DNA of 55,066 nucleotides from Kushneria aurantia DSM 21353 (GTDB lineage Bacteria; Pseudomonadota; Gammaproteobacteria; Pseudomonadales; Halomonadaceae), in the NCBI RefSeq assembly GCF_000382245.1, contig NZ_KB907885.1:1-55066 (forward strand), read 5' to 3'. Positions 1-55,066 of the stretch are shown in pieces (the stretch's first letter is position 1; every line of letters starts with the position of its first letter). The translations under genes and the position numbers were made by a program. Under the pieces are notes generated by a model. It saw only the letters and a program-made list of their open reading frames with translations, had not been told where the DNA came from and ran no database searches.

Positions 1-1
1 A

Positions 2-500
2 AAACGTGAATTTCCTGGTCACTGGGAAGGCGACCTGATCAAGGGCAAGAGCAATGCATCGGCTGTCGGCACCCTCGTCGAACTCAAAAGCGGTTACCTG
101 ATTCTGGCGAAGATGAATGATGCGACTGCCACCTCGGCTGTAGAAGGCTTCAGCGCTGCGCTGAACCGAATGCCGCTGGCCGCACGGAAGAGCATGACGT
201 ATGACCAGGGACGTGAGATGACGCAGCATGCCCGGATCACCCAAAATACCGGTGTTGCTATCTATTTCTGTGACCCGCATAGCCCGTGGCAGAGAGGTGC
301 CAACGAAAACATTAATGGGCTCATACGGCAGTACTTGCCCAGGGGAACGGATCTATCGGTCTACAGCCAGCAAGAACTGGATGAGATCGCACTTGAACTC
401 AACATGTGCCCGCGGAAGCGCTTCGACATTCAAATGTCCCATTGAAATGATGAGCGAACTGATGGTGCAGTACCATGAGGCTCCGTCATCAACGCATTGA
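2..500 (+). pseudogene. IS30-family transposase, 5'-truncated by the window edge and frameshifted near the 3' end
   Basis: The reading frame is open from the first bases and encodes the C-terminal catalytic half of an IS30-type DDE transposase. Visible motifs are the first Asp in HWEGDLIKGK, the second in MTYDQGREM, and the Glu in the NENINGLIRQYLP block. The frame stops at 445 after RKRFDIQMSH. The expected family ending (FKCPIEMMSELM...) continues in the next frame from about 426 to 500, so one indel near 422-428 separates the last 20 or so residues. The N-terminal HTH part lies outside the window. The catalytic residues are intact, but the tail is lost from the main frame. Confidence 0.85.
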
Positions 501-501
501 C

Positions 502-529
502 GGTGTTGCATTCAGAAGCTGCATCCGCC
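502..529 (+). repeat. Probable right terminal inverted repeat of the IS30 element
   Basis: Just after the transposase tail, the sequence GGTGTTGCATTCAGAAGC continues to about 529 and resembles IS30-family ends of the GGTGTTGCACTTC type. The left end is outside the window, so the repeat cannot be paired here. Confidence 0.4.
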
Positions 530-570
530 CCGTATTCTGTACATAACATGCTAAGCACCAAGGACTCACA

Positions 571-1368
571 ATGCAGTCACAAGCCGACCAAAAATACTTC
601 GATATATTTCTTGCCCCCATTTTAACTTGTAAAAACTATAAGCCAAAGCTTGGGGCTGGTGGGGCAGAAGGTGTCAATCTACAAAAATTCCACGAAATAT
701 ACGGAGAAGATCCTTTCTATTCGTGGATAGGTGTTAATAGTGATTTAATGTATGCAGCTCACAAGGCCGCAGGCGGAATGACTTCTGTTTATAGGCAAAT
801 TGGCATTGGGTGTGAACGCTTATTTAGGGAAATTATTTTTGACCAAGCTGAGTATACAGACCGAGCCTTAGCTACTTGGTCTTATACTGCTCAAACAAGG
901 TCAGGGAAGGCTAAAACACTTTCATTAGATGGGCGCTTAGAGCTTAATGAAATTGTTAACCAAGAAGTAAAAAACTCAACTGAAGAATGGTTGCGTAACT
1001 ATTGTTCTGAGCTTGAAGTTCAATACCCTCAGAATGGTATAGTTTTTGAAGTAAGGCAAGGTTATAAAAGCAAGGATAGCAAACGCCAAAATGGCGACAT
1101 AGATAATGCTACTGTAGCTTGGTCTAAAGGATATCTGCCTGTTTTTTCGGTATTTTCATCACAGATCGATAATGACATTGTGATGAGGTATCGAAACAAT
1201 AGCTGTGGTATACTTATGGGCCTGAATAATGAAAACCCGAACATTTCTTTATTTGCTTTTTGTAGACAGGTTCTTGGATACGATATGGCAGCGTTTTTTG
1301 AGCGAAATTCCGCTGAATTACGAGAGCAAATAGAGGCCGTTTTAGAGAAATTGCTGAGAGCGGAATAA
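571..1368 (+). CDS. Putative type II restriction endonuclease
   Basis: A 265-residue protein directly upstream of, and overlapping, a DNA methyltransferase, so it is most simply the cognate nuclease. Residues about 158-178 hold FEVRQGYKSKDSKRQNGD, a Glu/Lys-rich block that fits the catalytic core of a PD-(D/E)XK-type nuclease; this assignment is inferred. The C-terminal part (FCRQVLGYDMAAFFERN) looks like a conserved helical end. The gene is strikingly AT-rich, with AAA/AAT/TTT-type codons, against the roughly 60-65% GC of its surroundings, which points to recent transfer. Its stop TAA shares one base with the methyltransferase ATG (TAATG). Recognition sequence and exact family cannot be read from the sequence. 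Confidence 0.7.
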   Translation: MQSQADQKYFDIFLAPILTCKNYKPKLGAGGAEGVNLQKFHEIYGEDPFYSWIGVNSDLMYAAHKAAGGMTSVYRQIGIGCERLFREIIFDQAEYTDRALATWSYTAQTRSGKAKTLSLDGRLELNEIVNQEVKNSTEEWLRNYCSELEVQYPQNGIVFEVRQGYKSKDSKRQNGDIDNATVAWSKGYLPVFSVFSSQIDNDIVMRYRNNSCGILMGLNNENPNISLFAFCRQVLGYDMAAFFERNSAELREQIEAVLEKLLRAE

Positions 1369-2588
1369 TGCTATCTGTTAAGCAAAGGTCTGATTATACT
1401 TTCCGTTTCAACAAAAAAATGGGAAGGCATGGGTGGTTAAGGCTAACGCCTGCATACTCTGTAAAGCTTGTTCAAGAGCTTGTAGAAGAAACTCTAAAGG
1501 ATGCTAGGATATTAGAACCCTTTTCTGGCACGGCGACTACGGGGCTTTGTGCTACGGAAAGCGGTATGATTTCTGATTCACTTGATATTAACCCTTTTCT
1601 AGTTTGGTTTGGTAATGTCAAGTGTGCTCATTTCGAAGAGAATGAGCTTAAAAAATTAGAACAGCGAATTGAAAAAGTTAACGAGCAACTTCCAAGCTTC
1701 TTGGAAGCAGACAACTGGGCACCAAAAATACACAACATTGAAAGGTGGTGGTGTGGGCATACATTGCCTTTGTTGTGTGCTTTAAGAGCATCTATTGTCG
1801 AAGAATTTGGCGAGCCTAGTGACGACCAATATAGCTCATTAGCATGGGTTGCTTTTTGTCGCTTAATGATTGAAACGTCCTCTGCTGATTTTAATCACGT
1901 TTCAATGTCTTTTAAAGAAGATGTGACGCGCTACGAAGTAAATCAAATAAAGTTGCTTTTCAAAGATATTGTTGAGGCTGTCGTTGATAGCACTAAAGAG
2001 AATCTTCTTGGAAATGCTGAAATTTTCCTTGGCGACTCAAGAACGCTTGATACTTTGAATGGTAAAAAATATGATCATGTTATAACCTCTCCACCTTATC
2101 CAAACCGGATGAGCTATATTCGTGAGCTTCGTCCATATATGTATTGGACTAAGTTTCTGAATGAGAAAAAAGAGGCGGGAGAGCTTGATTGGAAAGCGAT
2201 AGGCGGAACGTGGGGGACAGCCACCAGTAAGCTTAAAGAGTGGGCTCCTGACGGTGTAGAACTTCCTGAAAGCCTATTAGTTGTGTGTGAGAAAATACTT
2301 CATGCAGAAAGCAAAAATGCTGACCTAATGGCTAGGTATGTTCATAAATATTTTTATGATATGCACAGCCATTTTGCAAGCCTTAGAAGTTTGCTTAATG
2401 CAGGGGCCAAGATTGATTATATAGTTGGCAACTCGTCTTTCTATGGAAATTTAGTTAATTCAGAAAAAATATTTGAGTCTTCGCTCGTTTCCCTTGGCTA
2501 TAAGAATGTATCATCAAGAATAGTCAGGAAAAGGAACAGTAAAAAAGAGCTATTTGAGTTCTGTGTTACTGCCAAATGGAATGGATGA
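1368..2588 (+). CDS. Site-specific DNA methyltransferase (N4-cytosine/N6-adenine class)
   Basis: A 406-residue AdoMet-dependent DNA methyltransferase expected to protect the host from the upstream nuclease. The AdoMet-binding motif I is ILEPFSGTATTG (about residues 45-56), followed by the acidic SLDINPF strand. Catalytic motif IV is TSPPYPNRMSYI (about residues 240-251). SPPY is typical of amino-methyltransferases, usually N4-cytosine. Motif I precedes motif IV. Codon use is as AT-rich as in the nuclease, so the pair moved as one cassette. The one-base TAATG overlap suggests translational coupling. A strong terminator follows immediately. Sequence specificity is unknown. Confidence 0.88.
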   Translation: MLSVKQRSDYTFRFNKKMGRHGWLRLTPAYSVKLVQELVEETLKDARILEPFSGTATTGLCATESGMISDSLDINPFLVWFGNVKCAHFEENELKKLEQRIEKVNEQLPSFLEADNWAPKIHNIERWWCGHTLPLLCALRASIVEEFGEPSDDQYSSLAWVAFCRLMIETSSADFNHVSMSFKEDVTRYEVNQIKLLFKDIVEAVVDSTKENLLGNAEIFLGDSRTLDTLNGKKYDHVITSPPYPNRMSYIRELRPYMYWTKFLNEKKEAGELDWKAIGGTWGTATSKLKEWAPDGVELPESLLVVCEKILHAESKNADLMARYVHKYFYDMHSHFASLRSLLNAGAKIDYIVGNSSFYGNLVNSEKIFESSLVSLGYKNVSSRIVRKRNSKKELFEFCVTAKWNG

Positions 2589-2592
2589 TAAT

Positions 2593-2618
2593 AAGCCAGC
2601 TTCATTGCTGGCTTTTTT
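2593..2618 (+). terminator. Rho-independent terminator after the R-M genes
   Basis: The stem AAGCCAGC / GCTGGCTT with a six-base loop is followed by a T run, four bases after the methyltransferase stop. Confidence 0.85.
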
Positions 2619-2763
2619 GTTTGCCCCGCGAAGCCGGCAAACCCGGACACCTGAAAGAAGGTGTTGTCACCCCGACTGGGGGGAAGACAATCCGACTGGC
2701 AAGGGCGTCACTGGCCAACCGGAGCATGTCAACATAGTTGTCACATGAAATGACTTCGGCTCT

Positions 2764-3077
2764 TTAAAATTCTGCGGCTTGTGGCACCGGGTCCCACTCG
2801 GGGTTCAGGTGCACCACATCCGGCAGGCCGAGCTTGCGGATGTCGCCCGACCAGCGCTCCGGGTGATGCTCCTTTGCCGCCTCGAAGACCTCACGACGCT
2901 GCGCCAGGATGCCTTTGGCCTCGCCGTTATGGCGCTGGCTCGGTGTGACGTAGTGAAGCGCGCTGTACCGGTACTCGTGGTTGTACCACCGGGTAAATTG
3001 CTGAACCCACTCCTGAGCCTCGGCCAGAGTGGCGAAGCTGTCTGCGGGAAAGCCCGGCCGGTACTTCAGCGTCGGTG
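2764..3077 (-). pseudogene. IS3-family transposase OrfB, C-terminal remnant
   Basis: The minus strand reads about 104 codons ending in NPEWDPVPQAAEF and a TAA stop at 2764-2766. They match the end of an IS3-family (IS407-like) integrase-core transposase: LKYRPGFPADSFATLAEAQ, FTRWYNHEYRYSALHYVTPSQRH, then the RR/VFEAAKEHHPERW tail. The match begins abruptly near 3077 and everything upstream of it (helix-turn-helix and first Asp) is missing, so this is a fragment cut by a later rearrangement. Confidence 0.8.
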
Positions 3078-3384
3078 CAGGACGCCCGGCGTGACGGCGC
3101 TCGGCTGGCTAGGGCCGTAAGCGATCCACAAACCCATCTACCTAATCCAGTGAGGGCTGATCACACTGGTGATCTATTTGGTTTTGGAGATTGTCATGAC
3201 CTGCGAACTCAACCCCACTCGCGCCTTTTGGCTGGGCTATCTTTACTGTGCCTCGACACTCAACATGCCGCTAAGTGATTACGCCGACTCACAGGCGTTA
3301 CTCCTCACCGACCTGCTGACATGGGAGAAGCGCTTGAACGTGCAGGGCTTGCCGGTACCACCACGCTGCCGACCCTCGGCAAGG
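3078..3384. other. Unassigned stretch between IS3 and IS5 remnants
   Basis: No recognisable complete gene. A frame opening at ATG 3196, with GGAG seven bases upstream, encodes MTCELNPTRAFWLGYLYC and continues plausibly to about 3360 before running into decayed transposase sequence. It may be the beginning of a small gene cut by the insertion; I do not recognise it. No left-end repeat matching the IS5 right end was found here. Confidence 0.3.
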
Positions 3385-4082
3385 ATGACGAACTCAATAC
3401 GCTGCTCCCCTGGTGCTGGAAAGACACTCTACCGGTCGAACTCAGGTCGCAAAAGGTGGGGTTCGTGGACCGCTTACCCTTCGTCTACGAGAAGACGGTT
3501 ATATGGATTTCGATACCTGGATGCTGGAATCAACCTCCATCAGAGCGACCCGGTCGGCCAGCGGTGCCGGCAAAAAGGGGGGCGATAGAACCATCCGACC
3601 ACGCGCTCGGCCGCAGTCGGGGCGGGCTGACCACGAAAATACACCTGCTGTGCGATCGCCATGGGTTTCCAATCACCTTCTCTTTATCAGCAGGTCAGCG
3701 CGCCGACTCGACGCAATTGACCGGGCTATTGGAAAAGGTTCGATCGCCGGGGCGTTTGGGCTGTCCTCGCAAACGTAGCCGCTATATCGTGGCGGACAAG
3801 GGCTACGACAGCGATGCACTGCGACACTACTGCACTCGTTATGGCATGCGTCCGATCATTCCCCGACGCCGCATGTATCGATGCCCACGTCCGGGTCTGC
3901 CACATCAGTTTGATCGACCGAAATACCGTCAACGCAATGTGGTGGAACGACTTTTGGGCTGGCTGAAGGAAAAGCGGCGGTTAAATACACGTTACGACAA
4001 GCTGGCCAGCAGCTTCAAAGCCATGATGACGCTGGCCTGCATTGAGCGATGCATGAGAGCCGACTTTTCAGACAGAACCTAA
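3385..4082 (+). pseudogene. IS5-family (IS427-like) transposase, multiply frameshifted
   Basis: The C-terminal half reads cleanly in one frame: HALGRSRGGLTTKIHLLCD, ADKGYDSDALR (second catalytic Asp), and the RNVVERLLGWLKEKRRLNTRYDK box with the catalytic Glu. The preceding block, DGYMDFDTWMLESTSIRAT with the first Asp, lies in another frame from about 3440 to 3580. The two join at an A5G6 run (3572-3582). Going from the upstream to the downstream frame needs +1, equal to one missing base. Sequence before 3440 resembles the family only in scattered frames. No intact protein can be made. Confidence 0.8.
4059..4080 (+). repeat. IS5-family right terminal inverted repeat
   Basis: GCCGACTTTTCAGACAGAAC ending in CT at 4080 resembles the ends of IS427-type elements (inverted: AGGTTCTGTCTGAAAAGTC). 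It abuts, and by two bases enters, the rsmE stop codon region. The matching left end was not found. Confidence 0.55.
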
Positions 4083-4798
4083 TAAAGCCGCGCCAGTAGC
4101 GCCACTACCGCTGTCTCGACGCGCAGAATGCGCGGGCCGAGATGAACCTGTTCGAAACCCGCCTGCCTGAGCTGTGCTATCTCGTAATCGACGAAACCGC
4201 CCTCCGGGCCGATCGCCAGTGTCAGCAGCGTGGCCATATCGAGTCCGCGCGGACATTCGCGCTCGCCGCCGGGGTGCGCGACCAGCGCACGGTGGCCTTC
4301 CAACAGTGCCGGTAGCTCGTCCTCGACGAAGGGGCGAAAACGCCGGCGCTGCTGGATAACCGGCAGCCGGGTGTCGCGCGCCTGTTCAAGGCCGAGGCGC
4401 AGGTGGGCGTCGATGCGCTCGTCGGCAAGCTCCGGCGACTGCCAGTAGCTCTTCTCGACCCGGGCGGTGTGCAGCAGGGTCAGCCGTTTGACCCCCAGCG
4501 CGGCAATGTTCTCCAGCGTGCGCGCCAGCATTCGCGGTCTGGGCAGGGCAAGTATCAGGTGTAGCGGCAGCGGGGGAGGCGGTGTTTCATCGAGCGGCCC
4601 CAGGTGAAACTCGGCGTGCTCGCCATCGAGCCGAACGAGGCGTGCGCGGCCGATGCCGCCGTTTTCCATGCCCACCGTCAACTCGTCGCCGGGCGCGGCG
4701 CGATGAACATCGACAAGGTGGCGCAGGCGCCGGCTGTCATGAATGCGGGCACGGCCGCTATCGAGCAGATCATGGGGAGTGAGCAGCAACAGGTTCAT
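4079..4798 (-). CDS. rsmE: 16S rRNA (uracil-1498-N3)-methyltransferase RsmE, C-terminus trimmed by an IS
   Basis: A 239-residue SPOUT-class methyltransferase acting on U1498 of 16S rRNA in the 30S subunit. The N-terminal PUA-like part (HDSRRLRHLVDVHRAAPGDEL) is followed by the SPOUT domain with the knot loop LAIGPEGGF at about residue 194 and LGPRILRVETAVVALLARL near the end. Family members usually run several residues past this last helix. Here the reading stops at a TAG formed where the IS5 repeat begins, so the final residues appear replaced. The knot and cofactor loop are intact, so activity may be retained. The start is ATG at 4798, divergent from purD. Confidence 0.9.
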   Translation of the reverse strand: MNLLLLTPHDLLDSGRARIHDSRRLRHLVDVHRAAPGDELTVGMENGGIGRARLVRLDGEHAEFHLGPLDETPPPPLPLHLILALPRPRMLARTLENIAALGVKRLTLLHTARVEKSYWQSPELADERIDAHLRLGLEQARDTRLPVIQQRRRFRPFVEDELPALLEGHRALVAHPGGERECPRGLDMATLLTLAIGPEGGFVDYEIAQLRQAGFEQVHLGPRILRVETAVVALLARLY

Positions 4799-4951
4799 GG
4801 GGCCTCCGTCGGCAGCGGGGTGGCGATGATAGCGCAGCGCGTGCAGGCGGACGACCCGGCGCCTTTCTGACATAATGAGCGGCCCGGACAAGACTGTCCG
4901 GTGTGCGCCCGCACGCCGGATGCTGATGACAATCCTGAAACAGGACGGCGC

Positions 4952-6250
4952 ATGAAGGTATTGATAATCGGCGGCGGCGGCCGCGAACATGCCCTGGCGT
5001 GGAAACTGATACAGTCGCCGCGCGTGGACGAGGTGCTGGTGGCGCCGGGCAACGCCGGAACGGCGCGCGAGCCGGGAGTGCGCAATCTCGATGTGGCGGT
5101 CGGCGATATCGAGGGGCTGGTGGCCGTGGCCCGCAACGAGGCGGTGGGGCTGACCCTGGTCGGTTCCGAGGCGCCGCTGGTTGCCGGCGTGGTGGATCGC
5201 TTCCAGCGCGAGGGGCTGGCGATTTTCGGTCCCACGGCGGCAGCAGCGCGGCTGGAGGGGTCGAAATCCTTCAGCAAGGATTTTCTCGCCCGTCACGCGA
5301 TTCCTACCGCCCGCTATCAGAGCTTTACCGAGGTGGCGCCAGCGCTTGACTATCTCGATCGCTATCTCGAAGAGAGCGGGCTGCCGGTGGTGATCAAGGC
5401 CGACGGTCTGGCTTCCGGCAAGGGCGTGATCGTCGCCACCGAGGCCGATCAGGCGCGCGCCGCGGTGCGTGACATGCTGGAAGACAACGCCTTCGGCGAT
5501 GCCGGGGCGCGAGTGGTGATCGAGGAGTATCTTGACGGCGAGGAGGCCAGCTTCATCGTCATGGCCGACGGCCGTCATGTGGTGGAGATGGCCACCAGCC
5601 AGGACCACAAGCGCGTTGGCGACGGCGACAGTGGCCCCAATACCGGCGGCATGGGAGCCTACTCGCCCGCGCCGGTAGTGACCGAGGCGGTGCGTCAGCG
5701 GGTCATGAACGACATCATTTATCCCACCATCGCCGGCATGGCGGCCGACGATCATCCTTATGTCGGCTTTCTTTATGCCGGCCTGATGATCGATAAAGAG
5801 GGCGCGCCGAAGGTGATCGAGTTCAACTGTCGACTCGGCGACCCCGAAACCCAACCGATTATGCTGCGTCTCGAGTCGGACCTGCTTGAGTTGTGCGAGG
5901 CGGCTATCGACGGCCGTCTCGACAGGCAGTCGTGTCGCTGGGACGCGCGCCCCGCGGTGGGCGTGGTGATGGCCGCCGACGGCTATCCCGGCAGCTACCG
6001 CAAGGGGGATGCGATCCGTGGTCTGGATAGTGCCGAGCGGCTGGGCTGCCGGGTATTTCACGCCGGTACGGCGGAGAGCGAGCAGGGCAATGTGGTGACC
6101 GCCGGCGGCCGTGTACTCTGCGTGACCGCGCCGGGCGAGGACGTGCGCCAGGCGCGCGATCTCGCCTATGCCGGGGTCGAGGCGATACAGTTCGAGGGCG
6201 GCTTCTATCGTCGCGATATCGCTGCCCGCGCTATCGACCGCCGTTCATAG
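4952..6250 (+). CDS. purD: Phosphoribosylamine-glycine ligase (GAR synthetase)
   Basis: A 432-residue cytoplasmic enzyme that joins glycine to phosphoribosylamine with ATP, the second step of purine synthesis. The N-terminal Rossmann-like loop is MKVLIIGGGGREHALAWKL. The ATP-grasp part shows SKSFSKDFLARHAIPTA, VVIKADGLASGKGVIV and VIEFNCRLGDPETQPIM. The start is the ATG at 4952, which places GGGGREHA at residues 8-15 as in the family; an in-frame upstream ATG would add an unlikely leader. purH, often the neighbour, is not in the window; the divergent side is occupied by rsmE and the IS patch. Confidence 0.97.
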   Translation: MKVLIIGGGGREHALAWKLIQSPRVDEVLVAPGNAGTAREPGVRNLDVAVGDIEGLVAVARNEAVGLTLVGSEAPLVAGVVDRFQREGLAIFGPTAAAARLEGSKSFSKDFLARHAIPTARYQSFTEVAPALDYLDRYLEESGLPVVIKADGLASGKGVIVATEADQARAAVRDMLEDNAFGDAGARVVIEEYLDGEEASFIVMADGRHVVEMATSQDHKRVGDGDSGPNTGGMGAYSPAPVVTEAVRQRVMNDIIYPTIAGMAADDHPYVGFLYAGLMIDKEGAPKVIEFNCRLGDPETQPIMLRLESDLLELCEAAIDGRLDRQSCRWDARPAVGVVMAADGYPGSYRKGDAIRGLDSAERLGCRVFHAGTAESEQGNVVTAGGRVLCVTAPGEDVRQARDLAYAGVEAIQFEGGFYRRDIAARAIDRRS

Positions 6251-6261
6251 CGCGCCGGGTA

Positions 6262-6300
6262 TGGTTCGGTAGATAGAGCCCGGTATTCTCTACCGGACCA
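6262..6300 (+). terminator. Hairpin downstream of purD without T run
   Basis: TGGTTCGGTAGA pairs with TCTACCGGACCA across a 15-base loop (12-bp stem with one wobble). No T tract follows, so it may stabilise the 3' end or assist rho-dependent termination. Confidence 0.35.
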
Positions 6301-6355
6301 TGGCCCGCGACGCGGCCGTGGTGTCGATCATTTCAGGCGGAGTGCGAGGAGCGCC

Positions 6356-7228
6356 ATGTCACGCGAATATCCCGTGATTGCCATAACCGGTTCCTCGGGG
6401 GCGGGCACCACCACGGTGCGCCGCGCCTTCGAGCGGATGTTTGCGCGCAAGAACGTTCACGCCGCTTTCGTCGACGGCGACGCCTTTCACCGCTACAGCC
6501 GCGAGGATCTGGCGCGTATTTTTCGCGACGAGCCGGAGCGCAAGCATGAGCTGTCGCACTTTGCCGTCGAGGCCAATCTTCTCGATCGTCTGGAGCGGCT
6601 GTTCGCCGATTACGGCGAAGATGGCAGTGGCACCTGCCGCCACTATATCCACGCCGAGGACAAGCGCATGCTGGAGGCGGGCTACCGGGTCGGCACCTTC
6701 ACCGAGTGGCAGCCGTTGCCGCGCGGCACCGACCTTTTGTTCTACGAGGGGCTGCACGGCGGGCTGGTCTCCGAGCAGCACGATCTGGCCCGTCACGTCG
6801 ATCTGCTGATCGGCGTGACGCCCACGGTCAATCTGGAGTGGATTCAGAAGATCGACCGCGACATCAACATGCGCGGCCACTCCCACGAGGCGGTGGTGGA
6901 CACCATCCTGGGGCGCATGCAGGACTATGTGCGCTACATCGTGCCGCAGTTCTCCCGCACCCATATCAACTTCCAGCGTGTGCCCACCGTCGATACCTCC
7001 AACCCCTTCGAGCCGCAGGCGATCCCCTCCGACGCCGAGTCCTTCGTGGTGATCCGCTTTCGCGACCGCGACAGCGCCGATTTCCCCTATCTGTTGACCA
7101 TGCTGTCGGACGCTTTCATGACGCGCCCCAACACCCTGGTGGTGCCGGGTTCGCGCATGCCGCTGGCGATCGAGCTGATTCTGGAGCCCAAGATCGAGGC
7201 GCTGCTGGCACAGCGGCGCTTTCGCTGA
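6356..7228 (+). CDS. prkB: Phosphoribulokinase (PrkB-type)
   Basis: A 290-residue P-loop kinase that phosphorylates ribulose 5-phosphate to ribulose 1,5-bisphosphate. Walker A is GSSGAGTTT at residues 12-20. FVDGDAFHRYSR and HYIHAEDKRMLEAGYRVGTFTEW match the substrate-binding region, and LLFYEGLHGG the Walker B-like strand. No RuBisCO or other Calvin-cycle gene is in the window. Homologues of this short proteobacterial type are widespread in heterotrophs such as enteric bacteria, where the role is unclear. It starts with ATG after an AGGAGCGCC ribosome site, 105 bases after purD. Confidence 0.9.
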   Translation: MSREYPVIAITGSSGAGTTTVRRAFERMFARKNVHAAFVDGDAFHRYSREDLARIFRDEPERKHELSHFAVEANLLDRLERLFADYGEDGSGTCRHYIHAEDKRMLEAGYRVGTFTEWQPLPRGTDLLFYEGLHGGLVSEQHDLARHVDLLIGVTPTVNLEWIQKIDRDINMRGHSHEAVVDTILGRMQDYVRYIVPQFSRTHINFQRVPTVDTSNPFEPQAIPSDAESFVVIRFRDRDSADFPYLLTMLSDAFMTRPNTLVVPGSRMPLAIELILEPKIEALLAQRRFR

Positions 7229-7294
7229 TTCAATTTCACTGTTGCCGCGCCGGCGTATCAGCCGTCGGCGCGATCCGAGCTACCGGGAGGCGCC

Positions 7295-7636
7295 ATGTCC
7301 ACGCTGTTTTCGAAAATCATCAATCGCGAGATCAAGGCCGATATCGTCTACGAGGACGACGAGCTGCTGGCCTTCAACGACATCAACCCTCAGGCGCCGG
7401 TGCATATCCTGATCATTCCCAAACGCGAGATCGCCACGCTCAACGATCTCGGCGAGGGTGACGCCGAGATCGTCGGCAGGCTGCACCTTGCCGCCGCGAA
7501 GCTGGCGAAGGAGAAGGGCATTGCCGAAGAGGGCTATCGGGTAGTGATGAACTGCAACGACATGGGGGGGCAGAGCGTTTACCACATTCACCTGCACCTG
7601 ATGGGCGGGCGGCAGATGGGCTGGCCGGCGGGTTGA
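7295..7636 (+). CDS. hinT: HIT-family purine nucleoside phosphoramidase (HinT-like)
   Basis: A 113-residue histidine-triad protein. N-terminal TLFSKIINREIKADIVYEDD and the active-site YHIHLHLMGG near residues 95-105 give the His-x-His-x-His signature of HinT-type nucleotide phosphoramidases, which act on AMP-linked amines as cytosolic dimers. A GGGAGG ribosome site precedes the ATG. It lies 66 bases after the phosphoribulokinase and is convergent with nasS. Confidence 0.93.
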   Translation: MSTLFSKIINREIKADIVYEDDELLAFNDINPQAPVHILIIPKREIATLNDLGEGDAEIVGRLHLAAAKLAKEKGIAEEGYRVVMNCNDMGGQSVYHIHLHLMGGRQMGWPAG

Positions 7637-7696
7637 GTGCCGGCCAGCAGTGGCATTCTTCGCCACTATCTTCGCGACTATCCCGCCTCATACGTT

Positions 7697-8890
7697 TCAG
7701 GGCGTGAAGATGGCGTCGTCGAGAAAGCGGTCCGGCAGCATCCCGAGCGGGCCATGCGCCCCCTCGGTGTGCCAGGGCGCGCCGTGCCCACCTTCGCAGC
7801 GCCAGTCGGCAATGGGAGCATCAAGGCCCATTGAGTGTGCCGCGCGGCGATAAAGGTCGGGTCGTAGCGTATCCTCGATCTCCGCTTTCACTCTGTCCGG
7901 GTCCATTGCCAGATGGCCCCAGCGGCGCATCTGGGCGGCGTACCAGGCGGTCTGCGAACGCCACGGAAAGTTGGCCACGCCGTCAAAGAAGATGATGTCG
8001 CCACGCTGGCGATCAAGACTCGCCTCGATATCTTCCGGCGCGACGTTCAGGTAGCCCCCGTCGCTCAACCAGCGCGCTGTCTGCTGGCGATGGTTATTGT
8101 CCTCATCGAGCCAGCGGCAGGCGGCCAGCAGCGCGCGCAGCAGGGCGTGATAAGCCTCGCGGTGGGCCTCCTGCCAGTCGCGGCACACGCCGAATACCTT
8201 CTCCTGCGCCCCCTCCCAGATCGCCGCACCCTGTGCCACGATCTCGCCGATACCGCGCCGTGCGGCGATATCGTTCCAGGGGGCGCCTACGCAGTAGCCG
8301 TCGATACGCCCCTCGGCGAGCTGTTCGACCATCGCCGGTGGCGGTACCACGCGCAGCGACAGGTCGCGATCGGGGTCGAGACCGGCGCTCGCCAGCCAGT
8401 AGCGCAGCTGGTAGCGGTGCGATGAGAAAGGATAGACATTGGCCAGCCGCAGCGGCGGCAGGCCATCGGCACGTCGCGCCGCGATCAGCCGGGCAAGTGC
8501 TCTGGCGGCATCCAGGGCCTGTTCGCGAGCGCCGGCCCCGGCATCGCAACGGCGATAGTCGGCCATGGCGTCGGCCACCTCGCGGGAGAGCGTAATGGCG
8601 TTGCCGTTGCGACTCAGGGTCAGTGCCGAGAGCATGGGTGTGGTGCGGCCATCAAGCCCCAGCGAGCTCGCCAGCGGCATCAGCGGCAACAGCTGGGCGC
8701 CCTGAATGGCGCCGACCTGAAGTTTGTCGCGCAGACTGGCCCAGGAGCCCTCTACCTTCAGCCGGACGGCAAGCCCCTCGCGTTCGAAAAAGCCACCGTG
8801 CAGTGCCGCCACCAGCGGTGCGGCGTCGATCAGCGGCAGTATGCCCAGCGTCAGCGGCGCGAAGTTACCACCTGTCTTGTCAGCGCTCAT
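7697..8890 (-). CDS. nasS: Nitrate/nitrite sensor NasS (NrtA-like periplasmic-binding fold, cytoplasmic)
   Basis: A 397-residue protein of the NrtA/CmpA ligand-binding family: ILPLIDAAPLVAALHGGFFEREGL, VGAIQGAQLLPLMPLAS, and DGYCVGAPWNDIAA. It has no signal peptide, which marks the regulatory NasS type rather than an ABC-transporter binding protein. In the established NasS-NasT scheme, NasS holds the RNA-binding regulator NasT inactive until nitrate or nitrite binds. Its start overlaps the nasT stop by four bases, so the two are translationally coupled at fixed ratio. The nitrate transporter gene is divergent upstream of nasT. Confidence 0.9.
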   Translation of the reverse strand: MSADKTGGNFAPLTLGILPLIDAAPLVAALHGGFFEREGLAVRLKVEGSWASLRDKLQVGAIQGAQLLPLMPLASSLGLDGRTTPMLSALTLSRNGNAITLSREVADAMADYRRCDAGAGAREQALDAARALARLIAARRADGLPPLRLANVYPFSSHRYQLRYWLASAGLDPDRDLSLRVVPPPAMVEQLAEGRIDGYCVGAPWNDIAARRGIGEIVAQGAAIWEGAQEKVFGVCRDWQEAHREAYHALLRALLAACRWLDEDNNHRQQTARWLSDGGYLNVAPEDIEASLDRQRGDIIFFDGVANFPWRSQTAWYAAQMRRWGHLAMDPDRVKAEIEDTLRPDLYRRAAHSMGLDAPIADWRCEGGHGAPWHTEGAHGPLGMLPDRFLDDAIFTP

Positions 8891-9471
8891 GATTTTGTCT
8901 CCCGATCCAGCACCGTCAATACCTCGCCGGCCAGTTCGTGCATGCTCAGGCGGCGGTCCATGGCCAGCTTGCGCAGATACTGATAGGCCTCCTGCTCGTT
9001 CATGCCGCGTCGCTCCATGATCAGGGTCTTGGCGCGGTCGACGCGACGCCGCTGGTTGATGCTCTCGCGGGTGCGGGTGAGCTCATGGCGCAGGGCGCTG
9101 TGCTGCTCGAAACTGGCGATCGCCACGTTGATCATCGAGCGCACCAGCGCCGGCTGTAGCGAGGCGACCGCGTAGGTGGAAACGCCTGCCTCGGCGGCGC
9201 TGCGCGTCAGTTCCGGGGCATCCTGGTCGGCGAGCATGATCATCGGGCGCGGATAGCGCCGCCCTACATGGCCCAGGTACTCCAGCGTATCGCGACCCGG
9301 CAGCTCGGCATCGATGATGACGGCGTCGGGCTGCAGACGGTCGAGTTGATCGTGCAGATCGTCATCGCGGTGCACCGTCATGATCACCTCGAAGCCGGCC
9401 TCGATGAGCGCCTGTTCCAGGTGATGCGAGCGCGCCGGGCGATCATCGACGATCAATACGCGAACGCTCAT
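8887..9471 (-). CDS. nasT: Response regulator/antiterminator NasT with ANTAR domain
   Basis: A 194-residue two-domain protein. The N-terminal receiver-like part (VRVLIVDDRPARSHHLEQAL, DAVIIDAELPG) is followed after about residue 125 by an ANTAR domain (RRRVDRAKTLIMERRGMNEQEAYQYLRKLAMD). ANTAR proteins bind paired hairpins in mRNA leaders and prevent termination. I chose the ATG at 9471 because MSVRVLIVDDRPA then begins the receiver as in the family, with GGCGCC upstream; a longer frame exists but carries unrelated residues. The expected target is the structured leader of the divergent transporter gene. Confidence 0.92.
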   Translation of the reverse strand: MSVRVLIVDDRPARSHHLEQALIEAGFEVIMTVHRDDDLHDQLDRLQPDAVIIDAELPGRDTLEYLGHVGRRYPRPMIMLADQDAPELTRSAAEAGVSTYAVASLQPALVRSMINVAIASFEQHSALRHELTRTRESINQRRRVDRAKTLIMERRGMNEQEAYQYLRKLAMDRRLSMHELAGEVLTVLDRETKS

Positions 9472-9694
9472 GGGCGCCTCTCCGATGCTCCCGTCATAGA
9501 GGGTACTCCTGCCTTGGTGCTCGATCGAAGAGAGCCATTCTGCCGCTCTCGAAGGGCGCTGACCAGCCGTCTGTGCCAGCGCGCCAGCACTGTGCGACAG
9601 CCGTGTGAGTTGCACCGCTTGTGCGCGCCATGTGCCGCTTGCAGCCTCGCCTCTGATAGCTCAAATCGCGATGGCGCAATGATTTACGCCAAAA

Positions 9695-9710
9695 TGGCAC
9701 GGCCCTTGCT
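9695..9710 (+). promoter_or_regulatory. Sigma-54 promoter of the nitrate transporter gene
   Basis: TGGCACGGCCCTTGCT matches the -24/-12 consensus TGGCAC-N5-TTGCW, with GG and GC separated by exactly ten bases. It lies about 150 bases before the transporter start and implies nitrogen (NtrC-type) control. A convincing NtrC site was not found upstream. Confidence 0.85.
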
Positions 9711-9730
9711 TGACGAAAAGCGACAATTGA

Positions 9731-9827
9731 GCAGAAGGCCGCAGCGCCTCTGCATCGACGTGGACCAGGCCCTGTGGGTACGAGTGCGTCGCCAGGCGAT
9801 TCCGGTGCGCGTTCAGCGATACCGGAA
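9731..9827 (+). promoter_or_regulatory. Structured mRNA leader, candidate NasT (ANTAR) target
   Basis: Between the sigma-54 promoter and the start codon lie two hairpins. At 9731-9753, GCAGA-A-GGC pairs with GCCTCTGC, leaving a six-base loop CGCAGC. At 9800-9827, TTCCGGT pairs with ACCGGAA. A six-base loop is the form ANTAR proteins bind, but the usual A at loop position 1 and G at position 4 are not seen. Function is inferred mainly from the adjacent nasT. Confidence 0.4.
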
Positions 9828-9857
9828 GATTCGATAATGCTATGCCAGGGCGACGTC

Positions 9858-11204
9858 ATGGAAATCAAAAACAAGGCTTCACGTATACGGCTTTTCAGCC
9901 TCAAAACGCCGCAGATGCGTGCGTTTCACCTCTCGTGGTTTGCTTTTCACGTCTGTTTTTTCGGCTGGTTCGGTATCGCCCCCATGATGGCGGTGGTGCG
10001 TGACGATCTGAACCTGACCAAAACCCAGATCGGTAACACCATCATCGCCTCGGTGGCGGTTACCGTGGTGGTGCGCCTGTTTATTGGTCTGCTTTGCGAC
10101 CGCATCGGGCCGCGACGCACCTATACCTGGCTTTTGTGCCTCGGCGCACTGCCGGTAATGCTGATCGGTCTCGCCGACAGCTTCGAAACCTTTTTGCTCG
10201 CGCGGCTGGCGATCGGTGCGATCGGTGCCTCCTTTGTGATCACCCAGTACCACACCTCGGTCATGTTTGCGCCCAACGTGGTGGGTACTGCCAACGCCAC
10301 TACCGCGGGCTGGGGCAACCTCGGTGGAGGGACCACCCAGATTCTGATGCCGCTGGTGCTCTCCGGGATTCTGATGCTGGGCGTCAGCGAAACCCTGGGC
10401 TGGCGGCTGGCCATGGTGGTGCCGGGGGTAGTGCTGTTTCTGACCGGGCTGGCCTATTGGCAATTCACTCAGGACGCCCCCAACGGCAACTTCGATGAGT
10501 TGCGTGAAAGCGGTGAGCTGGTGAAGGCCGAAAAGGAGTACGGCGCCGGTGCCAGCTTCGGCGCGGCGATCCGCGACGTACGAGTGTGGGCGCTGTTCGT
10601 GGTGTATGCCGCCTGCTTCGGCGTGGAGCTGACGATCAACAATATCGCCGCGCTCTACTATTTCGACAATTTCGAGCTGTCGCTTGAAGCGGCAGGCCTG
10701 ATCGCCGGTCTGTTCGGCCTGATGAATCTGTTTGCCCGCGCGCTGGGCGGTTTTTTCTCCGACTTTTTCGCCCGTGTCAGCGGTCTCAATGGTCGCGTGC
10801 GCTGGCTCTTTCTGGCCCTGCTGCTGGAGGGCATCGCATTGATGCTTTTTTCTCGAATGGCGGTACTGGGCGTGGCGATCGCGTCCATGGTGGTTTTCAG
10901 CCTGTTTGTACAGATGGCCGAGGGCGCCACCTATGGCGTGGTGCCCTTCATCAATAAAAAGGCGCTGGGCGCGGTGGCCGGTATTGTCGGTGCCGGCGGC
11001 AATGTGGGCGCAGTGGCGGCCGGTTTTCTGTTCCGCTCGGAGTCGCTCAGCTATCAGCAGGGGCTCCTTTTTCTGGGCGTTGCGGTCACTGCGATCTCCT
11101 TTCTGGCGCTGACCGTGCGTTTCTCGAAAGAGACGCTGGACGAGGAGAATGCTGTGCTGAACGAGTCGGAGGAGCAAATCGATTCAGCAGTGGCGCTGCG
11201 CTGA
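9858..11204 (+). CDS. nasA: Nitrate/nitrite transporter, NarK/NasA family (MFS)
   Basis: A 448-residue inner-membrane permease with about twelve hydrophobic segments. The MFS loop is RLFIGLLCDRIGPRRTY, and the nitrate-signature-like glycine-rich helices include TTAGWGNLGGGTTQILMP and KALGAVAGIVGAGGNVGAVAAG. It imports nitrate for assimilation, consistent with divergent nasS-nasT and a sigma-54 promoter. The start is the ATG at 9858, preceded by AGGG at 7-base spacing; MEIKNKASRIRLF then leads into the first membrane segment. An in-frame ATG at 9774 lies inside the leader hairpin region. Assimilatory reductase genes are not in the window. Confidence 0.92.
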   Translation: MEIKNKASRIRLFSLKTPQMRAFHLSWFAFHVCFFGWFGIAPMMAVVRDDLNLTKTQIGNTIIASVAVTVVVRLFIGLLCDRIGPRRTYTWLLCLGALPVMLIGLADSFETFLLARLAIGAIGASFVITQYHTSVMFAPNVVGTANATTAGWGNLGGGTTQILMPLVLSGILMLGVSETLGWRLAMVVPGVVLFLTGLAYWQFTQDAPNGNFDELRESGELVKAEKEYGAGASFGAAIRDVRVWALFVVYAACFGVELTINNIAALYYFDNFELSLEAAGLIAGLFGLMNLFARALGGFFSDFFARVSGLNGRVRWLFLALLLEGIALMLFSRMAVLGVAIASMVVFSLFVQMAEGATYGVVPFINKKALGAVAGIVGAGGNVGAVAAGFLFRSESLSYQQGLLFLGVAVTAISFLALTVRFSKETLDEENAVLNESEEQIDSAVALR

Positions 11205-11232
11205 TGTGACAGGCAAGCCGACGAGCTGACCG

Positions 11233-11265
11233 AGCGCCGCACTCATTGCCGAGTGCGGCGCTTTT
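11233..11265 (+). terminator. Rho-independent terminator of the nitrate transporter gene
   Basis: AGCGCCGCACTC pairs with GAGTGCGGCGCT around a six-base loop, followed by TTTT; 28 bases after the stop. Confidence 0.85.
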
Positions 11266-11322
11266 GCGTGGTGGCGATGGCGACTATAGTCAAGGCGGAT
11301 GCCGACTACCCGGAGCGTCGCC

Positions 11323-11982
11323 ATGACCCGCCGATTCACCGCCAGCGATCGCGTCGTCGATCAATTCGATACCCTGCTCAGAACCCTGGTGCCCGGCGCC
11401 AGCCGTGCCAGTCGCGCCTGTCCGGGAAGCGCTCGGGAAGATACGCCGATGAGCAGCGATGAGCGTCATCGCAGCGTCGAGGTGCTGCGCTATTACCACC
11501 GTGCCCGCATAGTCGGGCAGGGTATTTATCAGGGCCAGCGGCTTGCCAGCGCACCGGTCAGCCACTACCAGCCGATAGATGCACTGTCGGTGCGGGGGGT
11601 GGATCAACTGGCATGGTGTGAATTGCGCCTGGCAAGCCTTGATAGCGGGCCACCGCGGCTGGCACCGCTCTACTATCTGGGCGGGCTGGGGGTCGGCTTT
11701 GCCAGTGGCCGCCGCGGCGTTGCCAGCGGTCTGGGGCTGGTTCATCACAGCGAGCAGCAACTGGCCGACCTGCTGGCGCGTCAGATCGGCGAGGTGGCGT
11801 CGGCCGACCGCTCCAGCGCCGAGCTGTCGCGCCGGATGCTGGAGGACGACACGCGTCATGCACGCTGTGCGCTGGAGGGCGGTGGCAGGCAGTGGCCGCA
11901 GCCGCTGGGCTGGGCGCTATCGCTGGCTGGCCGCCTGCATCAGCGCATCAGGCTGCGACAGGGCGGCTCGCCGGTGGGGTGA
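11323..11982 (+). CDS. Coq7-like protein with most di-iron ligands missing
   Basis: A 219-residue protein aligning end to end with the ubiquinone hydroxylase Coq7 (demethoxyubiquinone monooxygenase). Shared landmarks are DQFDTLLRTL near the start, GQGIYQGQRL (residues 65-74), DQLAWCELRL (94-103), LAPLYYLGGLGVGFASG (113-129) and DDTRHARCALEGGG (175-188). By alignment with the Pseudomonas type, ligands in NHxGE, EExxH and the final DExxH become Arg62, Gly92, Gln95 and Asp176; only Glu144 and His179 remain. It therefore probably does not hold a normal di-iron centre. The start is ATG at 11323 with GGAG upstream. It ends one base before the convergent permease gene's stop. Possible roles: lipid-binding or scaffold paralogue, or decaying gene. 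Confidence 0.75.
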   Translation: MTRRFTASDRVVDQFDTLLRTLVPGASRASRACPGSAREDTPMSSDERHRSVEVLRYYHRARIVGQGIYQGQRLASAPVSHYQPIDALSVRGVDQLAWCELRLASLDSGPPRLAPLYYLGGLGVGFASGRRGVASGLGLVHHSEQQLADLLARQIGEVASADRSSAELSRRMLEDDTRHARCALEGGGRQWPQPLGWALSLAGRLHQRIRLRQGGSPVG

Positions 11983-11983
11983 T

Positions 11984-13105
11984 TCACTCCTTGCCGCTGC
12001 GGGTAGTACCGGCCTTGCGCTCGCGCTGCTTGTCGACCTCGATCATTTCGCCCAGGCCGACATCGTCGCGCTCCTGGCAGAACAGGTCCCAGGCGGCGAC
12101 GAACAGCGCGGCGATCAACGGGCCGATCACGAAGCCGTTAATACCAAAAAGCGCCAGACCGCCCAGCGTCGAGATCAGCACCACATAGTCGGGTAATTTG
12201 GTGTCCTTGCCGACCAGAATCGGGCGCAGAAAGTTGTCGGTCAGGCCGATGATCACGATGCCGACAAAGAACAGCACGCCGCTCTCGAAATAATTGCCGG
12301 TCACCATGTAGTAGATCGCCACCGGCGCCCAGATCAGCGCCGAGCCGATGGCCGGCAGCAGCGACAGGAAAGCCATGATCACGCCCCACAGGAGCGATGC
12401 TTCGATGCCGAGCGCCCAGAAGGTGAGGCCGCCGATGGTGCCCTGGGTGGCGGCGACGATGATATTGCCCTTCACCGTGGCACGAATGACGGCGATGAAC
12501 TTGTTGAGCAGCTGATACTTGTAGTGCGGGCCCAGCGGTATCGCCTGGCGAATACGCCGCCCCAGCACCACCCCGTCGCGGAACAGAAAGAACAGCAGAT
12601 AGAGCATGATGCCCAGACTGATGAAAAACTGCAGGGTGTTCTGGCCGATGCTCAGGGCCCGCGAGGCGATCAGCTGACTGCCCTGCATGGCGCCTTCGGA
12701 GAGTCGCTCGCGCAGCGCGGAAAGATCCCCCAGGCCGGCGTTTTGCAGCCACTGATCGGCGAAGGGCGGCAGGGCCTGACGTATCTGCTCAACGTAGCCG
12801 CCGATATTCAGTTGGCCGCTGCTGATACGTTGGTAGGCAACGCTGCCCTCCTGTACCAGCGAGCCGGCGATCAGCGTGACCGGAATGATGACGATGAAGA
12901 TACAGATCAGGGTGTTGCACAGCGCAGCGATATTGCGCCGGCCACCGAAAAGCTTCAGTAACCGCCGCTGCAGCGGCATGAACAGCAGAGCCAGAATGAC
13001 GCCCCAGAAAATGGCGCTGAAAAAGGGCAGCAGCAGCCATACGAAGGCGCACGACACTGCCACAAGCAGCAGCAGAAAGGCCCATTTGTCGATTTGACGT
13101 TCCAT
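11984..13105 (-). CDS. AI-2E family transporter (PerM/YdiK-like permease)
   Basis: A 373-residue inner-membrane protein with the family pattern: two N-terminal membrane segments (FLLLLVAVSCAFVWLLL, FSAIFWGVILALLFMPLQRRLL), a mid-protein soluble stretch, and a C-terminal bundle with WGVIMAFLSLLPAIGSALIW and DNFLRPILVGKDTKLPDYVVLISTLGGLALFG. The substrate is not predictable; members include exporters and Na+/H+ antiporter-like proteins. The start is ATG 13105 with a GGGAGAG ribosome site, which excludes an Arg-rich upstream extension. Confidence 0.9.
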   Translation of the reverse strand: MERQIDKWAFLLLLVAVSCAFVWLLLPFFSAIFWGVILALLFMPLQRRLLKLFGGRRNIAALCNTLICIFIVIIPVTLIAGSLVQEGSVAYQRISSGQLNIGGYVEQIRQALPPFADQWLQNAGLGDLSALRERLSEGAMQGSQLIASRALSIGQNTLQFFISLGIMLYLLFFLFRDGVVLGRRIRQAIPLGPHYKYQLLNKFIAVIRATVKGNIIVAATQGTIGGLTFWALGIEASLLWGVIMAFLSLLPAIGSALIWAPVAIYYMVTGNYFESGVLFFVGIVIIGLTDNFLRPILVGKDTKLPDYVVLISTLGGLALFGINGFVIGPLIAALFVAAWDLFCQERDDVGLGEMIEVDKQRERKAGTTRSGKE

Positions 13106-13221
13106 GATCTCTCCCGGTTGACGGCAGTCCGTCCCGTCACTATTTAAACCCCGGTTGACCGGGCGCTGAGTCGGTCTGCGATCCGCCGACCCGGCATGAA
13201 CGAACGGCGACAGGCGTCGCT

Positions 13222-13653
13222 TCAGGCGTCGTCGCCGGCCTCCACGATCTCCCACGAGTGGGTAATCTCGACGCCGCCGGCGGCCAGCATGATGGAGGCG
13301 CTGCAGTACTTTTCGGCAGACAGCTCCACGGCGCGCTTGACCTGCGCCTCCTTGAGGGCCACGCCGGTTACCACGAAGTGCAGGTGAATACGGGTGAAAA
13401 CCGCCGGGGTGGCGTCGGCGCGATCCGCCTCCAGCCGGGCCACGCAGTCGGTGACTCTGGCGCGACTCTTGTCGAGGATATTGAGCACATCATAGGCACT
13501 GCAGCCCCCCATGCCCATCAGCAGCATCTCCATCGGCCGCGGGCCGGTGTTGCGGCCGCCGTTGTCCGGGTTGCCGTCAATGATGGTGGCGTGGCCGCTG
13601 CCGGATTCAGCGACGAATTGACGGCCGTCGGTCCATTTGATGGTAGCCTGCAT
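13222..13653 (-). CDS. OsmC/Ohr family protein (YhfA-like)
   Basis: A 143-residue thiol-peroxidase-fold protein. GMGGCSAYDVLNILDKSR carries the first conserved Cys and SAEKYCSASIML the second. The family reduces organic hydroperoxides, or has an osmotic-stress role; sequence alone does not separate them. The start is ATG 13653, giving MQATIKWTDGRQFVAES; an in-frame ATG six codons upstream is less well placed. It lies upstream of, and codirectional with, the permease gene. Confidence 0.88.
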   Translation of the reverse strand: MQATIKWTDGRQFVAESGSGHATIIDGNPDNGGRNTGPRPMEMLLMGMGGCSAYDVLNILDKSRARVTDCVARLEADRADATPAVFTRIHLHFVVTGVALKEAQVKRAVELSAEKYCSASIMLAAGGVEITHSWEIVEAGDDA

Positions 13654-13731
13654 CGGAAATCTCTCCTGCAACCGGGGCCGCTCTGGCCCGTGTCAATGAT
13701 CAATATAGTGCAGCGCCGGGGCGGCAATTGG

Positions 13732-14424
13732 TCAGCGCTTGCCGTGGCCCGTCTCGGACCGTGCCGCCAGAGCCGCCTCGAGCGCTGCCAGCCGTTCGGG
13801 CGTGCCGATATCCGACCACTCGCCGCGGTGGTGATAGCCGCCCAGCCGCTTGTCGGTTATGGCCCTTGAAAGGCAGGGGCTGAGTCTCATCGGCATGTTA
13901 TCGGGCAGCGCGGCGACCAGTGCCGGGTCGATCAACGCCATGCCGGCATAGACCAGCTTCGGCGCGCCGTCGGCATGAAGACGTCCGGCGGCGTCGAGGT
14001 GAAAATCGCCGTCCGGATGGTGATCGGGTGGATCGACCATTACCAATCGCGCCAGATCGCCGTCGAGTTGCCGGCCGAGGCGAGCGGGGCAGAGGTCACA
14101 CCAGATGTCGGCGTTGACCAGCCAGAAGGGCGCGCTGCCCAGCAGCGCCAGAGCGTGGCGGATGCCGCCGGCGGTCTCCAGCCGCGACGCTTCGCGACTG
14201 AAGGTCAAGGGGACGCCATAGCGTCGCTCCCCCAGTGCTGCGACGATCTGCTCGCCCAGATAGCTGACGTTGATCGCTATTTCATCGACGCCGGCATGAG
14301 CAAGGCGTTCGATGTGATAGTCGATCAGTGCTCGGCCGCCGACCTCGAGCAGCGGTTTGGGACGCTGCGCGGTCAGTTCCCCCATGCGCGAACCGCGTCC
14401 GGCGGCAAGAATCATCGCTTTCAC
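13732..14424 (-). CDS. murU: N-acetylmuramate-1-phosphate uridylyltransferase
   Basis: A 230-residue nucleotidyltransferase that turns MurNAc-1-phosphate into UDP-MurNAc, the last step of the cell-wall recycling bypass that avoids MurA. The signature is AMILAAGRGSRMGELTAQRP followed by KPLLEVGGRALIDYHIERL; LVNADIWCDL carries the metal-binding Asp, and GEWSDIGTPERL ends the fold. The start is a GTG at 14422-14424 overlapping the amgK stop (GTGA), so translation is coupled. The pair, divergent from lptD, is the arrangement known in Pseudomonas. Confidence 0.93.
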   Translation of the reverse strand: MKAMILAAGRGSRMGELTAQRPKPLLEVGGRALIDYHIERLAHAGVDEIAINVSYLGEQIVAALGERRYGVPLTFSREASRLETAGGIRHALALLGSAPFWLVNADIWCDLCPARLGRQLDGDLARLVMVDPPDHHPDGDFHLDAAGRLHADGAPKLVYAGMALIDPALVAALPDNMPMRLSPCLSRAITDKRLGGYHHRGEWSDIGTPERLAALEAALAARSETGHGKR

Positions 14425-15473
14425 GGTGTCATGGGCTCCTGCCGAGCAAGAGACTCGTGCCACGCCAGCAGCCGGGCGTTGAGCGCCGGCATCAGCTCAC
14501 TGTCGAACCACTGCATGAAGTCCACGAAAGCCGGGTGGCCCGATAGCCCCTGGCGTACGTGTTCGGCAAAAAGCGGCAGCATGGCGAGATAGCGTGGCTT
14601 GTCATCGCGCAGGGCAAGGCGGCAGAACAGCCCCAGCACCTTGAGGCTACGCTGGGCGCCGGCAAGGTCGACCATGCGACGTAGCGCCTCGGACTCGAGC
14701 GGCTCACCCGGTTCGAGGCGGTCGATGGTACCGCGCTCGATCGCCAGTAGACGCCACTGCTCGATCCAGCGCTGCTGCTCGTCTTCCGACCAGGGGTGGT
14801 TGCGATCACGCAGCAGAGAGGCAAGGTCGTAGCCGAGCGGGCCACGCATGGCGCCCTGAAAATCGATCACCCACAGCTCGCCGTCATGAAGCATCAGATT
14901 CTGCGCGTGCAGGTCGCGGTGCACACAGACCTGCGGCTGAGCGGTCAGCGCCTCGATCAGGTGCTCGCGCACCTGCTGCCAGCTCGCGGGGCCTGCCATA
15001 CCAAGCCAGCGCCCCAGACACCACTGTGGAAACAGATCCAGCTCGCTTCCCAGCCAGTCCCTGTCCATCACCGGTAGCCGGTCGCTGCACTGCCCGGCAA
15101 TCTCCACCGACAGCGCCAGCGCCTGCGCCATCAGGGGCTCGCGGTCACTGCTGCTGCCCTGCATCAGCCGCTCCCTGAGCATGTCGTTACCCAGGTCCTG
15201 CAGCTCGATAAAGCCGGCGTCGAGGTCGCTGTGGTGAAGTTCAGGCACCCGCACACCATTGTCGCGCCAGCGTTGTGCGATCTCTACAAAGGAACGGCTA
15301 TTTTCCTGCTCGGGGGGCGCATCCATCAGAATACGGGAGTCGCCATTATCAAAACGCAGGCGAAAATAGCGGCGAAAACTGGCATCATCGGCCACCACCT
15401 CGAGTTCGGGCAGGGGGTGGTCGGGATGATGGGCCGCAGCCCAGTGGCGCAGGGCCTCCAGCCGTGCTGTCAT
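14421..15473 (-). CDS. amgK: Anomeric MurNAc/GlcNAc kinase
   Basis: A 350-residue aminoglycoside-phosphotransferase-fold kinase. VCVHRDLHAQNLMLHDGELWVIDFQ contains the catalytic HxDxxxxN and the metal-binding DF motifs, and AMRGPLGYDLASLLRDRNHPW follows as in AmgK. It phosphorylates MurNAc at C1 to feed MurU. The start is ATG 15473 with AGGAG seven bases before, discarding a low-quality upstream extension. Loss of this pair in relatives raises fosfomycin sensitivity, which is established for the Pseudomonas pathway. Confidence 0.93.
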   Translation of the reverse strand: MTARLEALRHWAAAHHPDHPLPELEVVADDASFRRYFRLRFDNGDSRILMDAPPEQENSRSFVEIAQRWRDNGVRVPELHHSDLDAGFIELQDLGNDMLRERLMQGSSSDREPLMAQALALSVEIAGQCSDRLPVMDRDWLGSELDLFPQWCLGRWLGMAGPASWQQVREHLIEALTAQPQVCVHRDLHAQNLMLHDGELWVIDFQGAMRGPLGYDLASLLRDRNHPWSEDEQQRWIEQWRLLAIERGTIDRLEPGEPLESEALRRMVDLAGAQRSLKVLGLFCRLALRDDKPRYLAMLPLFAEHVRQGLSGHPAFVDFMQWFDSELMPALNARLLAWHESLARQEPMTP

Positions 15474-15602
15474 GGCAACTCCTGGTTGACGGTCCGTTTC
15501 CGGCACCGCATGCTGAGCGCTTGCGGGCGGCGCAGGCAAGCGCCGTCGACGCGCTATCCCCGAATGCCGCGTACCATACCGACTTTTATCGATAAGCACA
15601 TC

Positions 15603-15640
15603 GCTTTTGCACTTCAGGGAAGCTTTTGCACTGTAGGGAA
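15603..15640 (+). repeat. Tandem 19-bp direct repeat upstream of lptD
   Basis: GCTTTTGCACTTCAGGGAA (15603-15621) is followed directly by GCTTTTGCACTGTAGGGAA (15622-15640), with two mismatches. The block ends 11 bases before the lptD start, so the second copy supplies an AGGGAA near the ribosome-binding region and the next AGGGAA (15644-15649) is the likely SD. Confidence 0.85.
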
Positions 15641-15651
15641 GTAAGGGAATC

Positions 15652-18069
15652 ATGGGCCAGCGTTTCCTGTTGACGGTCGCTTCGATGACCGGTCTGCTGT
15701 CGAGCACCGCCTGGGCGGCGCCGCAACCGCTACCGGCCGATCGGCTCGACTGGCAGGCCTGGGGCAGTAACCGACCCGCCGGTTCGCTCTGTCGTGGGCG
15801 CTATGTCGTGCCGAACTACGAGATCGAGGCCGGCGACACGCCCGAGACGATCCGCAGCGAGTCCGATCGCGCGGGTTACGCCGGCGACGGCGTCACTACC
15901 CTGGCGGGAGAAGTCGTACTGCGGCGCGGCAACCAGCAGTTGCAGGCGCAGCAGGCAACCCTCAACGAGGCGCGTAGCAACGTTGCCCTCTCCGGCGGTG
16001 TTACCTACCGCCAGCCGGGACTGCTGGTGCGTGGCGATGACGGCGACGTATCGCTCGACAGCGATGCCGCCAGCATTGACCAGGCGCACTACGTGGCTCA
16101 TGAGCAGCGCCTGCGCGGCGACGCTGCGCGGCTGGAGCGGCTGGAGGATGGCCGCTATCGCTTCAGCGACGCGACCTTTACCACCTGCGAGCCGCAGTCG
16201 CGTCTGTGGCGGCTGGCCGCCAGTGATATTACGCTGGACCGCGAAAACGGCTACGGCACCGCCACCCATGCGCGCATGGAGATCGAGGAGGTACCGGTCT
16301 TTTACTGGCCCTGGCTGCGCTTTCCCATTGATGACCGCCGCCTGTCGGGTTTTCTGTGGCCCTCGGTGAGCCACTCCAGTGACGGCGGCCTCGATTACGC
16401 TCAGCCCTACTATCTGAACCTCGCCCCCAACTACGATGCCACCGTCACGCCACGCTTCGTTACCGGTCGCGGCGCGGCACTGGGCGTCCAGACGCGTTAT
16501 CTGTTCGAGGAGGACGCCGGACAGTTCGAGGGCAACTATCTGCCCGATGACAATGAGGAAGGCGGCGACAAGCGCTGGTTTGTGAACTATGCCCATGACG
16601 GTCGTTTCGATGCGCGCACCGACTATAATCTGCGTTACGGCGCGGCCAGCGACGCCGACTATTTCGACGACTTCGGACAGACGTTCGACGAGCAGCAGAC
16701 CGATAACCTCGAGCGGCTGGCGCGGCTCAACTACAGTGGCACCACCTGGAATCTGCAGGCGCGGGCGCGAGGTTATCAGCGCCTGGACGATAACGACAGC
16801 GACAGTGACAAGCCCTTCTACGAGCTGCCGGCGCTGACCGCCAGCGCTCGCTGGGACCAGCCCGGCGGGCTTTATCAGGAGTTCGGCTCCAGCGCCACCT
16901 GGTTCTGGCGCGACGTCGATTACGACGATGGCTCGATCATTCCGGAAGAGTCGGTAACCGGGACGCGGCTGCATCTGTCGCCGGCAGCAGGCTATCGCCG
17001 CTCGCCGAGCTGGGGCTTTGTCGAGCCGCGCGCCCAACTGCTGGCGACCCAGTATGATCTCGACTGGCGCGGCGACAGCCGCACAGCGGGTTTTGACAGC
17101 ACCCCCGGGCGCGCGCTGCCGGTACTGTCGGTGGACTCCGGGCTGGTGTTCGAGCGGGATGCCACGATTTTCGGCAGCGACTGGCGCCAGACGCTGGAGC
17201 CGCGTCTCTACTACGCCTATGTCCCCTATACCGATCAGTCGGAGTTGCCGCAGTTCGATACCCGCGAGCAGCCTATCTCCTGGTCACAGCTGTGGTCTCC
17301 CTATCGCTTCAGCGGCCCTGACCGCGTCGGCGACATCAACAAGGTCTCCTACGGCTTGACCAGCCGTTTTCTCGAGGATGACAGCGGCCGTCAACGGCTG
17401 GCGCTGTCGCTGGGGCAGAGCTACTACTTCGAGGATCGTGACGTGGTCGACGCACGCTTTGATGATCGTATCGACGAGCAGAGCAACCTCTACTATTTCC
17501 ACCATCGCAATCGTTCACCGATCATTGCTCAGGCGGACTGGCAGGTGACCGACCGCTGGTCTGTGAGCCAGTCGCTGTTTTACGACGAGATCCGCAACCG
17601 CACCGAGAAGGCATCCAGCTATCTGTCGTATCGCGACGAGGATCAGCTGGTGCTCAATCTTGGTTACCGCTGGCAGGTGGCCGATTTCGACCCCTTTGGC
17701 GACGAGGACGAGCGCACCAGCTACAACCGCGAGGAGTTCGACAGCTCTTTCGCCTGGCGCGTCACCCCGGCCGTCTCGCTGCTGGGGCGCTATCTGTATG
17801 ACCAGACCAACAGCCGTGCGCTGGAAAAGCTTGCCGGTGTCCGATTCAATGACTGCTGCTACGGCGTCCAGCTTGCCTGGCGGGAGTACATCGATGACCG
17901 CGACACGGCGCGCATCGGCGACGACGAGACCGAAAGGGGCATCTTTCTGAGTTTCATCTTCAAGGGCCTGGGCAGTGTTGGTTCGGGTGGCAGCAGCGGC
18001 TATTTCGCCGATGCCATTCCGGGCGTGCGCGATGAGGACTTCGGCGCCTGGCAGGGCCCGAACTACTGA
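15652..18069 (+). CDS. lptD: LPS-assembly outer-membrane protein LptD
   Basis: An 805-residue outer-membrane beta-barrel that, with LptE, inserts LPS into the outer leaflet. It has a signal peptide (MGQRFLLTVASMTGLLSSTAWAA), an OstA/LptA-like periplasmic jelly roll to about residue 210 (GDTPETIRSES, EVVLRRGNQQLQAQQATLNE), then the barrel beginning PVFYWPWLRFPIDDRRLSGFL. Four cysteines are visible: one near residue 47 (SLCRGRY), one near 180 (TTCEPQSRLW) and a pair near 722 (FNDCCYGVQL), the pattern needed for the interdomain disulfides. It is first gene of the lptD-surA-rsmA-apaGH series. Confidence 0.96.
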   Translation: MGQRFLLTVASMTGLLSSTAWAAPQPLPADRLDWQAWGSNRPAGSLCRGRYVVPNYEIEAGDTPETIRSESDRAGYAGDGVTTLAGEVVLRRGNQQLQAQQATLNEARSNVALSGGVTYRQPGLLVRGDDGDVSLDSDAASIDQAHYVAHEQRLRGDAARLERLEDGRYRFSDATFTTCEPQSRLWRLAASDITLDRENGYGTATHARMEIEEVPVFYWPWLRFPIDDRRLSGFLWPSVSHSSDGGLDYAQPYYLNLAPNYDATVTPRFVTGRGAALGVQTRYLFEEDAGQFEGNYLPDDNEEGGDKRWFVNYAHDGRFDARTDYNLRYGAASDADYFDDFGQTFDEQQTDNLERLARLNYSGTTWNLQARARGYQRLDDNDSDSDKPFYELPALTASARWDQPGGLYQEFGSSATWFWRDVDYDDGSIIPEESVTGTRLHLSPAAGYRRSPSWGFVEPRAQLLATQYDLDWRGDSRTAGFDSTPGRALPVLSVDSGLVFERDATIFGSDWRQTLEPRLYYAYVPYTDQSELPQFDTREQPISWSQLWSPYRFSGPDRVGDINKVSYGLTSRFLEDDSGRQRLALSLGQSYYFEDRDVVDARFDDRIDEQSNLYYFHHRNRSPIIAQADWQVTDRWSVSQSLFYDEIRNRTEKASSYLSYRDEDQLVLNLGYRWQVADFDPFGDEDERTSYNREEFDSSFAWRVTPAVSLLGRYLYDQTNSRALEKLAGVRFNDCCYGVQLAWREYIDDRDTARIGDDETERGIFLSFIFKGLGSVGSGGSSGYFADAIPGVRDEDFGAWQGPNY

Positions 18070-18220
18070 GCAGTGTGGGGCCGGCCCCGTGCCGGCGCCA
18101 TCGAACGCTATCGGTAACATCAAGAGAGCAGTCATGAAAGCAGCTACCAGGGAAAACCTGAATAACCCGGCGAGCGAGATGAAGCGCAAGGCGCACGGCG
18201 CGCAGCAGGTGAGACATAAC

Positions 18221-19261
18221 ATGGGGTCAGGCGAGTCTTCGAACACCGCGCGACGCAGCGATTCGCTCGCGCAGACGGTTATGCGGTGTTTCCCCGGGAC
18301 TCTGGCCGCCATCGGCCTCGCACTGAGTCTGGCTATCGCCGCGCCGGCGCAGGCCGAGGTGCAGCAGCTCGACCGGGTGATTGCGGTCGTCAACGACGAC
18401 GCCATCATGGCCGGTGACCTTAACGACCGCGTGCGACAGGTGCGCCAGCAGATCAGTTCGCGCGGTATCGCCGAACCGGATGACGAAGAGCTGCGCGAGC
18501 AGGTGCTGTCGCGCATGATCACCGAGCAGATTCAACTGCAGATGGCCGAGCGCGCCAACCTGAGCGTCAGCGACAGCGAGCTCAATCAGGCGATGCGTCA
18601 GGTGGCGTCGCGCAACAATATGACCCTCGAGCAGTTCGCCGACCGCCTGGAGCAGGAGCAGCTGAGCTATGCTGACGTGCGCGAGCAGATTCGCCGCGAG
18701 ATTCTGATCAATCAGATTCAACAGCGCCGGGTGGCCAGCCAGGTCAGCGTCTCCGACCGCGAGGTCGATCAGTACCTGGAAACCGCCGGCAGCAATGCCG
18801 GGGTGCAGTACCATCTGGCCCATATTCTGATCTCGGTGCCGCAGGCGCCGACGCCGCAGCAGGCCGAGGCGGCGCGCAGTGAGATCGAACAGCTGCGTCA
18901 GTCGATCGTCTCCGGTCAGGTCGACTTCCAGCAGGCCGCCGCGGCCCGTTCCGACGGTCCCCGGGCGCTGGACGGTGGCGATCTGGGATGGCGCACCGGT
19001 GCCGAGATGCCGACCATCTTCGCCGATGTGGTGCCCGACCTGAGTGTCGGTGAGGTCAGCGAGCCGATCCGCAGTCCCAGCGGCTATCACCTGGTCAAGC
19101 TGCTCGATGAGCGTGGCGGCGGTAATGTCGAACAGCAGCGCGAACAGGTGCGACGCACCCTGTTTCAGCGCAAGGTCGACGAGGCGCTGGAGGCCTGGAT
19201 TCAGGAAATTCGCGCTTCTGCCTGGATCGACAATCGCCTCGATCAGCCCGGCGTGCAGTAA
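18221..19261 (+). CDS. surA: Periplasmic chaperone/peptidyl-prolyl isomerase SurA, single parvulin domain
   Basis: A SurA-type periplasmic chaperone for outer-membrane proteins such as LptD. A signal segment (LAAIGLALSLAIAAPAQA) is followed by the SurA N-domain (VQQLDRVIAVVNDDAIMAGDLNDRV, QVLSRMITEQIQLQMAER) and one parvulin domain (YHLAHILISVPQAPT to FADVVPDLSVGEVSEPIRSPSGYHLVKLLD). Escherichia SurA has two parvulin domains and 428 residues; here only one is present, in 346 residues. I chose ATG 18221 because AGGTGA precedes it at good spacing; ATG 18134 (29 codons longer) and ATG 18281-type shorter forms are alternatives. Confidence 0.9.
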   Translation: MGSGESSNTARRSDSLAQTVMRCFPGTLAAIGLALSLAIAAPAQAEVQQLDRVIAVVNDDAIMAGDLNDRVRQVRQQISSRGIAEPDDEELREQVLSRMITEQIQLQMAERANLSVSDSELNQAMRQVASRNNMTLEQFADRLEQEQLSYADVREQIRREILINQIQQRRVASQVSVSDREVDQYLETAGSNAGVQYHLAHILISVPQAPTPQQAEAARSEIEQLRQSIVSGQVDFQQAAAARSDGPRALDGGDLGWRTGAEMPTIFADVVPDLSVGEVSEPIRSPSGYHLVKLLDERGGGNVEQQREQVRRTLFQRKVDEALEAWIQEIRASAWIDNRLDQPGVQ

Positions 19262-19286
19262 GCACGGTCCGTGCCGATCCCCTTTC

Positions 19287-19310
19287 GGGCCGCGAATATA
19301 CTCGCGGCCC
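19287..19310 (+). terminator. GC-rich hairpin between surA and rsmA
   Basis: GGGCCGCGA pairs with TCGCGGCCC around ATATAC. Only TCTT follows, so it is more likely an attenuating or processing hairpin than a full stop. Confidence 0.4.
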
Positions 19311-19353
19311 TCTTGTCGCCGATAGCCCGCCTTCGCTATGAGCAGGAATTCCG

Positions 19354-20157
19354 ATGACACGACAACCGGCGCCCATGCGGGCGCGCAAGCGTTTCGGCCA
19401 GAATTTCCTGACCGACGACAGCGTCATCGAGCGCATTGCCGGCGCGATTGCTCCCCGTGAGGGCGAGCGACTGATCGAGATCGGTCCGGGTCAGGGGGCG
19501 CTTACCGAAGCGCTGCTGGCGGCTCATGGCGCGCTTGATGTGATCGAGCTGGATCGCGATTTGATTCCGGGGCTGCGCGCCCGCTTTTTCAACTATCCGG
19601 ACCTGCGCATTATCGAGGGCGATGCACTGGCCTTCGACTTTGCCGCTCTGCGCGGTGACGGGCCAGCGCTGCGGGTGGTGGGCAATCTGCCCTACAACAT
19701 CTCGACGCCGCTGATCTTTCATCTGCTGGCCGCCGGCGACGCTATACGGGACATGCACTTCATGCTGCAAAAGGAGGTGGTGGCGCGGCTGGCGGCCGAG
19801 CCCGGCAGTGGCGACTGGGGGCGGCTGTCGGTGATGACGCGCTACTACTGCGACGTGATCTCGCTGTTCGATGTCCCGCCGAGTGCCTTCGTGCCGCAGC
19901 CCAAAGTCGACTCTGCGGTGGTCAGGCTGGTGCCACGCCGCGGCGATAGGCTACACGCACACGATGAACAGCGGCTCTCCGATCTGGTGCGTCGCGCTTT
20001 CGCCCAGCGCCGCAAGACGCTGCGTAACAATCTGCGCGGCGTAATTGACGCCGCCGAGCTGGAAGCGCTGGGTATCGACCCCGGCCGGCGTCCTGAGACG
20101 CTCGGCGTGGCGGCGTACGTTGCCATCGCCAACCACCTCCATGAGGCGGCGTCATGA
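19354..20157 (+). CDS. rsmA: 16S rRNA (A1518/A1519-N6)-dimethyltransferase
   Basis: A 267-residue KsgA/RsmA enzyme that dimethylates two adjacent adenines in the 3' hairpin of 16S rRNA. Motifs: RKRFGQNFLTD at the start, AdoMet loop IEIGPGQGALTEALL, and catalytic VVGNLPYNISTPLIFHLL; C-terminal RRAFAQRRKTLRNNL. The pdxA gene found between surA and rsmA in enterics is absent. The stop overlaps the apaG start by four bases (ATGA). Confidence 0.97.
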   Translation: MTRQPAPMRARKRFGQNFLTDDSVIERIAGAIAPREGERLIEIGPGQGALTEALLAAHGALDVIELDRDLIPGLRARFFNYPDLRIIEGDALAFDFAALRGDGPALRVVGNLPYNISTPLIFHLLAAGDAIRDMHFMLQKEVVARLAAEPGSGDWGRLSVMTRYYCDVISLFDVPPSAFVPQPKVDSAVVRLVPRRGDRLHAHDEQRLSDLVRRAFAQRRKTLRNNLRGVIDAAELEALGIDPGRRPETLGVAAYVAIANHLHEAAS

Positions 20158-20537
20158 TCGACGCGGCGCAGCTGATCGCTGTCGAGGTGGAGAGTTTCTA
20201 TTTGCCGGAGGAGTCGGAACCGGCGCAGCGGCGCTTTGTGTTCGGCTATCGGATCGCTATTCGCAACCAGAGCGACTATTCGATTCAACTGTTGGCGCGC
20301 TACTGGCGCATCTCCCAGGGCAGCGGCGAAATACGCGAGGTGCGCGGCGAGGGGGTGGTCGGCCGCCGACCGCTGATTGCACCCGGGTTGCCGTTCAATT
20401 ACGCCAGCCGAGCGGTGCTCGACAGCGAGGTGGGGGTGATGGAGGGCAGCTACACTTTCATGGCGCCGGCAATAGGAGAGACCTTCGATGTCGCCATTGC
20501 GCCCTTTCGACTGGCGCGGCCGCTCTATCTGCACTGA
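20154..20537 (+). CDS. apaG: ApaG domain protein (CorD)
   Basis: A 127-residue all-beta protein: VEVESFYLPEESEPAQRRFVFGYRIAI, YWRISQGSGEIREVRGEGVVG, FNYASRAVLDSEVGVMEGSYTF. ApaG proteins have an immunoglobulin-like fold and are encoded with rsmA and apaH in many gammaproteobacteria; the molecular role is unsettled. Translationally coupled to rsmA by ATGA overlap. Confidence 0.95.
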   Translation: MIDAAQLIAVEVESFYLPEESEPAQRRFVFGYRIAIRNQSDYSIQLLARYWRISQGSGEIREVRGEGVVGRRPLIAPGLPFNYASRAVLDSEVGVMEGSYTFMAPAIGETFDVAIAPFRLARPLYLH

Positions 20538-20567
20538 GGGTTGCCGCTCGACCGTCTGGAGAAGCTC

Positions 20568-21392
20568 ATGACCACCTGGGCCATCGGCGATCTGCATGGC
20601 TGCCTGCGGGAGTTCGAGACCCTGCTCGAACGGATCGACTTCACTCCCGGCCGTGATCGCCTGTGGATCGTCGGCGATATTGCCAATCGCGGCCCCGAGC
20701 CGCTCGAAACCCTGCGCCGGGTATACGCGCTGCGCGAGCACGCCGAGGTGGTGTTGGGCAACCACGACCTGCACATGCTGGCGGTGGCCTACGGCCACGG
20801 CAAGGCCAAACGCTCCGATACCCTGGCCTCGATTCTGGCTGCCGCGGATCGCGACGAACTGCTCGAATGGCTGCGGCGTCGGCCACTGCTGGTGACCAAC
20901 GACGACGCCACGGTGGTGATGACCCACGCCGGGCTGCCACCGCAGTGGTCGGTCCGCGAGGCCGGCGGCTACGCCCGGGAAGCCGAGATGGTGCTGGGCG
21001 GCGCGGCGTTTTTCGACTTTCTGCCGCAGCTTTATGGCAATACGCCGGCGCGTTTCGAGCCGCAGCTGGAGGGCGATGACCGGCTGCGCGCGATCATCAA
21101 CGTCTTTACCCGCATGCGCTTTATCAACGCCGACGGCGAGCTCGACTTCGCTGCCAAGGAGGGCCTCGACACTGCGCCCAACGACTTTTACCCCTGGTTC
21201 TGCTTTCGGCGCCCCGACAGTGCGCGGCTGGTATTCGGCCACTGGGCGGCGCTGGAGGGGCAGACGCCGGGCGCTCGTGCGGCGGTATACGCTACCGATA
21301 CCGGCTGCGTCTGGGGCGGGGCGCTGAGCGCCCTGGCTATCGACAGCGGGCGCTGGGTCAGGGTGCCGAGCCGCAAGCCGCGGCGCGAATGA
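20568..21392 (+). CDS. apaH: Symmetrical bis(5'-nucleosyl)-tetraphosphatase
   Basis: A 274-residue metallophosphatase splitting Ap4A to two ADP, a stress-nucleotide turnover and RNA-decapping enzyme. Metal-binding signatures are TTWAIGDLHGCLREFETLL, WIVGDIANRGPEPLETL and VVLGNHDLHMLAVAYG, with MTHAGLPPQWS downstream. The start is ATG 20568 preceded by TGGAG; an in-frame ATG nine codons upstream would add MPLDRLEKL, unlike family starts. Confidence 0.96.
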   Translation: MTTWAIGDLHGCLREFETLLERIDFTPGRDRLWIVGDIANRGPEPLETLRRVYALREHAEVVLGNHDLHMLAVAYGHGKAKRSDTLASILAAADRDELLEWLRRRPLLVTNDDATVVMTHAGLPPQWSVREAGGYAREAEMVLGGAAFFDFLPQLYGNTPARFEPQLEGDDRLRAIINVFTRMRFINADGELDFAAKEGLDTAPNDFYPWFCFRRPDSARLVFGHWAALEGQTPGARAAVYATDTGCVWGGALSALAIDSGRWVRVPSRKPRRE

Positions 21393-21435
21393 AGACGCCA
21401 TTATGTTATCCAGCCGATCCGGCGGGAGTGCCACC

Positions 21436-21774
21436 ATGAGCTTCAAACATCTCGATCACGCAACGCTTGAACGCTGGCTCGGGGAGGGCGGCGTCGAGAT
21501 CGTCGACATCCGCGATCCACTCAGTTTCAGCAGCGGCCATATTCCGGGTAGCCGCCATCTCGACAATGCGTCGCTGGGGCAGTTTATCGATGCGACGCCG
21601 AGCGAGCGGCCGGTGGTGGTGGTCTGCTATCACGGCCACTCCAGCCAGCAGGCGGCGGACTGGCTGTGCGGCCAGGGCTATCAGGAAGTCTACAGCCTCG
21701 ACGGCGGTTTTACGCACTGGCAGTACCATCATCCCGAGCGCTTCGAGCGCGATGATGGGGCCGGTGCGTCGTGA
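21436..21774 (+). CDS. glpE: Thiosulfate sulfurtransferase GlpE (single rhodanese domain)
   Basis: A 112-residue rhodanese. VEIVDIRDPLSFSSGHIPGSRHL is the N-terminal signature and VVVVCYHGHSSQQAADWL holds the active-site Cys loop (CYHGHS), as in GlpE, which transfers sulfane sulfur to cyanide or thioredoxin. The start is ATG 21436 after GGGAG. The stop overlaps the cca GTG start (GTGA). Confidence 0.93.
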   Translation: MSFKHLDHATLERWLGEGGVEIVDIRDPLSFSSGHIPGSRHLDNASLGQFIDATPSERPVVVVCYHGHSSQQAADWLCGQGYQEVYSLDGGFTHWQYHHPERFERDDGAGAS

Positions 21775-22886
21775 TCCGCTTCGCGCACGACGCAGCGGTC
21801 GCCGGGCTTGCCTGCTACTGCGTGGGTGGCGCGGTGCGCGATGAGTTGCTGGGTATTCCCCACACCGATCGCGACTGGATCGTGGTGGGGGCTACCGCCG
21901 AGGACATGACGCGGCGCGGCTTTCGGCCGGTGGGGCGCGACTTTCCGGTTTTTCTGCATCCGTACAGTCACGAGGAGTACGCCCTGGCGCGCACCGAGCG
22001 CAAGTCGGGGCGCGGCTACACCGGGTTTGTCGTCCACGCCGAGCCGACGGTAACGCTGGAGGAGGATCTCGAGCGTCGCGATTTCACCATTAACGCCATG
22101 GCGCTGGATGCCGAAGGGCGAATCATCGACCCTTTCGGCGGTCGCGCCGACTGCGAGGCGCGCGTGCTGCGCCACGTGTCGCCGGCCTTCGCCGAGGATC
22201 CGCTGCGCATTCTGCGTGCCGCCCGCTTCGTGGCTCGCCTGCGCCCGTGCGGCTTTGCCGTGGCCGAGGCAACGCTGGATCTGATGAAAGCCATGGTCGC
22301 CGCCGGTGAGGTCGAGGCGCTGGTCGCCGAGCGGGTGTGGCAGGAGGTCGAGCGCGCCCTGAACGCGCCGGCAGCAGAGGCTTTTTTCGAACTGCTCGAT
22401 GACTGTGGTGCGCTGACAGTGCTGATCCCCGAGCTGGAGGGGCGTCTCGCGGCAGGGCTTGAGCGCATGACGGCGGGTGCAGACGCCCCGGCACGGCTGG
22501 CGCTGCTGCTGGCCGATCTCGGTGTCGATGCGCTGAGTGCGTTGAGCGAGCGGTTGCGCCTGCCCAATACCTTTCGCGAACGGGCGCTGATGGTGGCTGA
22601 CAGCCGTGCTCTGCTGGACAGCGCCCCCGATGCCGAGCAGGTGCTGCAGTGGTGCCGGGCGATGGACGCCTGGCGGCGTCCGCAGCGACTGGAGGCGCTG
22701 CTGGCCACTCTTGACGCGGGCGGTTTCGAGCTGCCGATTGCGCAGCTGGTCCGGGCAGTGGCAGCCGCGCGCGAAGTTTCGCCTCAGGGGCTGATGGGCG
22801 CAGGTTATCGGGGCGCCGAACTGGGGTTGATGATCGAGTCCGAGCGCGAGCGTCTTATCGCACAAGCGTTGCTGGCATCGTCGTAA
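21771..22886 (+). CDS. cca: CCA-adding tRNA nucleotidyltransferase (no HD domain)
   Basis: A 371-residue class II enzyme that builds or repairs the 3' CCA of tRNAs. YCVGGAVRDELLGIPHTDRDWIVVGA holds the catalytic DxD-type strand, EDLERRDFTINAMALD the second motif, and EDPLRILRAARFVARL the neck. The Escherichia enzyme is 412 residues with a C-terminal HD phosphohydrolase; no HD signature is visible here, so phosphatase activity is unlikely. The GTG start is coupled to glpE. The last 32 bases overlap the convergent folK. Confidence 0.95.
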   Translation: MIRFAHDAAVAGLACYCVGGAVRDELLGIPHTDRDWIVVGATAEDMTRRGFRPVGRDFPVFLHPYSHEEYALARTERKSGRGYTGFVVHAEPTVTLEEDLERRDFTINAMALDAEGRIIDPFGGRADCEARVLRHVSPAFAEDPLRILRAARFVARLRPCGFAVAEATLDLMKAMVAAGEVEALVAERVWQEVERALNAPAAEAFFELLDDCGALTVLIPELEGRLAAGLERMTAGADAPARLALLLADLGVDALSALSERLRLPNTFRERALMVADSRALLDSAPDAEQVLQWCRAMDAWRRPQRLEALLATLDAGGFELPIAQLVRAVAAAREVSPQGLMGAGYRGAELGLMIESERERLIAQALLASS

Positions 22887-23412
22887 ACGCGGTCGGCGTG
22901 GCGCTCGAGAGGCGCTGGCCGCGCCACTCGAAGTCGACCGGCCACAGCGCCTGGCGGTCGGCGTCGAAGGCATGCCACATCGCGCGGTAGGGCTGGCCGC
23001 CGAGCGGATGGCGGCGCTCGCCGAAGCTCTCCGCCAGCGGCCTCAGCACGAAGGCGTTGAAGTCGATCTCGTCGCGGGGCAGGGTGACGCCGTCGATGGT
23101 GCCGGTCAGCGCGTCGACGGTGAGGATATCGATATCCAGTGAGCGGGCACTGAACTTCGGCGCGCTGTGGTCGCGGCCGTTGGCGCGCTCCACCGCCTTG
23201 CACCAGGCGCTGGTCTCGGCCACTGTCATATTGCAGTGCGCCCCTGCCACCAGGTTATAGAAGTTGTGCGGGCTGTTAAAGCCCACCGGGCGGCTTTCGA
23301 AAATGCGCGACAGCCACAGCGTGCCGAAAGCGTCATTGAGCGCCGTCAGTGCCGCGCCGATGCGCCTTTCGCGGTCGCTGTTGCTGCCCAGGCTGAAGAG
23401 CACGAAGGCCAT
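22855..23412 (-). CDS. folK: 2-amino-4-hydroxy-6-hydroxymethyldihydropteridine pyrophosphokinase
   Basis: A 185-residue HPPK of folate synthesis: FVLFSLGSNSDRERRI, SRIFESRPVGFNSPHNFYNLVAG, and KFSARSLDIDILTVD. It transfers pyrophosphate from ATP to the pterin before sulfonamide-sensitive DHPS. The family motif normally reads G.R.IDLDIL with PR...R; here SARSLDIDIL and LPRDEIDFNAFVLRPL keep the key residues. Its ATG shares one base with the folB stop, so the two pterin genes are coupled. Confidence 0.92.
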   Translation of the reverse strand: MAFVLFSLGSNSDRERRIGAALTALNDAFGTLWLSRIFESRPVGFNSPHNFYNLVAGAHCNMTVAETSAWCKAVERANGRDHSAPKFSARSLDIDILTVDALTGTIDGVTLPRDEIDFNAFVLRPLAESFGERRHPLGGQPYRAMWHAFDADRQALWPVDFEWRGQRLSSATPTAFTTMPATLVR

Positions 23413-23768
23413 CAGTGGCGCTCGCCGCGCTCGATGCGCACGCCGACGAAGGCGGCATCCGCCACCGCACCGGGTTTTTTCAGCGTCAGCCGCAGCCAGC
23501 CAATGGCGAACTCCTCGCGCAGCAGGGCGGCGATGCGTTCGGCGAAGGTCTCTACCAGCTCGAAGCGGTTGTCGGCGCAGAACTGCTTGAGCCGGGCGCT
23601 GATGGCGGCGTAGTCGAGGGTGGCATTGAGATCGTCACCTGCGGCGGCGGTGCCAATATCGCAGCCCAGCTCCAGCGTCAGCGACAGGCGCTGATGGATG
23701 CGCTTTTCCCACTCATAAACGCCGATCACCGCCTCCAGCCGGAGGTCTTCGATCAGTACGGTATCCAG
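23412..23768 (-). CDS. folB: Dihydroneopterin aldolase
   Basis: A 118-residue aldolase acting just before FolK. DTVLIEDLRLEAVIGVYEWEKRIHQRL holds the substrate Glu loop, LDYAAISARL and RFELVETFAERIAALLREEF the active-site surface, and LTLKKPGAVADAAFVGVRIERG the end. Homology begins at a CTG codon (23766-23768) that has AGGAGG four bases upstream. The only ATG start, at 23816, has no clear SD and would add 16 unrelated residues. A CTG start is rare, so the ATG form remains possible. Confidence 0.9.
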   Translation of the reverse strand: MDTVLIEDLRLEAVIGVYEWEKRIHQRLSLTLELGCDIGTAAAGDDLNATLDYAAISARLKQFCADNRFELVETFAERIAALLREEFAIGWLRLTLKKPGAVADAAFVGVRIERGERH

Positions 23769-23919
23769 AAAGCCTCCTGATGAGCGCAAGGCCGATGATT
23801 GTACTCTCCATGCCATCGACTGTCCCGGTGTGACCGAGTGCCCGGCGACGAAGAACCTGGTACTCTACTCTGGTCAGCCGTACGTAAAGGTTTTTCGCTA
23901 ACGCCGCTGGAGGCATCAA

Positions 23920-24126
23920 ATGATCAAGACGATTGAAGCCATCGTGGATGACGCCGGTCAACTTCGTCTGGCCGAGCCGCTCAAGGTGAAGGGTGTTCAT
24001 CGCGCGTTGGTCACGATACTGGACGAACCGCCTTCGCAGGCGCTTGAAACGGCATTGTTGTCGGAGTCGGGCCTGTCGGACTGGGCGCGTCACGAGGAGG
24101 ACGAGGCGTGGTCGCACCTGCAGTAG
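23920..24126 (+). CDS. Antitoxin of a PemIK/MazEF-like pair
   Basis: A 68-residue protein with an N-terminal strand-rich part (IKTIEAIVDDAGQLRLAEPLKVKG, resembling short AbrB/AF2212-type antitoxin starts) and an acidic C-terminal tail (SDWARHEEDEAW) of the kind that wraps a toxin. GGAGG precedes the ATG. The downstream toxin gene starts inside its last codons, so synthesis is coupled. The exact family is uncertain; identity as antitoxin rests mainly on the neighbour. Confidence 0.75.
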   Translation: MIKTIEAIVDDAGQLRLAEPLKVKGVHRALVTILDEPPSQALETALLSESGLSDWARHEEDEAWSHLQ

Positions 24127-24446
24127 GCGCCGTGGTGCTGGTGCCTTTTCCGTTTTCCGATCTGTCAGCCTCGAAGTTGCGCCCGGCGCTGGTGCTGGCA
24201 AGCGCCGGGCGCGGTGACTGGGTCTGCGCGCAGATTACCAGTAACCCCTATGCCGATAGCAGTGCGATCGAACTCGGTAAAGCCGGTTACTCGCAGGGTA
24301 GTCTCGAGCGTGTCAGCTATATTCGACCCAACAAGCTGTTTACCGCCAGCGAAAGTCTCTTTCGCCGCAATGTGGCGCAGGTCACCCGCCCCATAATGAA
24401 CGATACGGTAGAAGCGGTGGTGGGCCTGCTGCGTGGTTCAGTCTGA
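24108..24446 (+). CDS. PemK/MazF-family toxin (endoribonuclease)
   Basis: A 112-residue protein with the PemK/MazF pattern: GAVVLVPFPFSDLSASKLRPALVLA at the start, DWVCAQITSNPYAD, and ERVSYIRPNKLFTASESLFRRNVAQVT. These enzymes cut mRNA when free of antitoxin. The start is GTG 24108 with GAGGAGG upstream, overlapping the antitoxin by 19 bases. The pair interrupts the usual folB-tsaD neighbourhood. Confidence 0.85.
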   Translation: MVAPAVGAVVLVPFPFSDLSASKLRPALVLASAGRGDWVCAQITSNPYADSSAIELGKAGYSQGSLERVSYIRPNKLFTASESLFRRNVAQVTRPIMNDTVEAVVGLLRGSV

Positions 24447-24463
24447 CGTTTGCAAGCGTTATT

Positions 24464-25492
24464 TTATTGCGGCACCACCAGCTCCGCCAGCGGCCAGCGC
24501 GGCGTGGCGCGCAGGCTGGTGTCGTCGCGCTCGCCGGCGGCGAGGCGCTGGGCCCCCACATAGGCGATCATGGCGCCGTTATCGGTGCAGAAACGCCCGC
24601 GCGGATAAAAGGCGCGGGCCTCTCTTTTGGCGACCATCGCATCGAGGCGTTCGCGCAGGCGCCGGTTGGCGCTCACACCGCCGGCCACCACCAGCCGCTT
24701 GAGCCCGGTCTGATCCAGCGCGCGGCGACACTTGATGACCAGCGTATCGGCCACCGCCTCTTCGAAGGCGCGCGCGATATCGGCGCGTGCCTGCTCGTCC
24801 AGCTCGCCCGCAGCCTCGAGCTTGCGCACCGCGGTCAGGGTATGCGTCTTGAGGCCGGAGAAACTGAAGTCGAGTCCCGGTCGATCCGTCATGGGGCGCG
24901 GAAAGCGAAAGCGCTGCGGATTGCCGCGCTCGGCCAGACGAGCGATCTGCGGACCGCCGGGGTAGGGCAGCGACAGCATCCGCGCGGCCTTGTCGAAGGC
25001 CTCGCCGGCGGCGTCGTCGAGCGATTCGCCAAGCAGGTGGTAATCGCCCAGGGCGCGCACCTCGACCAGCTGGGTATGGCCGCCGGAGACCAGCAGCGCG
25101 ATGAAGGGAAAGTCGGGATGCGCCTCTTCCAGCATGGGGGCGAGCAGGTGGCCCTCCATGTGGTGTACACCCAGCACCGGCACCTGCCAGGCGCGCGCCA
25201 GGCCGTGGGCGGTGGATGCTCCCACCATCAGCGCGCCGACCAGTCCGGGGCCGGCGGTGTAGGCGATACCGTCGACATCGCCGCGTTCGATACCGGCGTC
25301 GTGAAAGATCTGTTCGATCAGCGGTATCAGCCGCCTCACGTGATCGCGCGAGGCCAGTTCCGGTACCACGCCGCCGTGTTCGATATGCATCTCGATCTGG
25401 CTATAGAGCGCGTCGGCCAGCAGACCGCGTTCGCTGTCGTAGAGGGCGACGCCGGTTTCGTCGCAGGAGGTTTCAATCCCCAGTACGCGCAT
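24464..25492 (-). CDS. tsaD: tRNA N6-threonylcarbamoyladenosine transferase subunit TsaD
   Basis: A 342-residue ASKHA-fold enzyme of the t6A pathway, acting with TsaB/TsaE on tRNAs that read ANN codons. [19 protein letters not shown] is the N-terminal phosphate loop; [17 protein letters not shown] holds the metal-binding His pair; [14 protein letters not shown] and [19 protein letters not shown] are further family motifs. Divergent from rpsU, as in many gammaproteobacteria. Confidence 0.97.
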
Positions 25493-25598
25493 GCAGGTTC
25501 AGGTTCTCAGGTGGAGCGTGGCCGGCAGGGCATTGTTGCCACTGCGTAGCGTTTTCGACGGCCAGTCTACCCTGTCACGGCGAGCGCGTCAGCGAATC

Positions 25599-25627
25599 TT
25601 GCAAAACCGGTGGCCGAGCAGTAAAAT
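25599..25627 (+). promoter_or_regulatory. Sigma-70 promoter for rpsU-dnaG
   Basis: TTGCAA (25599-25604), a 17-base spacer and TAAAAT (25622-25627) form a near-consensus promoter 150 bases before rpsU. Confidence 0.7.
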
Positions 25628-25777
25628 TCCGGTCCCTGTAATAACGGGCTGTGCTTCTGGCCGTGAAAGCGGCAAACGCCGGGCATTCACGATGTCGTGC
25701 AATGATCGGCTGGTGCCGTTGCAACGGCATTGAGCACATTCAAACCTCATTGATCTCCTTAAGGTGGTGATTGCTTA

Positions 25778-25993
25778 ATGCCTTCCGTCAAAGTACGTGA
25801 CAACGAACCGTTCGACGTGGCGCTGCGTCGTTTCAAGCGCTCCTGTGAAAAGGCCGGCGTGCTCTCCGAAGTGCGTCGTCGTGAGCACTATGAAAAGCCC
25901 ACTGCCGAGCGCAAGCGCAAGGCGGCTGCGGCGGTCAAGCGCCATGCCAAGAAGCTGCAGCGTGAGCGCAAGCGTTTCGAACGGATGTATTGA
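25778..25993 (+). CDS. rpsU: 30S ribosomal protein bS21
   Basis: A 71-residue, very basic ribosomal protein: [40 protein letters not shown] is essentially the family consensus. It binds the 30S platform and helps initiation. First gene of the conserved rpsU-dnaG-rpoD cluster. The SD AAGGTGGTGA is long and strong. Confidence 0.98.
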
Positions 25994-26035
25994 TCACTGT
26001 ACTCGAGCGTTTGCCCAGCGCTCGAGCGGGATGCC

Positions 26036-26066
26036 AAACGGCCGCCTCTGGCGGCCGTTTGTTTTT
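26036..26066 (+). terminator. Terminator between rpsU and dnaG
   Basis: AAACGGCCGCC pairs with GGCGGCCGTTT around a three-base loop, then GTTTTT. It would limit read-through from rpsU into dnaG, as known for this operon in Escherichia. A second hairpin, CTCGAGCG/CGCTCGAG, lies just upstream at 26003-26026. Confidence 0.85.
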
Positions 26067-26168
26067 GCACCATTATGCTGTCGGTTCGATGCTCGCCAGC
26101 GGCGTCGATATGGCGGTTGCTCGAAAGCTATCGCGTCGGTACTGCACTTCGAGAGGTAGGCAGCCCAC

Positions 26169-28004
26169 ATGGCCGGTCTGATCCCCCAGCACTTCATCGA
26201 TGATCTGCTGGCGCGCACCGACATCGTCGAGCTGGTCGGTTCGCGCATCCAGCTGAAAAAGGCCGGGCGCAATCATTCGGCGCTCTGCCCCTTCCATCAG
26301 GAGAAGACGCCCTCCTTTTCGGTCAACGCCGACCGGCAGTTCTATCACTGCTTCGGCTGCGGCGCGAGTGGCAACGCGCTTCGCTTCGTGATGGAGTTCG
26401 ACCGCCTCACCTTTCCCGAGGCGGTAGAGACGCTGGCCGGCCGACTGGGCATGGAAGTGCCGCGCGAAAACGAAACGCCGGCGCAGCGTGAGCGTTCGCG
26501 AGAGCAGTCGCAGCGCCGTGAGGAGGCGGTCAACCTGCTGGAGCTGGGGGTACGTTTCTACCGCTCGCAGCTTGCCACGCCGGCCGCACAGTCCGCTCGC
26601 GACTATCTGCAGCGCCGTGGCCTCAGCGATGACATCTGTGAGCGCTTTGCCATCGGCTTCGCCCCCGACAGCTGGGATGCGCTCAAACGTCATCTTGGTG
26701 AGCACGGCGTCGACGAAAGTGTCCAGGTCGAGTACGGCATGCTGGTCGAAAAAGAGGAGAGCGGCCGGCGCTGGGATCGCTTTCGCAATCGGGTGGTCTT
26801 CCCGATTCGCGACTGGAAGGGGCGCGCTATCGGCTTCGGCGGCCGCGTACTGGGTGACGACAAGCCCAAATATCTCAACTCTCCCGAATCGCCGGTGTTT
26901 CACAAGGGTCGCGAGCTCTATGGCCTTTACGAAGCGCGTCAGTTCGGCAGCCGCCCGGAGCGGTTGCTGATTGTCGAAGGTTACATGGACGTGGTGGCGC
27001 TGGCCCAGTTCGGCGTCGACTATGCGGTCGCAACGCTCGGTACCGCCACCACCGAAGATCATCTCGGCCGGCTGTTTCGGCTGGTGGATGAGGTGGTGTT
27101 CTGTTTCGACGGTGATAATGCCGGGCGCCAGGCAGCGCGGCGGGCGCTGGAGACGACACTGCCACAGATGATCGACGGCCGCCGGGCGCGTTTTCTGTTT
27201 CTGCCCGAGGGCGAGGATCCGGATACGCTGGTGCGTCACGAGGGTCGTGAGGGGTTCGAGCAGCGCATCACCCGCGCCCGCTCGCTCTCGGAATATCTCT
27301 TCGATCAGGCGGGTGAGGGGCGGGACCTGCGCCGAATCGAGGATCGCGAACGTTTTGCCAGTGCAGTAGTGACCGCTATCCGGCGTCTGCCGGAAGGCAT
27401 GCTCAAGTCGCTTTTGATGCGCGAACTGCAGGAGCGCACCGGGCTCGAGCACGCTACTCTGGAAGAGTTGGTCGTCGGCAACGGCACTGCCGTGGTGGCA
27501 GCGAAGGAGGTGCTGCCGGGCGCCGAGACGCGTCATGCTTCTGCAACGACGTCACGGCCACGCGCATCGAGTGCTGCGCTGACGCCGAACATGAGCGGCC
27601 GCATACTGCATTTGATCGTACACTCGCCGGGGCTGGTCGAGGCTCTGCCGGCGTCGGAGCAGTGGTGCCCGGAAGATGACGATGGCTGGCTGCTGGCCGA
27701 GGTGGTCAAGCTGATTCGCGCCGGTGGCTACCGTTCGCCGCAGGTGCTGCTGGCGCATTTTCACGGCAGCAGCGAAGGCAATCGCCTGCGGGCGCTGGTG
27801 CAGCGTCAGCCGCTGATGCCGGCCGAGGCGCGTCGTCGCGAGGTGGAAGCGCTGGTGGCGCATCTACAGCAGCAACAAGAGCGTCAAAGCCCGGGGCGTG
27901 AACTGGAGGCGCTACAGGCACGCGAGCGCAGCGGGGAAAGGCTGAGCCGCGAAGAGGCGACCAGGCTCTGGCAGCTGATCTGTGAGCTACGCCCTGAACG
28001 ATAA
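26169..28004 (+). CDS. dnaG: DNA primase
   Basis: A 611-residue primase making RNA primers at the fork. The N-terminal zinc finger has CPFHQEKTPSF and HCFGCG (C-x2-H...C-x2-C). The core contains VVFPIRDWKGRAIGFGGRVL and the TOPRIM motifs LLIVEGYMDVVAL and VVFCFDGDNAGRQAA. The C-terminal helicase-binding domain starts after a variable linker near residue 455 (ATTSRPRASSAALTP). Starts 102 bases after the rpsU terminator. Confidence 0.97.
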   Translation: MAGLIPQHFIDDLLARTDIVELVGSRIQLKKAGRNHSALCPFHQEKTPSFSVNADRQFYHCFGCGASGNALRFVMEFDRLTFPEAVETLAGRLGMEVPRENETPAQRERSREQSQRREEAVNLLELGVRFYRSQLATPAAQSARDYLQRRGLSDDICERFAIGFAPDSWDALKRHLGEHGVDESVQVEYGMLVEKEESGRRWDRFRNRVVFPIRDWKGRAIGFGGRVLGDDKPKYLNSPESPVFHKGRELYGLYEARQFGSRPERLLIVEGYMDVVALAQFGVDYAVATLGTATTEDHLGRLFRLVDEVVFCFDGDNAGRQAARRALETTLPQMIDGRRARFLFLPEGEDPDTLVRHEGREGFEQRITRARSLSEYLFDQAGEGRDLRRIEDRERFASAVVTAIRRLPEGMLKSLLMRELQERTGLEHATLEELVVGNGTAVVAAKEVLPGAETRHASATTSRPRASSAALTPNMSGRILHLIVHSPGLVEALPASEQWCPEDDDGWLLAEVVKLIRAGGYRSPQVLLAHFHGSSEGNRLRALVQRQPLMPAEARRREVEALVAHLQQQQERQSPGRELEALQARERSGERLSREEATRLWQLICELRPER

Positions 28005-28333
28005 GGGCTGAAGTGGGGTTGAAACCCCTTTGCTGGCCCCCATTTTGGAGGGACAGGTACGAATCGATCCGTTGATACAGGCTGCTGGCACACTGAGTCA
28101 GCGGGCTAAACAGCCGGGTGATGGCTTTTTCCGGTTGGTCTATAATGCATTTATTGCCTGATATGTGGGAGGAATCTGCAAACGGGTTGCGCATCTGTAG
28201 TGGCACAACGGTGTTGGTTGTCAGTTTTGACCGATGCCCGTCATGCGTTTTTTTACACTTTGATGTCAGCGACTCGTTCAGGGATTTCCAATAGCGCACT
28301 CAGGCGCTTCACTCTTCTTCGAGATAGGTTTCT
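28005..28333 (+). promoter_or_regulatory. dnaG-rpoD intergenic region with candidate rpoD promoter
   Basis: A 329-base gap without an ORF of quality. It contains a short GGGGTT/AACCCC hairpin (28014-28027) and a consensus -10 hexamer TATAAT at 28141-28146. The matching -35 is weak. Separate promoters for rpoD in this position are known in Escherichia, including heat-shock ones, but I see no clear sigma-32 element. Confidence 0.4.
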
Positions 28334-30187
<1,854 letters not shown>

Positions 30188-30231
30188 TGTCGATTGCGGC
30201 GCCTGATGCGCCGCACCCTTTGCGCCTCATG

Positions 30232-30260
30232 AAAACGCCCGTTTCGAACGGGCGTTTTTT
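30232..30260 (+). terminator. Rho-independent terminator of rpoD
   Basis: AAAACGCCCG pairs with CGGGCGTTTT around a short TTTCGAA loop and is followed by T bases; 45 bases after the rpoD stop. Confidence 0.9.
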
Positions 30261-30308
30261 ATTTCGGTGCCATAGCGCGCCGAGATTTATAGAAAAGCCC
30301 GAGGCTTC

Positions 30309-30986
30309 TCAACTGACAACCGGCAGGATGTGGAGGCGGTAACCGTGCGTTAGATGGCGTTGGCGAATCGGGTCGGTCAGCGTCATGTCAAAACGCTCGC
30401 TGAAGCGTATTGCCCCCGATACCGGGAGCGTGCCGCAAAATAGCGCCGTGCCGGGGCGCAGATGCTGCCCGGATTCATCGACAAGTTCCCCCGGTAGCTT
30501 CGAGATCAATGTATCGACATCGAGCAGGGCAGACAGTTGGCCATGCTGATAGACCACGCCGTCGTCGATCCGACTTTCGAGTATCAGACTGTCCCAGTGC
30601 TCGATAACCTCATCGAGCGCCCATATCTCGCGACCCAGCGGTTTGACGCAGAGCTGCTTGGAATGGGCAACGCTCCAGGCCTCGAGTTCCCGATCCGTGT
30701 AGTCCGAAGCGACGGTCAGCCACAGGCGTGAGGTTTCGTCGCTGATCAGGCATATCTCGATCTCGCCGGAGCCCTGTCGACCGAACACTTGCGTATGTTC
30801 GTCCTGCGTGAGCAGACCGACACTGCAGCGATAGAAAAGGGGTGTTTGCGAGGGTGGCGCCACTCCGATCGCGGCCAATTCCTCAATATGGTGCTGTACC
30901 GCCTCGCTGTCGCGTCCGGCCCAGCCGGCGATCGCCAGACGCGCTATGTCGATCGCTACCTCTTGATCACAATGCGTAAAGTTCAT
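30309..30986 (-). CDS. DUF2848 family protein (FAH-like fold)
   Basis: A 225-residue protein of the DUF2848 family: AIAGWAGRDSEAVQHHIEELAAIGV, PLFYRCSVGLLTQ, GEIEICLISDETSRLWLTVASDYTDRELEAWSVAHSKQLC, then VIEHWDSLILESRI. The C-terminal GTALFCGTLPVSGAIRFSERFDMTL resembles the end of fumarylacetoacetate-hydrolase-type folds. No reaction has been firmly assigned. It is the last gene of the LysR-DUF1445-TRAP operon, so it probably processes the imported compound. Confidence 0.85.
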   Translation of the reverse strand: MNFTHCDQEVAIDIARLAIAGWAGRDSEAVQHHIEELAAIGVAPPSQTPLFYRCSVGLLTQDEHTQVFGRQGSGEIEICLISDETSRLWLTVASDYTDRELEAWSVAHSKQLCVKPLGREIWALDEVIEHWDSLILESRIDDGVVYQHGQLSALLDVDTLISKLPGELVDESGQHLRPGTALFCGTLPVSGAIRFSERFDMTLTDPIRQRHLTHGYRLHILPVVS

Positions 30987-31035
30987 ATCGAAACTCCACT
31001 TTAGAAACGGGTTCCGGGGTTAAAAAATGCAGGCA

Positions 31036-32316
31036 TTAGAGAACACCGGGCAGCCAGAGCGCGATTGAAGGAAACAGAATCAGCAGCAGCGCCATGATCA
31101 GCATGATTGCGATATAGGGCAGGGCGCCGACGATGACATGAGAAAAGGGGCGGTCAGGGCGACTTGACTGAACGATGTAGAGATTGAGGCCGACGGGTGG
31201 CGTAATCAGCGCCAGCTCGACGAACAGTATCATCATGACGCCAAACCAGACCGGATCGAAGCCGGCCGTGAATAGCAACGGGGCGACGACCGGGATGGTA
31301 ATGACCATCAGTGAGAGGGTCTCGATGAAAAAACCCAGCACAATCAGGATGGCCAGAACCATGAGCAGCAGGGTGATGGGGCTCGGGTTGTAAGCCTGCA
31401 GGAGCTCATCGATTCTGGTGGAAAGGCCCGCCGACGAGAGCGCAAAGTTAAGAAAAGAGGCGGCCAGGATGATAAAAACGATCATGCTGGAGGTGCGTAC
31501 GGTATTGTCCAGCGCTGACAGCAGCATCTTTAATCCAAGCCGTCGATTGAATGCTGCCAGTACCAGCGATGAGGCCACGCCTATGGCGGCGGCTTCGGTC
31601 GGCGTGGCCCAGCCAAGATAGATCGAGGCCACAATGACCACAAAGAGTACCAGCAGCGGCAGCAGGAAAATAAGATGGCGCCATCTCTCACCCCAGCTGG
31701 CACGGTTGGATGGGCCGCCAAGCGATGGCCGCCATTGACAGATCAGCATGGATACCAGCATGAAAAGCATCGCCAGCAACAGTCCCGGAATCAGTCCGGC
31801 CATGAACAGCCTCGGGATAGAGGTTTCGGTCAGAAAGCCGTAGACGATCAGGTTTATCGAAGGCGGGATCAAAATGCCCAGCGTGCCGCCGGCAGCAATG
31901 GTGCCGCAGAAAAGGCGCGGGTCGTAACCCAGTTTTTCACCCTGTGGAATGGCCACCGTGGATACGGTAGCGGCCGTCGCCACCGATGAGCCTGAGGTGG
32001 CAGAAAATAGTGTCGAGGTCATGATGTTGGCGTGAAGCAGGCCGCCCGGTAGCCAGCACAGCCAGAGCTCCATGGCGCGATAGGCGCGCTCGGCGATGCC
32101 CGAGCGAACGATAATTTCCCCCATCAGAATGAAAAGTGGAATAGCGATCAGCAAAAAGGAGTTGCCTGCCGACCACAGGTTCTGTCCGAGTGCTCGTAGC
32201 AGCGGGAAAAAAGCGAAAAACTGATCGACACCAAATGCCAGCAGGAAGAGCGCTATCGCGATGGGAATGCCGGTCAGCAACAGCGCCAGCAGGCCTATGC
32301 CAAGAAAGGCGAGCAT
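31036..32316 (-). CDS. TRAP transporter large permease (DctM family)
   Basis: A 426-residue inner-membrane protein with about twelve membrane segments. Family marks: LLIAIPLFILMGEIIVRSGIAERAYRAMELWL, FSATSGSSVATAATVSTVAIPQG, GTIAAGGTLGILIPPSINLIVYG, and ELALITPPVGLNLYIVQ. It uses the sodium gradient to import a carboxylate-like solute delivered by the binding protein. Its ATG shares one base with the stop of the small-subunit gene. Confidence 0.93.
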   Translation of the reverse strand: MLAFLGIGLLALLLTGIPIAIALFLLAFGVDQFFAFFPLLRALGQNLWSAGNSFLLIAIPLFILMGEIIVRSGIAERAYRAMELWLCWLPGGLLHANIMTSTLFSATSGSSVATAATVSTVAIPQGEKLGYDPRLFCGTIAAGGTLGILIPPSINLIVYGFLTETSIPRLFMAGLIPGLLLAMLFMLVSMLICQWRPSLGGPSNRASWGERWRHLIFLLPLLVLFVVIVASIYLGWATPTEAAAIGVASSLVLAAFNRRLGLKMLLSALDNTVRTSSMIVFIILAASFLNFALSSAGLSTRIDELLQAYNPSPITLLLMVLAILIVLGFFIETLSLMVITIPVVAPLLFTAGFDPVWFGVMMILFVELALITPPVGLNLYIVQSSRPDRPFSHVIVGALPYIAIMLIMALLLILFPSIALWLPGVL

Positions 32317-32927
32317 CAGTGCCTCCCTCGCTCATGAGCAGAGGTCGGGGCTATTGTTGTGGCTTCGGCGTTTTTGTCGCTATCCATACCGATGAGCGCC
32401 GAAAGCGTTGCCGAGTCGCCGGCCATGGCAGCGGCCAATGAACGCAGTGCCAGTATCGAAGCGGTAAAAGCGAACCAGCCATAGCCTGCCAGCCAGATCA
32501 GCTGTGGTATCCATAGCGGAGTTGAGAGCGGGGTATTGGCCAGGGAACCATTGTGTAGTGAGGTGGCCAATACCGGCCAGGCCTTGAGCAGAATGAGCCA
32601 GCCGACCAGGTTAACGGCTGCTATCGATATCAGATCGAGGGCGCACTGCAAACGCCGGGGCAGGCGGGAATAGCCTAGATCGATACGAATGTGGGCACGT
32701 TCGATCAGGGTCTGTGAAAGCCCCCATGAGGATAGAATGGCCAGCACGTAGCCGGCGTATTCGTGAACGCCCGGAAGCGTCCCCAGGCCGGCTTTACGGA
32801 TCAGGATCTCAACCAGCAGAAAGGCCACTACCGCCAGCAGCATCAAACCGACAAGGCGGTTGGCGAGCGTCGAGACGAAGCGTGTGAACGTCATCAGACG
32901 CTCCACAGCAGGATTCATCGCCAGCAT
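32316..32927 (-). CDS. TRAP transporter small permease (DctQ family)
   Basis: A 203-residue four-helix membrane protein: LMLLAVVAFLLVEILIRKAGLGTLPGVHEYAGYVLAILSSWGLSQTLIERAHIRIDL is the DctQ signature (E-Y-x-G-x3-V ... R-x-H-I-x-V/I). It pairs with the large permease. The C-terminal tail is longer than usual (ALIGMDSDKNAEATTIAPTS). Confidence 0.9.
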   Translation of the reverse strand: MLAMNPAVERLMTFTRFVSTLANRLVGLMLLAVVAFLLVEILIRKAGLGTLPGVHEYAGYVLAILSSWGLSQTLIERAHIRIDLGYSRLPRRLQCALDLISIAAVNLVGWLILLKAWPVLATSLHNGSLANTPLSTPLWIPQLIWLAGYGWFAFTASILALRSLAAAMAGDSATLSALIGMDSDKNAEATTIAPTSAHERGRH

Positions 32928-32987
32928 GCGAAAACTCCATCGATCGCTTTGGATTGTGCGAACTCTGCCAACAGTACAGGGCCGGGG

Positions 32988-34046
32988 CTAGCGTTCGACG
33001 GGCAGCCCGACCAGAGGTGCGACGTTTTCGTTCCAGAGTTCGATGGTTTCGTCATCCACTCGTGACGCCCAGGCAGGCAGTACCGTCTCCTCGAGAATCT
33101 GGTGAGCACGTTCGAGATCGCTTTCCGAGGTGGCGACCAGCTCGAGGTCTGCCGGTTCCCCCTGGCTGCATTCGCCATTGCCGGTCAGACAGGCGATACC
33201 CTCTTCGGCATCGGCGCCGATATGGCGCCAGACACCGGCGGCAAAGACCTCCTGTGTCTGCTGCTCGATAAGCTGTTTGTCGTCACTGGAAAGGCTGTCC
33301 CAGAAGTCGCCATTGGCAGCGGTAATGCTCGGGTCCCAGCCGCCGATCGGCAGTGGCATGACATAGGAAGCCACATCGCCCCAGCCGGCGTTATACGCTG
33401 ACATCGAGCCGGTGACGGCACAGTCGATAACGCTGCGCTCCATGGCGCCCGGCACTTCGCTGAACGCCATGACAGTGCTGTTGGCGCCCAGGGCATTCAG
33501 AAATTCGGCGGTAGAGCGTCCGCTGGCCCGAATGGTCTTGCCGGCAAGATCCCCCATGCTGCTGATGGGGGTATTACAGAACACCACCTGAGGCGTGTTG
33601 GGGGCAACCGCCAATGCGTGGGCATTATAGCGCCGCTGCATGGCGCGCTGAATGATCGGGAAGTAGGCCTGGCTGACCTGCTCGGCCAGAGCCGGGTCGA
33701 CGGCCAGCATGGGGAGGTCCAGCCCTTCCAGCTCTGGTGCATCGCTGACGACATAGTCCGACAATGTGATGCCGATATCGAACAGGCCATTGGACAGGTA
33801 GCGGAATACATCGCCGCTGGCGACGCCCATCTGATCGAAGGTTGTCATTTCGACGTTGATTTCACCGCCACTGGCTTGTGGCAGCGTCTGTGTCCAGAAA
33901 GGAGCTTCATAATCCTTGTGAAGTGATACCGAACTCCATGTGCCGACGACGTTGATATTGACGGCAGCATGCGCGATGGGCATCGAAAGTGTCAGGGCGG
34001 TTGCGGTTGTAACGGCGGCGATCAGGGTGTCTTTTGCGTTTTTCAT
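32988..34046 (-). CDS. TRAP transporter solute-binding protein (DctP family)
   Basis: A 352-residue periplasmic binding protein with signal peptide MKNAKDTLIAAVTTATALTLSMPIAHA. Body motifs: SLHKDYEAPFWTQTLPQASGGEINVEM, PISSMGDLAGKTIRASGRSTAEFLNALGA with the conserved Arg of the carboxylate clamp region, and VIDCAVTGSMSAYNAGW. The ligand is unknown. First transporter gene of the operon, so likely the most strongly expressed. Confidence 0.92.
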   Translation of the reverse strand: MKNAKDTLIAAVTTATALTLSMPIAHAAVNINVVGTWSSVSLHKDYEAPFWTQTLPQASGGEINVEMTTFDQMGVASGDVFRYLSNGLFDIGITLSDYVVSDAPELEGLDLPMLAVDPALAEQVSQAYFPIIQRAMQRRYNAHALAVAPNTPQVVFCNTPISSMGDLAGKTIRASGRSTAEFLNALGANSTVMAFSEVPGAMERSVIDCAVTGSMSAYNAGWGDVASYVMPLPIGGWDPSITAANGDFWDSLSSDDKQLIEQQTQEVFAAGVWRHIGADAEEGIACLTGNGECSQGEPADLELVATSESDLERAHQILEETVLPAWASRVDDETIELWNENVAPLVGLPVER

Positions 34047-34101
34047 GGTTGACCTCTTTGTTTTTGAAGTGAGGTATTGCCTGGAATGGGTCGTCGATAC
34101 G

Positions 34102-34941
34102 CTATCGATATTTGAGCTTATGGTTGGGTATGTCGGTAATCAGCATATAACCCGGGGCGTGAGTGAGAGCAAAGGGAATTCTGGCCGACATCAGCGCCGC
34201 CTGTGGGGTCACGCCGCAGCCCCAGAAGACTGCTATGTCATTTTCTTCCATGGTCGGTGGGTCGCCAAAATCCGGCTGCATCAGATCGTCGATGCCGATC
34301 AGATCCGGTCTGGCGATATGCAGGGGAGCGCCATGAACGCTGGGCATGTCGCTGGTGATCTGTATGGCGCGAATAGCCGCTGCTGGCGGCATCGGGCGCA
34401 TGGAAACGACCGCGCTGCCGCCGAATGGGCCTGATGCCACCAGTGGTATAGTGCTGCGATACATGGGAACCACGCTGCCCTGCTCAACGTGACGCAGCGG
34501 AACGCCATCGGCCAGTAGTGCCTCCTCGAAGGAGAAGGAGCAGCCGATGGAAAAACTGACCAGGTCGTCACGCCAGAAAGCGCTGACATCGGTGACTTCT
34601 TCGCTCATGAGACCGTCGATGTACACACGATAACGTGGCAGGTCAGTGCGTAGATCGATCCCCTTGCCGAGCGAGTGAGGTATGGGATCGCCCGGCTGAG
34701 TCACATCGAGTATCGGGCAGCAGGCGCGATTGGCCATACAAAACCGCAGAAAGTCATCTGCAAAGGCGGCGGGAATGGCCACCAGGTTGGTCTGCGCGAA
34801 ACCATTGGCGAGCCCTGCGGTGGTGACAGACCAGTCGCCACTGCGGATATGCCGGCGCGCTTGTGCCGGCGACAGTGCACTCAACGGCCCTGGTTCTGAA
34901 AGGCGCACCGTAGCGTCAGGTTGCGCATATTGGCGGGTCAT
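34102..34941 (-). CDS. Putative hydro-lyase, DUF1445/YcsI family (D-glutamate cyclase-like)
   Basis: A 279-residue protein: SPAQARRHIRSGDWSVTTAGLANGFAQTNLVAIP, CCPILDVTQPGDPIPHSLGKGIDLRTDLPRYRVY, FSIGCSFSFEEALL, and EENDIAVFWGCGVTPQAALM with HAPGYMLITD at the end. These match the DUF1445 family, which includes Bacillus YcsI (encoded beside the 5-oxoprolinase genes) and the domain present in D-glutamate cyclase. The reaction here is not known; a lyase or cyclase acting on a small amino- or oxo-acid is plausible. Head of the TRAP operon. Confidence 0.87.
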   Translation of the reverse strand: MTRQYAQPDATVRLSEPGPLSALSPAQARRHIRSGDWSVTTAGLANGFAQTNLVAIPAAFADDFLRFCMANRACCPILDVTQPGDPIPHSLGKGIDLRTDLPRYRVYIDGLMSEEVTDVSAFWRDDLVSFSIGCSFSFEEALLADGVPLRHVEQGSVVPMYRSTIPLVASGPFGGSAVVSMRPMPPAAAIRAIQITSDMPSVHGAPLHIARPDLIGIDDLMQPDFGDPPTMEENDIAVFWGCGVTPQAALMSARIPFALTHAPGYMLITDIPNHKLKYR

Positions 34942-34995
34942 ATGTGGCTACCATGGTGTTGTCATTGTTAACGCCCGGACGTGCCGGACTGACTT

Positions 34996-35009
34996 GTTGT
35001 CTTGACAAC
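34996..35009. promoter_or_regulatory. Palindromic operator candidate GTTGTC-TT-GACAAC
   Basis: A perfect 6-2-6 inverted repeat, just downstream of the -10 of the putative operon promoter, where a repressor would block initiation. The form is closer to GntR/FadR-type operators than to the T-N11-A boxes of LysR proteins. Confidence 0.6.
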
Positions 35010-35011
35010 CA

Positions 35012-35040
35012 AAGCTATGGCGTTACATATGATCGGTCAA
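35012..35040 (-). promoter_or_regulatory. Promoter candidate for the DUF1445-TRAP-DUF2848 operon
   Basis: On the minus strand, TTGACC (35040-35035), a 17-base spacer and TAGCTT (35017-35012) make a fair sigma-70 promoter about 70 bases before the operon start. Confidence 0.6.
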
Positions 35041-35077
35041 ATCGTTTATTTTGATTCTTTTCTATCGGAAAAACCTT

Positions 35078-35977
35078 TCATCCGGGAAGTGACGTTTCGC
35101 CATGCAGCAGTGCCGTAGAGAGCGCCACCGACATCAGCTGATGCGCAAGGTCATCATCGGCGCGGTTCAGTCGGCAGGCGATAAAGTCGATACCCGGCAG
35201 TTCGAAGGGCAGGGCGACCACTTCTCCGGCAGCGATTGCCTGCTGCGCCATGTCCTGCGGTAGCGCTCCTATGCCGAGGCCTTGCCGAACCAGATGGATA
35301 ATCATGCTCAGGGAGCTTGAGCCGTGTAGCGGGGCGCTATCCAGATCGTGTTCGACCATGAAATTTCTGACTGTGCGGTAGATCAGACTGTGGCGTGACG
35401 GGGCGATAAAATCGATGCCGGCAAGGTCGCTGGCGCTGCAGTTTGTGGGGTCTGCAATGATGCGGCTGGAGACAACCAGGCGGGTCGGATAGTGACACAG
35501 CGGCCGGCTGATGAGGTTGTCATTGCTGACCGGACCGACCATGAAGGCGAGATCGATATCGTGATTGAGCAGGCGCTCGAAGACCCGCGGTGTAATATCC
35601 AGTTCGAACTCGATAGTCAGCTCCGGGTAGTGTGTGGCGCATGTGCTGATAAAAGCCGGTAGCCAGCTCAGTGCCAGGCTTTCCACAATGCCCAGCCGCA
35701 GCCTGCCGCGATAGAGATCCGGCGATTGCATGGCGCCGAGCGCCAGTTGACGCGCCGCCAGCATCCTTTCGGCGTGATCAAGAAATTCCTGGCCGCGGCG
35801 GGTAGGGCGCATGGGACGACGGTGACGCTCGAGCAGCGTATGCCCGACGCTGCTTTCGAGCCTGCTGATACGATCGGAGATCGAGGGCTGAGTGAGATTG
35901 AGATGGCTGGCCGCCAGCCGAAAGGAGCCCAGCCGTACAATCCATACGAAAGCTTCCAGCTCCTTGAAATCGAACAT
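35078..35977 (-). CDS. LysR-family transcriptional regulator
   Basis: A 299-residue regulator. The N-terminal winged helix is MFDFKELEAFVWIVRLGSFRLAASHLNLTQPSISDRISRLESSVG; the rest is a type 2 periplasmic-binding-like effector domain (RGRLRLGIVESLALSWLPAFI onward). It lies upstream of the DUF1445-TRAP operon on the same strand, with a 136-base gap that carries its own promoter-like sequence. LysR regulators are more often divergent from their targets; control of this operon is inferred from position. Confidence 0.92.
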   Translation of the reverse strand: MFDFKELEAFVWIVRLGSFRLAASHLNLTQPSISDRISRLESSVGHTLLERHRRPMRPTRRGQEFLDHAERMLAARQLALGAMQSPDLYRGRLRLGIVESLALSWLPAFISTCATHYPELTIEFELDITPRVFERLLNHDIDLAFMVGPVSNDNLISRPLCHYPTRLVVSSRIIADPTNCSASDLAGIDFIAPSRHSLIYRTVRNFMVEHDLDSAPLHGSSSLSMIIHLVRQGLGIGALPQDMAQQAIAAGEVVALPFELPGIDFIACRLNRADDDLAHQLMSVALSTALLHGETSLPG

Positions 35978-36025
35978 GCCGTTCTCCTGTCGGATCGGGT
36001 CATAGCCGGGCGCGATATGCGGACA

Positions 36026-36358
36026 CTATGACAGGATTATCACCACCACTCCGAAAACCGCGACGCCCGCTACCACCGGCCAGCCCAGGCTGCGCAGCCG
36101 CCACCACAAAGCCAGCGTTATCGCACTGCCTGCCAGGGTCGCCAGCCAGCCGGTGACGCTCTGCTCGGACGGCACCAGCGACACCCCCAGCACGGCAGCG
36201 ATCATCATCGGTCCCAGCGCCGCCAGCCACTGCGGCAGTGCGCCGGTACGGTGGGGCGAGCGGCGCAGACGGCGCTGCATCCACAAAAGCGGCAGCGCAC
36301 GCAGCAGCCAGGTGCCCAGGGCAGCGGCGATAACGCCCAGCCATAGCGCGCTGCTCAT
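36026..36358 (-). CDS. azlD: Branched-chain amino acid export protein AzlD
   Basis: A 110-residue membrane protein with about four hydrophobic helices (LWLGVIAAALGTWLLRALPLLW, WLAALGPMMIAAVLGVSLVP, ITLALWWRLRSLGWPVVAGVAVFGVVV). It is the small partner of AzlC in LIV-E exporters. The ATG overlaps the azlC stop by four bases. A much longer in-frame extension upstream is only the azlC region in another frame. Confidence 0.88.
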   Translation of the reverse strand: MSSALWLGVIAAALGTWLLRALPLLWMQRRLRRSPHRTGALPQWLAALGPMMIAAVLGVSLVPSEQSVTGWLATLAGSAITLALWWRLRSLGWPVVAGVAVFGVVVIILS

Positions 36359-37068
36359 GAGTACCTCCCGCTGACGGCAGGCAGCAGATAGAAACAGAGC
36401 ATGCCGCAGGCCGCTGCCAGCACGATGGCGAAATCGGCCGGGCCGGTCAGGGTCAGGACAAGGCCGGCGACGGTGCTTACCGTCAGCGCTGCGCTCCAGC
36501 GTAATGAGGTGAAGCGCGGCGCTACCAGTACCAGAAAGAGTGCCGGCAGCGCGAAGGGCATTACCCTGTCCAGCAGCGGCCAGCGCGCCGTCAGCCACTC
36601 GCCGGCCAGCGCGCCGAGCAGGGAGCCGCCAATCCAGACCAGCCACGCCAGTAGTGAGGCGGCGGCGAACCAACCGAGGCGCCGTTCGCTCTCAAGCTGC
36701 GGCAGGCGGGCGTGGGCGAGGGCGAAGACCTGATCGGTGAGGCCGTGCATCAGCCACGGCCAGCTGCGGCTGCGCGGCAACCACTCGGCGAGGTTGGGCG
36801 CGTAGGCAAGGTGGCGCAGGTTGATCACCAGCGTCATCACCACGGTGAGCCACAGCGGCGCGCCGGCGGCGGCCATGCCGACGAACAGGAACTGTGAGGC
36901 GCCGGCGTAGATGAGGGCCGAGATCAGTCCCACCTCCAGCGGCGAGAAGCCCGCCCGCGAGGCGATCACACCGAAGGAGATGGCGACCGGCAGATAGCCG
37001 CCCAGCAGCGGCAGGGTGTCGCGCAGGCCGCTGCGCCAGCCCGCTGGCGCCGTCGCGGTGGTCGTCAT
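36355..37068 (-). CDS. azlC: Branched-chain amino acid exporter AzlC
   Basis: A 237-residue membrane protein. LGGYLPVAISFGVIASRAGFSPLEVGLISALIYAGASQFLFVGM and VINLRHLAYAPNLAEWLP are the AzlC signatures. With AzlD it exports branched-chain or related amino acids (leucine, azaleucine in relatives). The ATG at 37068 overlaps the upstream regulator's stop by four bases, so all three genes form one coupled unit. Confidence 0.92.
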   Translation of the reverse strand: MTTTATAPAGWRSGLRDTLPLLGGYLPVAISFGVIASRAGFSPLEVGLISALIYAGASQFLFVGMAAAGAPLWLTVVMTLVINLRHLAYAPNLAEWLPRSRSWPWLMHGLTDQVFALAHARLPQLESERRLGWFAAASLLAWLVWIGGSLLGALAGEWLTARWPLLDRVMPFALPALFLVLVAPRFTSLRWSAALTVSTVAGLVLTLTGPADFAIVLAAACGMLCFYLLPAVSGRYS

Positions 37069-37589
37069 AAGGGCCTCTGCGGATAGACAATGGTGAGCAG
37101 AAAGGTGGCGCCCTCGTCGTCGCCGCGATAGAGGTGCCTCCGGTCGGCGGCGAAGTCGCAGTGCTCTCCCGGCCCCAGCTGACGCTCTTCTCCTTCGCTG
37201 CCCACGAGCAGACGGCCACTGATCACGCTGGCGTGCTCGCGTATCCCGGCACCGTGAGCCTCGGCGCGGCGGCAGGCGTGGGGCCGGCACTGCATCCACC
37301 AGGCTTCGACCACCGGTGTGCCGCGGCCACGCTCGATCAGGCGGGCGGTGACACCCCCTTCGTCGAGCGGTGCCGGATCGTCGATGATCAGCTCGGCGAA
37401 AGGCACTTCAAGCTGGATCGCCAGCCGCCACAGGGTGTCCAGAGTGGGGTTGGCATTCCCCTGTTCAAGGCGCGACAGACTGGATTTGGCCAGGCCGGCG
37501 CGTTCAGCGAGATGAGACAGCGACCAGTGGCGCTGGCGTCGCAGCTGGCCGATGCGCTGACCGAGCTGCTGCAGGGCTTCAGGGGTCAT
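37065..37589 (-). CDS. XRE-family regulator with C-terminal cupin domain
   Basis: A 174-residue regulator. HTH part: LGQRIGQLRRQRHWSLSHLAERAGLAKSSLSRLEQGNANPTLDTLWRLA (residues 8-56). The cupin part runs to the end, with EAHGAGIREHASVISGRLLVG and LGPGEHCDFAADRRHLYRG. Such proteins sense small ligands in the cupin. Being first of a unit with azlC and azlD, it likely controls amino acid export. Confidence 0.92.
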   Translation of the reverse strand: MTPEALQQLGQRIGQLRRQRHWSLSHLAERAGLAKSSLSRLEQGNANPTLDTLWRLAIQLEVPFAELIIDDPAPLDEGGVTARLIERGRGTPVVEAWWMQCRPHACRRAEAHGAGIREHASVISGRLLVGSEGEERQLGPGEHCDFAADRRHLYRGDDEGATFLLTIVYPQRPL

Positions 37590-37773
37590 GAGATCCTTAC
37601 CGTAGCGGTGTTCCTTTTATGGAACGCCTCGCGTTCTTTATATCGAACGATGCGATGAACGGCAACCCCTTGCGCCGAGCAGGCCATGGCCGAACTGATC
37701 ATTGATTGTAATGATCACGACATCCTGGTGTAGGATCGTGACAATCGTCTCGACTGGTGGGGAGTTACGTGCT

Positions 37774-38373
37774 ATGCGCCAACCCATGGTGTTACGCCTT
37801 CATGCTTCGGGGATTCCGATCGATTGGCTAACCCTCGAGGAGGCGGCGGTGTTGATGTCACGACCGTCCGAAGGCGGCGTGGTGTGGTCGGACGGCGATC
37901 GGGCCTTTCGTCTGCATGGCGGCACCAGCTCGCGCACCGGCCGACAGTCCTATATCGATATTCCCGAAGTGATCGGGGTTGCCCCACCGGCCAGCGCCAT
38001 GCTGGCCTTCGAACATACCGGCTTCAACCGGGTGATCTGCAAGTACCGCGAGGGGCTGTGCTGCGCCTACTGCGGCAATACCGTGACCCGCCAGGCGCTG
38101 ACCATCGACCATATTCTGCCGCGCTCGCGCGGTGGCCAGCTGTCGATGCTCAATGCGGTGGCCTGCTGTCAGCACTGTAATAGTCTGAAGGGGAGCCGCA
38201 CGCCGGAAGAGGCGGGCATGGCGCTGCTGCTCAAGCCCTTTGTGCCGACCATGGCGGAGGTGCTTTATATGATGCGGCCCAAAACAATGAGCGACCGTCA
38301 GCTGTGGTATCTCAAGGCGCAGTTCAAAAACGCCTCGCTGCGCGATTATCTCAGTCGGGCACTGGCGGCCTGA
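37774..38373 (+). CDS. HNH endonuclease
   Basis: A 199-residue protein with a zinc-type HNH nuclease core: CAYCGNTVTRQALTIDHILPRSRGG, then NAVACCQHCNSLKGSRTPEEAGM. The two CxxC pairs hold zinc and the DH-x-N residues form the active site. N-terminal 85 residues are of unknown fold; the C-terminal part is helical. HNH proteins of this type are common free-standing genes in Proteobacteria with no assigned role. The start is ATG 37774 after GGGGAG. Confidence 0.87.
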   Translation: MRQPMVLRLHASGIPIDWLTLEEAAVLMSRPSEGGVVWSDGDRAFRLHGGTSSRTGRQSYIDIPEVIGVAPPASAMLAFEHTGFNRVICKYREGLCCAYCGNTVTRQALTIDHILPRSRGGQLSMLNAVACCQHCNSLKGSRTPEEAGMALLLKPFVPTMAEVLYMMRPKTMSDRQLWYLKAQFKNASLRDYLSRALAA

Positions 38374-38420
38374 AACAGGCGGTTTCTTCCCGTCTTCAAA
38401 TAAAAGCTTCGGAGAGTACC

Positions 38421-38987
38421 TTGACTGAGCCCGCACGCTGCCGCTGGGCCGTGGGCAACGCCCTGCTGGCCGACTATCACGATCATGAATGGGGCGTGCC
38501 GGAGTACGATAGCCGTGCACTGTGGGAGAAGCTGATGCTGGATGGCTTTCAGGCCGGGCTGTCGTGGCTGACCATCCTCAAAAAGCGTGACGCCTTTCGT
38601 GAGGCCTTCGTCGGCTTCGAGCCGCAGCGGGTGGCGAATTTCGACAGCCGGGATGTCGACCGCCTGCTGGATAACGCCGCTATTGTGCGTTCGCGTGCCA
38701 AGATCGAGGCGACCATCGGCAACGCCCGCGCCTATTTGAATATGGAGGCGCAGGACGAGCCATTCGGCCCCTTCTGCTGGCAGATGGTGGGGGGCCGGCC
38801 GATTCAGGGCGCGCCGCCGGTGCCGACGCAGACGCCGCTGTCGGTCGAACTGTCGAAAGCATTGAAAAAGCGAGGTTTTCGCTTTGCCGGGCCGGTGATT
38901 GTCTACGCCTGGATGCAGGCCACCGGTATGGTCAACGACCACGCGCCCGACTGCTGGTGCCGCCGCACCGTGGCGGCGATGGGCTGA
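38421..38987 (+). CDS. tag: DNA-3-methyladenine glycosylase I
   Basis: A 188-residue repair glycosylase removing 3-methyladenine. ARCRWAVGNALLADYHDHEWGVPEYDSRALWEKLMLDGFQAGLSWLTILKKR is the N-terminal half; the zinc ligands correspond to the Cys of RCRW, the His of YHDHEW, and the His and Cys of NDHAPDCWC. NARAYLNME and LSKALKKRGFRFAGPVIVYAWMQATG match the rest. The start is a TTG at 38421 with GGAGAG upstream; no ATG fits. Confidence 0.95.
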   Translation: MTEPARCRWAVGNALLADYHDHEWGVPEYDSRALWEKLMLDGFQAGLSWLTILKKRDAFREAFVGFEPQRVANFDSRDVDRLLDNAAIVRSRAKIEATIGNARAYLNMEAQDEPFGPFCWQMVGGRPIQGAPPVPTQTPLSVELSKALKKRGFRFAGPVIVYAWMQATGMVNDHAPDCWCRRTVAAMG

Positions 38988-39061
38988 GGCGGGCAGGTTG
39001 CCCTGATGCAATACCGTCGTCGTCTCATCGGCAAAAACTGTCGCTGGTGCAACCGCGCCGG

Positions 39062-39076
39062 AACGTATTTTACGTT
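39062..39076. promoter_or_regulatory. Palindrome AACGTA-TTT-TACGTT upstream of frmA
   Basis: A perfect 6-3-6 inverted repeat 108 bases before frmA in the only promoter-sized gap. It may be an operator for formaldehyde-dependent control; no FrmR-like gene is in the window. Confidence 0.45.
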
Positions 39077-39171
39077 ATGTTGTGAGGGCCTTGTGGACTT
39101 CAGGAGAGCTGACGTTGGCCATGACGTGACGTTGGCGGCATCCTTTTGAGTCCAGTCATAAATGTTTGTGA

Positions 39172-40293
<1,122 letters not shown>

Positions 40294-40410
40294 TTCGCGC
40301 GGCGCCGGGATGCTCACTGTCCCGGCGCTGCGGATTGCATCCATATCACGCCATGCCATGAACAGTGCGGCGCGGGAGTCCGAAGCCCGCACCGCAGAGA
40401 GAGTGCGATC

Positions 40411-41259
40411 ATGACCGACAAGCTCGAACAGAAAAGCGCCAACCGCTGCCATGGCGGCTGGGTGAAGCGTTTCAGCCACTACTCGAACACGCTCGACTGC
40501 GAGATGGTGTTCGGCATTTTTCTGCCGCCGCAGGTCGAGCAGGGTCCGGTACCGGTGCTGTGGTGGCTGTCGGGGCTGACCTGCAACGACGAGAATTTCA
40601 TGCAGAAGGCCGGCGCGCAGAAAATGGCCGCGGAGCTGGGCATTGCCATCGTCTGTCCCGACACCAGCCCGCGCGGTACCGACCTGCCGGGCGAGCACGA
40701 CAGCTTCGACTTCGGCTCCGGCGCCGGTTTTTATCTCAATGCCCGCCGCGCGCCCTGGTCGCAGCACTATAAAATGTACGACTACGTCACCGAGGAGCTG
40801 CCGGCGCTGGTGCGTGAACATTTCCCTGTCAGCGAGCGAGAGGCGATCAGCGGCCATTCGATGGGCGGTCACGGTGCGCTGGTCTGTGCGCTGCGCCAGC
40901 CCGGGCGCTACGCCAGCGTTTCAGCCTTTGCGCCGGTCACCAATCCGGTCGACTGCCCCTGGGGCGAGAAGGCGTTTTCGAACTACCTGGGCGACGATCG
41001 TAGCGAATGGGCCGAGTGGGACGCCTGTGAGCTGATTCTGGCTGGCAAATCGAAGCAGGGACTACTGGTCGACCAGGGCGAGGCGGACAACTTCCTCGAC
41101 GAGCAGTTGAAGCCCGGCCATCTCGAAAAGGCGTGCCATCTGCAGGGCGTGCCGCTCGAGCTTCGTCGCCAGCCCGGCTATGATCACAGCTACTTCTTTA
41201 TCGCGACCTTTATCGACGATCATCTGAAATATCACGCCGAGCATCTGTTCGCCTCCTGA
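40411..41259 (+). CDS. fghA: S-formylglutathione hydrolase
   Basis: A 282-residue alpha/beta-hydrolase (esterase D type) releasing formate and glutathione. The nucleophile elbow is SGHSMGGHGALVCAL; YDHSYFFIATFIDDHLKYH carries the catalytic His. VLWWLSGLTCNDENFMQKAGAQKMAAELG is the N-terminal signature. Separated from frmA by 117 bases and codirectional. Confidence 0.96.
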   Translation: MTDKLEQKSANRCHGGWVKRFSHYSNTLDCEMVFGIFLPPQVEQGPVPVLWWLSGLTCNDENFMQKAGAQKMAAELGIAIVCPDTSPRGTDLPGEHDSFDFGSGAGFYLNARRAPWSQHYKMYDYVTEELPALVREHFPVSEREAISGHSMGGHGALVCALRQPGRYASVSAFAPVTNPVDCPWGEKAFSNYLGDDRSEWAEWDACELILAGKSKQGLLVDQGEADNFLDEQLKPGHLEKACHLQGVPLELRRQPGYDHSYFFIATFIDDHLKYHAEHLFAS

Positions 41260-41329
41260 GCGGCGAGACGGTCAGTCGGCGGACTGCCGCCGAGCATAGC
41301 GGGTGGGCAGCCACGGGCAGGGGAGAGCA

Positions 41330-42031
41330 ATGAGAGAGTGGATCGGCTGGCTGGGCTATTGGGCGCTGCGCATTCTGCTGGGTGCCATGCTGGTCTCGAT
41401 ACTGCTGGTCGCGCTGTTTCGTTTCGTGCCGCTGCCCGGCTCGATGGTGATGCTGGAGCGCTGGGCCGGCGCCCGGCTGGCGGGTGAGCCCTTTGCGCTG
41501 CACTACCGCTGGACGCCCTGGCAGTCGCTTTCCGACGAAGCCAGGCTGGCGGTGATTGCCGCCGAGGATCAGAATTTCCCCAATCACTTCGGCTTCGACT
41601 TCGGTCAGATTCGCGATGCGATTCAGGCCTGGCGTGAAGGCAGAACGCTACGCGGTGCCAGCACCATCAGTCAGCAGACGGCCAAGAACGTTTTTCTGTG
41701 GAGCGATCGTAGCGTCCTGCGCAAGGGACTCGAGGTCTGGTTCACCTTCCTGATCGAGTTGATCTGGCCCAAGCAGCGTATTCTCGAGGTGTATCTCAAT
41801 GTGGCGGAGTGGGATCGTGGCGTCTTCGGGCTGGATGCCGCTGCCGAGCACTACTTTGGCATCAGGGCGAGCCAGGTTAGTGCCGACCGGGCTGCCAGAC
41901 TTGCCGCCGTATTACCCAACCCCCTTGAATGGAGTCCGCTGCATCCCAATGCTTATGTTCAGGGGCGCATCGCATGGATTCGCCAACAGATGCGTCAGCT
42001 GGGCGGTGTCGGCTATCTGCAGCGTCTGTGA
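41330..42031 (+). CDS. mtgA: Monofunctional peptidoglycan glycosyltransferase
   Basis: A 233-residue GT51 enzyme anchored by one N-terminal helix (ALRILLGAMLVSILLVALF). Active-site motifs are VIAAEDQNFPNHFGFDF (catalytic Glu), GASTISQQTAKNVFLW and KQRILEVYLNVAEWDRGVFG. It polymerises lipid II into glycan strands in the periplasm. The start is ATG 41330 with GGGAGAG upstream. Confidence 0.95.
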   Translation: MREWIGWLGYWALRILLGAMLVSILLVALFRFVPLPGSMVMLERWAGARLAGEPFALHYRWTPWQSLSDEARLAVIAAEDQNFPNHFGFDFGQIRDAIQAWREGRTLRGASTISQQTAKNVFLWSDRSVLRKGLEVWFTFLIELIWPKQRILEVYLNVAEWDRGVFGLDAAAEHYFGIRASQVSADRAARLAAVLPNPLEWSPLHPNAYVQGRIAWIRQQMRQLGGVGYLQRL

Positions 42032-42157
42032 CCGGCGCCGGCTTGAAATACACCGACACTGCATTTACATATTGTAACAAGGTCGTCTGAACTTCATTGC
42101 CGTTCGGGCGTCATACCGAGTGGCACATACGCAACTGCAATAGAAGGTACTCACAGA

Positions 42158-42544
42158 ATGTCGATGAAACGTTTCGCCGCCGTTGTATCCGCTTCGATGC
42201 TCGCGACCGGTTTTGCCGCAGCACCCGTGCTGGCTGCCGATCAATCGTCTTCCCAGAGCGGCCAGGCACAGCAGCAGGCGCAGAACTTCAGCGATGAGCA
42301 GCTGCAGAACTTCGCCGCCGCTTCGCAGGAAATTGCCGGCATTTCCCAGAACTATACCCAGCAGCTGCAGAACGCCGAAGGCTCTGAAGCCCAGCAGAGC
42401 ATCCGCGAGGAAGCCAACCAGCAGATGGTGCAGGCCGTGCAGGATAACAACCTTGATGTCGAGGAGTTCAACCGCATCGGTCAGGCCGTGCAGAACAACC
42501 CGCAGATGATGCAGCGGGTCCAGCAGATGGCGCAGCAACAGTAA
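42158..42544 (+). CDS. Exported DUF4168 protein
   Basis: A 128-residue small periplasmic protein with signal peptide MSMKRFAAVVSASMLATGFAAAPVLA and a Gln-rich helical body (FSDEQLQNFAAASQEIAGISQNY, NLDVEEFNRIGQAVQNNPQMMQRV). This is the DUF4168 pattern. Function unknown; about a quarter of the mature residues are Gln. The upstream gap carries AGAAGG as ribosome site. Confidence 0.85.
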   Translation: MSMKRFAAVVSASMLATGFAAAPVLAADQSSSQSGQAQQQAQNFSDEQLQNFAAASQEIAGISQNYTQQLQNAEGSEAQQSIREEANQQMVQAVQDNNLDVEEFNRIGQAVQNNPQMMQRVQQMAQQQ

Positions 42545-42597
42545 GCGCGACTGACTGATGCTCGGGTCGTCATCGGGCGGCCCTTGTCGTTGTTGTT

Positions 42598-42623
42598 AAG
42601 GGCCGCCACGATTGGCGGCCCTT
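42598..42623. terminator. Hairpin terminator between the DUF4168 gene and the convergent AEC gene
   Basis: AAGGGCCGCC pairs with GGCGGCCCTT around ACGATT. T-richness is modest on both sides (CCTCGTTTG on the plus strand), so efficiency may be moderate. A third copy of the arm (GGGCGGCCC, 42575-42583) lies just upstream and could form an alternative stem. Confidence 0.65.
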
Positions 42624-42645
42624 CCTCGTTTGTGGGATGGGTCGT

Positions 42646-43518
42646 TCAGACCACCCAGATCAGCATGATGGGCAGGTAGATAAAGGAGAGCAGCGTGGAG
42701 GAGAGCACCAGGCTTGCGACGAATTCCGGCGAGCGCCCCGCCTTCTGGGCGAACAGGTAGTTATACACCGCTACCGGCATGCACAGCATGATGGTGAGGA
42801 TATTACGTGTCTGATCGTCGAGGCTCAGCAGCAGCCCCACCCCCTGGGCGATGAACCCGGCCAGCACCACCCGGCCGACAGCGAAGCCCAGCGCCTTCGA
42901 CAGACTGCGCGCGCGAATACTGGCCAGCGAAACGCCCAGTGTGATCAGCATGATGGGAATGGTCATGCCGGCCAGCAGTTCGATGCTGTTGGCCAACCAG
43001 GCGGGCAGTGTAATGCCGGAGGCCATCAGCACGATGGCGATCAGGCTGGCGTGAATGGTGGGGTTGGTCAGCATGCTGCGCAGCGGCCGCGAGCTGCTGG
43101 TGATGCTGCCGACCACGAACTGGCCGATCGACATGATGGTGAATACTGCGATCGCCAGCGAGAAGCCACTGCCCTGAAAGGCGTACATCGCCAGCGGTAG
43201 ACCCATATTGCCGGTGTTGGGAAAGAGTACCGGCGGCACGATAACGCGCCAATCAATACGTGTCAGCCGCGACAGCAGCACGCCGGCGGCCAGCAGCAGC
43301 ATCAGGCAGAGCAGGGTGGCGCCGGCCATGGTCGAAAAGGCTGACAGGGTGATCTGTGCCCCGGCCAGTGAATTGATGATCAGACAGGGGGTGCCGACAT
43401 TGAATACCAGTTTGGTAACGAAACCGGTCGGGTAGGGCTGGCGGAAGCGCACCCAGAAATAGCCGACGCCTGCACCGGCGATGATGGGCGCCATGACGGC
43501 GAAAATTTGAGCAAACAT
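42646..43518 (-). CDS. AEC family transporter (auxin efflux carrier type)
   Basis: A 290-residue membrane protein with about ten helices in the AEC arrangement: MAPIIAGAGVGYFWVRF, VFNVGTPCLIINSLAG, PVLFPNTGNMGLPLAMYAF and NPTIHASLIAIVLMASG. Family members move carboxylates or amino-acid-like anions (malate, malonate); the substrate here is unknown. Confidence 0.9.
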   Translation of the reverse strand: MFAQIFAVMAPIIAGAGVGYFWVRFRQPYPTGFVTKLVFNVGTPCLIINSLAGAQITLSAFSTMAGATLLCLMLLLAAGVLLSRLTRIDWRVIVPPVLFPNTGNMGLPLAMYAFQGSGFSLAIAVFTIMSIGQFVVGSITSSSRPLRSMLTNPTIHASLIAIVLMASGITLPAWLANSIELLAGMTIPIMLITLGVSLASIRARSLSKALGFAVGRVVLAGFIAQGVGLLLSLDDQTRNILTIMLCMPVAVYNYLFAQKAGRSPEFVASLVLSSTLLSFIYLPIMLIWVV

Positions 43519-43634
43519 GGCGGCGCCCTGCTGAAGAGTCGTCGGGTTGGCAGTTGCTGCTGGCCCGCTATTGTAGCATGGCTACATCGAATAGACTTTG
43601 GTCCTGTCTGCTTCTGTTTCGGCCTCTCGCCAGA

Positions 43635-44516
43635 CTACTCGTCGCGCCTCGGTGCGGCAATGACACGCCCGTGCCTGCCCGCCAGGCGTCTGTCCTGCCC
43701 CGAACGACGCCCGCCGCGTCTGGCCTGACCGGCCAGCTCGGCAATCAGCGACTGCTCCGGCAGGTGCTGCCAGAAGCGTGCCGGCATGCTGCGCCGCATG
43801 CACTTCTCGTTGACCCGTGAGGGGTTGAAGGTGCTGGCGTAGTAGGCCAGCCATAGCGCTTCGCCCTCGTCCTCCAGGGTCAGCAGAGCGCGGTAATCGT
43901 CGTGACAGAATTGCCGCGCCGGCCGCTCGATGTGCCATGCCCGGCCGTCGCAGCTGATCGCCCCTCGGGGCGTCATGATCAGCCAGCTGTGCCGGCCCAT
44001 ACGCTGAATGAAGTGTTCGGCGGCGTCGGCCAGCACCTCATGACGCGGCTCGAACCAGGCGATGAACGCCGGGCCGCTGTCGGCATCCTCCTCTCGGTAG
44101 CGCCGCTGAAAGCGCAAAAAGGCGTGCATGTGATGGGCCTCGTGGTCGACCGCTCGCGCTCGCCGTGCCAGTTCGGCGCCGTCCGTGTCGCCGGCCAGCA
44201 GGGCTTCGCCTTCTCCCAGTGCCAGTCGCCAGACGACGCGATAAAGCAGCGACCAGCCACACTCCCGCTGTGGCTCGATACAGTAGCGCGAGGCGCGCTC
44301 CAGCTGCGCCAGCGCGCGGTGTGTCAGCCGCGGCTTGAGCGCGGCGCCAGAGGGATCGGGCAGGGGCGTGTCGGCATCGGCAAAGAGGTCGCGCTCACCA
44401 ATGCCGTTTTCAAACAGCACCGCCTCCGGCGGCAGACGCCGTGCCAGCAACTGGCGTGCATGTTCGCGCCAGCAGTCGAAATGGGGGTGCTCGAGGCGCA
44501 CGGTATACAGGGTCAC
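43635..44516 (-). CDS. DUF4130 protein, partner of a putative DNA modification/repair radical SAM enzyme (TIGR03915-like)
   Basis: A 293-residue protein: LARRLPPEAVLFENG, VWRLALGEGEALLAGDTDGAELARRARAVDHEAHHMHAFLRFQRR, WFEPRHEVLADAAEHFIQRM, and ALWLAYYASTFNPSRVNEKCMRRSMPARFWQHLPEQ with a short Arg-rich tail. This is the DUF4130/TIGR03915 type, which occurs next to TIGR03916 radical SAM proteins. The exact chemistry is not established. It starts 35 bases after the radical SAM gene and probably shares its LexA-controlled promoter. Confidence 0.85.
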   Translation of the reverse strand: MTLYTVRLEHPHFDCWREHARQLLARRLPPEAVLFENGIGERDLFADADTPLPDPSGAALKPRLTHRALAQLERASRYCIEPQRECGWSLLYRVVWRLALGEGEALLAGDTDGAELARRARAVDHEAHHMHAFLRFQRRYREEDADSGPAFIAWFEPRHEVLADAAEHFIQRMGRHSWLIMTPRGAISCDGRAWHIERPARQFCHDDYRALLTLEDEGEALWLAYYASTFNPSRVNEKCMRRSMPARFWQHLPEQSLIAELAGQARRGGRRSGQDRRLAGRHGRVIAAPRRDE

Positions 44517-44551
44517 GGCGGCTCCGTAGTTTTACTACAGGATTTTGTCGG

Positions 44552-45763
44552 TTACAGCAGCGGCATCTGCGCCGGCGGCGGTGCCAGCCTTGCGCGCAGG
44601 GCATGGTTGTCAAGGCCGGCGTCGCGTGGGCGGTAGTCGCCGGTGGTGATGAAGGGGGCGAGCTTTTTCATCGAGCAGCCCAGCCGAACCAGGTCGTCAT
44701 AACGGATATGACGCTCGCGGCGCAGCGCCACGATGCGCTGGGCGCTGCGCAGGCCGATACCCGGCACCCGGGCGATCATGCGGGTCTCGGCGCGGTCGAG
44801 ATCGACCGGGAAGTGCTCCCGGTGGCGCAGTGCCCAGCCGAGCTTGGGATCGATCTCCAGCGACAGATTGCCGGGGCCGTCGAGCAGCTCATCGGCGCGA
44901 AAGCCGTAGCTGCGCATCAGAAAATCGGCCTGATAGAGACGGTGCTCGCGCAGCAGTGGCGGGGCGCTGTGCGGCACCGTGCCCGGGCTTTCGGGGATCG
45001 GCGAGAAGGCAGAGTAGTAGACCCGTTTGAGGCGGTAGTCGCGGTAGAGACGCTGGACGTTGCCGAGAATGGTGTGGTCGTCGACCGTATCGGCGCCGAC
45101 AATCATCTGGGTGCTCTGGCCGCTGGGCGAGAAACGCGGCGCGCGCGGCTCGGCATCGGCCTCGCCGAGGCCGTCGCGGATGGTGCCCATGGCGCCGTGG
45201 ATGCGCGCCTCACTCTTCTCCGGGGCGAGCTTTTCAAGGCTCTGCACCGTGGGCAGCTCGACATTGACGCTCAGTCGGTCGGCGTAGAGGCCCGCCTGGC
45301 GGATCAGCTCCGGCGAGGCTTCGGCAATCGTCTTGAGGTGGATATAGCCGCGGAAGTTGTGTTCAAGGCGCAGGGTTTTCGCCACTCGTACCAGCGCCTC
45401 CATGGTGTAGTCGCTGGAGCGGATGATGCCGGAGCTCAAAAAGAGGCCGCTGATGGTGTTGCGGCGATAGAAGTCCAGCGTCAGCCGTATGATCTCGTCA
45501 ACGCTGAAGCGCGCCCGCGGCACGTTGCTGGAGCGCCGGTTGATGCAGTACTGGCAGTCGTAAAGGCAGAAGTTGGTCATCAGAATCTTCAGCAGCGACA
45601 CGCAGCGGCCATCCGGCGTGAAGCTGTGGCAGATGCCGGTGCCGTTGGTAGCACCGAGCCCTTCACGCCCCTTCGATGAGCGCCGCGGCGCGCCACTGCT
45701 GGCGCAGGAGGCGTCGTACTTGGCTGCATCGGCAAGGATGATCAGCTTGTCGGCAAGCTCCAT
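44552..45763 (-). CDS. Putative DNA modification/repair radical SAM protein (TIGR03916-like)
   Basis: A 403-residue radical SAM enzyme. KYDASCASSGAPRRSS opens the family pattern; the iron-sulfur motif is CLYDCQYC (C-x3-C-x2-C, about residues 70-77), followed by INRRSSNVPRARFSVDEI. VPGIGLRSAQRIVALRR near residues 340-360 is a helix-hairpin-helix, which suggests DNA contact. The start is ATG 45763, preceded by GGAG; an ATG four codons upstream has no SD. A consensus LexA box 18 bases upstream implies SOS induction. The substrate is unknown. Confidence 0.9.
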   Translation of the reverse strand: MELADKLIILADAAKYDASCASSGAPRRSSKGREGLGATNGTGICHSFTPDGRCVSLLKILMTNFCLYDCQYCINRRSSNVPRARFSVDEIIRLTLDFYRRNTISGLFLSSGIIRSSDYTMEALVRVAKTLRLEHNFRGYIHLKTIAEASPELIRQAGLYADRLSVNVELPTVQSLEKLAPEKSEARIHGAMGTIRDGLGEADAEPRAPRFSPSGQSTQMIVGADTVDDHTILGNVQRLYRDYRLKRVYYSAFSPIPESPGTVPHSAPPLLREHRLYQADFLMRSYGFRADELLDGPGNLSLEIDPKLGWALRHREHFPVDLDRAETRMIARVPGIGLRSAQRIVALRRERHIRYDDLVRLGCSMKKLAPFITTGDYRPRDAGLDNHALRARLAPPPAQMPLL

Positions 45764-45781
45764 GAACGGCTCCATTCGTAA

Positions 45782-45797
45782 CTGTATTTATATACAG
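45782..45797. promoter_or_regulatory. LexA (SOS) box
   Basis: CTGTATTTATATACAG matches the gammaproteobacterial LexA consensus CTGT-(AT)n-ACAG with full CTG/CAG arms. It lies 18 bases before the start codon of the radical SAM gene, where bound LexA would cover the promoter. Confidence 0.92.
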
Positions 45798-45809
45798 TAA
45801 ATGGCGCGC

Positions 45810-45832
45810 AAGCTTTCGGCAATTGAAAGCTT
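45810..45832 (-). terminator. Hairpin between the PPTase gene and the LexA-controlled unit
   Basis: AAGCTTTC and GAAAGCTT form a perfect 8-bp stem around a seven-base loop directly after the PPTase stop. On the minus strand no T run follows, so it is a weak terminator or 3'-end stabiliser. Confidence 0.45.
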
Positions 45833-45833
45833 T

Positions 45834-46565
45834 TCATTTCTGCGCTGGAGTTGCGGCGACCATTACTGCCGTCAGCGCCTGCTGACGGGCGTCGCAAAAA
45901 TCTCCTGCGACTTCGCTGCCCGCCGGCCAGTCGGCATTCAGCGCGCTGCACAGCGCCAGCCGGCAGCGTCCCGGCAGGGCGAGCGGGTCGAGGTCGATAA
46001 CGCGCGCATCATGGAAGTAAAAGCGTACCCCGGTCAGCGGGTAGAGCGCCTTGTAGAGGCTCTCCTTGAGTGAGAAGACGAGCGTGACGGCGCGGGCGAA
46101 GGCGTCCGGTGATAGACCGGTCAGCGCTTCCAGCTCCTCCCGGTGCAGAATCGAAGGGGCGAGATAGCGCGCCCGTTCGGCGCCCAGCCACTGCTCGGCG
46201 TCCAGCCCGAGGGCGCAGTACTCCGAACCCGGTGCGACCAGCGCACCGGCGAGGCTTCTGGAGTGGGTAATGGCGCCGCAGTAGCCCGGCGGCCAGTCGA
46301 CGCGGCGGTCGGGCAGGCTTTCCAGCGCGCCGGGGGCAGCATCCAGCGCTGCCAGCGCCGCCCGGGCGCAGAGCCGGCCGGCGAGATATTCGGCGCGTCT
46401 TTTGGCCACCGCCCGCGCCAGCGCAGCGGGTAGCGATACGCCGTGGCGGCCGAAGGCGGCGTCGTCGAAAAGGCTGCTGTCGAAGGGCGCCAGCGCCAGC
46501 TGCGTGGCGCTTTGAGGAGTGTCGAACGGCCAGCAGCACTCGGCTGGTGCGATGAAATCCGTCAT
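45834..46565 (-). CDS. 4'-phosphopantetheinyl transferase (EntD/Sfp type)
   Basis: A 243-residue enzyme that attaches phosphopantetheine to carrier proteins. WPPGYCGAITHSRSLAGALVA, ALGLDAEQWLG (metal-binding D-x-E region) and VFSLKESLYKALYPLTG (catalytic FxxKExxxK) are visible. No NRPS or PKS gene is in the window, so its carrier protein target lies elsewhere. Starts 10 bases after the LpxO-like gene and likely shares its transcript. Confidence 0.92.
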   Translation of the reverse strand: MTDFIAPAECCWPFDTPQSATQLALAPFDSSLFDDAAFGRHGVSLPAALARAVAKRRAEYLAGRLCARAALAALDAAPGALESLPDRRVDWPPGYCGAITHSRSLAGALVAPGSEYCALGLDAEQWLGAERARYLAPSILHREELEALTGLSPDAFARAVTLVFSLKESLYKALYPLTGVRFYFHDARVIDLDPLALPGRCRLALCSALNADWPAGSEVAGDFCDARQQALTAVMVAATPAQK

Positions 46566-46575
46566 CGGTGGTTGC

Positions 46576-47472
46576 TCACAGCGTCAGCAGCCACATCACA
46601 ATGCCGCCGAAGATCAGCCACTTGATAATGTAGTAAAGCGTTTTGTTCTTCTTCTTCAATCGCTTGCCCAGCTCGCGCACCTTATAGATGTACTTGAAGG
46701 CGCGATTGATGCCGCCGGTGTGGTCGCTTTCGTCGTTGGGCGAGGCCGCGGCAGCCATCACGTTGCGACTGAACCAGCGGTTGACCGCCCCGGCCCAGCG
46801 ATACTTCATGGGGCGCTCGATATCGCAGAACAGAATCAGGCGGTCCTGCTCGCTGTCGTTCCGGGCATAGTGAATGAAGGTTTCATCGAACAGCACCGCC
46901 TCGCCGTCGCGCCAGCTGTAGTCGACCCCGTCGACATTGATGCGGCAGCGGTCGTCGTTGGGCGTGCGCAGACCAAGGTGATAGCGGATCGAGCCGGCAT
47001 AGGGGTCGCGGTGCTTCATCAGCGTGCTGCCGGCGGGCAGCTCGGCAAACATTGCCGCCTTGACGCTCGGAATGCCGGCGAGAATCTCGGTGGTCCGCGG
47101 GCAGAGCTGACGGGCCGACTCATGGCTGTCGCTGTACCACTTGAGATAAAAACGCTTCCAGCCGCGGCGGAAGAAGGAGTTGAAGCCGGCATCATCCTTG
47201 CTGCTGGATCCCTTGATATGGCTCTCCAGCGCCAGCGCCTCGTCGCGAATCTCCTCCCAGTGCGCGGTGATCCCGGCGATGTCGGGGAAGTCCTCTTCGC
47301 GATGGTAGGGGCGGTCGGGCACCTTCGAGAAGAGATACATGAAGCCGTTGATCGGCGCCATGAAAGTGGAGTGATCCGACAGTTGGCGAAACGGCCTGTG
47401 GCGCACCCGGCCACGAAAATGCACATAGAGAATGCTGGCCACCACCAGTGCCACGATGGTCCATTTGATCAT
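46576..47472 (-). CDS. lpxO: Aspartyl/asparaginyl beta-hydroxylase family protein, LpxO-like
   Basis: A 298-residue Fe(II)/2-oxoglutarate dioxygenase with membrane anchors at both ends (IKWTIVALVVASILYVHF; LYYIIKWLIFGGIVMWLLTL). LPAGSTLMKHRDPYAGSIRYH, INVDGVDYSWRDGEAVLF and DETFIHYARNDSEQDRLILFCDIERP hold the His/Asp iron ligands and the 2-oxoglutarate Arg. LpxO hydroxylates a secondary acyl chain of lipid A at the inner membrane. The start is ATG 47472 (MIKWTI); the longer frame upstream has no membrane-like or conserved content. Confidence 0.88.
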   Translation of the reverse strand: MIKWTIVALVVASILYVHFRGRVRHRPFRQLSDHSTFMAPINGFMYLFSKVPDRPYHREEDFPDIAGITAHWEEIRDEALALESHIKGSSSKDDAGFNSFFRRGWKRFYLKWYSDSHESARQLCPRTTEILAGIPSVKAAMFAELPAGSTLMKHRDPYAGSIRYHLGLRTPNDDRCRINVDGVDYSWRDGEAVLFDETFIHYARNDSEQDRLILFCDIERPMKYRWAGAVNRWFSRNVMAAAASPNDESDHTGGINRAFKYIYKVRELGKRLKKKNKTLYYIIKWLIFGGIVMWLLTL

Positions 47473-47704
47473 GCTGATTCGACTTCCGGCTGGCGACATC
47501 GCCCGCGGCGATGCCATGGCGTGTAATAGAGAACCGGCGGCGCGCAAGGGGGTGCGCGCCGCATTGGGCATGATGCCTGCTGCGGATGCCGCTGTCGATG
47601 TCATTTGCCCGCTAATGACCTTGCAGAGCGGCGCTTTCATGACCACGCTAAAGAATGAGTCTACACAGAGTGCGTCTGCGTATTTCGACGCCAAAGGAGG
47701 TTTT

Positions 47705-48502
47705 ATGATTCCCGCTATTGGCCTGGGAACGTTTCGCCTGAAGGGGCAGGAGGTGATCGATTCGGTCACCAACGCGCTCGAACTGGGTTATCGCCATATC
47801 GATACCGCTCAGGTATACGACAATGAAAGCGAAGTCGGCCAGGCGATTGCCGACAGCGATGTGCCCCGCGAAGATATTTTTCTGACCACCAAGGTCTGGA
47901 CCGACCGCTTCCGTCATACCGAACTGGTCGAGAGCGTGCGCGAAAGTCTCGACCGACTGGGTACCGACTATGTCGACCTGTTGCTGCTGCACTGGCCCTC
48001 GCCGGACGGTGTGCCCATCGAGGAGACCATCGGCGCACTGGCCGAAGCCAAACAGCTGGGGCTGACCCGTCAGATCGGCGTTTCCAACTTCACCATCGCT
48101 CAGCTCGACGAGGTGCTCTCGGTAGGCGGCGGTGACCAGATCGTGACCAACCAGATCGAGGTGCACCCCTTCCTTGCCAATCGCAAGCTGGCGGACCACT
48201 GTGCCGCCAGGGGCGTGAAAGTGACCGGTTATATGCCGCTGGCGGTCGGCAAGGTAATGGAGGACGACACCCTGAAAGCGATCGGCGAGGCGCACGGTGT
48301 GACCGCTGCCCAGATCGCGCTGGCCTGGGTGGCCCAGCGGGATATCATCGTGATTCCGTCGTCGACCAAACGCGAGCATCAGCAGGCCAATCTGGCGGCC
48401 ATGAAGCTCTCGCTCAGCGACGAGGAGATGACGCGCATCGACGCCCTCGACCGCGGTGAGCGTATCGCCAACCCCTCCTTCGCCCCTGAATGGGACGAGT
48501 AA
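47705..48502 (+). CDS. dkgB: Aldo/keto reductase, 2,5-diketo-D-gluconate reductase B type
   Basis: A 265-residue NADPH-dependent reductase; the family reduces methylglyoxal and other small aldehydes. IPAIGLGTFRLKGQEVIDSVTNALELGYRHIDTAQVYDNES contains the catalytic Asp and Tyr, LLLLHWPSP the His strand, and VIPSSTKREHQQANL the cofactor phosphate site. The start is ATG 47705, because AAAGGAGG lies just upstream and the protein then begins like Escherichia DkgB. Upstream in-frame ATGs are not needed. Confidence 0.93.
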   Translation: MIPAIGLGTFRLKGQEVIDSVTNALELGYRHIDTAQVYDNESEVGQAIADSDVPREDIFLTTKVWTDRFRHTELVESVRESLDRLGTDYVDLLLLHWPSPDGVPIEETIGALAEAKQLGLTRQIGVSNFTIAQLDEVLSVGGGDQIVTNQIEVHPFLANRKLADHCAARGVKVTGYMPLAVGKVMEDDTLKAIGEAHGVTAAQIALAWVAQRDIIVIPSSTKREHQQANLAAMKLSLSDEEMTRIDALDRGERIANPSFAPEWDE

Positions 48503-48548
48503 CGCCAGGGGCATTGGGATAGCTGTCCGCGCGGCCCCCGGCTGACAC

Positions 48549-48578
48549 AAAACGCCCCGCCGATCGGCGGGGCGTTTT
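48549..48578. terminator. Bidirectional terminator between dkgB and the YceI-like gene
   Basis: A perfect 30-base palindrome with arms AAAACGCCCCGCCGA and its complement. T bases sit at both ends, so it can stop transcription from both convergent genes. Confidence 0.85.
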
Positions 48579-48593
48579 GCGTGGGGCTTCGCC

Positions 48594-49187
48594 TCAGCGT
48601 TCGATCAGCCGCGCGTTGAAGTTGATCGGAATGGTATCGGCAAGGCTTCGATAGCCCAGCAGTGACAGAATGGTTTGAGCGTTATCCAGCTGCATCATCT
48701 GGCGGGTATCGATACTGATCGGCTCGGCCAGCGAAACCTGCCATGCCTGCTGGTTCAGGCGTTCGACCCGCATCGGCACCCGCTCGCTGCGCTCGAAGTG
48801 ATTGCCGCGCGCGGTCAGCGTCAGGGTGCGGGTAAGGCTGTCGCCCACCGCCAGATTGTTAAGCCAGGCGGGCTCGATCTGCGTCGACAGCGTGACCATC
48901 GCCGAGTCCGACGAGAGCCCCGACAGCAGGGCGCCCATGCCGCCATCGCCCAGCAGATTGGTCTGCTCAAGGCGCAGCGGCATCTCGAAATAGCCGTTAT
49001 CGCTGATGGTACCGTTAAGATTATCGACGCGGTAAGTGCGCTCGAGCGGGCCGTTCTGCCCCTGGCCTGCCACCTCGGCGGTAATCCGGCTATCGGCGGG
49101 CACCATCCGCCACGCGGCCTGCGCCTGGGCAGAAAGTGTAACGGCAAGGCCCGCAACCGCGAGCGCGCTGATAAAAGAGTGACGCAT
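48594..49187 (-). CDS. Exported YceI-like domain protein
   Basis: A 197-residue protein with signal peptide MRHSFISALAVAGLAVTLSAQAQA. The mature start AAWRMVPADSRITAEVAGQG and alternating beta-strand pattern (TLSTQIEPAWLNNLAVGDSLTRTLTLTARG) resemble YceI-type lipid-binding barrels. The match is by pattern only and a different small beta-barrel family is possible. The start is ATG 49187; a 23-codon extension upstream is Arg/Gly-rich and not signal-like. Confidence 0.65.
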   Translation of the reverse strand: MRHSFISALAVAGLAVTLSAQAQAAWRMVPADSRITAEVAGQGQNGPLERTYRVDNLNGTISDNGYFEMPLRLEQTNLLGDGGMGALLSGLSSDSAMVTLSTQIEPAWLNNLAVGDSLTRTLTLTARGNHFERSERVPMRVERLNQQAWQVSLAEPISIDTRQMMQLDNAQTILSLLGYRSLADTIPINFNARLIER

Positions 49188-49261
49188 CCCTGTAACTCCC
49201 GTTGGCCGGCCCGCTGGTCGCGGGCCCATACGCTGATGTATCATACGCAACCGCACCGCAA

Positions 49262-49338
<77 letters not shown>

Positions 49339-49434
49339 ATCTTTCGATTTCCCCTTCCTTGCAGTGTGAGACATCCGTTTCGGCGACGGGTTGCGTTTTT
49401 GCGTGCGGTGTCAGCTTTGCATCACTAACCGCTT

Positions 49435-50544
49435 TCAATCGATATGCCATGCCTGCTTCAGGCGCGCGACCGTGTGCTCCCATTTCGACGCGGTGGGTTT
49501 GCATACCGTGTTCTGGTTGCCGAATAGCCCCACCTCACTGAAGGCCTGTGGGGCAGGCACGGAAGCCATCCAGCGGACCGGTACGAGATATTCCGCTGCC
49601 TCCTCGTCGTCTTCATCGATCACACCATGGATCTGCGGATACTCGGTGGCCGTCGTGAGATCCTGGAGTCGCTGACTTCCTTGATCGGTCTGCACCGTGA
49701 AATGGTCGCCTCGGCAACGCTCCCCGGTCACCTCGGCCACGCCTACATAGCCGGTCTTGGGGATGTTGACCCAGACCCGGTGCCCCTCCGAGAGCATGGC
49801 GAGGGTCTTCGAGTACCAGGCCGCACCGCCACCGGCAATGAATCCGTAGCGGCGGGCCAACTCCCAGGGGCGGTCATCACCAAAAGAGGCGTAAAACTCG
49901 CCATTCCAGGGCCCCTTGTGTGTCTTGCGGGCGGCCGGCTGAGTTGGCTCGTCCGGGTCGATCATCCAGGCGCGGCTCAGGTAATGGTTGCCCTGGTCCT
50001 TGAAGGCGGCGAAGAACATGGCGTTGATCGAGAGCTGGGCATGCTCGTTGAGGTAATTGATGATCCGCTCGCTGCTGGCGTCGAGCTGGGTGGCCACGAC
50101 GACCAACTGGTGATTCTCGTTGAGGGTGACACTGTCCAGCGTGATGCCGAACTTGGCCTCGAAGGCGTCCTCGAGAGACGCGTGAGGGCGCTGATAGCGT
50201 TCGGCGAAGGCCTGGTAGATCTCGATCAGCTGGTAGTCGGCCAGGGTGACGACCCAAGAGGCATAGTCGATGGCCTGAGCGACCACGTCGCGGGGCGTCT
50301 TGTCGCGCTTGAGTTCGATGACGATGACCGTGCCGTTGGCGTCGATAGCCAGCAGGTCGATCAGCTTGTCGAAGCCGGTGCGTACCTGCCGGCCGATCAG
50401 CAGCCAGTCCCGATTGAGGATCGAGACATCCTGCATGATCTGATCCTCAAGCTGTCCCTCGTCGGCCAGCCCCATGGGCCGCAGCTTCTGCGGCAGCTCG
50501 CCCGTAGTACCTGCCAGCTTCCAGATTCCTTGCTCGATGGCCAT
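49435..50544 (-). CDS. NucS/DUF91-like PD-(D/E)XK nuclease-domain protein
   Basis: A 369-residue protein. The N-terminal part has LIGRQVRTGFDKLIDLLAIDANGTVIVIELKRDKTPRDVVAQAIDYASWV, the D...ExK core of DUF91/NucS-type nucleases. The C-terminal half (GFIAGGGAAWYSKTLAMLSEGHRVWVNIPKTGYVGVAEV) looks like an added small beta domain. Such proteins are common in accessory regions; whether this one defends or repairs is unknown. It is divergent from a large SNF2 helicase. AGGAGG precedes the ATG. Confidence 0.8.
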   Translation of the reverse strand: MAIEQGIWKLAGTTGELPQKLRPMGLADEGQLEDQIMQDVSILNRDWLLIGRQVRTGFDKLIDLLAIDANGTVIVIELKRDKTPRDVVAQAIDYASWVVTLADYQLIEIYQAFAERYQRPHASLEDAFEAKFGITLDSVTLNENHQLVVVATQLDASSERIINYLNEHAQLSINAMFFAAFKDQGNHYLSRAWMIDPDEPTQPAARKTHKGPWNGEFYASFGDDRPWELARRYGFIAGGGAAWYSKTLAMLSEGHRVWVNIPKTGYVGVAEVTGERCRGDHFTVQTDQGSQRLQDLTTATEYPQIHGVIDEDDEEAAEYLVPVRWMASVPAPQAFSEVGLFGNQNTVCKPTASKWEHTVARLKQAWHID

Positions 50545-50910
50545 CCAGGTGCCTCCTTGCGGTTTGGTTGAGAAAAGCGTTGTCTGGCTCAGGGCGGTGT
50601 TCTACCGTAGGTGCCAACACGGCCCCCGCCTCTTGGCTCTCACGAGCTTACGCTGGGGTTCTTATTTGTGTTCTCGACGCCTTACTCGGCCCTCTAGCGC
50701 TCGCAGCCTGGCGGTTCGCCCATGCCCTCTAGCGATAGCCTTCTTCCGGTATATGGCACTGAAAACGTTCCAGAAGTGCCTGTAAGCGCCGACGCCATTG
50801 CGAATGAGGTAGAGAGCCGGCTGCTCCAGGTAATATGAACTTTCTTGATCATCGTTTCACCTCAGGAGACAGTAGGCTGTAGGGCCAAAGCAGCTAGAGA
50901 GGGAACAGGG
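50545..50910. other. Intergenic region between the nuclease and helicase genes
   Basis: 366 bases with no convincing gene. Both neighbours start outward from it, so it must hold their promoters; I see no clear -35/-10 pair. Confidence 0.4.
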
Positions 50911-53793
50911 ATGGCCACAGAGCGCATCACGGACTACCACGCCAAGTACTTCGCTTACGAGCTGACGCGTCAGAGGCGGGGCGGAAACGTGGACCGGCTG
51001 GCAGCTTCGCTGTTCGACGCCTCGGTAGATCTCAACCCCCATCAGATCGATGCTGCTTTGTTCGCCTTGCAGAACCCGCTGGCCAAAGGGGTGTTGCTGG
51101 CCGACGAGGTGGGGCTGGGCAAGACGATCGAAGCAGCGCTGGTCATCTGCCAGTACTGGGCAGAGCGTCGGCGTCGGTTGGTAGTGATTGCCCCAGCAGC
51201 CCTGCGTAAGCAGTGGGCGAGCGAGCTGGCCGAGAAATTCCACCTGCCCACACAGGTGCTGGACGCTCGCGCCTACAAACAGCAGCGTGAGCAGGGAATC
51301 TACGATCCGCTGGACCAGGATGTCATCAGCGTGATGTCCTACCACTTCGCGGCTAGGCTGGAACCTCAGCTGCGCACCATCCCCTGGGACCTGGTGGTGG
51401 TCGACGAAGCCCACAAGCTGCGCAACGCCCATCGTGAGAGCCACCGCACCGGTCAGGCCATCAAGCGCGCCTTCGCCGGTAGTCGCAAGCTGCTGCTCAC
51501 CGCTACACCACTGCAGAACTCGCTGCTCGAGCTCTACGGCCTCTCGACGGTGATCGATGGCCAGCTGTTTGGCGATGCCATCAGCTTCCGCCGCCAGTTC
51601 ATGCGTGGTGGGAATGACATCGAGGGGCTGCGACGCCGGCTCGATGAATTCGCCAAACGCACCCTTCGCCGCCAGGTGCTGGAGTATGTGCAGTACACCG
51701 AGCGCAAGGCGCTGACGATCCCCTTCACCCCATCCCGGGATGAGCAGCGGCTCTACCACCTGGTCTCCGGCTATCTGGAGCGCGAAGATAGCTATGGCGT
51801 GCCCACCCGCCAACGGCATCTGGTGTCACTGGTCATACGCAAGCTGCTGGCATCGTCTACCACCGCCATCATCCAGACGCTGGAGACGCTCAAGCAGCGG
51901 CTGGAGTCGCTGCATGACCGGCATCAGGTCGAGCAGGACTGGTTGGAGCGGCTATTGGCCGATGAATCGCTTGATGAGGAGCTGCTGGAAGCCGCGGAAG
52001 CCGATGAAGTGGAGGAGGCCGACGCCCAGTCCCTGGCCGACCAGGAGATCAACCCGACTCGGCTGCAGGGCGAGATCGCCGAAACCGAGCAGTACCTGGG
52101 CCTTGCTCGGAGCATCCATGAAGATGCCAAGTCCCATGCGCTGGTCACCGCGCTGGAAACCGGCTTTGCCCGCATGGATGAGATGAGGGCTCCTCGCAAG
52201 GCGGTGGTGTTCACCGAGTCACGGCGCACCCTGGAGTACCTCAGCCGCTTTCTGGAGCGACACGGTTTTGCCGATCAGGTCGCCACCTTCAGCGGCACCA
52301 ACAACAGCCCGAGTGTGACGGGCATCTACCAGCGCTGGCTTGCGGATCATGCCGGTAGTGACCGGGTTACCGGCAGCCCCGCCATCGATCGACGCACCGC
52401 CATCATCGACCACTTCCGAGACAAGGCGCAGATCCTGGTGGCTACCGAGGCGGCTGCCGAAGGTGTCAATTTGCAGTTTTGTAATCTGGTGGTGAACTAC
52501 GATCTGCCCTGGAATCCTCAGCGCGTGGAGCAGCGCATCGGTCGCTGCCACCGCTACGGCCAGCAGTTCGATGTGGTGGTGGTCAACTTCCTTAACCAGC
52601 GCAACGAGGCCGACAAGCGCGTGCTCGAGCTGCTGAGCGAGAAGTTCCAGCTGTTCGATGGCCTGTTCGGCGCTTCCGATGAAATTCTCGGCCGGCTGGA
52701 GTCTGGCGTGGATGTCGAGAAGCGTATCGCCGATATCTACGCCACTTGCCGCACACCGGACGCCATCGAGGCGGCCTTCGCCGAGCTGCGCGAGCAGTTG
52801 GAGGCCGATATCGATGCTCGCATGCGTGAGACCGAGAGCAAGCTGCTGGAACACTTCGACGAGCAGATTCATGAGTTGCTGCGCATCCAGCGAGACAAGG
52901 CCGAGGCCCAGCTCGACCGCACCGGCAAGCTGTTCTGGAAGCTGACCCGGCACTGCCTGTCGGGACAGGCCAAATTCAACGATGGCAGTCTGACCTTTCA
53001 CCTGGAAGCGCCTCCCGTCGATAACGTGACCACCGGTGACTACTGGCTGATTCGCAAGGGGAAGGGCATCAAGCCGCCCGAGCACGCTCACGTCTACCGG
53101 CTGACGCATCCGCTGGGCGAATACGTGCTCGACAGCGGTCGCCGCCAGGAGACCCCAGCCGCCACGCTGCGCTTCCAGCTATCGGATCATCCGCTGCGAA
53201 TCTCGGTACTCGAACAGCTCACCGTTCGCCGTGGTTGGATGGAACTGAATCTGCTGGAGCTGGACAGCTTCCAGCACGAGGAGCACCTGGTCTTCACCGC
53301 CCTGGCTGATGATGGCACTCACCTCGACCAGGAGGCCTGTGAGCGGCTCTTCAATGTGACGGCTGAGATAGTACCGGATAGTGCCACTGAACCCTCTCAG
53401 GAGCTCTCTGCGCTCGCCAAGCGACAGCTGGATGCCACCCTGAGCCGCGTGCTGGAGGAGAACCACAGCTACTTCCAGCGCGAACGCGACAAGCTGGAGG
53501 CTTGGTCCGATGACCAGATTGCCTCTAGCGAGGCCCAGTTGGAGGATACCCGCGCCAAGATCAAGGACGCCAAGCGTCGCTCACGCACCGCCGAGACCCT
53601 GGAGGAGCAGAAGGCCGCGCAGGAAGCGCTCAAGACGCTCGAGCGGCAGCAGCGCCGCGACCGCCAAGCGATTTTCGACGTTCAGGACGAGATCGAGAAG
53701 AAGCGCGACGCGCTTATCGATGCCCTGGAGCGCCAGATGCATAAAAAGAGCCAGACTCATCGGCTGTTCAGGATCCGCTGGGAGCTGTTGTGA
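50911..53793 (+). CDS. SNF2-family helicase (RapA/defence-island type)
   Basis: A 960-residue SF2 ATPase. Walker A is LLADEVGLGKTIEAALV (about residues 60-76), Walker B LVVVDEAHKLRN, motif III LLLTATPLQNSLLELYGL. The C-terminal helicase lobe has FTESRRTLEYLSRFL, ILVATEAAAEGVNLQFCNLVVNYDLPWNPQRVEQRIGRCHRYGQ. The last 200 residues hold a long charged coiled coil (EEQKAAQEALKTLERQQRRDRQ). Similar helicases occur beside methylase/nuclease and Abi genes in defence islands; here the neighbours are a DUF91 nuclease and an Abi_2 gene. The start is ATG 50911; a frame upstream adds 22 unlikely residues. Confidence 0.9.
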   Translation: MATERITDYHAKYFAYELTRQRRGGNVDRLAASLFDASVDLNPHQIDAALFALQNPLAKGVLLADEVGLGKTIEAALVICQYWAERRRRLVVIAPAALRKQWASELAEKFHLPTQVLDARAYKQQREQGIYDPLDQDVISVMSYHFAARLEPQLRTIPWDLVVVDEAHKLRNAHRESHRTGQAIKRAFAGSRKLLLTATPLQNSLLELYGLSTVIDGQLFGDAISFRRQFMRGGNDIEGLRRRLDEFAKRTLRRQVLEYVQYTERKALTIPFTPSRDEQRLYHLVSGYLEREDSYGVPTRQRHLVSLVIRKLLASSTTAIIQTLETLKQRLESLHDRHQVEQDWLERLLADESLDEELLEAAEADEVEEADAQSLADQEINPTRLQGEIAETEQYLGLARSIHEDAKSHALVTALETGFARMDEMRAPRKAVVFTESRRTLEYLSRFLERHGFADQVATFSGTNNSPSVTGIYQRWLADHAGSDRVTGSPAIDRRTAIIDHFRDKAQILVATEAAAEGVNLQFCNLVVNYDLPWNPQRVEQRIGRCHRYGQQFDVVVVNFLNQRNEADKRVLELLSEKFQLFDGLFGASDEILGRLESGVDVEKRIADIYATCRTPDAIEAAFAELREQLEADIDARMRETESKLLEHFDEQIHELLRIQRDKAEAQLDRTGKLFWKLTRHCLSGQAKFNDGSLTFHLEAPPVDNVTTGDYWLIRKGKGIKPPEHAHVYRLTHPLGEYVLDSGRRQETPAATLRFQLSDHPLRISVLEQLTVRRGWMELNLLELDSFQHEEHLVFTALADDGTHLDQEACERLFNVTAEIVPDSATEPSQELSALAKRQLDATLSRVLEENHSYFQRERDKLEAWSDDQIASSEAQLEDTRAKIKDAKRRSRTAETLEEQKAAQEALKTLERQQRRDRQAIFDVQDEIEKKRDALIDALERQMHKKSQTHRLFRIRWELL

Positions 53794-53867
53794 AGGGCAT
53801 GATGGCCTATGGTCATCGTGGTCGGTTGACCTTGGAGGGTCAACTGCCTAAACTTGCCTCCGACAAC

Positions 53868-53917
53868 ACCCCCCACGCTTCCCGTCAGATCAGCGCACCA
53901 TGGGGGGTTACTTTTTT
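53868..53917 (+). terminator. Terminator-like hairpin between helicase and Abi gene
   Basis: ACCCCCCA pairs with TGGGGGGT across a 25-base loop and is followed by ACTTTTTT. It ends ten bases before the Abi_2 start. A smaller TTGACC/GGTCAA hairpin lies just upstream. Confidence 0.55.
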
Positions 53918-53926
53918 GTGTGATCA

Positions 53927-54840
53927 ATGAGATACGAGAAACCTGCCCTCAGCTATGCCGATCAGCTCGCTCGCCTTCGCGAGCGGGGTATGCAGGTCCG
54001 GGATGAAGCCCGAGCCGAGCACTATCTGGCCCACCTGAACTACTATCGACTCGCCGCCTACTGGCTCCCCTACGAGGCAGACCACGGGAGCCATACCTTC
54101 CACCCGGGCACCCAGTTCGAGACGGTGCTGGATCATTATCTGTTTGATCGTGAGCTGCGCTTGCTGATGCTCGATGCCATCGAGCGGATCGAGGTGTCGC
54201 TGCGCGGCCACTTTGCCTATCAGCTGGGCCACCGCCATGGACCGCATGCGCTGAGCAGGCCTCGCTGTTTACAGACTCCAACCGGTGGAACTATCGGAAC
54301 GGGTTGGCCGGCCTTCTCAAGGATGTGCAGAGTAACCGTGAGGTGTTCATCCAGCACTTCCGCACACATTACGATGAGCCCCTGCCGCCCGTGTGGGCGG
54401 TGGTGGAGATCATGAGCTTCGGCCAGCTTTCGAAGTGGCTCAAGCATCTTGCTCATAGCGATGACCGCAACGCTATCGCCAGGCTCTATTGCCTGGATGA
54501 GCGGATCCTGACCTCCTTCTGCCACCATCTGAACGTAGTCCGCAACCACTGTGCTCATCATGCCCGGGTCTGGAACCGTGAGCTGACGGTAAAGTTCACG
54601 CTGCCGCGCAACCCCCAGCCGTTGGGGGAGAGCCTGGTAAAGGCCAGAGACGAATCGGCGCAGCGCAAGCTTTACAACACCTTGACGATGCTCGCCTATC
54701 TGCTTGATGTGATCAGCCGCCATCACCACTTTCGAAAGCGGCTGGCGGAGCTGATCGAGCGCTATGCCATCAACCCCGCCAGCATGGGCTTCCCCGACGA
54801 TTGGCTGCAGCGACCCACGTGGCTCGGGCGTCTTTCCTAG
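53927..54840 (+). pseudogene. Abi_2 (AbiD/AbiF-like) abortive infection gene, broken by one frameshift
   Basis: The first frame gives the family's N-terminus (YADQLARLRERGMQVRDEARAEHYLAHLNYYRLAAYWLPY, FDRELRLLMLDAIERIEVSLRGHFAYQLG). From near 54256 the match moves to another frame: SLFTDSNRWNYRNGLAGLL, VFIQHFRTHYDEPLPPVWAVVEIMSFGQLSKW, LNVVRNHCAHHARVWNRELTVKF with the conserved RNxCAHH. One missing base near 54251-54257 explains the break. With the base restored, the product would be about 304 residues. It could be a real mutation or a sequencing error. Confidence 0.88.
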
Positions 54841-54899
54841 AGAATGTCGTCATGAGATGTGGTTAAATGACTACTTTCGAGGCGGAACCTGGGATCACA

Positions 54900-55066
54900 A
54901 TGACTAAAGCTCATCGGCGTCACGACCTCTCAGATAAGGATTGGGCCTTGCTGGAGCCCCACTTGCCGGGGCGAGCAGGTCAGTGGGGAGGCGTGGCCAG
55001 GGATAACCGACGCTTCATCAATGCGGTGTTCTGGATTTTGCGCACGGGCGCGCCATGGCGTGACCT
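54900..55066 (+). mobile_element. IS5-family transposase, 5' part (runs off the window)
   Basis: A frame from ATG 54900 encodes HDLSDKDWALLEPHLPGRAG, then DNRRFINAVFWILRTGAPWRD, the typical N-terminal DUF4096 block of IS5-family transposases. It continues past the window edge. It is not the same as the decayed IS5 element near 4000. The 5' end repeat is probably in 54841-54899 but cannot be defined without the other end. Confidence 0.85.

Follow-up and report, generated by a model that had tools for sequence, protein, structure and literature searches.

The window analysed here, a 55,066-nucleotide stretch of Kushneria aurantia DSM 21353, carries on its minus strand a radical SAM gene of the TIGR03916 family and a DUF4130 gene, preceded by a LexA box. 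We consider it rather probable that the two genes form a LexA-repressed pair, whose radical SAM enzyme and DUF4130 protein act on DNA nucleotides that are damaged or wrongly built, with UdgX as an accessory. Judged from the sequence, control of this two-gene operon by LexA is very likely. The operon family to which the unit belongs, as a variant, is known but uncharacterised.

The LexA box and the upstream DNA

The earlier note on this DNA had placed a consensus LexA box 18 bases before the radical SAM gene, and both the box and the distance were found as described. The box, TACTGTATATAAATACAGTT, lies on the minus strand at 45780-45799, with its core 16-mer at 45782-45797 (CTGTATTTATATACAG when read on the plus strand, CTGTATATAAATACAG on the gene strand), and the gap to the radical SAM ATG at 45763 is 18 bp. 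No other site in the 3.75 Mb genome matches the E. coli-type LexA consensus as well. Compared with the 20-mer consensus TACTGTATATATATACAGTA it has two mismatches, and 100 shuffles of the window gave no match with three mismatches or fewer. Genome-wide, only two places reached that level, the window box and one other (three mismatches), the latter being upstream of a short LexA/UmuD-like gene that is itself under the lexA cut-off. The lexA gene of this genome (TIGR00498, 243.6 bits) has its own box, CTGT-N8-ACAG with one mismatch, 12 bases ahead of the ATG.

The CTGT-N8-ACAG pattern by itself was not enriched in the genome (25 sites versus 32 for the reversed control), and two or more such sites were present in 12 of 100 window shuffles. 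As this pattern alone is not rare, the flanking and central bases of the box matter. The other CTGT-N8-ACAG of the window (44268-44283) is inside the DUF4130 gene and was set aside, two sites per window being within chance. The lack of enrichment would fit a functionless box, present by chance or by inheritance. We regard this as extremely unlikely, since the box is the best consensus match of the genome, since it stands as a conserved block in an alignment of nine genus rows whose surrounding upstream DNA is mostly variable, and since the motif ahead of the operon varies between classes in step with the LexA motifs given per class in the available passages of PMC8565304 and PMC6595937.

A second upstream block, around AATGCAATTCAGTTG, is present in seven of the nine genus rows, the window and L027 being the two without it. 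By eye, the alignment also offers a possible promoter, TTGCCG-17-TACTGT (45794-45822, minus strand), whose -10 element would fall inside the LexA box; the consensus promoter scan did not report it. Immediately upstream of the box is a 10-pair inverted repeat, AAGCTTTC...GAAAGCTT (45810-45832), with a terminator-like score on the plus strand, and no plus-strand gene was seen to end at it. There is no convincing gene divergent from the box. The sole plus-strand ORF listed (45801-46073, 90 aa) is nearly all antisense to the upstream neighbour, a phosphopantetheinyl transferase gene that runs in the same direction as the operon (45834-46565, minus strand). Two genes upstream lies lpxO, encoding a lipid A hydroxylase (46576-47472, minus strand; 516 bits, cut-off 500).

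Damage-response motifs upstream of related operons

The operon is common and its damage control is very consistent, and we found no known substrate for it. Genomes with a TIGR03916 score above the cut-off numbered 25 of 121 in the family sample, 11 of 369 in the class sample and 84 of 398 in the phylum sample; these samples overlap, and the locus set takes in part of the 84 phylum-sample loci. To these were added 80 named loci, the best 80 of 588. Two groups of genome-search loci were placed in the Halomonadaceae and the Xanthomonadaceae by reference to the named loci L131 and L152, respectively.

The earlier note had tied its proposal of SOS control to conservation of the LexA motif in related genomes and had suggested scoring the upstream regions of TIGR03916 homologues. 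In the family sample, the box was ahead of the operon at each of the 25 loci, those of 24 relatives and that of the window, 21 of them with 8/8 core bases and four with 7/8, and DUF4130 was behind the radical SAM gene in all 25. For the wider set, the alphaproteobacterial LexA motif was scored as GAAC or GTTC twice, 7 apart. Among 183 loci, 56 had the exact gamma/beta motif, 94 the exact alphaproteobacterial motif, 18 the gamma motif at 7/8 and five a Xanthomonadaceae palindrome, and 10 had none; an exact gamma or alpha motif was thus present in 150. (L096 repeats L044; it was counted in the 184-locus set and dropped from this motif count.) Because one genome can be repeated among the loci, as in L022 and L131, we also counted 112 non-redundant loci (<86% identity), with 24 gamma 8/8, 70 alpha 8/8, seven gamma 7/8, three palindrome and eight without a motif.

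The control set of 930 upstream regions of other ORFs from the 112 loci contained three gamma 8/8 and six alpha 8/8 motifs and no palindrome. Exact motifs were found in background windows of the named loci in 5/2398 (gamma) and 21/2398 (alpha) cases. Compared with these controls, the motif counts indicate that most loci have the LexA motif of their own class ahead of the operon, and the SOS control proposed for the pair is strongly supported by this comparison. The absence of motif conservation that the earlier note had set as a refutation was not observed. A gamma match at 7/8 is weak by itself, as 48 of the 930 control regions reach 7/8 or better; the 18 loci of this type include a Verrucomicrobium (L185), in which one would not expect the gamma motif. 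The 10 motif-less loci are L035, L038, L044, L091, L093, L135, L139, L172, L178 and L188. Four of them come within one mismatch of a motif, namely L135, L172 and L178 of the alpha motif and L091 of the Xanthomonadaceae palindrome. Convergent gain of the box after gene transfer was not supported: the gamma/alpha type changes once on a quick tree, which has many weak branches, and four times on a careful tree.

Two groups of loci are unusual. In L028 and L029 the best box is ~95 bases upstream, at least ~55 further than in other family members, and L028 apparently has two overlapping boxes. L044/L096, from the order of the window, scores 659 bits with TIGR03916, compared to 528-590 in the other genomes over the cut-off; its protein is 50% identical to that of the window and sits on a long tree branch, and none of the tested motifs is upstream. 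Perhaps this locus was transferred from another phylum or is a contamination.

The radical SAM protein

The radical SAM gene (45763-44552, minus strand) encodes 403 amino acids. An alternative ATG exists upstream at 45775; the start at 45763 is favoured by the family alignment A1 and by a GGAG six bases ahead. The assignment to TIGR03916 made from the sequence was borne out, as the profile (rSAM_link_UDG) gave 544.5 bits against a curated cut-off of 343.5 and the CLYDCQYC cluster motif is present (C66, C70, C73; 45545-45568, minus strand). The general Radical_SAM model was narrowly under threshold (29.4 versus 29.5 bits). The span 44552-45797, first given for the whole unit, covers the box and this gene; the DUF4130 gene is outside it.

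Only six cysteine columns are conserved in the family, the CX3CX2C triad and C20, C45 and C54, each in 182/182 proteins (the usable proteins came from 182 of the 183 other loci). L114-L193 were picked by peptide patterns that include a DGRC motif, so that C54 was partly selected there; the genome-search loci were found by profile. The stretch with C20, C45 and C54, together with H46 (45602-45706, minus strand), holds candidate auxiliary Fe-S ligands, and the three invariant N-terminal cysteines suggest an auxiliary cluster in this protein. Lipoyl synthase and MiaB use three N-terminal cysteines for such a cluster. The structure model has a mean pLDDT of 84.9, with residues 20-44 below 50, too low for it to show how the extra cysteines are arranged. 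C20, C45 and C54 offer a direct mutational handle on the auxiliary cluster.

Among the best 50 of 70 fold matches at E <= 0.001, the leading ones were HydE, a methyl-coenzyme M reductase glutamine methylase, lipoyl synthase, MiaB, HydG, pyruvate formate-lyase activating enzyme and biotin synthase; MiaB, RlmN and viperin are all present in these 50. HydE, lipoyl synthase, MiaB and biotin synthase are like the window's protein in fold, but they act on other substrates and reach a TM of only 0.35-0.43 by query length, and we know of no HHH region in any of them.

A C-terminal helix-hairpin-helix had also been read from the sequence, and this stood in part. The region (44809-44714, minus strand) gave weak ComEA and RuvA HHH matches, and the model has helices within it, at residues 327-331 and 338-348; the PF12836 match, however, is sub-threshold (19.5 bits against the Pfam threshold of 27). 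We treat the region as a candidate DNA-binding module that probably binds DNA.

A radical SAM protein under SOS control could also be an SplB-like enzyme, one that reverses a UV photoproduct directly by splitting thymine dimers without a strand cut. The two share the radical SAM class, and the literature links SplB to the SOS response; the available part of PMC3765255 ties DUF4130, termed there a predicted mutagenesis-related enzyme, to SplB-like radical SAM photolyases. In sequence no match to spore photoproduct lyase was found, the family profile having hit 21 PDB entries (E up to 10) of which none is this enzyme. Nor is it listed in the best 50 of the 70 fold matches (E <= 0.001). The window's family, moreover, has three extra invariant cysteines and a DUF4130-type partner, which to our knowledge are not features of spore photoproduct lyase. 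We therefore judge direct photoproduct reversal to be quite unlikely.

The DUF4130 partner and the missing UdgX

The partner gene (44516-43635, minus strand) begins 35 bases after the radical SAM gene, as the earlier note had it, and encodes a DUF4130 protein of 293 aa that is well over the cut-offs of TIGR03915 (177.6 bits versus 112.25) and PF13566 (118.6 versus 27). The model of this protein (mean pLDDT 82.8) had no Foldseek match at E <= 0.001. A relationship to DHH/RecJ proteins, proposed by the first Foldseek matches (PAP phosphatase, RecJ-type), was rejected with E >= 0.08 and TM <= 0.28 by query length, and the PDB gave two weak sequence matches (E 0.022 and 0.57). The co-occurrence of the two families, which the earlier note had given as known, was confirmed by counting: a DUF4130 match is downstream of the radical SAM gene in 182 of 184 loci, including L102, where it is 2.8 kb away. 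Of the two misses, L165 is at a contig end, and L099, with no DUF4130 match within 2.9 kb downstream, is real at the sensitivity of the search.

In 116 of the 184 loci, some of the rest being too short to show it, DUF4130 is fused to a C-terminal domain of UdgX (TIGR03914), a glycosylase that crosslinks to uracil sites. Nine partner proteins were scanned; TIGR03914 was over its cut-off in five (fused), and the other four were standalone. Twelve fused domains that we inspected had GEQPG in all 12, the crosslinking-histidine loop in 11 and HPS in nine. Profile scans of the window's 293-aa protein, in contrast, found no UDG domain, and UdgX was not found in the window's genome, where the only PF03167 match is Ung. 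Other Gammaproteobacteria (such as L075, L083 and L114-L116) also keep the box, with no UdgX within 3-4 kb downstream. Two trees, one of 112 proteins and one of 111, each require no fewer than 10 changes of the fused state (in the latter 81 fused, 17 alone and 13 not counted). Since UdgX is fused to its partner in so many loci and absent from the window's genome, we take the conserved core to be the radical SAM gene plus DUF4130. The persistence of operon and box without UdgX, here and in other relatives, likewise argues that UdgX is the accessory and the radical chemistry the core.

These data also bear on the proposal that the unit belongs to uracil-DNA glycosylase base excision repair, with the radical SAM and DUF4130 proteins serving UdgX, for example by resolving UdgX-DNA crosslinks. 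The fusion in 116 loci would suit such a service, as would the covalent bond that UdgX forms with abasic DNA according to the available part of PMC10359453. A genome without UdgX, however, keeps both genes and gives them its best LexA box, the gammaproteobacterial loci named above do likewise with their boxes, and UdgX has come or gone at least 10 times on the tree. This proposal thus appears unlikely. The UdgX-less form is useful in that it separates core from accessory, and the window's strain, or a Pseudomonas with DUF4130 alone, would permit a lesion search free of UdgX crosslinks.

Relation to published operons

We take COG4277 to be the TIGR03916 radical SAM family. On this equation, the window's unit shares its radical SAM family and its SOS control with the COG1573-COG4277 operon. 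For that operon, the available text of PMC8565304 states SOS control in Bacteroidetes, cites it for Verrucomicrobia and Alphaproteobacteria (Caulobacter), and describes a uracil-glycosylase repair system. For an operon that is probably the same one, regulation by the SOS response has thus already been published in other groups and is not new here. The difference is that the published operon is described by its uracil-DNA glycosylase, whereas the window's unit has DUF4130 and no UdgX; with UdgX missing and at least 10 changes of the fused state, the published description misfits the UdgX-less variant. Within the open-licence literature we did not find this variant or the invariant cysteines in that published work, nor any paper that names TIGR03916 or TIGR03915, or that treats UdgX together with a radical SAM protein.

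Related statements exist elsewhere. The accessible part of PMC6595937 mentions, as data not shown, that a betaproteobacterial genome has SOS boxes ahead of radical SAM proteins and of 'DNA modification/repair proteins', and those of PMC7739468 and PMC9380542 place radical SAM proteins, family unstated, under LexA in Gram-positives, Balneolaeota and Streptomyces.

Two other readings of the operon were considered and dropped. It had no PADLOC match that would point to anti-phage defence. Plasmid matches came to 158 records, of which 142 were classed as non-mobilizable. Matches in the phage collection numbered 10, eight of them faecal 'Bacteriophage sp.' and two of one Acinetobacter phage; given this make-up, we do not read the operon as a phage or plasmid system.

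Proposed mechanism

In the mechanism that we propose, LexA would repress the two-gene operon until the SOS response releases it. The first gene would supply a radical SAM enzyme that has the [4Fe-4S]/SAM site typical of its class and whose N-terminal stretch with three further cysteines probably holds a second metal cluster and whose C-terminal HHH region probably contacts DNA. The 5'-deoxyadenosyl radical would attack the lesion or the sugar of the lesion, and DUF4130 would recognise the substrate or complete the step. Where it is fused to DUF4130, UdgX would covalently trap uracil or abasic positions at the same site.

In our reading DNA is the probable substrate, ahead of RNA or a nucleotide. 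In favour of the role in DNA repair or modification suggested in the earlier note are the SOS control, the HHH region, the near-constant DUF4130 neighbour and the fusion to UdgX in relatives. An SOS-induced modification of RNA or of the nucleotide pool would be compatible with the fold, which is as MiaB- or viperin-like as it is DNA-enzyme-like: MiaB, RlmN and viperin are among the listed matches, and the HHH match is sub-threshold. Such a role is nevertheless very unlikely in our judgement, considering that the partner is fused to the DNA-trapping UdgX in 116/184 loci, that control is by the SOS response and that the model has helices in the HHH region.

A more specific version of the DNA-directed mechanism, which we put forward tentatively as possible rather than probable, is that the operon encodes a widespread, SOS-induced radical SAM enzyme with an auxiliary Fe-S cluster near its N-terminus and a DNA chemistry new to repair, DUF4130 being a new partner fold and UdgX an optional trap. 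The chemistry would then be a radical removal or rewriting of the damaged base or sugar, or possibly, by analogy with lipoyl synthase and MiaB, an insertion of atoms.

A palindrome ahead of Xanthomonadaceae operons

Six Xanthomonadaceae loci have neither the gamma nor the alpha LexA motif. In five of them (L036, L095, L150, L152, L174) we observed an exact GTCTCA-N5-TGAGAC palindrome that ends 22 bases ahead of the start codon; the sixth is L091. In each of three genomes from a single genus the exact palindrome occurs three times, and the reversed control not at all. Six of these nine sites were typed: two are before uvrA, two before the radical SAM/DUF4130 operon, one before a TIGR03817 helicase gene and one just behind a PA0069-family radical SAM gene. 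When one mismatch was allowed, the same genomes gave 16, 12 and 9 sites (control 0). Among eight such regions, three have the site ahead of a gene, which is another PA0069-family member (at a distance of 22 bases), a TANGO2-like gene and a match-less gene, respectively; one is the site at L243, and four are inside an ORF (L256, L258, L259, L260).

The exact palindrome was present in 41 of 60 Xanthomonadaceae genomes, the listed reversed control being 0 in each. Thirty palindrome loci listed from these 60 genomes comprise 11 at the helicase, five at the radical SAM/DUF4130 operon and one at recA (Pfam, 454 bits); the remaining 13 matched none of the four query genes, and two of them seem, by eye, to precede mraZ. 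A literature search by paper listing did not find a regulator of this palindrome. In two searched genomes of the genus, lexA carries TTAGTAGTAATACTACTAA, the known type, instead of the palindrome. The palindrome looks like the mark of a second DNA-repair regulon that holds the operon and is not purely of repair genes, and this may possibly be a LexA-independent DNA-damage regulon.

Further palindrome loci, from the set upstream of uvrA, the helicase, the PA0069-family gene and recA, are L200, L204, L205, L213 and L255. At L243, the gene-strand upstream DNA of a LexA/UmuD-like gene has both TTAGTAATTGTACTAA and the one-mismatch GTCTCG-N5-TGAGAC, ~26 bases apart, possibly two damage motifs on one promoter.
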